The notes under the pieces: model-generated
What the model saw: only the letters and a program-made list of their open reading frames with translations
The model's database searches: none
Told to the model about the DNA's origin: nothing
In this document: one piece after another, positions 1-64,000 of the stretch
How positions within the stretch are numbered: position 1 is the stretch's first letter
Layout: each line of letters starts with the position of its first letter
Program-made: the position numbers and the translations under genes
Source: Siphonodentalium dalli
Taxonomy: Eukaryota; Mollusca; Scaphopoda; Gadilida; Siphonodentaliidae
Direction: 5' to 3'
NCBI GenBank assembly: GCA_032622095.1
Contig: CP136064.1
Coordinates: forward strand, 277,101,614-277,165,613
Length of the DNA: 64,000 bases

Positions 1-59
1 CATTGTAAACCGGTATTATAACAGACTACCGGGACAGTGCATACTATGCAACTAAGATA

Positions 60-440
60 TATGGTTAGACCGGAAGAAAATAATCAAAGGGGCAGAACGG
101 CATGAAGAATATCGGAGCAAACCAAAATCGAACTCGATCTATAGTCGTGCGTTGAGAACTCAGACCAAGTATATGGAACCTAACAGCTGAAAAATGGGTG
201 AATTGTCGAAGCATGCATGATTTCAATGGCAATGGGCCATAATCCTTTAAAATATATCGGATTTCGATCTGTATTTAGTGCGGAGAAATGCATACACAAC
301 ATTTGGCACCGATCAGCTTGAAAAGAGGTCAGTTATAGCACCATGCGTAAAGTGTCTACAGACAGACGGACGGACGGACAGACGGACAAACAAGTGGTAA
401 AACCGGACCACGACCATATGGATACCATGCGATCACCGCG
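60..440 (-). repeat. Dispersed bivalve-type repeat, minus copy
   Basis: Read on the minus strand, this stretch matches two plus-strand copies at about 30734-31290 and 33192-33580. All three share a GTCCGTCC-type run, then TAGACACTTTA, then an 'ATGGTGCGATAACTG'-like block, then a block reading roughly 'CCAAATTTTGTATATG'. The GGACGGAC tract at 366-390 is the low-complexity end. No coding content was seen. The element class is not determined. Confidence 0.7.
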
Positions 441-1114
441 ACACCACTCCCCATGAGGAATATTGCCTAACCGAGTTTGGTTTAAAGGATTACTATCCTC
501 ATGAAACAACAAAACTCCATCGGAAAGCCACCCCTATTGTGATCACAATGATCCAAGTCCCATAAAAATCGCGTAATAAATAAGCCGAGAAATAAATAAA
601 TAATACCACCATCGGTTGTCGGCTATCTCCGTCGCAAAACCTCGCATGACGTCAAGCGAGGTAAACTAATTTAAAAACAGGGAATCGGAGTCGGAGTTAA
701 TTATCAGCGCGATAGTGTAATGTAATTACTGCGGGGCATATCAATAGCATTGTGTACACATGGTGAATTGTCATCGCACGGTGAGTTATCGTCACTTGTG
801 ATTTATCTTAAGTGCTGTTTGGAAAGGTAATGTTTTGACAAAAACTATAGAAGGCCGATTGAGCGGGGTAGATAACACTTTCGTGTCAAAAATAAAGCTT
901 ATGAAAACACGAGCCGGCAAGTGAACATTATTCGGGTGCGTGTTCGCGATGTTGTATATCTGTCACACTGTATATATTGTATATAAATACTTTTCGTTAT
1001 TCTGTCCATCTTATGTATATAAAATCGTTTTCTCAATATCTATTCATGTTATTTAATTGGATCAAAGAATAAAGCAATCCAGATTCCCGTATTTACAATC
1101 ATTCATTCGTGACA
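441..1114. other. Non-coding stretch upstream of the THAP fragment
   Basis: No open frame of note. AT-rich TATA-like runs occur near 965-1025 (for example TATATAAAATCG near 1016), about 100 bp before the THAP ATG. They could be promoter-like but are equally expected from base composition. Confidence 0.4.
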
Positions 1115-1279
1115 ATGCCATATAAATGCAGTGTTATCGGCTGTGGCCGGTCTAGTGACTCTCGGTTAGGTATAATGCTGTATTCATTTCCAAACGATGA
1201 TCGTTTACGTGACATTTGGCGGGATTCCTGTGGGAAACCCGTTGCGCAAAATCAGAAACCGATTACATACACCAAATAA
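1115..1279 (+). pseudogene. THAP zinc-finger domain, N-terminal half only
   Basis: An ATG at 1115 opens 54 codons ending in TAA at 1277-1279. The protein begins MPYKCSVIGC and has the THAP layout: Met-Pro, Cys5 and Cys10 as the first half of the C2CH zinc site, a Phe-Pro pair at 25-26, and the conserved Trp at 35. THAP domains are DNA-binding zinc fingers of about 90 residues found in P-element-like transposases and in host transcription factors. The second half (the Cys-x2-His pair and the AVPxL-like end) is absent. The frame ends exactly where an AATAAAGAGCG repeat begins (1275-1285), so the stop is made by the repeat. Either the domain was cut by a repeat insertion, or this is a first exon whose donor was lost; no GT donor is seen at the break. 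It is likely a transposon-derived or host-gene relic. The domain call is confident; function is not. Confidence 0.72.
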
Positions 1280-1665
1280 AGAGCGTTTAATTTGACGAGT
1301 CAGTCATGGTTACTAATACATACAGTTGCAGTTAAAGTGGGGAGTATGTTGATGAATAATTCACGATGACAACTGTACTAAGTCGAGTCCCCATTTCCTT
1401 CACCATGGCTCAATAAAGAGCGTTCCATGTTAATAGTTTTCCTAATATGGTACGAATAAAAAGAGTTTAATAAAGCGGGAATTGCTATGACTTGGAAGGA
1501 TATATAAAGCATGCATATAGGAAATACGTGTACATGATTGTATTGACCTGTATTTGTGTAATCAATAAACAATCACGATGACAATTGTTCTAAGTCGAGT
1601 CTCTTTACCTTGACGCAATAAAGAGCGTTCCCTAGTACGATATATTTCGAATAAAGAGTGCTTGT
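1273..1665 (+). repeat. Tandem ~212-bp repeat with AATAAAGAGCG motif
   Basis: AATAAAGAGCG occurs at 1275-1285, 1412-1422 and 1617-1627, with the variant AATAAAGAGTG at 1650-1660. The last two full copies sit in a longer direct repeat that starts TCACGATGACAA at about 1361 and again at 1574, followed by CTAAGTCGAGTC. The same motif recurs elsewhere in the window in both orientations (about 36710-36720, 55917-55970, 58555-58690). Confidence 0.65.
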
Positions 1666-2520
1666 ATATGTGATTACATATTAAACTGGATTATTATCCC
1701 TCCTTCAAAAAGTGTTATATATGACTGGGTGTTTAAACGAACCACGGCGAACGTTTATATATTTTATAATCCTATTGTTATGCGTAATTGACACATAGGT
1801 CGAGTTATGACCTGGATATTCAATAGACCGCATCGCTAGAGAGCTAATTATATAGGCCAATAACCATGCATAGACGCAGTGAATTTCCATCAGTGACAGT
1901 CGGCAAGATTGTTGGGGTGTGGGAAGCAATATTCCGAAATATATATAAACACCATATTGCCCAAATATATACACGATTCATAACCAAGAAAAAATGAATT
2001 TATCATATCATATTGGTAATGAATGAATTGATTATAATTGATTAAATCCGACAGCAATAAACCGGTTTTTTTTCTTTTCTTTGTTCTACCGCGTTACAAT
2101 AAATTAAAACGAAACGCTCCATATTCACACCCGACTAAGGGCATCTGGAAATCGGAATGTTTACGAGATGATAATTGCCTAATAACTGTGCAAGTCTTCG
2201 CATATATATGCAATCTTTATATGAATATATAATATAACTTGGACTATTCCGGTAACGAAAAAAAAATATATAAATACATCACGTGTTTATATAGATAAAT
2301 GCGCGCCAAACTGAATAATATACAGGCATGGCTTTATAGTAACAGCACATCGCGATGCATATAAAAATAATAACACGATAAAGACAGTTAATTACGAGAA
2401 CGGCGATGTTTTCGGCGAAGTTTTGCATTCGCAGTGTGATAACACGACAATCTTCAAAGGCCGCGATCGACTACATGCAAACTTAAAACACCGCCGATGC
2501 GTATCTATGCGTTGTCAATG
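1666..2520. other. Non-coding stretch, no feature recognised
   Basis: AT-rich sequence with short spurious open frames on both strands. I see no domain, repeat arm or RNA gene. Confidence 0.5.
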
Positions 2521-2523
2521 AGT

Positions 2524-2596
2524 TATCACGTGATCGATCACGTGCTATGCTTCTGTGTACATGTGACAATCACGTGATCGGGCCGATCACGTGACT
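2524..2596. promoter_or_regulatory. Cluster of four CACGTG (E-box) palindromes
   Basis: CACGTG occurs at 2527-2532, 2539-2544, 2571-2576 and 2588-2593. Each is embedded in a longer ATCACGTGAT-type palindrome, so pairs form inverted repeats around ATCGAT and GATCGGGCCGATC. CACGTG is the canonical site of bHLH-zip factors (USF, Myc/Max, MITF). A 73-bp stretch with four copies is far more than chance in AT-rich DNA. It could be a regulatory cluster or the terminal palindromes of a small mobile element; no linked gene is visible. Confidence 0.35.
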
Positions 2597-3549
2597 ACGT
2601 CGACAACAAAATCTTCGGCTAACTTCGGAATTTTTTATTTAGTCGTTATAAAAAGAACGATTGGCGGCCGAATATTAGATTATATGCGCCCAATGGACAT
2701 TTTATATATATATTATCGGTATATTGAAAGAAAATATTATTGTTGTTTTTTCAGGACCGTATTCCTGTAAACATATTTATTACCAATAAGTATATAACAA
2801 TACATATTGGGATTGGAGGACAAGTGCGATCCACTTATACATAACCCCCTCTCCCAATTTCCGTTTTAACACCGATACATAATAATGTGGGTTGTCAACA
2901 CGATAGGTATAACATAATGTACAAGTGTATACATACAGTGGATCATTGTATATTATTTGAAGTATAGTGTATAGTCTCAGCACCCCACCAATTCTAAATA
3001 ATTTCATTAATGATTGCAAGTAGCTGTTTTAAATGTGATACATGTACCTCATGGTGCATTGTTAACATTTGTACAATTTGCATTCAAATGATTCGAGCGC
3101 CTTAACAGAACTTTGTCGGATTTTCCTCTTGAGTTGTATCTCGGAAGTAATTTTGCACAGCTTGAAAGATATATGTTCAGTTTATAATTGTTCGAAGTTC
3201 GGGTCCCCAAATATAAGTGCCATAACTGACTGTATATGAAAGCGCAGAAGATTATTACGGCGTGTAATTCGTTCTTCAAAGTGTGGTTGGCATACAAAAC
3301 ATTAGTGGAAAGCATTCGCTACAGAATGTCCCCACCTACCTGTAGCAGAAATTGCTATATAATTTTTAAAGTTTATCAGCTTGGAGATTAACACATTCAC
3401 ACCACTGTTTACAATGAAGGATGTTTAATAGCCGTTTACCATATGAAAAACATGTTGGTAGTTGGAATGGCTTAGTTACTAGTGCTTTCTTGAACCTATC
3501 GAGTGGAATGTTTCATCCTGTGTTTGTTTGTTTGTTTGTTTGTTTTTTT

Positions 3550-3940
3550 GTGTTATTTATTTTGTCCGCCAATTTGTTCCAATCCATAACGCATATGGGG
3601 AAGAAAGTGTTATCTGTTCATTTGCTATTTGAAATGGGACGATATAAATTTGATGTATTTCTCAGTTCGTAATCAGTTATCCTTAACCTTTGACGGAAGA
3701 AGCCGAGTTAAGTAGGCGGGGGCTTTGCTGTTTGCAATATCGTAAAATATACTCATTCGTTTAACATACCGCCTACTGTCCAGCTTCTCCCATTCGAGTT
3801 CAAAGAGCAACCTATCATGGGGGACCGATTTTGTACAACCTGTAACCATACGAGTGTACGGGTCACCCGAGCTGTCCGCCCGGGGGAAGAAGGAGAAGTG
3901 CTGACTCACTTGTGAGTACCTCCTCACACGATTGTTAGAA
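3550..3940 (-). pseudogene. LINE reverse-transcriptase C-terminal tail, decayed
   Basis: On the minus strand the open frame from about 3927 to 3673 encodes a stretch resembling the conserved tail of non-LTR retrotransposon ORF2 (CR1/L2/Jockey type). It has a 'LFELEWEKLDSRR' block followed by 'IFYDIANSKAPAYLTRLLP', the usual 'W..L..RR....FYKI.....P.YL..LLP' pattern. It continues in the same frame past a TGA (about 3670), then needs a frame change to give 'FFPICVMDWNKL' near 3605-3570, the typical FFP...WN.LP end. The copy is truncated at its 5' side and has at least one stop and one frame change, so it is dead. A (TTTG)n tract at 3523-3546 lies just beyond it. Confidence 0.7.
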
Positions 3941-5600
3941 AGTGAGTTATGCTGACATCTTGTGTTTTGTTTTGTATTGTTACGTTTGTGTTTTATTTAA
4001 ATCCAAACTGATAGAAGACACTGTCATTATGATAGATTAATTAAATCCAGCGGCCCTCCATGACAAATGGGTTTGTTGTATAGTCGCCGAAATCTGCGTC
4101 CCGAATCGAGAAGTAAATATCTACAACTGAGCGTATTGATGGTGATGTTTTATGTAAAGAGCTACGGCCGATTAGCTTGAGGACCCTACTGCAATGACGT
4201 AACTCACGAAACCAAAAAGAAACTAAAATGCACTCAGAGAGATGCCAACGTGCGCAACAAGGTAATAATTAAAAAATAATTTCACTGTATTTTACTTAAT
4301 TTAATTTAATGTTAGCAAAACAAGACAATTACCATATCGCATTTCATCACCGATAAAAGGCAAATTACAATATTAATCATTTAATTAAAACCAATTCCAT
4401 GTTGCCGAAAGGATGAGACTTTAATATCGATTACATTTGTATTTACAGCGGCATATTTTAATTTACATTTTCCGATAGTCAAAGTTGACCGAAGGAGCAA
4501 TTATAAGAAATAATTAAAACCATTGATGTAAATATTGATAACAGCCAATATGCAACAATAAATATCAAGAATTAATCAATAATAAATCAATAACGATCAT
4601 TTTATGTAACAAAAAACTCTTCAAACGATGTCAACCAATGCGTCTAGTTTTGCGTTACGTCATTCGTCGTATGTGACCCGGAACTCGGTTGACGGTTAGG
4701 CTATGCAGCCAATTGCGTCGAATTACGAAATCGCGTTTTGAATGTCTTTTCCCGCATGATAAAAAGAGGTCTTCGCACGAACCAAAAACGATCAAACTTC
4801 CCAAATATAAGTAAAAATACCCAAATGAAGTCTAGGTAGGTCCCGAAGGAGTCCATAGACTCTTTGATGTAGAGTTCTGATGGAGAAAATGTAGGTCGAT
4901 CTATTATTGTCATAACTCGGACGAATTTTGACCTGGGAGAAAAAATCGAAACCGAGGCTCACTACGAGCATGCCAGTTTTAAATATAGAAACAGGGAATC
5001 CCGACAAATGGCGAAATCGGCGACAAACAAATAATCGAAAACACATAAAATAAACATAGCAAAAACGCGGCACAGTAAAAATGTCAGAACGCCACGAGGT
5101 TTTACGTCGTTTTTTGGTGACGTCATGGAGTGAAACTGAGTAGAGCGACACCAAGGTTCGAATCCGTCTGATCGCCATACTGTTGCGCGAGCGCACGTAA
5201 CAAGGAACTTGCCGAATGTCGTCGGAAAAGGCTGAGACTTGTTGTCCGTTTCCCAATCCATGCACTTGAAAGAAGCGAATGAATCGGTTATAATTAAATG
5301 TTTGCGCCTAGTATCAGGTATTCAGTCGATAGGCCGATCACGCAGCGAGGGGTCCGGGAAGATGTAACCTATCTTTGGCGGCACGCGGGGGTCGCGTGAC
5401 TCCGTGACGTCATTGTTCCAAAATGTTGGCGCCGAGAAGCCGAAGTCATAGACGCGCAGACAAGACTTCGGTTGGAAATCTCCATGGCAGGCGAATCTTT
5501 ACCACTTCCGCGGAAAGACAAGAAACGCGAGTATTTTAAATATATTCCTGGACCCTAGTTTGTGGCAATTAATTGCTTTTGTTTCAAAATGTCGCATGTC
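3941..5600. other. Non-coding stretch, no gene recognised
   Basis: AT-rich at 4250-4620. Overlapping minus-strand open frames of up to 157 codons at 4792-5265 have no recognisable domain and overlap each other in two frames, so I treat them as chance. The segment 4780-4930 looks like a dispersed non-coding repeat. Confidence 0.4.
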
Positions 5601-5604
5601 GACA

Positions 5605-6215
5605 TCTCGGAAAGCGCAAATACAGCCCCCAAACGCATAACTTTCCGAAAATGGGTTGCCCCGTCAACCGGACGCAAATTGGGGGCATTGACCAAATTAT
5701 TTTGGAGGATGTATAGCCCACGACTGATGACCCGTATAACATGAGTTGTCACCTGGATAATTCCGTCATGCCAAATAGTCGGACACAGCATGAAATTAAC
5801 GCGTACATGGCTATAAAGTTATAGAAAAGTAAGCATTGTAACATTAGAAAGGGTGGTTCGGTGGCCATTTTGAATGGCGCCCACAGGCTGAAGGAAGATT
5901 TGAGAGCAAGGTTAGTTTCAGATGTTGGAAAATAGCCCTGGATCATTTAGCTTTAGAAAAACCATTTATATTATATTCAAACATAACAGCATATAGCGAA
6001 ATTACAGCCCCCAACCTCATAAATTTCCGCAAAGAAGGCGCTATGGCAACCGGTCGCAATGTGGTGGGATCTACCCAAAATTCCTAGGATATTGATAGAC
6101 TGCGGGTGATACCCATATAGTATGAATTGTCACGATGAGAATCCTGCCATGGCAAATGGTCTGCCCCAACCTTGAAGGAAGGCATAAGTTACTATAAATT
6201 CATTGATAAGTAAGC
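5605..6215 (+). repeat. Diverged tandem duplication, ~390-bp period
   Basis: Two copies (about 5605-5830 and 5995-6215) share the blocks ACAGCCCCCAA, CATAA.TTTCCG, CAACCGG.CGCAA, TGAGTTGTCAC/TGAATTGTCAC, CATGCCAAAT/CATGGCAAAT, CTATAAA and AAGTAAGCAT in the same order. Short open frames inside are not conserved between the copies, so it is non-coding. Confidence 0.6.
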
Positions 6216-8297
6216 ATGTATGCAACCAATCTCGTCTGAGTAAAGTTAACGCGAAAGAATCACGACACAAACGAGTTCAGTCCTCGTGAGGCTAATTAGC
6301 CCTCATAGCACAAACCCCGCTCACTGGACCACAATGATCAAATCTAAAATAATAATTATTTTGAACATGACCATAGTGTCGTAGAAATCCGCTCAATCTA
6401 CATGATAACCTATGTGCCCGCATACATAACTATTATGTAACAGATTTTGTAATAGGAACAACGCGAATATCCTATATGATGACCAGAATAACCCAACGGA
6501 ATTGAATTAAGGGGATGGAAAAGTCCGTTTCACGAAAAATGTCGAACAAACGGGCTGACAAAAATGCCCCTGTCCACCTAAAATCAGACATAAATAGACA
6601 TAACAACATGAGAAAAATTAGAGCATACATCGTGGTAAGGGGGGGGGGGGCACTAATAGATGTGAACTAAAAAGCTTTATGTACCAGAAAAGTGACTTGG
6701 AAACAGAAGATATCTGCACTATTATGACAATGTTTGGGCAGTCAAATGTAAAAAAAAACTATATCTCAACAGTAACCTTAGGCAGCCCATTATGAAAAGT
6801 GACATACAATGAAGAGCCAAGGAACAATTCTTTTGATTAGTGTTTACGGTAACGTGTGAAAAACGTCCGCTAAAACCTGTCAGTCAGTTTTTCTTGGGGA
6901 GCTAGTCGCCATATTTCTATTGTAGACACATGTTCCTGATGTTGTCATTTATGAATTCGTGGCAGGTACATGAAATTCTGCCACGAAAGCAAATCGATCC
7001 GTCTATCGGGCAAATGTAAGATGTGAAATAGATGCTGACCGTTTGTTCAAGTCGTTGGAATTAATTTCATCGCCTGATTATCCACGATTTATATAAGTTT
7101 TGTACCGTTTACAGATGAAAATGTTGATACTCTAAAAGATTAGAATTACTACTCCAGTCGAAAGCGAGATTACAAGATGTCGTATTAAGACCCAAAGTAC
7201 ATAACTAGAAAACTGACATGTTTTATATATTAAAAAACAAATTTATAAATGGGAAAGTACCGTATTCCGACGAAATATGTCATATTTCACGACGGACTCA
7301 CGGTGGGGGTTCGCTTCCGGTCAATGCTAGTTTGGTGCACTGTAAGAAAACAATCGCGAAGAAAAGTACGGTTTATAAAATGGAAATATAAAGTAATCGA
7401 GAAATTGTCGGTTATCAGACACAAACATAGAGCTTATACTGACGAGAACTTTGTTGATTATTGAATATTATGTGTGAAAAACATTAAGTTCATCCATTCT
7501 AGGCCGGTGAGTAATTAGTGATCATCGGGATGTAGGGTGTAATCCGCCGTGGCCACATGACCAAACTTGCCATCCGCTGAAGAGCCAGCCCACTGCATTG
7601 CGCACCTGGCAACCCACCACAAAGTAGTCATAAAAAGCAAATCGCCACATATTCGCGTGCAACGGATAAAGGGTGGCTGCCCCGATGAATTGGAGCGAAA
7701 ACAGTGATGGAGCTCCTAACAAGGTGGGCTCTCGCCTCCGGGAAACCTAGCTGAATGCCAAGTCAAATGTCTCAATCCAAATATACCTGTGAAAAATAAA
7801 AATGGAATGACGAAAACCTTAATCTTCAAACATAGCCCTAGAAACTAGTCAAAGGGGTATAGTGGTCCATTCAAGATAACTGTCCTCGAGCCTTGACATT
7901 AAATTGATTGAGTCAGCTTTGGCAGTCAATGAATTCTCATTCCTGGTGGGCAGGGTCAATGGAAAGTTCATATTACCTGTATAAGTCCTCATAGCATTTT
8001 TGCAAACGTCATGCATAAGCCTAACACCGCTCTGGTTAACCACGCATCTCACATGAACACAGACAATCATTTCAAGACAGCATCCCCAGACTGGAATAGA
8101 CTGCACACATAGCAAACCCATAGATGGTGATGATACAACAGTAGACCCAAAGGTATCTCGAAACAGGAGCTAGAAATTATTGACCTTGTGGTCTGTGCGA
8201 AATTCGTTTGAATGGGCAGTCGGATATCGACAACGTCACCACGAAGACAATCAATCAATTAAGGTACCCGACTTTCTCGTGGTTGGCGCTCAGATGT
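6216..8297. other. Non-coding stretch with a poly-G tract
   Basis: No recognised gene. A poly-G run lies at about 6640-6650. Minus-strand open frames at 7522-7722 and 7849-8121 look mildly protein-like, and the latter contains ACAG/GTAATA, a plausible donor. I cannot assign either to a family. A 13-bp tandem (GACCTCGAAATTT) at about 8303-8330 marks the end of the neighbouring LINE relic. Confidence 0.4.
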
Positions 8298-9361
8298 TCA
8301 CTTGACCTCGAAATTTGACCTCGAAATTTCTAAACCGCTGACCCCGGTCGCAGGTCGATACAATATTAAGGTCGACCGTCTATAAAAATCTTTTCCTTCG
8401 TAAAATTTATTATTCATAAGCTCAGTTAGTTTGTGCGTCAGAGTGCCACATAGATCCTCAAGTGGTAAGTTGTTAAATGCCTGGGTCCATTCTGATGATT
8501 TTATTTGGTTGTTTATTGTGGAGAAATCTGCTTGTTCAAATATGTATACAGTGCGTTTGTTATGTACTATCGGTCTAGTTTTTTCACGAGTTTCAATTTT
8601 CAAGTAAACCGGGACGTGGTAGCGAACTAAGTCACAAAAGAAGGGTTCTAATGTTCCACTTTCCTTTCGTGTGCAGTTACCGTTGATCAATATAACATCT
8701 ATGAGTGTTTCTGAAAATTCAGTAAAATTTGTCGAGTCGTATATAACTTGCTGGAGGGACAAATATATTGAGATGGAGGACACTTTGGAATTTGCTGGAT
8801 TAAACTGATTTTCATTCAAATCTCCACATATGACTATTCTATGGGATGGATGGGCATTGACTACATCACCAATGTTCCCCTCGATTTCGCCCCAGCATTG
8901 TACATTTGGTGGGCGATAAAAGGTACCGACTAGAACTTTTTTTCCATTCAATAGAATTTCGATCCATACATTTTCTAAATTACATCTTTCCATGTCATTT
9001 CTACGTTTAAATGCTATATTGTTCTTGACACAGACAATAACACCGCCCCTATTGTGTCGGTATTAACTCTATCTCTACGTTCAGGTTCGTGGAAACCAGG
9101 TATCAGCAAATCGTTTTGTTCATTTTTGGTACTAAGCCAGGACTCCGTAAAACCACACACGTCAAAATTTTGGATTTCGGTGGAAAGAACATCAAGTTTC
9201 GGGAAAATACTCTGCACATTCAAGTGGAACACTGATAGTTCTCCGTCTGTTCCAGGTCCGGAGTTAGGCAAAATATCGCCAGAAATTAATACCAATTGTC
9301 TGAGCCACGTGGCCGTTGTGGCAAGATCCTTATAGGAGCGGAAGAGATCTCTCTTGGTACC
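8298..9361 (-). pseudogene. Non-LTR retrotransposon endonuclease region, frameshifted
   Basis: Minus strand. An open frame from 9361 down to 9014 gives the N-terminus of an APE-type endonuclease ('LSVFHLNVQSIFPKLD', then 'DVCGFTESWLS'), which nicks target DNA for LINE insertion. Near 9045 the frame shifts by one base and continues from about 9050 to the stop at 8298. The second part carries 'VWIEI', 'VGTFYRPP', 'ICGDLNEN' (the GDFN-type catalytic Asp/Asn) and 'LIDVIL' (the SLID-type Asp). The last catalytic motif, normally Ser-Asp-His, reads Arg-Tyr-His, so its Asp is lost. Upstream of the endonuclease lies a 2A-like peptide motif. The reverse transcriptase that should follow is missing; the copy breaks off at 8298. 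The family is CR1/L2/Rex-like. It is a dead copy by frameshift, catalytic loss and truncation. Confidence 0.85.
9254..9280 (-). other. Degenerate 2A-like motif in LINE N-terminus
   Basis: The residues G-D-I-L-P-N-S-G-P lie 5' of the endonuclease. The 2A consensus ends D-x-E-x-N-P-G-P. The Asp, Asn, Gly and Pro positions match, while the Glu is Leu and the first Pro is Ser. 2A and 2A-like sequences are known at this place in APE-type LINEs of marine invertebrates, where they cause ribosome skipping and can act as signal sequences. This copy is probably inactive. Confidence 0.5.
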
Positions 9362-11240
9362 CTAGTTTTATTCATGAACATTTCGTCGGAGTTCACGATC
9401 GAAAGTATGAGTACTCTAATGAGCTTGAATTGGTTTGTTCCATTCATAGCCAAGTTTACGAAATTAAGTAGACGTTTTGACGTATACGGATCACATCGCT
9501 ATTTACGTTCGCATATCGCGCGCGATTATAGAATGTGCCTACCCTTGAGCGGTAATAGGTATCCTGGATCATATCGATGATAAGTTATGGTGCTAGGTAA
9601 TGTGTAGGTAGGCTTTTTCATTTGATCATAGTTCCATCGGCGCGACATTGGCTCAGTTGCAGGCTCTTTGCTGAAGATACATAGGGACAATGAGTTGTGA
9701 AGTGAGAGAGTAATACATATTAATATATATGTGGATATAAGGTAAACAAAGAAAATGAAAAAACATATTCATGACATAATATAACAAAACAGTTCTTAAA
9801 GAAGGAAGTAAAACTTATATGGAGATGTTCATTGGTCACTTTGTTATGGAACGAGGCCAGGTTTCGCAGAATCGCGGGTATGGGATAATCTGATAATAGC
9901 TATATATATATATTTATTTTTTTTAGCGAAATTATTTTACATGCATTGCAATGTAATGTAATGCAATGTAATGCCACTGGTGTCATGATAAAATACTGAG
10001 CTACCAATTATATCCAGTGGTTGTACACGAAAAGGCGATGTGAGGCCTCGCCCTATTCGGGGTATATGCTCCGAGTGCTATAAATAAAAATTAAAACACG
10101 AGTTAACATATATAATTATGCTTTGTGAACAGGTTTCCGCAATATATGTCACTATTATTCGGAAAGGTTATTTGTGACCAGATTGGTGAATTACATGGGG
10201 AGATAAATGCGTTTGTGTGAAATGGGAGGCGCGAAAACTCAATGAAATAAGCAAACTCCAGGCAGAGTTATCTCCCATCGCTCCGTTGGAGTTTGTGAAA
10301 TAAGACCTCGATCTTAAAAGTCGTACAAGTGAACAAAGAAGGATAACTCTATCCATGAGTTCGCGTAATTTCATTTATTTTTCATAAACAAGTGAGTAAG
10401 GGTGAATAACTCTATTCGTCGTTTCTCGGATATCGATGTCACATTAAAGTGATATATCGATACGGGTTTGTTGTTTGTGCGATGATATTGGTGGGACGTG
10501 CAGAATAAATGTGGTTAGCAGTATCCAGTGAATTTGTTTCGAGATAATGTTTTTTTGGGAGGGGGCATGTTGATGATGATTTCATGGAAGGATCTTGCGT
10601 GTCCATGAAACGGGTGGCCGAGAATTTGTTTTCGGAATAATAAGCGCAGTTTTTGTGATATTTGTGATGTAGAATGTTCAGTTCAGTTCGGATATATAAT
10701 GCATTATGGCAGCGCCTCAGTATGACTTAGTTGGTGGGGAAGATCAATTTACATACATGTCGCAGCTGCCTATAATATATATTATGATATACATGTGTAT
10801 TGGCTGCAAATAACTTTTAAAATCATTGTAGTACAAGATATGACAAAAATCATAACGTGAAAGAAAAAAAGAAAGACATGTAGTTAAAGATGCTCTATAT
10901 CTTCCCGGATAGACTTCCAACAGTGATTTAATTGTGACTACATGTTTGTATTTGTGACCGTGAGTCACATGTGCAGCTTGTGCTTTGACATATGTATTAA
11001 CACTGGGAGGTTTTTATGGCACAAGTAAGCTATTAACGAAAACTCCATAGTGTAATATAATCTTATACAGTCGTCGTTTCATTTCATTTCCCAGAGGATG
11101 TGTAGTTCGATGTGTAGGGATGACATAGAACATCTTCACATACATTATGATTAATTGGTGCACTATATATGGTAGATCAGACATAGCATATAGTTGAGTA
11201 ACTTAGAAGCTGGTTGTGAATATCGTCTGATTATATCATC
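9362..11240. other. Non-coding stretch
   Basis: No gene recognised. Upstream LINE 5' sequence may extend to about 9600 on the minus strand but no domain is visible. A short repeat of AATGTAATGC units lies at 9942-9972. A GAGTTATCTCCC-type block occurs near 10263-10277. Confidence 0.4.
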
Positions 11241-11700
11241 ATGATAATTATGGGATTTATAGTTATGCCGTTGTCTATGGTGATATCTGGCACAAGTTCA
11301 CCCTTGTCCCTTTACTGGATTCATGGGACAGAAGTAGCCTTCGCCCCAAGGTACATCCCTTCTGGAAAATCGAAAGATGAAGGGATGATTGAGGGGAGGC
11401 TAGTTCTACTAGGTGCACCAGTGTCAGATGCATTTAAATGTTTTCAAGATAAATACTATACCATATTCCAATGTGGTTTTGGCTAGGAGTGCATATCGTC
11501 TAACTATGTCGCGATGATACGTATGTCATTATAGGTGTATACACCGGTATATATTATAATACTGTCTGGCACGATTTCATCCTTGTCCCTTACTGAAAGG
11601 GACAGAAGTAGCCTTCACCCCCAAAATGCATCCCTTCTGAAAAACGAAATATGAAGGGATGCTTGAGGGAATGATAGTTCGATAAGGTTTCGATAATATT
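11241..11700 (+). repeat. Two diverged copies of a hairpin-bearing module
   Basis: Two direct copies about 270 bp apart (11241-11409 and 11515-11680) share CTGGCAC.A.TTCA, CTTGTCCCT, GGGACAGAAGTAGCCTTC and a stem-loop. Stem arms are CATCCCTTC and GAAGGGATG, with outer pairs CCCC...GGGG. The hairpins span about 11332-11409 and 11606-11680. In copy 2 the stem is extended by a G-C pair (GCATCCC/GGGATGC) where copy 1 has a mismatch. Confidence 0.6.
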
Positions 11701-11939
11701 AGTATATCGTATTATTCAAGGTAGTTAGCCGGTTGTGTATAACACCACTCGTATATGTGGTTTCAAGTATATGGCACATGCACTACAATTGTGGTGAGTG
11801 GGTTGATTGAGTGATAGTTTATGGCAGGTCATATTCTGCAATGTAGTGATGTTGACAGGGGAACATATATACACGTATAGAGATTATTGAACTGTGCGGG
11901 CACTTATTGCCCGAATTTGGTCAATATTCTAACCACAAT

Positions 11940-12500
11940 TAATCTTCACACTTCATTATTCGGATTTCCACTAAAGTAGAGCTTAATGAGTAAAATAGAT
12001 ATCAACTATAATTGCATTTTCCTGGAAATTCCGAGTAGGTGCTTTGTAACCGTTACTAAGGAGCTATCGGGTGACAAAGTCTCCTGGTCTTATAATGATC
12101 AGTGGCCTATGCAGAAAATGCCTGCACAGTTTTAGACATACATGTGCCCAACTTGAGAACAAAACCAAAACCTTGTGATTCGACACTGACTAAATTAAGG
12201 CACAATTACCAATGAATGATTAGTACACCATTTGGTACTTGATTAGCACTCGTTGCTAACCTTAAATAAGACATTTGGATCACTCTGATGGTCATGTATA
12301 TCTCAACTTTCACATTTGGGTATTAACTGCATCGGAAATGCAAACACTGGCGTTAAATTACGACGCTATAAGCTATAATTGCAATTTCCAGTCAATTCCC
12401 GGTAGTTGGCGTAGTTACGTTTCTCGATCTTATAATGATCAATGGCCCATGGGGCACAAACCTGTACAGTTTCATATCTGTGTCACCATTTGAACATAAC
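11940..12500 (+). repeat. Tandem duplication, ~350-bp period
   Basis: Copies at about 12000-12160 and 12360-12495 share TATAATTGCA.TTTCC, GTTAC, TCTTATAATGATCA.TGGCC, CTG.ACAGTTT and CATA..TGTG in order. No coding content is conserved between the copies. Confidence 0.55.
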
Positions 12501-12627
12501 CAATATCATCCGATTACAGCTGATCGCCACCAAAGCCCAAGTATAGAACGATCCATAAAGCTAAGTCGATGGTTTGTTCACAACCGATGGAGTCATGATA
12601 CATTATACAGTTATCGCCCGCGATTGA

Positions 12628-12738
12628 GTGAGACACGGGGTTTTGTCGCCCGCTCAAGACCTGGAATGTCACCCAATGGCCGCCAGGCCCGAGGGTGACA
12701 TTCCAGGTCGAGAGCGGCGACAAATCCCCGTGTCTCAC
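12628..12738. repeat. 111-bp foldback palindrome
   Basis: Arms of about 46 bp (12628-12673 and 12692-12738) are near-perfect inverted complements. The left arm starts GTGAGACACGGGG and the right arm ends CCCCGTGTCTCAC. Both carry ACCTGGAATGTCACCC or its complement at the centre. The loop is 18 bp, GC-rich. It is probably a small MITE or the fused ends of a foldback element; a strong RNA hairpin would form if transcribed. Confidence 0.8.
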
Positions 12739-14820
12739 TAAAACAAGGGTGACAACTGTTTTGTTATCTGACAATGGAGTACACACGAACCTTCGTAATG
12801 GTATGCCTAAGTACGCGCGTATATTCATTAATCGAGCTCTAAGAGTTAATTTTATGTTGGAATCCTCGCTTTTTAGAAAATAAAATGTTCTCATTTTTGT
12901 ATCAATTGACACACCCATCATTTGCGGAGCTATTGTCCGGTCAGTTTGCTGGTCGCATGGTAAGAATTATAACGGCTGAGCGGTCAACAACTGCCGAAAT
13001 GTTACCCTCGAGGGTAGCAAGTGATTTGAGGCCCGCCATGTGACGCAACTTCAGCCAATCAGAAGAGAGGAAAATGGGATGAAGATAACAATATGAATGA
13101 TGATGGAAGGGTCCCCTAAACTATGTTCTTCAACTTTGCTAGTATCAATAAGTTGTATTGACGAAACCACTATGCACGACTTCCTGTCTCTTCGCGATCT
13201 TGTCGCACCATTATCATGTCAGCCAAAGATATATTGAACCCTCTCCTCACAATATAAACAATGCTGTACAATCCACAATATCGACAATTGTCCGTCCATG
13301 CAGTAAAGGCACGTATACGTGTCGCAAAATGAGAGAATTATAGTAAACTTTATCACCATATAATAATACAACAAAGTCATTGTTTTTGTTAGGACCCACA
13401 GTTCTCACAAATGCACATAAATATAGAATGTATGACTTTTAATTCTGTAGTAGACATGGTGCAATTGGCAACACGTGTCATTATTATTCTATCCCATTAA
13501 TTGTGATTCATATGCAACTCTTTTTAAGCTTTGTCACTCACTTTCATCTTAATGTGTTTTACTATATATAAGACCAAGCACATAATGCATATATGTCTTC
13601 TTACAAATAAATTATCTCTTAGAAAGTGTCCAGAGATGTCTTGCCTATTTATACTGACAATTTATTTTTATTCTTGTGGCAAAAGATTTGAGGGAGTGAT
13701 TTGTAATGTTGACTAAGATGTTAATTGTTAATTTAGTATGTTAAACATGTATCCAGGGGATGTATTAAGTGGACGGAGAATGTGTCTTCTTTATCATCAG
13801 ATCAACATAATTTCAACTCCCAATTTGGATAAACCCGACCAGGATTTATAGAACAACAATTAATCTATGCCCAGCAATGTTTAGCAATACATATGGACAT
13901 GATAACATTGTATACAAAATTGAAACAATACAACCATATTCACATGTAAGGCTAAACATATCATTGACATAGATGAGTTGTTACTTTGATGTTGGTCGGG
14001 TTTCTCCAAATTTAATACTAAAACAGAATTATCCATAAGCACCATAGCTTGGCGTGACAATATAAACAAATTCTACATGACCGAACAATTTTAACAAACA
14101 GTGACTGACACTTACATAAATATTACTTGCAGATGTGTACCACACAACTCCGTATTACACTGACAATAAATTCGGTTTTTATTGGTATTGATCAATACCA
14201 AATCTGATTCCCTTGGTTTTGATCAAAACCAAATCTGAATCCCTTGGTTTTGAGGACATGTTCAATACCATATATTGGTTTTGACCGATAGTCTTCAAGA
14301 GTTATCGTTACTGTTTCCGTGGAGCACACGGCCAGATTGGAGGTCGCCATTTTATTTCGAAGCGACTGAAACACATTCTAGTGTTAAAATCACAGCAAAT
14401 AACTTAGACTGGTTCAATGGGTGATCACAGATATGTTTCCTGATGGCCGGACAATCTTATCTTCGGGAATCTTGACATGTATGTATCTACAAACTTTTAA
14501 TTATAGGATGCTTTCGGTTTCGACTTCAACTTTACACGAAATCTTCACACATATTTTGTATCAGCACAAAAGCTCATATATGGGCACCAACACGATAGAG
14601 AAGTGACAGAACATTTCAAACTCAACAAATAAGATTATGCCTTTGTCAATGGATAAGAGATAACAAATTTTCATCAAAAAGACTTCAAGTTGAAAAATAA
14701 ATTTCTCAGTAAATTTGATAAAAATTTGTCATGCTGTTTCAAATTGGTCATGTTTACAGTAATTTATCAGGTTTAGAACTTTAGGTCATGTTTATGGAAT
14801 GGCATGTACTTTTACATTTA
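12739..14820. other. Non-coding stretch
   Basis: AT-rich. At 14185-14285 short palindromes such as GGTTTTGATCAAAACC and GGTATTGATCAATACC recur. No gene or RNA recognised. Confidence 0.45.
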
Positions 14821-15420
14821 TTCCTTATTTGCGCTTAAGCTTAAATCACTTACGCGTAAATGCAAATTATTTTGCTCAAATGCAAATCATTTACGCGTAA
14901 GCACGAAAAGATCATAATTTTCATATTTATGCTTAAGTGCAAATAAGAAGTAAATATTAAAACCATGTCCCATATTGTATGGGAGTTCAAATTCACATTT
15001 AATAGCCAATTACGCTTAAGTGTAATGCATTAAGACATTACACATGAGCGTAATTCAGATTTCCATTATGTTTTCAAAGCATCATCTATTAAACTTAAGC
15101 GTAAAGCCATTACACTTAAGCGTAATGTCGTTATGCTTAAGCGTAATGTCAATACGCTTAAGCGTAATTCATATTCCATATGTGAAAACTCCCCTGAAGC
15201 TGAAATGGATGCAGCCAATTCCTGATGCTAGTAACTTTTGACAAATATCGAGCTTAGATTATATCATTATATGTAAGGTAATAAGGCTATAAAAATATGT
15301 TATGCTTAAGCGTAATGGCAGTGCGCTTAAGTGTATTTTTCAATTTTCAGTGCTTTATGACTAATTGGATTCTCTCAATATTAAATCTATTTTGAACCCT
15401 TAAGCATAAGTAGCTATTAA
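14821..15420. repeat. Array of CGCTTAAGCG-type palindromes (first block)
   Basis: Many copies of the self-complementary core (A/C)GCTTAAGCG(T/C) flanked by AAT/ATT occur, for example at 15098-15170 where four copies are spaced about 25 bp apart. Related forms are TTACGCGTAA and TTGCGCTTAAGC. The block alternates with AT-rich DNA. Confidence 0.8.
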
Positions 15421-15689
15421 ATATGAATTTGGCCTCCCATACCAATATGGGTGAACCACAAATCAATCTTTATTTAGACCGATCTGTCTAAATGTGTTGG
15501 GCAATCAGTCTAAACAGATTGAATGTTGACAATTTGCCAATAGATAAGACATAAAATTTTCATTAAAAAAAATCTGAAAGTTGAAAAAGACATTTGGCAG
15601 TTTATTTGATAAAAAGTTGTCATTCCGTTTGAAAATTATCATGATTCATGGGAATTTATCAGGTCTAGGTGAATAGGTGTATGGGAGGC

Positions 15690-16045
15690 CATGCGCAAAT
15701 TACTTAAACTTTAGAATCAAACAATTATGGATCATATTTATGCTCAAGCGCAAATAAGGTACAAATGTTAAAATCGCATCCCATATTGGTGAACCATCGA
15801 ATGTTCTTTATTTGACCGATCGGTCTGAAACGTCTAGACCAATTGGTCTAAAGTCTTCCTGTCAGTACCTTCTCTGACACCGGTCTAACTAAATTGTAAG
15901 AGAAGGAAAGCATTTTCACATTTATTCATTATTTGCGCAAAAGTGCAAATTATTTACTCTTAAGCACAAATTATTTACGCTTAAGCGCAAATTATTTACA
16001 AATGAGCACAAATCATTATCATTTATTCTTAAGCACAAAATTGAC
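15690..16045. repeat. CGCTTAAGCG-type palindrome array (second block)
   Basis: Same motif family as the block before: GCTCAAGCGCAAAT, TTACGCTTAAGCGCAAAT and degenerate forms, 15 to 30 bp apart. Between the two blocks (15421-15690) an ACCGATCGGTCTAAA-type block recurs at about 15476-15520 and 15815-15860, so the whole 14.8-16.0 kb region is a composite repeat with internal duplication. Confidence 0.7.
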
Positions 16046-16715
16046 AAATGGATCACCCAGACCAGTTTGAATTTTATAATATTTCATTAATTAATCATAT
16101 AATCAAAATGAAGATAATTATGTCACAACATAGACATACAAATTTGATGGGCTTACTAAGGCTAAGGGGTTACTTTTTCCACCCGCACCCACTGCATAAT
16201 TATTGTTTTAAATATAAAAACTTAATGCTAACAACAGTTGTATGATGTTTTATTTATATGTACATGACTATACGTCGTTCAATAAATGGACCCGATATTT
16301 ACGACCTATTTTAATCATGCACAAATTACAAATCAAAAAATTATTTGCATGTATTCGTATCTTCGAATTATTGAAAATTATGAAATTAGCACATGCTGCA
16401 CGACCACTGAGCCTCACTTGTGTCTACTTGCTGCCCACGGACCCAAACAGGTAAGGTCATATAGGCAGAAAATTACGGCATACAAACTGATTACCCGTAT
16501 AATTTTCCTAAAAAAATAAATTACCTCGAGGCAGCTTTTAGTTTCCCTCATGATCCTTCGGCAGACATATTCTCAAAATATTTGTCTTCACATTGATATA
16601 ATGACCACTATTCATGTGGTTCTATCAGTGTCTACTGTTAACACAATGAAGTCATGATAGCAATTTTTTTACCTGTCTTGTTGACTTATAAAATAAATTA
16701 AAAATTTCCTCGTGT

Positions 16716-17411
16716 GGGCTTGTTATGTTACATGAGCCGGGACATCTCGGTTAGTGAACCATCAGACGACCACGATTCAATCGTAAGTGGAAGGATTTTC
16801 GTCGTAGGAAGTAACAGGAAGATGGAGTGCGCATGCTCACGTCTAAATCGTAGAACAAAAAATAATATCAGACAGTGTTTGATTTTAGATACGATATCGT
16901 GGCGTATCCTTGGTTACATCCACTTGCGACGTAATCGCAGTCGTGTGTATGTAAAAATCGTAGCTGGAAATGGTCGTAGGGTAGTCAATCACATGCTTTA
17001 GAACAACCTACGATAGAATAATGCACGTGACATCGCAATCGTCTGAACAAACTATCCACGATCTCGTCGGGCCCGATCCCTCCACTTACGATGTGTATCG
17101 TGGTCGTCTGAAGGTACACTTAGCCGAGACAACACAGTCTGCGGGGACAAATCAATCATGCTGTTATGTGAGCTGAGACAACTCGGTTAGCTGGGACAAC
17201 TCGGTAGTCAACGTCAACCGAGTTGTCCCAACTAGCTAACCGAGTTGTCCCAGCTAGCTAACCGAGTTGTCCCAGCGAACTCGGTTTGACGAGTTGACGC
17301 GGCTCATGTAACAGCACACCATTATTTTAGTCAGTCAGCACAGAGGACCTAGGCACCCGGCAGACCGGGTTGTCCCGGCTAACCGAGTTGTCCCGCTCAT
17401 GTAACAAGCCC
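16716..17411. mobile_element. ~0.7-kb TIR element with nested inverted repeats
   Basis: Left end reads GGGCTTGTTA..TACATGAGCC then GGGACA.CTCGGTTAG. The right end is its complement, CTAACCGAGTTGTCCC then GCTCATGTAACAAGCCC. A second inverted pair lies inside: CAGACGACCACGAT with TCGTAAGTGGA at 16763-16792, against its complement at 17079-17111. Several extra copies of AACCGAGTTGTCCC sit at 17210-17300. No transposase. A 95-codon frame inside (16714-17001) starts in the TIR and has no domain. Non-autonomous DNA transposon. Confidence 0.8.
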
Positions 17412-18003
17412 CTAAATACATAGGCCTACAGGGCACTCAAAGAATTCTTGGAAAAATGACCACATCATGCTTGATTCTAGTTTGCAATTTGGGAACTACG
17501 CATTCATCAATATTTAACACATTTACAATGATTTTTCACAAGCAAATTCTTGATGAATATATAACAATTAAACAGTGATTTATTTACAAACATCAATTTC
17601 AATGGAAAACTACATTATTTCCGAATGGACACTCGGAACTATCGGATCGTTCAATGAAAATGTTCCGTTGCGCTGGAAGGCGAAGAAAAAATTATTGGCG
17701 CAATCAATAATCGCATTGAAATCACACCAAATTTTATTGTAATTGACCCACTCAACCCGCTGTCAGTTCATAATCTAGCTAATCCACATTACTTCATGAT
17801 TGGGAAATCATCAGATAAAAATAATTTAATTGTTCTTGCAAAGAATTGAATATTTCTCAATCCAGTCGGCGGTGGGGGGGGGGGGGGGTTTCAGGGCACG
17901 TATGCCGGGGTGGATGTGTGGTCGACGGGGCCGATTTTTTTTTTCCGCAACTCAAAGTTTTTTTTCCTGCATGTTTTTTTACTGTTTTTGCAATGAGTTT
18001 GGC

Positions 18004-18293
18004 TTAAAGGTACTCAATCCGATCAGACGCTCCTAAATTAATATTTCTTTGGGTTCAGGGTTATTAATTGGTTTAAACAGAAAACTCGAGCGGTAATAAT
18101 TTACCACTCAATTTTTTCTGTTTAAACTCGAGTTTCTGGCCCAGAAAGAATTTAAATAACTAACTTGAAAAATATATATCTGATCACGCTGAGCTTTGAC
18201 AGGTAGGTTCCTTGACACGATTCAAATATATTTTAACCCCGAAGCCAAAGAAATAGTAATTTAGGAGCGTCTGATCGGATTGAGTACCTTTAA
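18004..18293. mobile_element. TTAA-flanked 290-bp MITE
   Basis: TIRs of about 60 bp begin TTAAAGGTACTCAATCCG and end in its complement CGGATTGAGTACCTTTAA. The TTAA at both ends fits a TTAA target-site duplication as made by piggyBac-type transposases. An inner hairpin (CAGAAAACTCGAG against CTGTTTAAACTCGAG) fills the centre. Related ends occur at 49998-50432, 59157-59400, 61496-61530 and 20590-20615. Confidence 0.8.
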
Positions 18294-19246
18294 AACACCT
18301 TAGAATAAGAGAAATAATGTAATTCTAACTGCTAAACTGGCTGCAGGCAGTTATCGTGTTGTATTTTGTTGCAAATTTTGAAATCCAAGATGGCCACTGG
18401 CAGCCATGTTTTTTTTAGCCGAATGAACCCAAAATGACACATTCCTATTTACATGTTATGTTAACATCCATGAATGCACAGAAATTCATATACAGCTGTT
18501 TACAGTGAATCCCCCCCCCCCCACCCTCGCAAATCTCGTTTTAGTGATAAAATGGGGGTTGGGTGTCCAAATATGGTCGAAAAAACTGCCGAAAACAGAA
18601 AAACAATTTGGATGTGGGGATGAGTGAGTCCCAACTAGGGTCGAAAAGTAAAAATCAGCATACATGCCTGAATTATTTTCCGAGCTCACCCCCTTATCCA
18701 GTTAGGATTCTCTCTTAACTAAAATATGGTAATACAGACCAAATAAGGAATTTACTATGATAGTATTGTGAGTTGTAAGTTGTAGATGCACCAAACACAA
18801 ATCCAAATATAAGGAAATGATGCATTATCGTGACTCGGCTCATAAACAATTCACTGCTCTTTTTGCTCGACTTGCATTTTCTCTGACACAAAGCGTGTTT
18901 TGTGAATAATATCACATTCATATAATAATTATGCTATACTATATAATAGTATCTTCTTGAGGAAATTATCATAATTTGATAAATGTTATTTCTAAACTAT
19001 AACCTAAATGAAGGCCGCCCGCCCCGAAGTCATGAAGAATGTGATTACTAACACCCCCACCCATGATGGGTATTTCACCTGTCATCAAACCATGCTACAT
19101 GTATGACATGCCTGCAATAATGTTTTCTTTGTTTGAAATCCTATATGTCGTGGCCAGTACATTGAAAAGATTTATATCCAGAACAATATGTGATATTTTA
19201 AGTAAATCTATAGATGTACATGTCATTTCATATACTAGTGCATGTC
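18294..19246. other. Non-coding stretch with poly-C tract
   Basis: A poly-C run lies at 18510-18522. The block 18540-18610 (TTGGGTGTCCAAA, then AAAAAACTGCCGAAAACAG) resembles 59680-59790. No gene recognised. Confidence 0.4.
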
Positions 19247-19500
19247 CAAGCCTTGAAATGGTGTGCCTGTCATTTGCAGAATGATGTCCCCAGAGGGTGA
19301 GTTTAGTGATGGTACCCCGAACAGTGGGCTAGCATCACCAAATACACCCTCTGGAGAGCTCATGCTGCTTACACCTCAACAGGAGGAGGTTCACAGAGGG
19401 TGCATTTGGTGATGCTAGCCCACTATGTGGGGTACCATAACTAAATTATTTCTCTGGGGACCTCATTCTGCAAATGACAGACACACTATTTCAAGGCTTG
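19247..19500. mobile_element. MITE family A, copy 1 (254 bp)
   Basis: Inverted arms: CAAGCCTTGAAAT then GTCATTTGCAGAATGA then GTCCCCAGAGGGTGA on the left, and the complement on the right. Family copies are at about 34255-34385, 48343-48462 and 48650-48778. No coding capacity. Confidence 0.8.
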
Positions 19501-19668
19501 TTGGTATCATTTTATAAGACCTGTATGTTATATTTTATAGAGGACTGTCAGCTAGAAGTCTTGCTGTGGAAGTAAATTGACTGGAAGACATACACTGGAC
19601 CAAAGTTGGAACTTGGATGTATTCAATTTACAACTGTACATGTAAGTTTTTATATAAATACGCATCAC

Positions 19669-20615
19669 TTAGAAGATGTATAATCTGATTTGACGCCCCC
19701 TAAATAACTATTTCTTCAGCTTCGGGTTTAAAGGGGTACTGTACGCCATTTTCATTAAATTTCCGGTGACAACAACGATCTAATATCGATAATATATAGA
19801 AACATAAGTAATTTGAGTCGAAGATGTATTCTGTAAACGCTCAGGTTAATAGGCTATCTTAAAATTTAATAATTTAAAAGTTAATTATTTGATATAAATT
19901 GAATTTATGACTGGAGCCATAAAATGGCGTCAATTAAATTACGAATTACCGTAATCAAAAATAGTAATTGAGGGATACTGGATTTTTAAACCGATCGCAC
20001 ACACGATTGCTTAAAATATTATGATGATACGGGGAGAACACTCAAGCCACTCACTGACTAGCGACGATACAATAACTTAAATGATTATATGGGACTAGTA
20101 TGCATATAATATAACTTTTATTTGATTCATTTGGTTGAAAACTTTACAAAAATTACTCGACAACGACAATTTGTATTTTTGCATTCCGGTAAATTTGTCA
20201 TCCGTAACATGACTTCGTACTCAACAGACTTTCAAATAATGGAAAAATTGTTACCTTATTCTCCGACTCGGAGACTATAGAAACCAACAACAACATGTGG
20301 CGTACAGTACCCCTTTAAATAATATTTTATTTGAGTTGAGGATCCTATCCCTCAAAGCTCTGAGTTATCAAATCTGTTAATTTTATCCACCTCGATTATT
20401 TGTCAGCCTACCAAACATTCCACTGACTTCTTCTAGAAATATGCAGATACACAAGATATTGAGAGGTCTCGCAAGGTCATCGCAAATCAATTTCGGAAGA
20501 TAACATTATGAAAAGTAATGTTGGATGACTATTGGCTTTCGGTGTAAATTTCCGTTGTTGTTCATGTTGTAACTGGATGATCCGGGGACAATCAGATCAG
20601 ATTGTGCACCTTTAA
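19669..20615. mobile_element. Outer TTAA-family element, interrupted by a nested element
   Basis: The left part (GATGTATAATCTGATT, CTATTTCTTCAGCTTCGGGTTT) and right part (TTTGAGTTGAGGATCC, ATCAAAGCT-like, CAGATCAGATTG, CACCTTTAA) match the TTAA-family copy at 49998-50432 in order. They are separated by the inner element at 19728-20318. Confidence 0.6.
19728..20318. mobile_element. Nested TTAA-flanked 591-bp element
   Basis: Its ends are TTAAAGGGGTACTGTACGCC and the exact complement GGCGTACAGTACCCCTTTAA, with TTAA at both borders. It sits inside the outer element, so it inserted later. No open frame of note. PiggyBac-like non-autonomous element by target site; the superfamily is inferred. Confidence 0.8.
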
Positions 20616-20898
20616 CAAAAAGCCTTATGTTGTATGTTTGTTGAATTTAGGTCTAAATTCCCTACCTATGGAAAAGAGTCCAAACAAATAATATCTAGCA
20701 GATTGTGTACTTCTAAGTGTCATGGTATGGAATAAGACTAAATAAAATAATACCTGTGAAGGGTAACTGGAGATTAAAAAAACAGGGGCAATTGGGGGGG
20801 GTGAATAATCACTGCATTTTGCACTTTAATTCACAGAATACTGATGACACTATATAAACCATAGTCATGATAGCCTTATAAATGGCCTATTAAATATC

Positions 20899-21028
20899 CA
20901 ATAACCTGATGTGCTTTTAAAGACAAATTAAAGTGATGTGAAACAATCCAGTGAGGTGTTCCCGGACCTGCTGATGGAATAATAAACAATCATGCCAAAA
21001 TAATTTATCCAAATAGTCAGAAAACAAC
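20899..21028 (+). repeat. 130-bp repeat unit, copy 1
   Basis: It starts CCAATAACCTGATGTG and ends AAATAGTCAGAAAACAA. It is essentially identical to 21425-21554. Confidence 0.85.
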
Positions 21029-21424
21029 AATTAAAGTCAGTGACTAGTATAATAGTAGTGGGACAATCATTTCAGTAATGTTTATACTCAATAAGGTGCC
21101 CTGAATAAAGTAGTAAATGTTTACATTTGTGCGTGGTTCAACCGTTGTATTCTCTGAAATGCTACAGTGGATATGGTTGGAATTTTAGTTCTTAATCTCA
21201 GGTTTTTGCTACATAATTCCAGTGGGGATAGTGTTTGGATACTAACTGATTGTTTATATGCACCCATATATGCCTGTTTAAAAAAGGGGATGTATTATGC
21301 TGCATGTCTGTCTGTTAGTTCGCTTTTGGATTCCAGATGTCAGATGATAATTTTAGATAGTCTCAACTGAGTTGAATGAAATTTGAAATGTGTGTGTTTT
21401 AATGTACAAAATACAGGTCAATAA

Positions 21425-21686
21425 CCAATAACCTGATGTGCTTTTAAAGACAAATTAAAGTGATGTGAAACAATCCAGTGAGGTGTTCCCGGACCTGCTG
21501 ATGGAATAATAAACAATCATGCCAAAATAATTTATCCAAATAGTCAGAAAACAAAATTGTTTTCTGACTATTTGGATAAATTATTTTGGCATGATTGTTT
21601 ATTATTCCATCAGCAGGTCCGGGAACACCTCACTGGATTGTTTCACATCACTTTAATTTGTCTTTAAAAGCACATCAGGTTATTGG
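21425..21686. repeat. 262-bp near-perfect palindrome of the same 130-bp unit
   Basis: The unit is repeated at 21425-21554 and then immediately in inverse orientation at 21556-21686, with almost no spacer. Outer borders are CCAATAACCTGATG and CATCAGGTTATTGG. Arms look identical, so either this is a recent event or an assembly or template-switch artefact. Confidence 0.85.
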
Positions 21687-21689
21687 TGG

Positions 21690-23150
21690 GGATAGTGTTT
21701 TGGTTCAGCACGTCAATTTCACCAGAGTTAAAGGCATTTTGTTGGAATTGCCATGGGCATATTTTGCCATGTCCTAACAATGCTTTTAATATTCAATGAA
21801 ATAAGTCTGCAATATATGTCTTTAAATCTGACTTTTCCTAAACATAGTATTTTATGCATTTCTTTTCAGAGTATGTTCGTTCGCTGGCATTGGAAACTTT
21901 AGTACCAGAATGTGCACAGCATACAGAGGAGGCATGTGTGTTATCTGTGCAGATACAATATGTTATTCGTCAACTTTTCATTCATAAATATTGCACCACA
22001 ATATACAAGTGTGGTGCAGCCTGTGGGAAGTTAGTAACATGCTATGCCGTCAAGTGCTGCTATATTCATCAGATGCGAATATAAAGGAGTTTGCTGATCT
22101 TTAAATTTCTTCTGCATGACAGGTGTAAAAACAGATGAGCTGTCATTCTTGGGAATGTTCAATATAAGAAGGGTGTGGTGAACTATATATTAAGTGTTAA
22201 TTCATTGCAATTGTTGCAATGGTGAGGTGTGCACATACATCATGAATATACACTGCTGTGGAAGAATGGCTAGGATGACAATTATTCCTGCTGGATATGT
22301 TTGAATTAAAGTTTAATTTTCAAAATCTCACTGTGTCTTCATTGATGTTTATCTTAAAACTTCATTCAACATTGATGCAACCAATTATGTCATTTGGACA
22401 ATTTACTTCATCTTCGACTATTAATTTTGGTTGCTTATGATATGATTCATGAATGGGGTGGCCCTCACATGTGCAGGCAAATTACATGCCTCAATTTAAG
22501 GTTACTGACAGCACTTAAATGGTAGAATAGTCCTCAGAGGTTTGTGATTTCAGGAAATTTTACATGTAATTTGCCACATCTTGCAGCATCTTGTGGAATT
22601 TAGTTCTATGCCAGCATGCACACTTGAAAAATTAATCACAAAATTATGTGAACAAAACACTTGACTGTTTGCGTACCAACTGTTTCTATCGTAATAATTT
22701 CAGGACTGTGTAAACAGTAAATAAGTAATAACCGTAAACAAAAAAATTACATGGTCACCGTTTATTTTCTGTTTACTTGGCAACCAACATTATTATGGTA
22801 GAAACCATCAAAAATAATGGGTTTTCGTATAATTTAAGATTTGACCAATTGGCAAAAAGAACCCATATGCATGTACATGTATGTTTGTGGGAGGGTATGA
22901 AAGGCATAATATAGAAATTTGATATCCTGTAGCATGCAAGCGATCAGCTGAATTTTTGTACTGGAAATGGAATCTGGTGGCATCTGTTTCAGACTGTCTA
23001 AAGCCTTTTTATAATTAGCCCTTTAATATATCAATGGATTGGTAATTAATATGATGATACGTAAACGTAATTTGCGCCCGCTTGTTAATCTTTCGTAGGA
23101 TTTGATGATTAATTAACCGTAATTACAAAAATTATACCGGTATATGTAAA
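21690..23150. other. Non-coding stretch; one weak exon candidate
   Basis: An acceptor-like TTTCTTTTCAG ends at 21870 and is followed by an open frame to 22084 (no domain recognised). An ATTAAA polyadenylation-like signal follows near 22306. This could be the last exon of a non-coding or unknown transcript. Nothing else was seen to 23150. Confidence 0.2.
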
Positions 23151-23159
23151 TGATCATAC

Positions 23160-23375
23160 ACTCAAAAAAATTTCATCGTAATATTACAACAGAAACTGTT
23201 GGCAGCAATTGGACCATCAGTAACTGTCGAGATCAACGTAATCTGACATTTACAAATTTGATCGTATATTTACAAAATGATCGTAATATTATGACAGAAA
23301 AACTATCGTAAAATTACAACATCATCGTAATGTGAATTTACGGTTTAATCGTAAAATTACATGGCCAACGTAATC
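23160..23375. repeat. Irregular repeat of TCGTAATATTAC-type motifs
   Basis: Motifs such as TCGTAATATTAC, TCGTAAAATTAC and TCGTAATGTGAATTTAC recur every 20 to 40 bp, several of them partly self-complementary. Confidence 0.5.
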
Positions 23376-23648
23376 TGAAGCTGAGAACCTGGTGTGAATT
23401 GAACTGTGGTGGGGTCTCAAGCGATCTACCCCTACACATTATAAACAAATGCCAGTAAATGACATAAGTAGCTTGAGGATGGATGTGATCCATCGAACCA
23501 CAGAAAAATTCAACCAGGTCCACAGGTGCTAAATGTCTGCACTATACATCTACAATTAAAGATAAAAATCAATGTCCAACACCTAATTGTCATGAAATCG
23601 ACATTTCTCGTAAAACAAAATTTTGGAACAAAGTTACATACCGGTACG

Positions 23649-25066
23649 TTGTTAATATGGTAACTACCGTCCATGATGCTTTAATATAGAACTGGCTACT
23701 ATGATAACTACATGTCAATGATGCTTTATTGTAGAAAGGGTTAATAATGTAACTAATCACCAATGATACTCATTATAAAAAGGGTTAATAAGGTAACTGC
23801 CTGTCAATTATTGCTTCAACGTAGAAAGGGTTAATAAGGTAATTACACGCCAATGGTGCTTTAATATAGAAAGGGTTAATATGGTAACTATCAGTCAATG
23901 ATGCTTTAATATAGAAAGTGTTATAATATGGTAACTGCACGTCAATGATGCTTTGATACAAAAATGGTTAATAAGGTAATTACCCGTCAATGGCGCTTTA
24001 ATATAGAAATGGTTTATAATGTAACTACTCACCAATGATACTTAGTATAGAAAGGGTTGTTTAATGTAACTACCTGTCAATTAATGCTTTAATATAGAAA
24101 AGGTTAATAAGGTAACTACACGCCAATGATACTTAGTATAGAAAGGGTTGGTAAGGTAACTACACGACAATGATACTTTAGTATATAGAGGGTTAATTAG
24201 GCAACTACCCGTCAACGATGCTTTAATATAGAAAGGGTTAACATGGTAACTACACGTCAATGATATTTTAATAAAGAAAGGGCTAATAAGGTAACTACAT
24301 GTCAATGCTGCTTTAATACAGAAATGGTTAATAAGGTAACTTCACGTCAATAATGCTTTAATATAGAAAGGGTTAATACTGTAACTACTCACCAATGATA
24401 CTTAGTATAGAACGGGTTAATAAGATAACTACCCAGCAATAATGATGCTTTAATATAGAGAGGGTTATAATAAGGAAATTACACGTCAATTATGCTTTAA
24501 TACATAAATGGTTAATAAGGTAACTACCCGCCAATGGCGCTTTAATATAGAAAGGGTTAATAATGCAACTACTCACCAATGATACTTAGTATAGAAAGGG
24601 TTAATAAGGTAACTACCTGTCAATTAATGCTTTAATATAGAAAGGGTTAATAAGGTAACTACACGCCAACGGTACTTAGTATAGAAAGGGTTAATAAGGT
24701 AACTATATACGACAATGATACTTTGGTATATACAGAGTTAAGGAGCCAACTACCCGTCAATGATGCTATACTATAGAAAGGGTTAACATTGTAACTACAC
24801 ATCAATGATATTTTAATATAGAAAGGGTTAATAAAGTAACTACGCGTCAATGATGCTTTAATAAAGAAAGGGTTAATAAGGTAACTTCACATCAATGGTG
24901 CTTTAATATAGAAAGGGTTAATAATGTAACTACTCACCAATGTTACTTAGTATAGAAAGGGTTAATAAGGTAACTACCTGTCAATTAATGATTTAATATA
25001 GAATGGTTAATAAGGTAACTACACGCCAATGGTGCTGTAATATAGAAAGGGTTAATAAGGTGACTT
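23649..25066 (+). repeat. Minisatellite, ~45-bp unit, ~31 copies, with higher-order order
   Basis: The unit reads about GCTTTAATATAGAAAGGG, TTAATAAGGTAACTACACG, TCAATGAT. The variant ACTACTCACCAATGATACTT recurs at about 24024, 24385, 24570 and 24930. These gaps (361, 185, 360) show a ~546-bp higher-order unit of 12 monomers, split 8+4. Short minus-strand open frames are products of the repeat. Confidence 0.92.
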
Positions 25067-25123
25067 CAATGCAGATTATACAGTTTAACAAAATACCACA
25101 GGTGTATATATCCGGATGAACAC

Positions 25124-25354
25124 TGTAGTAAATACCTGGGCGAAACCCTGGTGTAAATACCTGGGTGTAAATACCTGGTGTAAATACCTGGGTGTAAATC
25201 CGTAAAAACCCGGGTAAACTGGGGTTTATACCTAACATATATAGAAAACACCTGGGTAAATATATATAAATCCCTGATTTACCTGGGTGTAACCAGGGTA
25301 AAACCTATATGTACCGGGGTATACCTAGGTAAACACCAAGATTTACCCAGGTAC
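25124..25354. repeat. Short repeat of TAAATACCTGGGTG units
   Basis: Units TAAATACCTGG(G)TG occur four times in 25125-25200. Degenerate and inverted forms (TTTACCCAGGTA, TTACCTGGGTGTAACC) follow to 25354, so the block is partly palindromic. It directly follows the minisatellite. Confidence 0.7.
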
Positions 25355-26003
25355 ATTTTTACATGGGGATCGACAGTGCAAGTGTCTTTTGTGTGGCAGC
25401 AACTTTTGATATGACAAAAATAGCGATTACACTCAGGTGGTTGAATGCAATATTGACACTTTTTCTTCTCTGAACTGAGTTTATGCTCTGGACTAGCTGA
25501 AGTTGATGGGGGGGGGGTTGATGTGGGGGGGGGGTAAACTATTACTATTAATTGTTAGTTGTGATAAAATGATGCAAATTTATATTTCAGGTTCTGACAT
25601 TTCACTTGGTAAGGATTGAGGCCCATTTCAGAGGCAGGAGGGGATGTGTGGCATAACTTCTAAAATAACAAAATGAAAATCAGCCAACACCAGCTTCACC
25701 AGCTCCAATGAAGATTTTTCTCAGTTTCTATATAAGACTGTGACATTGGTCAAGACAGATAAATGGTTGCAAAGACACAGTTAAAGAAAAAAATGAGAAC
25801 AAAACTTTCTCAAGAGAAGACACCACCTAAGGCTGTGTAAAAGACAAAGTTATGATTCATCCTTCTCCTATACCCCACTTCAATGCAAAGGATTTGCAAT
25901 GTAAAGGATTTGCAAAGTTTGGTGCGAGATATAGAAATTAGTTCTGTCGGTCTTGTGCATGTGTCTGTTAGGAAATATTTTGCTCTATTTTGTTTAGGTG
26001 CAA
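25355..26003. other. Non-coding stretch with poly-G tracts
   Basis: Poly-G runs at about 25508-25535. A duplicated GCAAAGGATTTGCAATGTAAA block lies at 25880-25915. No gene. Confidence 0.4.
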
Positions 26004-26997
26004 TTTTAGCTCAACTTGCCAAAGTAAAATGTAAGTTATTGCCATGGGGTGGCGTTTGTCTGAGCGTGTATCCGTCCATCTGTCAACAATTTCCCTACAG
26101 GTCAGAGCTCTCATCCGATCATCACCAACTTCATAAGGATTTTTGGAGTGACCTCTACATGGGAGCCATGAATGTTTCCCGAAATTCGTTTAAAACAGCC
26201 ATCTTGGATTTCAAATTTGAATTCATCGGCACACCTTTTAGTCGGTATTTATTGAAAAAATGTTTTGAAAATTTACAGCCATGTTTAGGGTCACCTCTGG
26301 GTGGTAGCTATCAAAATTGAATGAATTTTTATGAAAAACATAGCTGCTGGCAGCCATCTTAGATTTTACTCTTTGCATGACTAAATTCTTTGGCGCCCTA
26401 CAGTAGGCGAGAGATCACATCCATAATCCATTCGTCACCAAAATTCATATGAACCACTAGATAAAGAGTCATTAAATTTAGTTGAAAAACATGGCCACCA
26501 GTGGCCATTTTGGATTTTACTCTTTGCATAACTAAATCATTCGCCATTCTCTACAGGCCACATCCCTCATTGTCACTAGATGGGAGCCATCAAATTTTTT
26601 CAAAATTTTGTTAAAAACAAACATACGGCCATCTTGGATTTCACCAATTAATACATCGGCACACCCTGCAGCGGACGTTTATTGGAGAAATGTTCAAAAA
26701 CTTTACAGGCATTTCACGATCACTTCTGGATGGCAGCTCTTGAATTTGAACAATATTCAAAGAACTGCCGGCAGCCATCTTGGATTTTACTCTTTGCATC
26801 ACTAAATACCTTGTCATGCCCTTGACTGACAACATTATTTTTTTTCTCATTGATCCCAAACTTCATAAGGTGCTTCGGGTTGACCTCTGGTGAACGCTAC
26901 TTAAAAATAACAACTTTCCGCATTCCTTATATCTCCATTGGCTGTAATGTATGAATTATCACCTCTCCAGGTTGAGCTACAGTGTCATTGACACTTT
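26004..26997 (+). repeat. Dispersed repeat family B, copy 1
   Basis: It begins TTTTAGCTCAACTTGCC, has the GTCCGTCCATCTGTC and CAACAATTTCC blocks, and ends GGTTGAGCTACAGTGTCATTG. Inside are three to four internal units carrying GGCAGCCATCTTGGATTTTA and TTTGCATGACTAAAT. An open frame at 25883-26320 is made of the repeat and is not a gene. Same family as 30087-30727. Confidence 0.8.
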
Positions 26998-27098
26998 CAT
27001 TATTAAAGATACATAATACGATTCAATGGTCCCCATATCATCCAGTACAACAACAATGGAATTTCACAAAAAACTGATTTGGTTATCCAAATTAGTAT

Positions 27099-28194
27099 AT
27101 CCCCATTTGCGTAGGTCCCATAAATGGGCGAAAAAAAAAGATTTGAAGGGAGGAATGGGTGTATGTATATCTCAATTGAGACATGTTTTAAACGAAAAAT
27201 GATACAATAATCGATAAAAGTGGCTTGTTCTATCAAAAATATTTGCCAAGGTTGATAAACATTTGCTGTGTATACCTTACTTGTATTTAAATTTGTGCAG
27301 CAATATTTTTTTGCTCAGTTTTAAATGGGCGAATTTAAAATGGACACAAATATTTTTTGTAAATATCTTGGATCTGATGACAGTTTAAGTGGATTAATCA
27401 TTCCCGAAGATACATGTATATCTTAAAACACCATCAAGACAGATTTACATAGTGTAAAACATAACTGCGTCATCAATTTGTTGTGAAGATGTGTGTTTAT
27501 ATGCTCGAAATAATTATTCGGACACTGAAATAGTTATAGACATCATTGAAATGAACTAGAAAGAAGTAAAACCACAACCGTGTATATGCTACTTGTCTGC
27601 AGGTTGTGTTGACATAACTAATTCAGGCTATTTGGTCAGGGAAGGTGTCACTCCATGGTTGTAGGTCGTGCTTTCGCGAACCATCAGTCTGGATCATGTG
27701 TACTTCTTAACCATCACATGTATTTAAACATCATCAATGTTACCATGTTTTGTCACTTCACATATGGGTAATTGTGTTGATGTTGGTTGCTTGTATGAAA
27801 CTATTGGCATACATGCAGACCTATATTTGTCCATTCAGTCTAACATTGAGTAATGTGTGTAATACATCAACATAGCCATTTTGTCTGCCATGTGGTTTGA
27901 TGTAAACTCATGATTCCTTCTAGTTTCTGCTCAGTTTTAAATTTGCACATCGATTGGTGTGCAAAAATTAGTACTGCGCGAAATTTAAATACGAGTAAGG
28001 TAGGCATATATGCCACTGTATGCCCATAGCGAATGTTTATCATCATATTGGTCTGCACCAGTGACATCGGAGGATATTATTGATAGAACAAGCCACTATT
28101 ATCATGTCGTTATTTATTTAAAATCAGTCTCAATTGACTGTTCCCCTTGAAATCTCTCTCTTTCGCCATTTTAGGGCACCTCTGCAAATGGGGA
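27099..28194. mobile_element. ~1.1-kb foldback element
   Basis: Diverged inverted arms of about 140 bp: the left arm starts TCCCCATTTGCGTAGGTCCC and contains CTCAATTGAGAC and GTGGCTTGTTCTATCA. The right arm contains TGATAGAACAAGCCAC, GTCTCAATTGAC and ends TGCAAATGGGGA. Part of the interior recurs inverted at about 56004-56612. No transposase. Confidence 0.7.
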
Positions 28195-28559
28195 CCTATT
28201 GCAAATAGTCACAATGTATGGTAGTGTTATTAGGTGTTAATATTGATATGATATTGTCACTTGCCATAGTATATATAAGTTTTATCATGCCTCGACTTGT
28301 AACTTCACAATCTTTGGAAACTCTGTCTCTTTGATGCTGTAATATATAAGCAATGGGGCACAAATTCCCAAAATTATGAAACTATGAAGAACTTTAGGAT
28401 ATCGGACGTTTTCCTAAAACCAATTCAAACTTCTCAAAATAAAATTTATATTTTGCTTACAAGCAAGACAAATGTTACAAACATTGACAATGGGCAATTC
28501 GCAGTAAGAAATACATACTGTTCATGCATCTTTTTCATATGTGTAAACATATTTTATTA

Positions 28560-28856
28560 AAACAAAGTGGGGTATACTGTTTTTCACTTGTCTAGTCGTC
28601 CGCCAGACGTGCGTACGTACGACTGAAGTATTTTCATATCATAACTTGAACAGTAGCTTGGATCTCAATGAAATTTGGTAGGGATGTTCACTACTGTGAG
28701 GATATTAAATTGAGGGCTCCTTTCGTCTTTTATAGTACGCATCACAAAAACAAAATCTCCAATGTCATTTTTCCCCTCATAGTTCAAATGCATCGCCCGT
28801 GGCATCACGTGACCAGAACATTGAAATCGATTGATAATTCACAGCTGATACTCTAG
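28560..28856 (+). repeat. Short dispersed repeat with GTCCGCC start
   Basis: The block CTTGTCTAGTCGTCCGCC followed by ATAACTTGAACAG and ATGAAATTTGGTAGGGATG has the form of the other bivalve-type repeats here. It directly abuts the next TIR element. Confidence 0.4.
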
Positions 28857-29418
28857 ACCAAGTCTTCTCAGGCCACAACATCGGATATCGGTTGGGATGA
28901 TGCTGTTTTAGGACTAAGTCCCCTCCTGTTACTCTTCTATAATGGACTTTCATTCAAAATATGTACTATATAAACATGTGAAGCCCAGACATTCACATGA
29001 ACCCCTGAATGTGATAAATAATCTGACAGAATAATCTTGATAGAAAAGGTAAAGTGATGATATGATCGTTTCATGTATTGTTTAAATACATTTTCTGATA
29101 GCGAGACAAATCAAAATTCTCTGAAAAACAAAGCTTTGTTTACTTATCAATTTTGTTGCTCTGACATTTAAAGGACCTCTGATATAATTATGCATGTTTG
29201 ATACTTTTGTATCATCATGCTTGGGAAAGGCTGCCATCTATGTACATATACACAAAGCATCCATTTGACCTCATCTGAAGACATATAAGCAAGATAACTC
29301 CCACACACAATTATGGATGTAAAGTTTGTTGTAGAAGAGTAATGGGAGGGGACTCTTCCAAAACAGCATCAACCCAACAGATGTCCCAAGCTGTTGTGGA
29401 CTGAGAAGACTTGGTCTA
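28857..29418. mobile_element. ~560-bp element with ~90-bp TIRs
   Basis: Left arm: GACCAAGTCTTCTCAGGCC, then ATGCTGTTTT, then TCCCCTCCTGTTACTCTTCT. The right arm is the complement (AGAAGAGTAATGGGAGGGGA ... GAGAAGACTTGGTC). No coding capacity. Confidence 0.75.
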
Positions 29419-29504
29419 GTGAAACTCAAGCTAGTATTGGACCGACTTGGTTCTGTGTGGGTTAAAAATACTCAGCAGATTTTTTGAAAATAAATACTTT
29501 CAGC

Positions 29505-30086
29505 TTTTTAGCTCACCTGAAACGAAGTTTCCGGTGGAGCTATAATCATCACTCCTTGTCCGTCCGTCCGTCAAGAATCATCTTCTCATCCAGAACCGTA
29601 AGACAGAATGGGTTCATATTTGGTGTGGATGTTCCCTATGTGAATCACATTCAGGTTTGTTCAAATGAGGTCACCCGGTCAAATAGTTGCGAAGCTAGGA
29701 CCATAACTCTCTTCCACCATAGTAATTTTAAAAATGACTACTTCTCAAATTTTATTGGGGCGAATGGGTTCATATTTGGTACAAAGGGTCCTTGGGGGAC
29801 TGTGATTCAGATTAGTTCAAATAAGGTCACTGGGTCAAATGTTGACGGAGCCAGTGACATAACTCAAAAAAAAAAAAAAAAAACTTTTAATTAATTTGTT
29901 TTGGAATTTTCACCTTGCTCAATTTAACAAACATAATTTTTTTTTAAACATGTTATAAAATTTGAAAATGGTGAAACCATTATAACATCGGCAGAGTTAT
30001 GAAACTTTAATCTTTAATGAAATTAAATTATATTCGGTATGGATGGGCCTTGGGTGACCGGGTTCAGATTTGTTCAAATAGGGTCA
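29505..30086 (+). repeat. Bivalve-type dispersed repeat (AGCTCACCTGAAACG family)
   Basis: It starts TTTTTAGCTCACCTGAAACG, followed by GTCCGTCCGTCCGTC and repeated GGTTCATATTTGGT / TTCAAATGAGGTCAC / GACATAACTC units. A poly-A run lies at 29867-29882. Its right end is replaced by family B at 30087. Confidence 0.75.
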
Positions 30087-30727
30087 TTTTTAGCTCAACT
30101 TACTTTGTAAGTTTGAGCTATTGCCATGAGTTGGCATCCGTCATCCGTGTGTCTGTCAACAATTTCCTTTGGCGCGGGCTACAGGTCGTACCTTTGGTCT
30201 GATCTTTATGAAATTTGTCATGAATGTTGACATTGACATGTAGATGAGAACGAGTCATTTTGGGGTCATTCGGCCAAAAAACATGGCCGCTGGTGGCCAT
30301 CTTGAATTTCAAAATTAAATCCATTTATGAAATTTGTCATGGATGTTAATATTGACATGTAGATGGGAACGAGTCATTTTGGGGTATTTCTGTCAAACAA
30401 CATGGCCGCCAGCAGCCATTTTGGATTTTACTCTTCGCATGACTGAATCCTTTGGCGCGGGCTGCAGATCGTAGCTTTAGTCGGATCTTCATGAAATTTG
30501 TCATAGATGTCAACAATGACATGTAGACGGGAACGAGTTATTTTGGGGAAATTTGGCCAAAAAACATGGCCGCTGGTGGCCATCTTGGATTTTACTCTTT
30601 GCATGACTAAATCCTTTGGCACAGCTAGGTTAGACATTTCAATTAGCACCTTTCCTATTCCTCCATTTACTGTCAACCATTAAAATATTCCCCTACCTAA
30701 GTTGAGCTACAGTGTCACTGACACTTA
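30087..30727 (+). repeat. Dispersed repeat family B, copy 2
   Basis: It begins TTTTTAGCTCAACTTA and ends AGTTGAGCTACAGTGTCACTG. Internal tandem units of about 160 bp carry ATGGCCGCTGGTGGCCATC, ATGAAATTTGTCAT and GACATGTAGA.GGGAACGAG. Confidence 0.85.
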
Positions 30728-30733
30728 TATTAT

Positions 30734-31290
30734 GTTTACCCATACCATAGTATGGTAAACATAGTGTCATTGTCCGGATTGACCACTCGTCATTAGTCCG
30801 TCGTCTGTCTGTAGACACTTTACACATGGTGCGATAACTGAAATATTTTCTATTTGATCAAAACCAAATTTTGTATATGAATTTCTCAGCACCAAATACA
30901 GATCAAGTTCGAATATGGGTGTGATCAATTTTGTTTTATGGAATTTTAGCCCTTTTTCGACTTAGAATTCATGCATGCTGCCACAACTCAAAATTTTTTT
31001 ATCTGACCTTCACCAAATCTGGTATGCGAGTTTCTTAGCCCAAAATACATATCAAGTTTGAATATGGGTTTGATCCGATATTTTTTAATGGAGTTATGGC
31101 CCTTTGACATATAATTCATGCATGCTTCGATCAATCAACCATTTTTCAACTGATAGAAACCAAATTTTGTATGTGAGTTTCTCAACTCAAAATACAGATC
31201 AAGTTCGAATATGGGTTTGATCCGATATTATTCAATGGCAGGCGTTATGACCCTTTGATTATTTTATTCATCTCTAAAATATATCAAAGA
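30734..31290 (+). repeat. Dispersed repeat family C, copy 2
   Basis: It starts at TTTACCCATACCATAGTATGG, a small palindrome, then GTCCGTCGTCTGTCTG and TAGACACTTTA. Three internal units follow with CCAAATTTTGTAT and AATACAGATCAAGTTCGAAT. Same family as 60-440 (minus) and 33192-33600. Confidence 0.8.
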
Positions 31291-31403
31291 TACACAGTTT
31301 GCACTGTCCAAGTATAATCTAATAAATCAGGTTTACAATGCCATGAAGTTGTCTTCTCACATTGAGCAACAATCAAGTGACAATGACTCTCTCTTGCATT
31401 GAG

Positions 31404-32790
31404 TTAATGGACCTATCCGTAGGTACCGCCCCAATTTCAATTGTAGCCAATGAGCCGATAGCTTAAACCCGGAAGCGACATAGGACTGCCTAGTGATATG
31501 AATCGCACCACAAGCCAGTCCCTAACTACAGTTGTAAGCTATAGGGAATTTACGAACATGGGAGCAAAATATATCTTAAAAAGCTACAATGGTGTTGATA
31601 TGTGCATGTGGAACATGTCCAATTGACGAACGATATTTATACATGTTTTAGTTCGGTTTCCTAAATACAAAAAAGTAACTATGACATCTCTTTAGGCTGG
31701 ATTAAACAATGCCACCGACCACACTCGCATCCTAGTGTTATTTAAATTTCAATATTTATATATAACAGATTTCAGACTAAAATGTGGAAATAGTAGTCCC
31801 GATCGGTGATGCGTTATGAATATTAATTGTGCCGCGAGTATGTGTTTTATGTTAAGTGTTTTTCGTTATAAATGTATACATTTGTTGCTGTTATAACATC
31901 GTGGTAATATTGAGTTCGACTGTCTGCTATTCGCACTAACCTGTAGGAGCTCGTGCGAACGTCGATCTTACTGAATCCATTTGAGAATCTAAAGCTTCCT
32001 CCGACAATGTACGTGTAAATGAGAATCAACAGATGTTTTCCAAGAGAATTACACGAAATTTCACGTGCTTCGCGGTGTATACACGCAACCTTCACCGAAC
32101 AAGTTCACTTTGTGCCATTTGTTGCCTCGACATGGCAACATGCAACTGACTTCATGATAGTCGGCATTTTCTTTAATGTACATTATTTACGGGAAAATAG
32201 GATGTGCAATTTTAAAATCCATTATTTGATAATCCGTTGCATTCGGCCTGATGGCACCAGGGTTCATTCAGGACGCTCGTGTATTGTAATCTGATATCGT
32301 TATATTTATTTCGACAAAAGAGGGATTATAAATTAATTACCACATGTACACCTACGTTTGGTTTATTGCATCAAGGTGTGAACCATTAGCATAGCTTCGA
32401 TAGTTAATTTGCTATTTGATATTGAAGTTTCATAATGGCTTCATTTACACCGTTTGATTCAACGTATGCCTAAACATCTATATTTGTTGTTCATCGGAAG
32501 TGGCCTAACAATCACACCTGTTTTTTGTTTAAAAACTGGTTCTATTTTTGTTTATATCTAATGACAGTCACTTTTACATGTTGCATATATACACACAAAG
32601 GTATCTTGAAAATCGTGATATTCAGAAGGGACCTATATTATCGTGTTACATGGCGTTTAACAACACAGTCCTTTCTCATCGGAAGCTATTTTAGCACTGA
32701 AGAGATATCGGAAGTGAGATGGCTTGTGGTGCGTAGTAACAGTAACCATGCAGTCTACAGGTGGGCGGGACGTAGGGATAGGTCCATTAA
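31404..32790. mobile_element. ~1.39-kb element with TTAATGGACCTATCC ends
   Basis: The left end is TTAATGGACCTATCCGTAGG and the right end is the near complement CGTAGGGATAGGTCCATTAA, about 26 bp with few mismatches. The size and unique interior leave room for a degraded gene, but none of the interior frames (largest about 90 codons) shows a domain. Confidence 0.6.
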
Positions 32791-33191
32791 CTGCTAGCAG
32801 ATGTGTTGGCCATATGATGAGATATCATAGATGGAATGTTTATGCTTTTATATTTTATATGCATGGTTATTTAAATTTCATCTTAAAGGCATAATCTGGT
32901 TTTATTGTTTAATAGCATTACTATTGGAGGTTAATAATGTGATTGTGTTTAGTAGATTTGTTGGTTGCTTGGGAAGACAACTTGAGAGCTCTGTATCAGT
33001 CTATGAGAACAAAATAATTATTCTAAACACTTTTAGAACTGTAGGTCTAGTTTGTTTTATTTATATATTAATGGAAAGCTTTTTCGACATTGATTTCAAT
33101 TGATTACAAATGTGAATAGAAATATTAAAGAGGCACAACAGGTTTGAACTTTGATACATTTTTCTTGTACTCTGCATGAGATAAAACTTGT

Positions 33192-33600
33192 TATGTGTAC
33201 CTATACCATAGTATGGTACACATCGTTCATCCATCCATCTGTACATCCATATGTCTGTCCGTCCGTAGACACTTTAGGCATAATGCGATAACTCTAACAT
33301 TTTCTATTTGATCGGAACCAAATTTTGTATACAGGTTTCTCAGCCCAAAATACAGTTCGAGTTCGAATATGGGTTTGAATCGAGTTTTTTTTTGTTTACA
33401 GTTTTGGCTGGTTATGGCCCTTTTTTACTTATAATTTACACATGCTGCCATAACTCAAAAACAATTTCATCTGATTGACACCAAATTTGGTGTGCGAGAT
33501 TATCAGCCCAAAATACAGATCAAGTTCGAATTTGGGTTTGATCCGATTTATTTTAAAGGAGTTATGACCCCTTTTTTTTGTTAAATAATTTTAATTAAAA
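33192..33600 (+). repeat. Dispersed repeat family C, copy 3
   Basis: It begins ATGTGTACCTATACCATAGT, then GTCCGTCCGTAGACACTTTA, then the AACCAAATTTTGTATACAGG and AAATACAG.TC.AGTTCGAAT units. Confidence 0.8.
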
Positions 33601-34254
33601 ACAAATTTTAGATTGAATTTCCTCGCTCAATTTAACACGCACAAAATATTAAAAAACTTTTATATTAAATAATAAAAAAAATATTTAATTAAAAAAAATA
33701 ATTTCATTGACACTAATTTTTTTTAGTTGTATACCATTAATTAGGTGTGATGTCCTTTTTTGAAGATATGAAGATTTTATTGCAATAGTAGCATGTAATA
33801 TAATGATAGCAATAAATTGCCATGTGAACATCCAATATCCAGAGTATATGAGAGTACCTTTAATAGATGTCATTCCAAGCGAAATCTGTTATTAATTGAG
33901 TGGTGACATATGTTACAAAGCTCTAGGGATGGTTGTATGAAGGTAAAGACAAACAACCTGCTGGCTGGATAATTGTTTATCCTATCTGTCAAATTTATTA
34001 ATGGCTAAACCATTGGATCTCACAGTGAGAGGTCATTGTGTGAATAGGGACAGAGTTATTAGATTTAAATCGACTCCTCCCCATCCCAAATACTTTAACC
34101 CCTTCTTAAGACAAATTATTTGAGCTTTTGATTTTAAGTTTAAGTACTGATATACATGTATGTATTACTGTGATCATATCTTAGACCAATTATCAGTTAT
34201 AGCTAATCGCTATCGCCAAGGTATGGGTTAAACATCTGTCGATCGTGATTGGCC
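33601..34254. other. Non-coding AT-rich stretch
   Basis: A-rich and T-rich tracts at 33640-33725. No gene or repeat arm identified. Confidence 0.45.
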
Positions 34255-34385
34255 TCTCGTTAGGAAATGAGGTCCCCAGAGAGTGAATACCTTGTGCTGT
34301 TCCACCTTGGGGAATAGTGTTATTAAATTCACCTTTTGTGGACCTCATTCTGCAGAGGTCAGACACTCTAAATACAGACTTGGCT
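34255..34385. mobile_element. MITE family A, copy 2
   Basis: ATGAGGTCCCCAGAGAGTGAA on the left, and the complement with GGACCTCATTCTGCAGAGG and CAGACACTCT on the right. More diverged than the other copies. Confidence 0.65.
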
Positions 34386-35208
34386 GTCCCAATATTATTT
34401 TGTTAACCACCACTCATCCAGGTGAAATCATACCCTATTGGATAGTGGGGGTATATTGATATTACTAGATGAATGGATCTCATAGATGGGGATTCACATT
34501 TGTTCTAATAGGGGCAGAGATAAGAGATTTAACTCTCCTCTATCCTGTTTGGTACTGGTATAATAATATTGATTTCTAAGAAGCCTGGGTGTGGGCAATG
34601 TTGGAGGCAACGGGGAAGGAGTGTAGAGCGGTGGAGTTTTGACCCCCTATTTGATCAAAATTTAAACAGTTGAAAATTTCATGTCTGGTACAACATTAGT
34701 TGTAGATTAGATGTTCACATAAAAAATAGGTTAGAATTGTTCTCATAGTTTGGTTTGTTTTTCCCTCATGTATGTTTTTAAACCAACGTCCATATGTTCC
34801 TACTTCAGGTTAAACTGTTGGACCAAATTGGCCACAAATTTTAACTTTTTTGGTTTGTAATTTTCAAACGTTTGAGAGCTTGAAGTACTGGTACCAGTTG
34901 TAAAATTCAATCTAAGAGGGATGTGCAAAAGGATTTTTGTGAACTTAGTACTGTGGTATGGTTGTTTTCTTTAAAGGGTAAGAGATTGGAGATTTGTCAG
35001 TGGTGTGCAATTAGCAATTTCATTTGACGAGCCTTGCTCATCTGAGAACCTCCAGCTATGTCCCTGTTTAGAACTACTTGTCTTAAGTGATATTGTCACG
35101 TGCTGACCCTTGTAGTCTTCAGAGTCTCAGTCTTTAAAGTCTGGTGAGCGACCCACAGTCATTGCTGTCTTGTTTATGGGAATAAACAATAAAAAAGCTA
35201 TATAAATA
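34386..35208. other. Non-coding stretch
   Basis: No gene, RNA or clear repeat structure seen. Confidence 0.4.
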
Positions 35209-35369
35209 AAGAAATGAATGCAGTGGGTTTATGCGTGTGTGTTATTGAGAGATACTGCACATAGGTTGTTGGGGCACATTTAGTGTCAACCGCTTTACAT
35301 AATGTCCCCAAACGACCACAGCGCCGTGTCCCTCAATAACACATGCACACCGACTACATTCATTTCTTA
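35209..35369. mobile_element. 161-bp TIR element (MITE-like)
   Basis: Left arm AAGAAATGAATGCAGTGGG, then GTGTGTTATTGAG. The right arm is the complement, CTCAATAACACATGC then CTACATTCATTTCTT. Confidence 0.7.
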
Positions 35370-36726
35370 AATACAATATTTTGTGCAACTCTCATTTTAT
35401 CTTTGAAGCTCCATACTTTAATAAATACATGTATGTACTACTATAGAGCACATATTAGATATTGTTGTTATGAACTTTTCCCGAATTTGAATAAATAGTT
35501 TGACAGTATTTCTCTTTCTCTCTCTCTCCATTGTCCTGGATATATGGCCTCTGAAAACAAGTTGGGGAGAAGACCTTCCAACATTTCATGGATGCATGAG
35601 ATGAAAATAATATTGCCTCTATCGATCAGATGAAACGACATTTTTATATCTTATCCTTTTAAGATATACCAACATGTATAACCAGTGTTATAAATGAAAT
35701 AACCATTGCAAGATGTTTATCAATTACAGATACAGTGCATGTGGTTCTGCATTACATTCAGTCAATAATGAATATATTTACAAGCATGTGGGCAATTGCA
35801 TCTTTCAATAAGTCATTTCTAAAGTGTTTCCATTTGTATTATCCCCCAGCTGTGTCACTAAATTACCAGCTTTTATAGAGCCTATAGACAAGAATTCTAC
35901 TGTCAATATTTGGAGATATTTCATCCCAATATCTATAAATTCAAATCAATATTAGTCAGCAATCTTGAAGCAGTGAAGAAACCACACCTGATGTTACCCA
36001 CAGATTACAATATTTTAGTCGCGCACTTCCATTTCAAATCAAAGTGGTTTGTTCAAAAAGATTCCCTACAGTATCTCCTCTGATGGGCCAACAGAAGCTT
36101 GAAGTTTGCAAAGAATCTTTCCATTTTTTAAACAGTTTAGTTTAAATATTCATCTGATGCCCTGTAGTACTTGTGGAGTTTCAATGTATTGAAGGAACAA
36201 TAATTTGGATATGTGCCTTGAATGGCAAGTGTTTGTATCAATTGTGTGTTGAAAGACAAGCCTGTGTTAGGATCTACAATTATTGGATAGATATCTGCAT
36301 ACAGTAATATATTTGAAGCTTTGAAGTACATTTATGACACATTTGTGGGATACCTTTACTAAATGGTAGATCAATGATGCACTTCACAATAAGGTGATAT
36401 GGAGGTGATTTTAATATATGAATATCAGACAGTGAGTACCTGCTTGGTGATGAAACTTGCACGAGAGGAGGGGTGCTGTCAGCGCGGGACCTAATCATTC
36501 CACCATACAAAAAATAAGTCCATCATATCTATATCAATTACTAGATAGAGTACCTGGAATTGCTCAGGTAAAGAATGAACACATTATTAGTGCCCCATCC
36601 AGTCATTTAAACTATTTATTAGTCACCTGAGATAAGCATCACATATATATTGCATGAAACTCTGGATAAAGTTACCTCTACTTTTAAGTTGATAATAAAC
36701 GCTCTTTATTGCTAATTACTAGTACT
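35370..36726. other. Non-coding stretch
   Basis: A (CT)n-like tract lies at 35512-35528. The reverse complement of AATAAAGAGCG occurs at 36710-36720. No gene recognised. Confidence 0.4.
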
Positions 36727-37330
36727 TTCAGTCATCTGATGTCAACGGCACCTATCCCATGACACTCCCAATTTCATATTATCTCTGTGTGCCAATTTTC
36801 CCATGTATCTTCTGAGATGATAAATGCTTTTAATTGATAAGCTATGTTAACATATTTTACAAATCCCCCTTTATGTCATCTGATGTCCAAGGCGCCAATC
36901 CCATGACATTCCCCTAGTCATGGGATCCCATGTGTACCAATTTTACTACATATCGTTTAAGCTGATAAGAATTGCTCATCTCTATAATATAATCTATAAG
37001 TTCCCCTTTAAGTTTGCCCGGGTTAATTTACCCCTGTATACCAATTTCCAGCGACCACAGTCTAACCATTTTGTGTATTTGATTCATTTTTTAAATTATA
37101 ATTGTTTATGCCCCTTTAAGTCGTCTGAATCAGATGTTAACAACACCTATCTCGTGACAATATTCGTGTCAATTGACCCATGCGAAGCAATCTTTATTAC
37201 AAAATTCCGACCATTTTGGGTGTATAATTAATTATTATTGTCCTTTTAAGACATCTGATGTCAATGGCACCAATCCCATGACACTCCCCGGGTCAATTGA
37301 CCCATGTGTACATTTTTTAGCACCAATGGT
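36727..37330 (+). repeat. Diverged tandem repeat, ~150-200-bp units
   Basis: Three to four units begin with CATCTGATGTCAA.GGCACC and contain ATCCCATGACA.TCCC, GGGTCAATTGACCCATGTG and CCCTTTAAG. Start points are about 36732, 36882, 37122 and 37250. An open frame at 36920-37231 crosses unit borders and is not a gene. Confidence 0.7.
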
Positions 37331-40295
37331 CCAGCCAAACAGTTTTTATTAATATATGTCAGAGTTCTAAATCGAGTTAGATAATTTTACTAAAGAAAAC
37401 TGAAACTTTGTACCCAAAGTAGCAGTCTCCAATTTCAAGGTGCTTATCTCTGACTAAACATGCGATCAGGTGATAATATTTTATATTAGCAAAATTCTTT
37501 TGTCTGTGATTTTTTTTATCACGCTACCAGTAATTGCTACTTAGTATAGTCAAATGAAATATTTTCCAGTTCATTTCTTTAGGAAGTGATGACATCTGCA
37601 GTAAATAATCTTGTGTCACTAGTTTCCAAGAGGCATGGTACTACCTCCTGCTGTTTAACTTGAGTATATGTTAAGCCAATCGCGCTTGCGTTAGTAATTT
37701 ATTATCGAGCAATCGATATATATAATTCGACAGTGTGTAAACTCGCACTTAATTCTCTTTTATTGAATACTCGATTGTTGGTTCGTTGAGTTCTTGGTAA
37801 AACAACAAGAACATAGAACTGACGAACTTGGGTCGTCCAAACCACTACTCGAAATTGATGCAATGGGCATTCTTCTGTGGAAATGGGGGGGGGGGGGGGT
37901 AGAAATGCATATAGAACTTACTTTCGTAAATGGTATTTCGTTTTCCCACGCATAAATTCATACAAACAATATTTTATTTGCAGAATGTTCTGCAATTGAG
38001 TTGAACATACAGTAATTAATTTAGCACAGAGCCCCCCCCCCCCCTCCCCATGTAACTTGTGCTGCATGCGTCGGGGGAGAAAATGCAGTAACATTGACGA
38101 TATCAGTTATATATATGCACGAACGCGTTGACACGGGACGGGGTCGTGGTGTCTCCCCTTCCCACTTTGGTAAACAAAAATTCAACAGTTTGAACTTTGA
38201 AGTCCAATACACTGATAGGTTTGTGTGCAGTTAGCGATTATAAATTTCCAATATGTGGCCATAGCATGGTGCAATTATATAGACTTTCTTCAATTTTGAG
38301 AATTATTTTGGTTCGATCAAAGGTGGTGCATTTAGAAATTCCAAGTTTTGCACCAAAACGGAACCATTCTAGACACGTTCATGTAGGGCCTAAATATGTT
38401 TTAAATATAAGTTTGCTCACCGTATAACCTTTATCGCGATTCTGATATAAATGGTTCATCCCTAGCTCAGACATATACGTATATAGTTTATCCACCCAAC
38501 GATGTATATACAACTTATCCATTCCTATAATGAGTCCGTGCCACTATTTCTCCGATACAGTATATATATACAGCCTATATATATAGACTGGGATTTGTGG
38601 ATGCGAAGGCCTAGATACAGGCACGCTTAACCACATGTCACAGCAGACAGTCACACAAACACGGAGTTAACGAAATGTATAGGGGACATTTTGCATGGGA
38701 TCCATACATATATAGGTGTAGGCATGCTACCGAACATGGTTTGAGTGACTTTTTTTTTCGCACGATGTCGCCTCGGTTGCTCTTTATTGGAGATTCGATC
38801 GATGGTTTACACTATAGCTGCCAAGAATGCAAATATAGTACACTATATATTGATATAATGTGTGCTCTCATCTATAACTACGAGCAGCATCAGTATATAA
38901 CCACCAACTCAAAGTTTGTGATTATGTTGTGGTTGATTTAGTTAAATTCGCATGTTTCCGTGGTCTGACCGTGGATTGTAGTATAATAGACTACAGAGCG
39001 CGCGGTATCAAACCCTGGAGGATCTTTAATACAAGCGTACTTGACCAATCCATTGTTACGAATTTGTTAAAGCATTTTAGTAACGTATTCAAAACTTGGT
39101 GTGATTCTTCCCGTGTATCAATGCACATTCATTGTGATGCATGTAACCACCGAAGGGGTTATCGTGATAATATAGCCTGTAGCCTATAGGCTACGACCAT
39201 TCAAAGAAAGTAATAGAGCCAAAAATACAGTAGTTATCAACAATGGTGTGTGGGGGCGGGGCGGGGGTAATAACCTTTGTTTTCTCATTCAATGCTAAAT
39301 TCTCAGAAGCATTTAATTAGTTTGCCATAATTAGCAATCGATGGGCCATATTTATTAATCGACATCATAAGTTAGGGTAGGTCTAGTCACTGCATAAATG
39401 TGAATTTATTCTTATCAACAGCGATGCCATATGTATAAACACATTCCCTGTCCCCAATACGAAGAAATTTGCCCGGGGAGTAGATTTTAAACCTTTATTC
39501 GCGTAAAAACGTTTCAAAAATCAGATCACGGAAGCATTTTTTCGATATCGTGTGCGTAATACGTCATACACTACACATTTATTGACTAGGCAACGCCAAA
39601 CGACCATGTCGTAATTGCAGCGATATTTCTCCGAGGGCGGGGCTATACATCCACGTTACTATTATTAGAAATATTGACTTATCTGGCAGGACGTACTTAT
39701 TAAGCAGAACACCGGTATCGGAACCGGCGGTAATCAGGAATTAAATCGGTACCGATTCTGATGTCGATTACCAACGGTTCTCGGTACTGATTGTTGTTTT
39801 CTATTAATATACTCTTAACGATTATAAAGGGTTAATTAAGCAGCTCAACATAACGCCAAACACAACTGCGATGGGTTAACGTGATATCGTCAGCACGTTC
39901 AAACATCAAAGGCACAGTATGCCGCACTATGACAAGTTTCAGGCACAGCGAGTATTTGACTATTTTCTCTCAACATCTATTCCAAATTTTCGAACTAGCC
40001 ATCTACAACTAGGCTTATTGGAAACGACTTTAGTTTCATTGGGCGACATCATTTATGAAACTACAACATGCGAGTAATATGGCCGATTAGTGTGTTCTCT
40101 AATTAATTACCACACACATAATATGGTGTACCGTGTATCCATACAAGCCTACAATGTTACTAGCCGGCCCAGTAGTCAAACATACATGTATATTCCGTCT
40201 TTTTAAAAAATCCTCCCTTTGCGACTTGCCGAAAATCGCCGCAGACAACAACTTAATCGTAAATGTCGTTGCGATTTTTATTTTCGTTGTTTGAC
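37331..40295. other. Large non-coding stretch upstream of the UGT exon
   Basis: A poly-G run lies at 37887-37900 and a poly-C run at 38034-38045. No repeat arms or domains seen. Short open frames (38675-38941, 38929-39189) have no recognised family. The upstream UGT exon or promoter may lie here, but I cannot point to it. Confidence 0.4.
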
Positions 40296-40546
40296 TAAAC
40301 CTCGAATGAATAATTGATGATGGAACCCCACGAAACCAAAGTTATTTGCAGTATAAAAGTCCACTCATTGAGTTGTGGTACCGTCGGTACTTTGGCAACC
40401 CTGGCGTTGATAATAAGGCCAAATTTCGTCGAACAACATGTTGATAAATAACACGTTTCGGGCATTTTTATACTAGAGTTGACAGTGGTCAGCAGTATTT
40501 TTGAGCAATTAATCGATTCTGATAACTGAAGCGGCATTTCTAAAAC

Positions 40547-40580
<34 letters not shown>

Positions 40581-40618
40581 GAAATCGGATTATATGAGGA
40601 CCATCGAATCGGATTTTC
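40296..40618 (-). repeat. TTAA-family element fragment with (GTT)n
   Basis: It shares with 59157-59400 (opposite strand) and 50300-50430 the blocks ATTAATCGATTCTG, AA.TGAAG.GGCATTT, a (GTT)n tract (40548-40581) and ACCATCGAATCGGATT. It is truncated at its outer end. An open frame on the minus strand is a shared repeat product, not a gene. Confidence 0.65.
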
Positions 40619-40676
40619 ACTCTACATCCGGGTTTTTTCGTAAATAATTACTTCCGTTCATCCCCAGTGATATTGT

Positions 40677-40788
40677 TTGTGCATTTTGTATATTTCAGAT
40701 AACCATTTCACCATTATAGACCAGAGAGCTCCCGTTAAAATTAAATAGTCATGTATGGTAAATCGGTTGTGCACTTTGTATATTTCAG
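40677..40788 (+). other. Duplicated splice-acceptor sequence before the UGT exon
   Basis: A 22-bp acceptor-like block ending TTTGTATATTTCAG occurs at 40677-40698 and again at 40767-40788, exactly 90 bp apart, with one mismatch. The second directly precedes the open UGT frame. Using the first would put TAG and TAA (40759-40761) in frame, so the second is the likely functional acceptor. Confidence 0.6.
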
Positions 40789-42360
40789 AAGAATGCATGG
40801 GGGATCGTCCACGCCTTCGCCGCTTTATGTATTGGAACAGCGAGTTCTGCCAACATTTTACTGATTCTGCCATTCTACTTCAGCCCGTGCGACAATCTAG
40901 CAGACATCGGTCAACAGTTGGTAGCTTCCGGTCATAGTATTTATGTCTATGGCCCTGATTACATGGAGGTCCGACGCTGCCTGCACAATAGGAGCTTCGA
41001 GATGACACTATTCACGGGTATTCCCATAGAACAACACGATAGCCTTCAGACCTCATGGATAATATCATTGAGAAGTTATGATTTCCTGGAAGTAATAAAA
41101 ATCGCTAAACAATCCAGTGAGCTTTGGGCCGCGAAATATATCAACTTGACAAACATAGACGCTCTTCAAAAACGTTCGTTCGATGTGGCAGTTTTAATGT
41201 CGTATATTTCCGAAAGATATAACTATGTGATACCATACCGCCTTAAAATACCATATGTTTCATTATCGTGCATAAATTTTTGGACAAACACCGGGGGTTG
41301 GTTTTCTCCCTATGCTCCATCGAGCTGGATTCAAGGTGACCCTATCTGGAAAGGATATCTCCATCGTTTCGTCTATTATGTAATTTCATTGGCTGAATCC
41401 CTCGTTTCACCTCTAACCCTAGTAACAGATACACAAATACAAGTTGCCCCTGAACTATCTTTCTGGGAGCATGTTTTCTTGGTTGAGAAATCAGTCCTGC
41501 ATATCAGTGACAGTGATGTTGTTTCTGCTCATCCAATGCCAACGGCACCAAACCTAGTTCGTACTGGTGGATTTTCTGTGCGAGATAAACGAGAACTACC
41601 AGCTGACCTTGCAGTAATTTTCAATGCCGCCAAACATGGTATAATTTATGTATCATTTGGAACAATATGTGACGGAGAATCCTGTCCCATTCAACCAGAT
41701 GTTTTAACAGGTGTTTTCATGAAACTAGAACAGACTGTTGTTTGGAAAACTAAATACAACGTTGGGATGAGGAATATTCACACAGTAGATTGGGTTCCAC
41801 AAAATGACGTACTTGGACACAAGAACACGAAGTTATTCATATCACATTGTGGAAGGAACGGTCTATATGAGGCGGTGTACCACAGAGTTCCAATCATATG
41901 CATCCCCTTCTTTTTTGACCAGATCTCGGTTGCTGAACGTGTAGAACACTTCGAAATTGGCTTAAATCTAAACCCTAGTACATTAACGGAAGATACTCTC
42001 AACGGTGCCATAAAGACAATACTGGAAAACTGTAAGTTCAAAATCAACGTTCAAAGAGCTTCGGTGATATATCGCGACTTAAATCCGGACTCGGCCACGG
42101 TGCGAGCCTCCAAGTCAATCGAGCACGTCCTCAGATTCGGAGGGAAACATCTTAGACCAGGAACACTGGACATGAGTCTGTTTCAGCGACTTTATATCGA
42201 TCTCATTGCTGGAGCATGTGCCATATGTTTTGTGTTAGTTGCTGCATTATTTCTTATCATTTGCATGGCACATCGCTTTGTGTGCAAGTTCTGGAGACGT
42301 AAGACTAAGACAGAATACAGGGTCATTGGCCCAACATCCCGTGAGATAGGTGGATTTTAA
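40789..42360 (+). CDS. UDP-glycosyltransferase, large (probably last coding) exon
   Basis: The frame is open from the acceptor at 40787-40788 to TAA at 42358-42360, 523 codons, the usual length of animal UGTs (about 520-530). These ER enzymes transfer a sugar from a UDP-sugar to small lipophilic acceptors. Numbered from AAG at 40789: residues 3-21 form a signal-peptide-like hydrophobic run ending in Ala-Ser-Ser-Ala, 22-60 the N-terminal Rossmann start, and about 335-378 the UGT signature (WVPQNDVLGH, then HCGRNG, EA, VP, FFFDQ). A membrane anchor lies at about 468-495, followed by a short basic cytosolic tail. There is no ATG before the mature start; since Lys-Asn would suit a signal-peptide n-region, the Met probably sits at the end of an upstream exon. 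Oddities: the catalytic His is Pro33, the partner Asp is Met, and the signature has Cys for Gly in HGG and Arg for Gly before VP. The exon looks intact. Substrate is unknown. Confidence 0.93.
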   Translation, partial: KNAWGIVHAFAALCIGTASSANILLILPFYFSPCDNLADIGQQLVASGHSIYVYGPDYMEVRRCLHNRSFEMTLFTGIPIEQHDSLQTSWIISLRSYDFLEVIKIAKQSSELWAAKYINLTNIDALQKRSFDVAVLMSYISERYNYVIPYRLKIPYVSLSCINFWTNTGGWFSPYAPSSWIQGDPIWKGYLHRFVYYVISLAESLVSPLTLVTDTQIQVAPELSFWEHVFLVEKSVLHISDSDVVSAHPMPTAPNLVRTGGFSVRDKRELPADLAVIFNAAKHGIIYVSFGTICDGESCPIQPDVLTGVFMKLEQTVVWKTKYNVGMRNIHTVDWVPQNDVLGHKNTKLFISHCGRNGLYEAVYHRVPIICIPFFFDQISVAERVEHFEIGLNLNPSTLTEDTLNGAIKTILENCKFKINVQRASVIYRDLNPDSATVRASKSIEHVLRFGGKHLRPGTLDMSLFQRLYIDLIAGACAICFVLVAALFLIICMAHRFVCKFWRRKTKTEYRVIGPTSREIGGF

Positions 42361-42947
42361 GGGCATTGTCTTTTTCCTTACCCGGTTACTCCCTGCGACA
42401 TTCCCGTCATACATAACCAATTGTTTTGAGTTATTATGTCATGCTAGCGGAGAAAAGATCCATGATATTGCAAGTAAAGATTTATTTGGTAACACCAATT
42501 AATATAAATATCACAGCCATAAACAAAATTATACTGATACAATCAAATACTGAATGATTTTACCAATATATCTGTAGCAGGCCTATAATCACCCATGCTA
42601 ATACTAGTGCACAGAAGGAGATACTTAAAAAACAATTTATTTTGATATATCAACAACACAACGCCATGCAAAATCAACATCCCCTTCTCAGGCCAAACAA
42701 TTTTATTTTGTATGTAATCTTTATAGGTAAGTGGGTGTCTGACCAGGTGATACATCTGACAGGGTTTTAGAACATACCCCCGAAAAAGCCGATTTTAGTT
42801 TATGCCAAAAGTAGAATTTCGACATTTTTGGAAAATTGACTCCCAATGAGTTGAAAAGATGCATCTATATTTCGATAGGACCATCATCAGTTGCAGATTG
42901 CTGACTCTGTGTCGTACTAAGCGTATGTCATGTTACATTTCGGCTCA
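42361..42947. other. UGT 3' flank
   Basis: Presumed 3' UTR. No AATAAA within 240 bp of the stop. A weaker AATATA occurs at about 42501. No other feature. Confidence 0.4.
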
Positions 42948-43176
42948 TTAACCCTTCCATGACTGGAGCTTCATGGAACTTTGCGAAAGCCCCATAGAGA
43001 GCCTCGTATAATACAAGAGAATGCATTGGCCTAACAATAATTAACTTGATCTTGTAAGCTAGTGCTTTCTCTTATATATGCGAGGATCCCTATGGCAGAA
43101 TCGCATATATAAGAGAATGCCGTGGCACTTGATATTTAATGCTGCCCCAGCATAGTTTCCGTCATGAAAGGGTTAA
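42948..43176. mobile_element. TTAA-flanked 229-bp MITE
   Basis: Ends are TTAACCCTTCCATGAC and GTCATGAAAGGGTTAA, with TTAA at both borders. The inner hairpin pairs TTCTCTTATATATGCGA (about 43068) with TCGCATATATAAGAGAATG (about 43102). The end sequences differ from the other TTAA families here, so it is a separate family. Confidence 0.75.
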
Positions 43177-43619
43177 CAATTTTGAAAAGTGAGTGAGGTT
43201 TTATATTTTATTTTTATTTCTGGGGTTGCGTGTGCAGGGTTTCAGGTAATTGGATGCGGGCATAATAGGGAAAATGACTTTGAGTGGCCCAGTCAAATTA
43301 TATTAACTGTAGGAACAGATGGTGAAACATTTGCACGCCGCCCCCAAACCAAAATCACTCAATTGGTATTCGTCCAAGATACTTTCGACATAAACCTGCT
43401 TGTGATATCGGTGTCCTATAGATGCTGGTTAAGGCGGGATAACTTTCTGGGTTATGGATATACCTTGTCGACGAGAGTGGATTAGGACCGGAGGCTCGTT
43501 CTCGACGAAAACTGCGAGTTCAGACTAAAACTAGAGGTGTGACTGTCCCAATGGGACTAAGGATACCCCCGTGTTTTTAAAATACTAAGATGTTTCACAT
43601 GTCAGTAAACATTTAGTTA
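43177..43619. other. Non-coding stretch
   Basis: A 98-codon open frame at 43189-43485 has no recognised domain. I do not call it a gene. Confidence 0.35.
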
Positions 43620-44308
43620 AAATAATAAAATAACAGTTCCCATTGCAGGTGCACAACCCTAACCCTAATCTTAAACCTATTGACCGAAAAATGTAGGAAT
43701 AAAAGCTCAGACAGAATTATGTATGTTGTGAAAATGTTCTTAAGTCGAAAAAGGGGAATAACTCCACTAAAGAAAGTCGGGCAGACATCATAATAGGTGC
43801 GCAGTTTCCCATGGTACTAAATATCAGTGCCAAGACTCAAAAACATTGACCTATAAATGTAGGAATAAAAGCTTGGACAAAATTATGCATGTTGCAAAAA
43901 ACTTTTCTAAGTCGAAAATGGGGATAACTCCACCAAAAAATGTCAGACAGACGTCATAATTGCAGGTGCACAGGTTCCCATGGTACTAAATATATGTGCC
44001 AAGTTTAAAAACAATTTACGTAAAATTGTTGGAATAAAAGCTCGGACAAAATTAGACATGTTGCGAAAATTTTCTAAGTCGAAAAAGGGGGATAACTCCA
44101 CCAAAAAAAGTCCGACAGACGTCATAATCGCAGGTGCACAGGTTCCCATGGTAGTTTATGTCTGTGCCAAGTTTCACGAAAATTGATCAAAAAACGACTG
44201 AGAAAAACTCCGGACCAATCTGTGTCCACGGACGGACGGACGACGGACGGACGGACGGACAAATTGATTCCAGTATACGCCCCCTAATTTCGTTGCGGGG
44301 GGTATAAC
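43620..44308 (+). repeat. Bivalve-type dispersed repeat with internal tandem units
   Basis: Three to four units of about 170 bp carry AAGTCGAAAAAGGGG.ATAAC, TCCACCAAA, AGACGTCATAAT.GCAGGTG and GTTCCCATGGTA. They are followed by a GGACGGACGGAC run (44221-44262) and the end block CGCCCCCTAATTTCGTTGCG GGGGGTATAA. Small frames reading out of both strands are repeat-derived. Confidence 0.85.
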
Positions 44309-45929
44309 TATATGTCAAATTGTAGGTCTAGGTTTGCAGTATCAGAAACCAGTGGCATTTTCTGGGAAAATGTAAGCTAAGTGGCAGAAATTTGTCTTCG
44401 AAAGTAGCCTTTGGCATTCGTACGCAAACAACGAAAAACCCAATTTTACCCTAAAACATAACTTTGTCACATGTGGCCACGTGTCCCTACTACAATTCCA
44501 TTTGAAAATATTTAACGTTTCCCACATGGACTACCCACAGAAACGAATTTACCAAGCCCACTAAACTAGTCTAAACACGTGGTTTCGGAATCCATTATGT
44601 CAATGTATTTGCCACCTGCACGCTGTTACAGAGGTTAATCCCGTATCACTACATGTATGGAAGCCCATAGTTGTCACTTAACTTTTGTCTTTCCGTGCAC
44701 GGCAACTGTGTCGTGATATATATATGGATGATTTCCGTCCAGCTGCGCAATCAGCATAGAAAAATATTCCATCCTCATAGTGACATATAGGCCTCGATGG
44801 CCGGGTGTTATATTGAAATGTTATATATATACATATATTTTATCACCTGTATGTGATGAATTTATTATATGCTTGTAACACATGTCACTTTAATAAATGA
44901 TTATTATATTCTATTCTATTCTATTCTATCTATAAATTTCAAATATTGTGTTCGTCGTGTGGTTCCGTATATATAGATGGCAGTGAACGTATTATTGCAG
45001 ACTTAAAAAGATGAATTCAGGGTTCCAAATCTCCAGTTACAACAACCGCATACATCTATTAACCACTTTCGCGTTGTCTCACTGCAGTCAATTTTGAAGA
45101 AGTGTGGTTCCATATATAATATAAACATATTTACTGAAAATATGGCACAACCTGGGTCGTGTGGTCACGCTTCCCGAGAACAAACGAGCATAAGGGTACG
45201 TTCATATACACTCGAAATTTTGCAAGGCATTCCTTTGCCAGGCATTCTTTTGCCAGGCATTCATTTGCAGGAATGTCGGTACAGAAAGCTATACAATGTA
45301 CCAGAAACAGAATGTATAAATGCTTATAAAATGCATCTATACCACAGCTTGTAAGAGAAGTAAAAACTATATAGTTCCACTAGTATCGAAATTTGCCAGT
45401 AAATATATCATGCACTTTATCTGGAAAGAATAAACCATACATGCATTTTTAAGCAATGTGTTAACAGTACCGTTACATGTGGAACTACCAACATTTTACT
45501 CCACATGTCGTTAGCTTTGGTAAACATGCAATTTATACGTACGTTACCGTTCATATTCTGGCATATTCTGAGAAAATTCCTGAAAAAAAATGCCATGAAA
45601 ACTTGCCAATGTAATGAACGAAACCTAATTGAGAAGCTCTTTATCGTCCACTGCTTTTCGGAAACGAAATCATGGATGATTTTGATCAGGTGCGATCATT
45701 GTAATTTTGACTTGCCTGACAAACATCAAGAACATGTTAAAACTTCACCTTCATCTACGTTGAGCTTTGTTCACTATAATTAGTGGAGCGGACGGAACCG
45801 ATTTCAGAAAGTTTAGTCCATCGGGACCACACACAAGCTTGTGATACATCATTTTGAAGGTTATGACATTCCGCAGCGGATAGGATCCGGTGTGAAATAT
45901 ACAAATGATGCAAAAGATGATTTTTGGCG
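44309..45929. other. Non-coding stretch
   Basis: A (TATTC)n microsatellite lies at about 44908-44930. A three-fold 15-bp repeat, TTTGCCAGGCATTC type, lies at 45221-45272. No gene recognised. Confidence 0.4.
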
Positions 45930-47565
45930 GATTAAGTGCCAAAATTCAGCAAAAATACCTGTTTTTGTAAAATGCGGCAAAATGAGAAATAAAAGTATAG
46001 AAACGCGAACATTTTGCGCAAAAATATTGTAATCTACATACCTCTAGATATTTACTACAATAGTGTTACGATTTCTCTGATATAAAGAAGATTTTTTTTT
46101 AGATTTATTGTAAAAATAGACAAAACACCGCAATTGTTCATTTTGTTTTGCCTCACTTAATGGGCGATAGACCAATATTGTATTGACCAGGGATATCGTA
46201 TATATGGTCTAGAAAAGTGCGGATATATATACCGCATACGAAAATGTGCTGAATATGTCATTATATTCAATACGTGCTGTGCTATGTAAGATTATTTCAA
46301 CCCTCACCCCAAAATTCAGCAAAAAGTCACTGTTTTAGGAATATTCGGCACAAATGAATACAAAAGCACAGGTAATGGTATTCGGGATATTTTTGTGCTA
46401 CGATATAGCAGGTTGCATACTTATAAATACAAAGAATTGAAATGCCATGATTGCGGTGATAGATGTAAAAATGTTCTTACATTTACTTGGAAAATAGACA
46501 AAAAATCATTCATTTTCAGTTGTTTCGCCCCTCTTAATAGGCGATTATTCAATATTGAATTGAATGGAGATCCCGTATATAATCTAGAAACTTGTGGAAA
46601 TATATACCGCATATGATTGTAGGATAAATATGTCAGTCTTTGTCATAGATGCTATGTGGTGGTAGATTGTGTCACCCCCACCCAAACTTCAGAAGAAAAA
46701 ATTCAGTTTTAGAAATTTCTGAATAGCAGAATAAAAAAGCACAACAACTCTGATTATTTTGTGCTATTATATTGCAGTCTACCCACTGCGAGATATACAT
46801 TGTGATAACTATGGGCAGCCATTCGGTCGGAAATTACACGAAATAAAAGTTAATGGTGGTTTGTAAAAACAACTACAATCTATTTCAAAACAATAGTCTC
46901 CATTTTCAAACCAATGGTCGTTCTTTGATTCAATAAGAGACAATTACGTGTTAACAGATATAGATTCACAATCATCGTTGACCGATGCAAAATTAATGTT
47001 CTATTTTAATTTAATAGTATTCATTGTGCAACTAATATCTAATAACAAACAATTAATACAGCTTTGCTCATATTCAGTAAACGTACATTCCGTTTCAATA
47101 GCCATATTTCAAACCAATAGACGATTTCTCACGATCAGTGATTATCGTTATCAAACTAATAACTCATTGTAAAATTAATATATAAAACCGTAATTAACTT
47201 ATTGTAAAACTAATAACCTATTGTAAAATTAATAGACCTTATTGTAAAACTAATAACTTATAGTAAAACCTATATCTAAAACCGTCATTAACTTATTGTA
47301 AAACTAATAACTTATTGTAAAATTAATAGACCTTATTGTAAAACTAATAATCAATAGACATATTTTAAACCAATATACTATTTCCCACGATCAATGATTA
47401 TCGTTATCAAACTAATATCTAATAGCGGAATCAATTATTTCAGGTCAAACCAATGAGCTCATTTGAAATTAATGATTAAAACACAAACCTATAAGCAATT
47501 CGTAAATTAACGCTAGGGGCGCTGGCCACCAATTTTGTTCGCAAAATCCGTGACGTCAGAAATAT
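45930..47565 (+). repeat. Long repeat D, copy 1 (inverted relative to copy 2)
   Basis: The first part holds about three ~350-bp units (AAAATTCAGCAAAAA, GGGCGAT.., CCGTATATA, TATATACCGCAT). Then a GGGCAGCCATTCGGTCGG block, then short units of TTATTGTAAAACTAATAAC and CAATAGTCTCC, ending AACGCTAGGGGCGCTGG and CCGTGACGTCA. The same blocks appear in reverse order and orientation at 53095-54425. Confidence 0.8.
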
Positions 47566-48280
47566 AGAAATAAACATGGGAGTTCCCAATGTCATGTCGA
47601 TGTGACGATTTGGAATATGAGTTCACTCGGTGCAAATCAAACGACGATAAATATTCACTATAATATATAGGACATATAGTGGAGTAGATTAAGTCAAATT
47701 TTCAAGGCAGTTGTTCAAATTGTTACTAAAGTATGAAACTTTGCACATGTGTACATCTTCTTTAATATTAGATATGGAGCCACGCTGAAATTTCACTTTA
47801 CCCCTCTTTTTAAGGGGTTTTCCAAATTTATAGAGCGTTTTCTGATTATATTATTTAATAAATGTCGCAATTAATCTCACCATGAAATATATAATTTAAA
47901 ATTAGGCATATTCAGTTCGTATGACTCTGAGAGATATAATGCCACATTTTAAGGGTAAAATTGGAACTACCCGCCCAAGATGGTCGTTAAAATGACAGCT
48001 GAAAGAGGGAATTTGACGTTTTTTCGCTAATATCTTCTAGATCAGGTTCTGCTGTATGGAACTGGTTCGGAAATGTGACTTCATTGTGTATTGCTCATGT
48101 TAAGAGATAATTGGAGCAATGGATATATGTCACTCGTATGATCCAAGTCCCTCCCGCGATCCCTCAATAATTCGATTATACATAACTCGGTATGAAATTT
48201 AACCAAATATCACCGTTATGAATCTAGTCATATTTTAACAAGAATTGGACAGAACTTTGCAAATTATGACATACAATTAC
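47566..48280. other. Non-coding stretch
   Basis: No gene or repeat arm identified. Confidence 0.4.
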
Positions 48281-48342
48281 TTATGAATTTTTGCGCTTAA
48301 GTGCAAATATTTTACGTTTAATCACAAATCATTTGCGCTTAA
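48281..48342. repeat. CGCTTAAG palindrome motifs, short block
   Basis: TTGCGCTTAAGTGCAAA and TTTGCGCTTAAGCCTGC motifs occur here. They directly abut MITE family A copy 3. Confidence 0.65.
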
Positions 48343-48462
48343 GCCTGCAAATAGCGTGTCTGTCATTTGCAGAATGAGGTCCACAGAGGGTGAATTTAGT
48401 GATGCTACCCTGCATAGCGGGCTAGCATAACTAAATTCACCCTCTGGGGACCTCATTCTGCT
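48343..48462. mobile_element. MITE family A, copy 3
   Basis: GCAAATAGCGTGTCTGTCAT, CAGAATGAGGTCC and GGGTGAATTTAGTGATGCTA on the left, with the complement ending GACCTCATTCTGC on the right. The right outer end is shortened. Confidence 0.8.
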
Positions 48463-48649
48463 TAGGCCTCATTTTCTGGGAAGTAACTATGGTATCAAAT
48501 TAACATTGTTTTTAGTTACGTTTTCCCATCTGGGATGTTTCTATATCCCCTAATTTGCAGAAGATAAAATCCATAATCGAGGCTCCAAAAACTTCAACTG
48601 GGAAACTTCAATCTTATCCTAGGACTTTCATAGCAGTTGAGGGCGCTAA

Positions 48650-48778
48650 GCAGAATGAGGCCCCCAGAGGGTAAATTTAGTGATGCTAGCCCACTATGCG
48701 GTGTAGCGTCACTAAATTCACCCTCTGGGGACCTCTTTCTACAAATGACAGACACGCTATTTGCAGGCTTGCACTCAA
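48650..48778. mobile_element. MITE family A, copy 4
   Basis: AGCAGAATGAGGCCCCCAG on the left (left outer end missing) and a full right end TTTCTACAAATGACAGACAC then GCTATTTGCAGGCTTG. The missing ends of copies 3 and 4 face each other, so the pair may once have been one larger composite. Confidence 0.75.
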
Positions 48779-48799
48779 GTCTATATACATGTAGGCCCA

Positions 48800-49160
48800 T
48801 CATACAAGGAAAGCAATCCCCAGTGATACCAGTACCTTTTATGACCATGGAAATGGTATATATCTGTACAGGATATGTCTCTTTTATAAAATGTAATAGA
48901 TCTCTGGGATGGAGGCACAAATTCTTAGGGACAGGGATGCTGATAATATGAAAATATGTTTCCCCCCTATTTCTATTCAATAAGTACATGAACACCACGA
49001 GGGAAGCAAGCCATCAGTAACCCCTAATTCCCCTTCTATGACCATGGAAATGGTATATATTTGTGCAGGAGATGTCTCTTTAATAAAATATACTAGAGCT
49101 TTGGGAATGAGGCACCAATTTTTGGGACACCAGAGACAGAGATGCTTTTGACTTTTCAAC
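48800..49160 (+). repeat. Tandem duplication, 197-bp period
   Basis: TATGACCATGGAAATGG and ATGTCTCTTT, TATAAAAT..A, GAGGCAC.AATT..T occur at 48840-48940 and again at 49037-49130. Confidence 0.7.
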
Positions 49161-49254
49161 TTTCGAGTCTGTATGGGCTACTACTATGGGCCCATAATAA
49201 TATACTATGAGATGGACTCCATCATTCACAATCAGAGGGAAGTAAAGGAGTGCT

Positions 49255-49440
49255 ATGTATTTGCGCTTAAGCGCAAAGCATTTACACTTAAGCGCAAATG
49301 ATTTTCACTTAAGCGCAAACAAATTGATAGACACATATTTGTGCTCAAGCGCAAATGACATTCCTCAAGTCCAAATGATTTATGTTTAAGCTTAATATTT
49401 GTGCTTGAGCGCAAATAAATAATAAATGTGAAAAGGGCCT
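49255..49440. repeat. CGCTTAAGCG-type palindrome array (third block)
   Basis: TTGCGCTTAAGCGCAAA, TTACACTTAAGCGCAAAT, TTTCACTTAAGCGCAAAC, GTGCTCAAGCGCAAAT and others occur every 20 to 25 bp. Same family as the 14.8-16.0 kb arrays. Confidence 0.85.
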
Positions 49441-49997
49441 CCCGTAAGTAAGAGGGGACTCTAAATTTCTTGAACATTGAAATTCCCTTTGTTTGAGAAT
49501 TTGTATATGTTTATATTGAATATTCTCAGTAAATAATTATTCTGTGTGTTTCAAAAGAAATCAGAATAAATTGTTATTGTTTTTAAGTATTGGTTATAGA
49601 TATTAAACAGTTAATTAGATTGACTCCCCTCTTCCAAGATGCATCCTTACTGTGGAAAACCGATCGCCCAAGCGATTCACCCAGGTCTGTTGGATGGCTC
49701 AAACGACTTTTCCTACTATGGCCAGTTTGTACCTTTGATTTGAATGACACATTTAATTGTTTCGTACCATGTTTTTGGTCATTTCACACCATATATTGGT
49801 ATGTTTCATTGATTCCCAAAAATGATGAATGCTCATTCTTACATGTGAAAAATTATATTAATCGTGTTAACTTAATGAGAGTGAACATGATCATGATTTA
49901 ACGTTCGTGATGATGACAACCCAACATTTACATGTTAACATATTTCTTTCTTTCTTTTTCGAAACAAAATGAACCAATTGAAATTGTCGATACAAAG

Positions 49998-50432
49998 TTA
50001 AAGATGCATAATCCGAATTAACACTTGAATATTACTATTTCCTTGGCTTTGGGTAAAACATATGTGATTTGAGTTGAGGAACCCACCCATCAAAGCTGAG
50101 AATGATCAGATATTGATTTTTGAAATCTATTATTTTTTACCATCGATAATTTTTAGTGGCCCAATAAAAAGTCGAAAAAGGACGGATGAAGATGGATAAC
50201 TCAAAAAGCAAGTGGCTTTTGTTGTGTCAGATATTTGACAAACCCGCAAAATTTCATTGAACAAAATATTGATAAATAACAGGTTTTGGGCAATTGTATA
50301 CTATATTTGACTGGTTAGCATTATTTTTGGGGCATTAATCGATTCTGGTAAACGAAGTGGCATTTAAAAAAATGGTGTTGTTGTTGAAATATGATGATAT
50401 GGGAACCATCGAATCGGACTGAGTACCTTTAA
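49998..50432 (+). mobile_element. TTAA-family element, near-complete copy (435 bp)
   Basis: Left TTAAAGATGCATAATCCG, right ATCGAATCGGACTGAGTACC then TTTAA. It contains ATTAATCGATTCTG and GTTGTTGTTGAAAT as in the 40.3-kb and 59.2-kb copies, so it links these to the 18.0-kb MITE ends. Confidence 0.7.
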
Positions 50433-51056
50433 TGTCATATTAAAAAAAAATAATACCGGTATACTCAAAGGTACGAATTGTCGAAATGATACAGGAACTG
50501 GTATGAAATGTCCAGAACCCTGGTGCGAAAAAACTTCCATGGTATGAAATGCCAGCAACCTATTCATCCATTGCACATTATCATTTATTTCCAATGGGCA
50601 TGGATACGAGTCTCCCATTGGGGAGGGGGTCCACCTTGATACATGTATGTTCCGACAGCACCCCCTTGGAAGGAAGTTTCCTACAGATGGCTACAGGGTA
50701 AATGTATATCGGTCCAAAATTTGTTCGAAAATTATTAATTAGATATGACATTTTTGCACGATATGGCTTGTTATCAAACTCCATTTGTACTTAGCTGAAT
50801 ATCATTTCAATTTGCCCTAAATCGAGTAATATCATTTTACGACATCACTAATTAAGAGTAATACATGTATGATTTTATGACATCACGATCTGAGTAATAC
50901 ACGGTATGGCTTTGACATGGTGTAATTCTATTTCACTATTAGAATAGGCATAGATACCAATTTTTTGTGATGTCACTCATTAGAAAAAGTTGTCAATATT
51001 ACACTGTTACTAAGAGGCGAACTACCGTAATTAATAGATACATGTAGGGTATTACT

Positions 51057-51178
51057 TGGTTGGTTTGATATTATAGGCCTGATTTCAGTCCTCAGTAGCC
51101 TCATATCAGCCTTCGTCGTCAGGCTGATTGTGATATGAGGTTACCTCAGGGTGATATAGGGCCTAATATCAAACCAAC
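51057..51178. repeat. 122-bp foldback palindrome
   Basis: Left GGTTTGATATTATAGGCC and CTCAGTAGCCTCATATCAGCC. The right is the complement GGCTGATTGTGATATGAGG, TACCTCAGG, GGCCTAATATCAAACC. Loop of about 11 bp. Confidence 0.75.
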
Positions 51179-51267
51179 GATGTTGGCGCTGCTAGTCTAC
51201 AGGGTCACTGTCTCGTTGTTCCCCTTGCTGCGGAGATATAGATGGGTACAGGACGTTTTGTATCATC

Positions 51268-51400
51268 TTAAGTCATTTCGTACCATATTTTTGATAGTTT
51301 CGTACCATATTTTTGGTAGTTTCATACCTTATTGTTTGGTCGTTTCGTACCATGTAGGAAATCAATTGGTCATTTCGTACCATGTTACTACATGTATGTC
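51268..51400 (+). repeat. Tandem TTTCGTACCATATTTTTGGT units
   Basis: About five units of 22-25 bp. Related single motifs occur at about 49763 and, inverted, at 50476-50550 and 51430-51535. Confidence 0.6.
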
Positions 51401-52104
51401 ACACCATATGGAAACAAATAAATGATTTTCTACAAAGTACGAAATAAAAAAAAGTAACCAAACATTCCGGTACCCTACCGTTATGTAAAACCAAAAAATA
51501 TGGTATGGATTACTATGGAACGACCATGGTTATGGTATCAAATACTGAAATAATGAAGAAGTCACTGCAGTTGTATATATCATTTATGTGGTCACAATAT
51601 ATGCATGTATAATGCAACCTGTAAGTTAACATGACCTCTGTTCTAGTTGGCTTATGATTGAGTTCTGAAGTGCTCTCCGCACTGTCAGGTTTACTTGATC
51701 AATACTCCAGCAATGTTCAGAATCCGATTCCACGACGCTCGTATGAAACGTCTAGAAAATAGAATCCATATTTAATAAATCCTTCAGACATTCAATATTA
51801 CGGATCGCCTGAATCAACATCTGACTGTTTGAAGCGGTTCCACTCAATGGTTGTTTTCAGAAGAAGTCGTCGCAATGTACAGTGCTAGTACGCACTACAC
51901 GGTAGATCGAACGATTATCTTACGGTGTTAGAGATGTTGTTGTTGTTATTGTTGACATAATCATATTCATACTGCTGTTGTTAGTACTTGTCGAACACAT
52001 CCTAAGTTCTCCACCGGATTTTGACAGACAATCCCTGCATCTGGATCTGGATGGTGTACGGCGTATGATCCTCGCGGATGTGTAGAACGCCGGGAGAGAG
52101 AGAA
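51401..52104. other. Non-coding stretch next to the RT relic
   Basis: Probably partly LINE 3' UTR on the minus strand (51.9-52.1 kb). No domain seen. Confidence 0.35.
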
Positions 52105-52812
52105 TTATGTTCTTTGCGGGACTGTTGAGTTGTCCGCTGCTGTTCTATTTTGAATTTCGCATGCGTCCATCTCGTTTAGAGTGTTCCACTGAATAATTGT
52201 CCGTGGGAAGAATGAATTTGAGTATTCAGCAGAGTTTGTCACCAGTGGCTCTTACCGGTAGGACAGTGAATTATTACATTCCTGTTTTGAGACTATATTT
52301 GTGGCACTGAAATCTGCAAATTTCTTGGCTCGGATTTTTCTGCCCACCTTTTTTTGTTTAATTAAGCACTGAGTGTTTACAGCCGACACCTGCCCGTTAT
52401 CCATCTTGTGAAAGAGCTCCAGCCTCTGGTCTTTCCTTCTTTCTTCGAGTGGTCTTATCTCGCAGTCATTCATCAGTTTGGCCATGTCCTTCGATTGGTA
52501 ATTGCCGGTCATGAGCCGTACAGCTCCTCTCTGTATTCTCTCCAGGGCGTCGATGTTCTGCTGCTGGTGAGGATCCCACATGACGGCTGCGTATTCCAGC
52601 GACGATCTTACGAGTGTCTCATACGCTACGCATTTACTCTTAAATGGTGCCTTCCTAAGGTTTCTTCTGGTGAATCCGAGCGTGCTGTTAGCCTTCTTCG
52701 TGATCTTGTCTATCTGTGCCTGTGGCAACCATTTCATATCGTTTGAGAGCATGACTCCAAGATATGGTGATTGAGTGACGCTTTGTATGATCTGGTTTCT
52801 GAGCTGGTACAT
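52105..52812 (-). pseudogene. LINE reverse-transcriptase C-terminal region
   Basis: Minus strand. About 186 codons match the thumb/connector end of non-LTR RTs: 'YLGVMLSNDMKW', 'KANSTLGFTRRNL', 'LVRSSLEYAAVMWDP', 'IDALERIQRGAVR', 'PLEERRKDQRL'. An in-frame TAA (about 52249-52251) follows, but the same frame then gives the usual end 'NSFFPRTIIQWNTL' before a final stop at 52105. So one nonsense codon splits an otherwise continuous tail. The polymerase core and endonuclease are absent: a typical 5'-truncated LINE insertion. It is better preserved than the 3.5-kb relic and of a different subfamily. Confidence 0.88.
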
Positions 52813-53094
52813 GTAGGTCAGTTGGAAACAGTGATAATCACAGTAATACTGACAGTGATTTCAGATACTGACAGTGAATGAGTGATACTAGTACAGTCCT
52901 CAAATTCGGTTGCTTAATTCAGATCTTCTGGGTCAATAATAATGACAATATTAAAAAGCAGCTCTCAATTGGATCTTCGGTATCTGCTACAGGTACAGGA
53001 TATAGTCCACCGTCCGTATATCATCGCAGTTTTCATGTTCAGGGTCACTTTCTGACGCGAAAATGTTCGAGAACATGCATTTTTTTTATCGCAT

Positions 53095-54425
53095 GTTGAC
53101 GTCACGGAATTTCCAGTTTGGTAAATCCAACAAGATTCATGGTGGCGCTCCTAGCGTTAATTTGAGATTGGTGGCGACCCTAGCGTTTATTGGTTTAAGA
53201 ATTGATCATTGGTTTGTAAACGGAAGTTATTAATTCGAGAAATGATCATTGGTTTGTAAACGGATGTTAATAATCTTCAATTATTATTCATTGGTTTGAC
53301 CGGAAATAGTAGATTTGTCTCTTATTGAATCCAGGAACGGCTATTGGTTTTGAAATAGATTCTATTGATTAAGAAAATATATCTATTAAAACGGAATTGT
53401 CTCTTATTGAATCCAAGAACGACTATTAGTTTGAAAATGGAGACTATTGGATATTGAATATCTTTATTGATTAAGAAAATATGGCCATTGAAACGGAATG
53501 TACGTTTATTGAATATGCGCGAATCTTACTAATTGTGTGTTATTATATATTAGTTGAACAGTGAACGCTATTAAATTAAAATAGAACATTAATTTTGCAT
53601 CGGTCAACATTGATTATGAATCTTTATCTATTAAAACGGAACTGTCTCTTATTGAATCCAAGAACGATTATTGGTTTGAAAATAGAGACTATTTGGTTTG
53701 AATCTATATCTATTGAAACGGAATTGTCTCTTATAGAATCCAAGAACGACCATTGGTTTGAAAATGGAGACTATTTGGTTTGAATCTATATCTATTGAAA
53801 CGGAATTGTCTCTTATAGAATCCAAGAACGACCATTGGTTTGAAAATGGAGACTATTTGGTTTGAATCTATATCTATTGAAACGGAATTGTCTCTTATAG
53901 AATCCAAGAACGACCATTGGTTTGAAAATGGAGACTATTTGGTTTGAATCTATATCTATTGAAACGGAATTGTCTCTTATAGAATCCAAGAACGATCATT
54001 GGTTTGAAAATGGAGACTATTTGGTTTGAATCTATATCTATTGAAACGGAATTGTCTCTTATAGAATCAAAGAACGACCATTGGTTTAAAAATGGAGACT
54101 ATTGTTTTTACAAGCCACCATTAACTTTTATTTCATGTAATTTCCGACCGAATGGCTGCCCATACATAACCACATGGTATCATTCATTTACAGATGGCAA
54201 TAATTCGGAGTGTTCTGGTGAACGTAATCCGAAAATCGTGAAATTTAAACTTGTTTTGCCCCTCTACATGGGTGATAATTCAATTCCATTTTGAACAATA
54301 ATCCAGGACAAACTCTCAAGAGTTGACGAGACACATAATGCATATGAATGTTGTCGGATTGTATCATCTTCTGTCGCATTTGTTTGGTTACGTTATTGCA
54401 CCCCTCGCCCCAATAATACAATACA
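53095..54425 (-). repeat. Long repeat D, copy 2
   Basis: Starts TGACGTCACGGAATTTCC, GCTCCTAGCGTTAA; contains the 82-bp tandem array; then ATTTCCGACCGAATGGCTGCC and TTGCCCCTC.A.ATGGGTGAT. Reverse order and orientation to copy 1 at 45930-47565. Confidence 0.8.
53695..54105 (+). repeat. Five tandem 82-bp units inside repeat D
   Basis: GGTTTGAATCTATATC starts at 53695, 53777, 53859, 53941 and 54023, a strict 82-bp period. Units are almost identical, so the expansion is recent. Copy 1 of repeat D has the same unit but in shorter, scrambled form. Confidence 0.9.
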
Positions 54426-56003
54426 TCGCAAGATGAGACAAACACGGAATATTCCTATATATATTTATGCATTATACACACACCTTATCAAGCTGAGGCG
54501 TTTGATAGTTACTTGAGTTATTACACCATTGTATATGTTTGCTTCGCATAGTATAGCTTCACAGTTGTATAAGATTATACGTATTGGGAGGTTTAGTGAT
54601 TGTTAATAGCCAGGTTCAGCCACACGTAAATGTAACTTGTAACGTGTGTTGTCATTGCCAACGAAATCACCTGTCTCCCATGACCATTCCGCCTACACGT
54701 ATACCATCAAACAACCGTTCAGACGTTTTGTGCCAAATGTGCAGCATTGCGAAATGTGTATCAGAGAGGTGTCCAATATTTATGTCAATCGACGAACCTG
54801 TGCTTGGTGAACTATTGTTAAATTCTTCAGCAGCGGTGACCACGCGGTTACTTTTCCCAAAGGGTTGTTTGTGCGACTTCCTTTACAACATCGTAGGTCA
54901 TCTGCACCCTGGAACCGGTGGAAGCCAAAGTTTATTTGTATCTGGATGCAGAAATGTTCTCCAATGCGGGCGCATAGCCTACTCTTCTTCGATACACATG
55001 GATCGTTTTTAACGTCCAATGGGCATGAACTACCCACGAGACGGCACAGCCATTAAGGCGAGTTCGCGATCTCACCACATCTAGTCATGGCTCAACCCTG
55101 CAAGTTGAGCCAAGGGGTCGTGTTTTAGAATTTATTTTACATCAACAATACTGTACAAACAGTATAAACACTCTTTCTGTATAATGGCAGTATAATTACA
55201 CTGAAATATAGAAAATTGTATTAATAGATTTCACATGCATGGAGCACTTAGACTAATTAAAAGATGACGAAGCATGTTCTTTAGAAATATACACACTCAA
55301 ACGCAAAATTAATTCACTAGGTAAAACTTCTTTTTTTTTACAGAAACTGGTTGGCGTGCCGCATGAAGTAATTCCATTAAAAAGTTATTATAATTCATGA
55401 GTCGTAGTCAAACGAGTAAGTGCAGTTTGTCCAATTTCGTACATTTTATCATCGAGATTATCAGATTCGGTGTAAAATATATTGTCCCAATTTAACCTAT
55501 ATTTCACCCAAATATGACACCGGGATGTTTAGCTGGAAGTTAAACTTACGGGGAATTATATATCGATAGCAGTCTACAGAGCAAATAACATTTTGAATTT
55601 TATCTCGAGTCTAGGTTGTTGCTCGTGGACCCATGGACTATTTCGGGAGATATTATAGACGAGACACTGCAGTATGGTAAGTGCGTATATATATAGAATG
55701 CAGGCATTTCTTGGCAACTAAGCCAAACTTAAAGATGCAATGTCAAATTTGACACCATGAAACCATCCTCTGTTTTTTCCATACCACAACAAAAATAAAC
55801 CGGACATAAGATCCCATGGATCTGAGGTTTTGGCCATATGCCGACTTTCGAAAGATGAAGTTTTAACCCGTTTGGATTTATTTGTCAGCCTGGCAAAAAA
55901 ATCAATGATCGCCTCTTATAAAGAGCGTCCAATTTTCGCCGACCAAATGTGTTAGGTTATAAAGAGCGTTCTCAGTTGGAATCTTTTGTAGTTATTTTCA
56001 GTG
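54426..56003. other. Non-coding stretch
   Basis: Open frames on both strands at 54584-55056 overlap and show no domain. Two AAAGAGCG motifs lie at about 55917-55970. No gene called. Confidence 0.35.
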
Positions 56004-56612
56004 TAAAACTTATACCTTAATCGTATTTAAATTTTGAATTATTTAAACTATTTTTCACGCACTCATCGGTGTGCGAATTTAAAACCGAGCGAAAAATAGT
56101 ACAACTCCTGAGTTCATAGCGAAACACAGGGAAAGCAGATGTATATGTTGATGAGTTACATACATTACGGAAGGCTGGACTAAATATAGGCAACTAGACC
56201 TGTTTTATACGGATATATATATTACATGTGGGTGACCAACATAAAAATCGTTACTCATAATTATTCAAAGCAACAAATTATGGTAACATCGACGGTGTTG
56301 AAATACTTGTAAGAAATATACATGTGCCAGGCCCAAGGCGCACTAACGTATGCCCCCTGTTATCAACGCTGCATGCAGTGACACCATGACCAAACAGACT
56401 GAATTATTTATGCCAACACAACCCACAGCCAAGTGTTGTTTTTTTCTGAAGTCAGCTGACCGGTATGTGGCTGTGGTTTTACTTCTTTCGAGTTTATTCC
56501 AATGATGTCTTTAACTATTTCAATTGAGTATCTCTGAGAATAAATCCAAATCTTTTAGGAAAATATTGTTGTCAGTTTTGAATTCGCACAGTTCAATTTA
56601 AAACCAAAATAT
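56004..56612 (-). repeat. Inverted partial copy of the 27.1-28.2-kb element
   Basis: Blocks AATCGTATTTAAATTT, ATCGGTGTGCGAATTTAAAA, GACACCATGACCAAA, CACAACCCACAG and GTGGTTTTACTTCTTTC match the plus-strand sequence at 27530-27980 in reverse complement. Confidence 0.65.
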
Positions 56613-59110
56613 TCCGGGGAGGCCCCTCGGACCACCACCTGTGGGAAAGGGACACCCCCTCCTGCACCTTCACACGCGGCGCGGTCGGAGCTTTTCACCT
56701 CGGTCCTGTGCCCCACAAGTTAATATTCGAACCCGCCTTTTAAATATGCTGGCTACGCCCATGATCTCACTAATATGAGACTTGTATTCGATTCTGTTGA
56801 TATAATCGGATACACACATTATATTTATAACTCCACGGATGTCAGGCTAACTCAGTTTATTTCACGAGATATTTCCATGGAATTATATACATTTCTCAAG
56901 GTTTGAACAAATAATACACTGTTATATAAAGTCCACGCCTTTCTTTCCATCTCTCAGCTTAATATTCCTCATTTCTGGGCTGGTGCTTTCTAAGTTAACA
57001 TTAGGTGCTGGGAGTAATAAAGTTCAATACATCACTTTAGATCTCTTATATTTTCATCTATCAAACTTCTCAATCACAAGCAAAACTCCAACAATACACA
57101 TTCTTCAATCTGCCAACTATAGATGGTCCCATCTATAGAATTTAATCTCGTACATGTTATATATAGGTGTAGATGTAGATATATATAGATGTAGACTCTA
57201 CAAACATAAATAAACAAGTCCTAATTTCTAGATTAAGGGAAGAGGTATACCTCCCAACATACAGACATAATACACCCTTACACAATCATACTACTAGTTA
57301 TATAGAATAACATATACACACATAAGGGATATATTAGTGCTCCTGCTCAGAGACGTTCTACAAATTAATACTTGAAGTTTCACAAACACAAAGTATAGAT
57401 GAATACATAATAACTATAAAAATGCCATTAAATGAGAATTAATTATAGTTTACAATATTATAAAGTGAACTATCCATAATTATAAAACGGACATATTCAA
57501 AGTGGATCTCTATTGACGACAATAGGAAAAATGGGTTAAAATATATAACATTGAAACGAACATAAAAGTACAACATTGAACATACCTAAACGATGAGTTT
57601 TGAGTCTGGATGTCTCCTTGTACTTGTAGAATACTTTTGCAAACCATAATAGAACTTTAGTTCCATTATTTAAATGTTTATAAGAGTTTGTTGAAAACAC
57701 AGCACCTAGATTTCAACAATGAAAACCAACTGACATTTCGCGGTTAAACCACAAATCCCAATGTAACTATATTGGGCTCACTTAGGTTTTAGCGCGAAAC
57801 TAAATATTAAAGCAAGTACGTTAATCCAGATAAAGGTACATGATTAAAGCAATACAATTTGTTTATGAGGGATAGTGAAGTGCAGTTAAGATTAATTACG
57901 GACTAATTAGTGTTAAAGAGTTAGTAAGACATGCACATGCAGATATTATTAAAATCCTACATTTGATGCATTATTTAGCTTTACATGTAAATATATCACC
58001 GCCACATATTTAACACAGTTTTATAAAATTAAATCTTTAGACTCGTGGTAGATGAACACCTCTAAAATATAAAGCTGAATTTCAAAATGACCTCAATCTC
58101 TACCAAAGCGCACCGGTGGGCGAAGATGGCAATCAGTTGAAATGCGGTTACGAAAATAATGGCACAGAGTACGAACTTTGACGGAACTTTTCCGCACTCA
58201 TTTCTGCACCACGTTTTCGTGACGCCATCGCGACAGATAAAACGTACTGTCGGTTCGCGTACCGGCGAACGCAATATTAGACTCACAGCTACAAAGAGTG
58301 TTCGAGCCTCTATTAAGCGTATTTTTTAAAGACCACCAATTACTTGGCCCAGTTCGCGTAACAGTTTATGATAAGATTATAAGGAAAATTAACTAGCCAT
58401 ACCAGCCAGATAAACCATAGTTTACATGGCTCTACTCTGGTAAAATATGGTAAAGTCAGATAAACAATGATATACTCTGATAAACCCATGCAAAGTTCAG
58501 GAATATTCTCTGGTATCACCTCTTTAAAATCACTTCTTCTGGAGAAAAGAAAATCGCTCTTTAAAACGCTCTTTAAATTGTTGTATTTAAAAAAAATTCT
58601 GAGTATCTCCGTTATTTAGTAAATGTATATTTCTTCTTCGAAGATACAAACTGTCTGAAAAAAACGCTCTTTATCTGTGTTTTATTTATGAATATCTCCG
58701 TTATTTAGTCAATATAAATTTCTTCGACTAAAAAAACACTCTTTAATTTTTTTTATTTGTGAATACCTCCGTTATTTAGTCAATGTATATTCTTCGAATA
58801 AAACCTGGCGTTACAACCACGGTGCTTTTTTATATAGGTTGGTTCCAGTCAGAGGTGGATTTTGTGAATAATTGCGTTCTAAACATTTCCTATATATAGT
58901 CTTAATGTTATGTGTTAGACTGTTAGTTAATAAAACATCCCATGGTTTCGAAGTCTGGTATGTTGTCTTTGGGGCAGTTCAGACTTGATTTAAGTCTACA
59001 CTAATCCTACAAAACTTATATCAACGATGCAGGGACAAGAATGTATGTGTTTTGGGGTGGGTTTATTGTTTTTTGTATATTTAAGTCCGAAATGGAAAAA
59101 AACTCTGCAA
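56613..59110. other. Non-coding stretch
   Basis: A GC-richer patch at 56610-56750 has no gene. At 58550-58800 three units carry CGCTCTTTA and TCTCCGTTATTTAGT.AAT. A minus-strand open frame at 58062-58286 has no recognised domain. Confidence 0.4.
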
Positions 59111-59156
59111 GGTGGAGTCAATCTTAAAATTGCTGGTACATAAGATCCCATGTTGG

Positions 59157-59400
59157 TTAAATGTACTCAATCAGATTCGATGGTCCCCATATAATCAGAT
59201 TCCAACAACAACAACAACAACATTTTTAGAAATGCCGCCTCAGTTATCAGAATCGATTAATTGCCCACAAATAATGCTAACCACTGTCAACTATAGTATA
59301 AAATTGCCCGAAACGAGATATTTAGCGACATGTTGTTCGACAAAATTTGTCCTTGTTATCATCCCAAAGCCTCTGAAATGTGTTGTACCACGTAGTCTGT
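59157..59400 (+). repeat. TTAA-family element fragment
   Basis: Starts TTAAATGTACTCAATCAG with TTCGATGGTCCCCATATAAT and a (CAA)n tract (59207-59221), then AGAATCGATTAATTGCC. It is the complement of the 40.3-kb fragment. A 96-codon frame here is shared repeat sequence. Confidence 0.7.
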
Positions 59401-59639
59401 AGAATACTCAAATGTGATTATGTGACTAGATCATGTGACTATATATTATGAAAATGAATGTTAATAAAAACTTTGGCACTCTGCCTATCCCTAGAAATGT
59501 GATTATGTTGACACATTTCTTGATTAATGACATTTATATGATAAATTCAAATAGTATCGTTATCTTCATTATGCACTGTTCTATTAAAATCTCGCGCAAT
59601 AAACTATTATAATGCAGGATAATCAGGGATAATCAGCTA

Positions 59640-59840
59640 TTTGGTTGGTCAATTGATAATTTTCTCAAATTTATGGGGTGGGTGTCCAAAACTGACCGGA
59701 AAAAAATTCCTGAAACGGAAAAAAAAGGGTGGGTGTCCAAAATTGCCTGAAAAAAAGGCCGGAAACGGAAGAAATTGGGTGCGTGTGTCCACCGAGGCCG
59801 GACAAATTGAAATTATCATTTTTCCGACCCCCCCCCCCCA
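59640..59840 (+). repeat. Tandem GGGTGGGTGTCCAAAA units
   Basis: Three units of about 48 bp with GGGTGGGTGTCCAAAA.TG, CC.GAAAAAAA and CC.GAAACGGAA. Ends in a poly-C run at 59829-59839. A diverged match lies at 18540-18690. Confidence 0.6.
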
Positions 59841-59854
59841 CGGTCTAGAAAATC

Positions 59855-60300
59855 CAGGAGGGCTATTAATAGCCCTCCTAGATTTGACTAGGAGGGCTAT
59901 AGCCCTCCTCAACTTTACAGTTTTGATATTTTACCTGAGATAACACAGGCCTGGCAGTTTGATAAGTGCAGGAGGGCTGAAAATAGCCCTCTTGGGTTGC
60001 CTTAGAAGGGCTAATAGCCCACCTAGACTTCCCCTCTTCTCTTGAATTCATGTTATCTGTGCAGTGGATATTTCTAGTGGCATTGAACACTGTCTGGTTC
60101 TTTGTTGCTGAGAACATACCAGAAGATGTCAGAGATTAGCAGAAAGTTTTTGTTATATGTCCTAACAGGTTAGTTTCACAAAGTGAATTTCATGTTGGCG
60201 AGATTTTACCAGCTTTAGGGGGGGGGCTGAAAATACCCCTCCTAGAGTCAATTTTGGGAGGGCTGTAGGGGGGCTATCAAATAGCCCTCCTCAGATTTCC
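59855..60300. repeat. Palindromes of AGGAGGGCTATAGCCCTCCT type
   Basis: Self-complementary units at about 59855-59880, 59889-59910, 59971-59992, 60004-60023, 60220-60243 and 60257-60293. Distances are irregular, so these look like scattered hairpin motifs rather than a tandem array. Confidence 0.75.
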
Positions 60301-60829
60301 AGGCCTACCCCCCCCCCCCCCTGTACTAACTAGTAATTAAATTTAATGTGATTTTGTGTTGTCTTACAGTCTTTCAGTCGTTTGAACTGAAATTGTCATT
60401 TGTTGGAAGTATTTTATATCAATACTACAATTAAGTATGGGGTGCAATTCGGGGGAATTCCTATTAGCTGAAAGACCGGGTGCTGTGTTTGTAGGGGGGT
60501 CTCGAATATCGATCTACATCAAGAATCAAACCATTCAAGACGGGGCAGTTGGATATATCAAGTATACAGCATACACTCACTGACTTTTTGGGGTGGTACG
60601 GTCGATTTGCTTGATACTTTCGGCGATGTTAGTAGAATGCTACATTCATCCAGTTGACATAGTACCTTCATACTATAACTTATCAGTTGCACGCACCGGA
60701 ACAAGTCCATAATATTAATTTTTTGTCAATTTTATCACAAAACGGCCATAAAAACCGACAAATACCTTTAAAATAGGGATTTTTGCCACAATGAATTTAT
60801 GGTTATTTTTGTATCGATATTTATGTATC
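60301..60829. other. Non-coding stretch
   Basis: Poly-C run at 60308-60320. No gene seen. Confidence 0.45.
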
Positions 60830-62453
60830 GTGGGGTACATGGAGATTTAATTATGGAATCCTATTAGGGCCACTTCCTAATGGCGCGCCGAAAGCGACAA
60901 AAAGTGCGCCATTAGTAACGCGCCGAAAGCGCCGAAAGCGACAAAATGTGCGCCATTAGCGTTATTTCGGCGCGCGCCGAAAGCGCCGAAAGCGACTAAA
61001 TATGCGCCGTTACGGCGCACTTTTTGTCGCTTTCGGCGCTTTCGGCGCACCGCGCCGAAAGCGACAAAATATGCGCCATTAGTGCATTCGGCGCGATGCG
61101 CCATTAGTGCATTCGGCGCGGTGCGCCATTAGCGCGGTGCGCCGAAAGCGACAAAATATGTCCCATTAGCGCATGTACCATTAAGTATGTGATCACCTCA
61201 GCAGGGGTGCCGGAAGAGGGGGGCAGAGGGGGCAGCTGACCCACTGCCCTTGACCAAGGGGGGGGCGAGCGGGGGCAGGACTTGCCCTTTTTCTGGAGAC
61301 AGAAAATGCTTTTTGTGTGTTTTATCTCCTGATTTTATAGCATGACCATATGTACAATGTATAGACATATGTATCAATTATAAAAGGGAGGGGCTGAAAT
61401 TTGCTGTAGATAGACCTCTAAATGCTATAATTTGTCATTATTCAGATTTAAAATTATTGTGGCCGTGTGGTCCTGGTCCCTCCTTTGTGGGCAGTTAAAG
61501 GTACTCAATCCGATCAGACGGTCCTAAGTTACTGGACAATTTGCGGATCAGACGTGTGGTCAGACGGTCCCCATACCACCATCTCCGTTATTTCGTCAAA
61601 AACACTTCTTCTCATACAAATCACCGTTATTGAGCAAATTAATATTATTTATAGAGTTATTGCCCTTCATATTAAATATGAAGCTAACATGCAGGATTAG
61701 CAAAACATGTCTTCATTTAGTGGACAATCCCAAGCTCGCGTGCCACGCGTGGTTGGATTGTCCATTTAGTATTGACCATTTTAGGTACCGATTGTCCATT
61801 TATAAGTGGACAATCCTTGAAGAATTGCCTGAATTGGTGGTATTTGGACCAAAAAAGTCACATTTTGCTATAAAAACACGAGATTAAACACACAAAAAGC
61901 ATTTTCTGTCTCCAGAAAAAGGGCACGTCCTGCCCCCGCTCGCCCCCCCCCCCTTGGTCAAGAGCAGGGGGTCAGCTGCCCCCTCTGCCCCCCCCTCTTC
62001 CGGCACCCCTGCTGGGGTGATCACATACTTAATTGTACATGCGCTAATGGCGCATATTTTGTCGCTTTCGGCGCACCGCGCTAATGGCGCACCGCGCCGA
62101 ATGCACTAATGGCGCACCGCGCCGAATTCCCTAATGACGCATATTTTGTCGCTTTCGGCGCTTTCGGCGCACCGCGCCGAATGCACTAATGGCGCACCGC
62201 GCCGAATTCCCTAATGACGCATAGTTTGGCGCTTTCGGCGGTTTCGGTGCATTCGGCGCGCGCCGAAACAACGCTAATGGCGCACATTTTGTCGCATCGC
62301 GCCGAAAGCGACAAAATGTGCGCCGAAAGCGCCATTAGCAAGTGGCTCTAATAGGATTCCATATTTAATACCTGGATGTCTCTTTTTGAATCCCTCGGCT
62401 CCGCCTCGGGGTTCAAAATCAACATCCAGGTATTAAATCTCCATGTACCCCCG
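60830..62453. mobile_element. 1.6-kb CpG-rich foldback element
   Basis: Two arms of about 500-570 bp, 60830-61335 and 61880-62453, are inverted copies. From outside in: GGGGTACATGGAGATTTAA, ATGGAATCCTATTAG, a GCGCCATTAG/GCGCCGAAAGCGACAAAA array, AAGTATGTGATCACC, a poly-G/GGGGGCAG block, and CATTTTCTGTCTCCAGAAAA. The loop (61336-61879) holds a TTAA-family end at 61496-61530 and GTGGACAATCC palindromes. Frames inside come from the array and are not genes. Confidence 0.85.
62368..62433. repeat. 66-bp hairpin inserted in the right arm
   Basis: AATACCTGGATGTC...GAATCCC pairs with GGGTTC...ACATCCAGGTATT around a GC-rich loop. It splits the right outer arm and is absent from the left arm at the matching place (about 60850), so it was inserted later. 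Confidence 0.7.
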
Positions 62454-64000
62454 ATGTTGCCGAAGATAACTAAGAATATATGTATATCTCTCTCGTTATA
62501 TAAACAAGATATAATTATATATATTTTTCACGAAATATGTTTAATTATTCATCAAACAAGAAATATATCATAGATATAAAATATCTAATCCCCCTATCAT
62601 ATTAGTATGAGTACAGTATTTAGTGCTTTACTCGGTGCACTCGCTCCCCGACTCTGGAATACATTTAGCTCCCTGATTCATTATAATATAAGCCACAGCC
62701 GGCTACAGCCTGCGTGCTCAAATACCCCCAGAATCTGAAGTTGCCAAACTGGTAGCCTAGTTCTCTCTGTGTAGTAGAGGTAATATATTTATTATTATAT
62801 ATTGTAACGTCACCAATTGGTTCCTTCCTATAATATAAGTTAGAGAATTATTTGTGCCATTCGGCTCTTGTAGTAAACAATACTCCTTTAGTAACTTGAG
62901 ACATTTAGCCTCGTTTTACTCGCTGGCTGCCACATATCAGTCAACATCTTTTCTGTACACAATTTCCATCAGCCAACTGATCACAGTTCTTTTTTACCAC
63001 ACAAGATCATGTTCATTATGTAGGCCTATTTTATCTAACCGAAGTTACTGAACAATTTAACATTCTCAAACACGGATATAATAAATACATTCTAACAATG
63101 GAACTTCATGGTTGTTACTTCCCTTGAAAGACGGCAAAGTAAAAAAGAACTCTCATGAATTAACAGGAATGAGCGCACATGGCATTCTGTACAGTAGCAT
63201 TCAAAATGAACTGTCGATTCATTCTGCGTTTCGTTTTGAACGCTGAGAATATAAACTAGTTGGAGGATTCGTGAAGACAACGGACGCCGTCCATAACATT
63301 CACCCTTCAAGCCTTTCGTTTCTTTGTTATCTTAGTACACTAGATTTAATGCCCAACCCGAAACTAATTGCAATAGAAGAAATTTTGGTGTCAAAATGTA
63401 CAGAAAGACTCCAATAATGCACCAGAGAAAACCCCCTATATTCCCATCAGGCGAAATGTTGTTTTAGCAGCTTTTTATTTTCAGATTTTAGAAATATTTT
63501 TGACACAGGTATGGGTTTCCATACATCCTAAATGAAATCAGGTGAGAGATGTTTACATTCCACAGAGCTATTGAAAATGGTGTGAATTTCACTGTGAAAC
63601 AACTTTAAAAACATTAAAATGACATCAACTCCAGACAAAGGTGAGTGTACAAATATTTTAAATGAATAACTAAATGAACATAACGTAGTCCATGCATATC
63701 ATCCCCATTGAATGTTGCAATAAATTGTCTCAATTTACAAATTATACTGTGCTACCACAGTACCAGGAATCCTGGCAGAGCTAATGAGAAAGTGTGTAAT
63801 CTATGGAAGACCGATCGATCATGAATTCATGAAATATAATTATACTGTGTATATTTTGTCATTTCTACTGTCTGTGTCTGATCTTACACTCCAAATATAA
63901 ACAACACATTTATAGACTATATACATACTATTAGTGTGATGTATATGGACACATGAGTTAGCAGGTGGGATAATAATAAAGGGGAAAACAGGAGGTGTAT
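62454..64000. other. Non-coding stretch to window end
   Basis: No gene, RNA or repeat arm recognised. Confidence 0.4.

Follow-up and report, generated by a model that had tools for sequence, protein, structure and literature searches.

Our analysis of a UGT exon in a 64,000-nucleotide stretch of Siphonodentalium dalli DNA (the window, in which positions are numbered) leads us to a joint reading, to which we give a probability of roughly 0.6: the window gene has recently been disabled or is being disabled, its clade inherited the loss of the catalytic His-Asp dyad, and the intact members of that clade are likely still transferases. Whether UGTs require the His-Asp pair is an unsettled question in the chemistry of glycosyltransferases, and one genome holding His-Asp, Pro-Asp, Pro-Glu, Pro-Met/Ile and Gln-Asn forms offers a natural series whose successive losses could be followed by assaying the enzymes one at a time. 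The case also carries a caution, in that an open frame without catalytic residues is not yet a pseudoenzyme.

The protein read from the window exon matched Pfam UDPGT at 9.4e-49 over residues 24-493, covering both domains. As the original prediction had it, the frame is open over 523 codons up to its stop, the spacing from Ser32 (followed by Pro33 and Cys34) to Gly48-His49 is exact with Pro at the His place, FDV leads into Met at the Asp place (FDVAVLM, Met137), and the donor-binding signature is intact, with W, Q, H, N, E, D and Q all present (Table 1). The canonical His-Asp dyad is absent from this copy, which carries Pro33 and Met137 instead. When the exon was aligned with the UGTs of the same species, 34 full-length loci in all, these two residues lined up with the His and Asp that 9 of the 34 rows carry, upholding the description of a UGT exon without both catalytic residues. 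The His and Asp columns were placed by this alignment within the genome, the matches to solved structures having covered the C domain: among solved structures the window protein is closest to C-terminal domains of human UGT2B enzymes, the N-terminal half searched as a 15-sequence profile matched none up to E 10, and a full-length profile (11 sequences) had its best stretches in the C domain in all of the 60 matches listed out of 90.

Table 1. Features of the UGT exon and its borders, in window coordinates.
Feature	Position	Strand	Basis
UGT open frame, 523 codons; head without start codon, last 14 codons past the clade's stop	40789..42357	+	frame reading, Pfam, clade alignment
Acceptor-like intron end atatttcag adjoining the first codon, with clade-wide conservation	40780..40788	+	clade comparison
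AAG, lost start codon; ATG in 17/17 other clade loci	40789..40791	+	clade alignment
Pro33 codon CCG, catalytic His place	40885..40887	+	alignment of the genome's UGT loci
Met59, first in-frame ATG of the exon	40963..40965	+	frame reading
Met137 codon ATG, catalytic Asp place	41197..41199	+	alignment of the genome's UGT loci
Glu142, candidate replacement base	41212..41214	+	column comparison, 34 rows
Donor-binding signature WVPQND ... SHCGRNG ... FFDQ, intact	41791..41922	+	sequence, alignment
TAC at the clade's stop place; stop lost, KTKTE no longer C-terminal	42316..42318	+	clade alignment
TAA in use after a 14-residue extension (YRVIGPTSREIGGF)	42358..42360	+	frame reading, alignment

We searched the 2.23 Gb assembly (nine contigs) with Pfam UDPGT, the window protein and a canonical paralogue, which gave 42, 46 and 44 matches, respectively, and were judged to find the same loci apart from short pieces. 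Forty-one loci were taken (L001-L037 and L047-L050, L001 being the window copy), with a 78-residue piece on C1 (30 bits) left out; these locus counts are lower bounds, as genes split among small exons may have escaped the searches. The assembly also gave six matches to tyrosinase, which is not known from arthropods, and none to arthropod or to mollusc hemocyanin; both hemocyanin searches were run with no positive control, so these negatives are weak. Among the 34 full-length loci that entered the tree, nine read His-Asp, one Pro-Asp (L028), three Pro-Glu (L029, L031 and L032), 16 Pro with Met or Ile, and five Gln-Asn (L021-L025, which sit on C6, C8 and C2); His is absent from 25 of them and both residues from 24. 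The remaining seven stand outside the tree: L018 and L019, broken members of the window clade with Pro and Met; L049, also broken, which neighbours L028 on its chromosome and has Pro and Glu; L026, broken, reading Gln and Thr; L047 and L048, both Pro-Glu with one TAA each; and L050, whose N-terminal part is missing and whose Asp is kept.

We reject the view that the missing dyad is the mark of this one gene, because all 18 loci found of the window clade, which lie on one chromosome, lack both residues, with Pro throughout at the His place and nine Met and nine Ile at the Asp place. Loss of both residues is thereby established clade-wide. The Pro codon is found in 16/16 clade rows of the tree and is silently variable (CCG, CCA, CCT).

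The tree (IQ-TREE, LG+G4, 1000 ultrafast bootstraps), read unrooted, supported the window clade at 100, its joining with the Pro-Glu genes at 98, and the further addition of L028 and then of the His-Asp gene L003 at 100 each; the Gln-Asn group was likewise supported at 100, and its link to the His-Asp gene L020 reached just 62. The root was chosen within the genome's own loci and set at the His-Asp C9 set (L027, L030 and L033-L037), His-Asp being taken as ancestral because it is found in the insect and human UGTs that PMC7781194 and PMC8781437 treat. On this rooting, the Pro lineage lost His before Asp, and the Gln-Asn lineage represents a second loss of the dyad. Since L049 reads Glu beside the Asp of L028, interchange of Asp and Glu in their neighbourhood is suggested, and the dyad series suggests that loss of the base frees its partner residue. 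Pattern scans matched 18 times in viral contigs and 4 times in prokaryote contigs, with none of these matches confirmed as a relative.

Selection on the clades was estimated with a self-written codon model (GY94 type, F3x4, IQ-TREE topologies; not codeml), and gene conversion among copies may disturb both the trees and the rates. Purifying selection acts on the window clade's 13 intact members (omega 0.553, p 3.3e-7 against 1), similar to the canonical His-Asp C9 set (0.559, seven genes); omega was 0.375 for the three Pro-Glu genes and 0.196 for the five Gln-Asn genes, the lowest among the groups measured. Within these 13 members, omega was 0.431 for the N domain (p 1.2e-8) and 0.708 for the C domain with the tail (p 0.10) or 0.62 without it, and the apparent stronger constraint on the N domain was not significant (0.43 versus 0.62 without the tail, p 0.20). 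The last ~40 codons of L016, which ends in a TGA stop, are strongly unlike the clade and hold 17 of its 18 unique replacements, as if this end had been taken from another copy by gene conversion. The idea of a dyad-less UGT kept by selection fits the clade, with its 13 intact members at omega 0.55, better than the gene for which it had been proposed.

The window copy has lost both ends of the clade's reading frame. The exon begins with ATG-AAT after atttcag in 17/17 other clade loci and with AAG-AAT in the window copy, and the KTKTE end (KAKTE in L016) is followed by TAA or TGA in the 17 other loci and by TAC here; in L019, whose frame is broken close to the end, KTKTE and TAA are still present downstream. 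The lesions are ATG to AAG, TAA to TAC, and a 14-residue extension that buries the KxKTE end, so that the protein closes with REIGGF. Lys stands at both -5 and -3 in 31 of the 34 tree rows, the exceptions being the window copy, L020 and L022, and this K-x-K-x-x end we take to be an ER-retrieval signal. The predicted signal peptide held up in part: the head is signal-peptide-like, and the exon provides it with no start codon, since the first in-frame ATG is codon 59 and, ahead of 40789, the open frame extends by just nine codons, to a TAA. A protein begun at Met59 would be without the signal peptide and the His/Pro loop. From these changes we infer loss of function of the window copy, which, with its start and stop codons lost, is probably dying. 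Decay is common in the clade, as four other loci are broken (L014, L015, L018 and L019). If any member is a working pseudoenzyme, the 13 intact siblings are likelier candidates than the window gene. We consider an assembly or sequencing error very improbable as the origin of the AAG and the TAC: the call does rest on the assembled sequence, but it involves two separate single-base changes placed exactly at the two termini, and the copy has 25 unique changes.

These 25 changes comprise 19 replacements (start codon included) and 6 silent ones. With the start excluded, 18 replacements to 6 silent changes fit neutrality (neutral ratio 2.7 to 1, binomial p 1.0), whereas the pooled unique changes of the twelve other intact copies, a pool omitting the broken L014 and L015 and L016 with its converted-looking tail (L018 and L019 lie outside the alignment), were 34 to 23, p 0.035 against the neutral ratio; the ratio showed no significant difference between the window copy and the others (Fisher p 0.21). 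The chance of meeting no stop after 24 neutral changes is 0.39, and because neutral changes would leave the frame stop-free about 39% of the time, the open frame is no evidence of selection. A two-rate branch model gave omega 0.585 on the window branch versus 0.531 elsewhere in the clade, and fixing the window branch at 1 cost 1.4 log units (2dlnL 2.8), separating it neither from the clade nor from 1. That selection keeps the window copy was therefore not borne out, given a start and stop lost relative to 17 other loci, unique changes that fit neutrality, an uninformative open frame and a branch test that separates neither way. It is the loss of both ends that carries the case for decay; the rates do not.

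It could still be argued that the window copy is a functional gene, started from an upstream exon and encoding a protein whose location is changed by its new C-terminus. The sister genes lend this some substance, since L029, L031 and L032 have no ATG at or near the exon start and must use an upstream coding exon, so that a spliced start is possible for the window copy as well; moreover, its 523 codons are open with no stop or frameshift, and its branch omega is no different from that of the clade. However, the clade exon opens with an ATG-led signal-peptide-like stretch in 17/17 other loci, and in the window copy start and stop are both lost. A coding first exon was sought upstream of the window exon and in the paralogue flanks, and none was found there: a block at ~40407-40563 is common to three of five paralogue flanks and partly to a fourth, but its sole ATG (40438) is absent from some copies and is followed in frame by a stop 12 codons on. 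On balance we regard a functional window gene as unlikely, and retain the reading of a gene that is disabled or being disabled.

The ~100 bases before the exon correspond to a unit repeated many times in paralogue L042, where the unit itself carries the acceptor and first codons (ATGAATGCATGC). Positions 1-1500 of L042, upstream of the L017 gene, hold this as a ~100-base tandem unit with the acceptor and the first four codons (tttcagATGAATGCATGC), and one extra copy of the L042-type unit lies at about window 40616-40788. The tandem units of L042 thus amount to multiplied copies of the start region, placed ahead of the real exon. Also upstream of the window exon, positions 40547-40581 are made up of 11.7 TGT units.

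In our reading of the clade, the first step was the change of His to Pro. Pro at the His place is the state of human UGT1A4 (Pro40). In a second step the partner Asp, no longer needed, would have become Glu in one branch and Met or Ile in the window's branch. The intact members, which keep a signal-peptide-like start, the donor site, the anchor and the KxKxx end, would most likely still bind the UDP-sugar and the acceptor and achieve transfer by bringing both together, for nucleophiles that need no strong base, in the manner of UGT1A4 and UGT2B10 with amines, and an acidic residue at 142 may perhaps assist. Were the window copy transcribed, translation would begin at Met59 or fail to begin, and the protein would miss the ER and be without the retrieval end. 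The donor residues W335, Q338, H353, N357, D377 and Q378 are present in 20/20 Pro-lineage rows, and E361 in 34/34 rows; because the former are invariant in the Pro lineage, its binding of UDP-sugar is likely, as judged from the aligned residues. At place 357 of the donor site, Gly replaces Asn in four of the five Gln-Asn rows.

A non-catalytic role, as suggested originally, does not follow from the lost dyad, since UGTs without the His are active. UGT2B10 and UGT1A4 are without the His yet active in N-glucuronidation (PMC8781437, PMC7781194, PMC5075577), UGT2B10 having a leucine at the His place (PMC7781194) and keeping its Asp, D150 (PMC8781437). Both human enzymes resemble the clade in that the N-terminal catalytic His is replaced, but UGT2B10 keeps the Asp that the window clade has also lost, clade-wide. 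Arabidopsis UGT76C1-5 are likewise Family 1 transferases without the His, and their single-residue dyad mutants keep activity (PMC12246196); unlike the clade, they have Cys rather than Pro at the His place, and the natural enzymes keep the Asp. N-glycosylation is preferred by both UGT76C2 and UGT76C3. UGT76C2 works with Cys for His; with Ala in place of either its Cys or its Asp, it showed less N- and more O-glycosylation. Action by proximity is one option that the authors put forward (PMC12246196). The canonical UGTs of the same genome (L003, L020 and the C9 set) share with the window clade the fold family, one large exon and the donor signature, and L003 and the C9 set also the KxKxx end, but they carry His and Asp. 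No clade of UGTs without both residues was recognised in the titles and abstract openings that made up the literature surveyed.

That the window clade, and with it the Gln-Asn clade, consists of true pseudoenzymes, which lost transfer and are kept as binders of UDP-sugar or other ligands or as UGT-oligomer partners in the ER, is a serious contender that we nevertheless hold to be rather doubtful. Both residues are gone in 16/16 Pro-Met/Ile and 5/5 Gln-Asn rows, yet omega is 0.55 (13 intact members) and 0.20, respectively, and human UGT-UGT oligomers alter activity (PMC5075577). In a moth UGT, the change of His to Leu largely reduced or abolished O-transfer and N-transfer was not gained (PMC7781194), and the UGT2B10 paper also cites experimental evidence that H34 matters (PMC8781437), both of which speak for the pseudoenzyme reading. 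The Pro lineage, however, keeps its donor site whole, and the natural UGTs without the His described above are active. By analogy with these enzymes, the clade is more likely to be an unusual transferase than a dead one, with the odds near even.

Transfer might alternatively depend on a relocated base, Glu142 (His or Asp in the sister clades) having replaced the lost dyad. Column 142, five residues after the Asp place, holds Glu in the window clade, His in the Pro-Glu genes and Asp in L028, amounting to a titratable residue (E/H/D) in 20/20 Pro-lineage rows against 0/9 His-Asp and 0/5 Gln-Asn rows, the Gln-Asn clade having Ser, which does not help the idea. The same scan yielded seven more columns in which every Pro row has D/E/H and fewer than five of the nine His-Asp rows do, and one of them, column 203, is equally strict, with no D/E/H in any His-Asp or Gln-Asn row. 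As these seven pass the looser rule and 203 the strict one, residue 142 is a lead only, drawn from sequence columns. We rate a relocated base as improbable. The broader proposal that the dyad was lost twice, that the groups concerned are selected at least as strongly as the canonical one measured, and that the Pro lineage transfers through a relocated acid/base at 142, which would make it a rebuilt GT1 active site, is just as improbable. We thus continue to favour intact clade members that are likely still transferases, with the dyad loss inherited.

Elsewhere in the window there are two open frames, at 8298-8993 (-) and 52252-52812 (-); Pfam returned no match for either, and they look like what are presumably pieces of a LINE endonuclease and reverse transcriptase.
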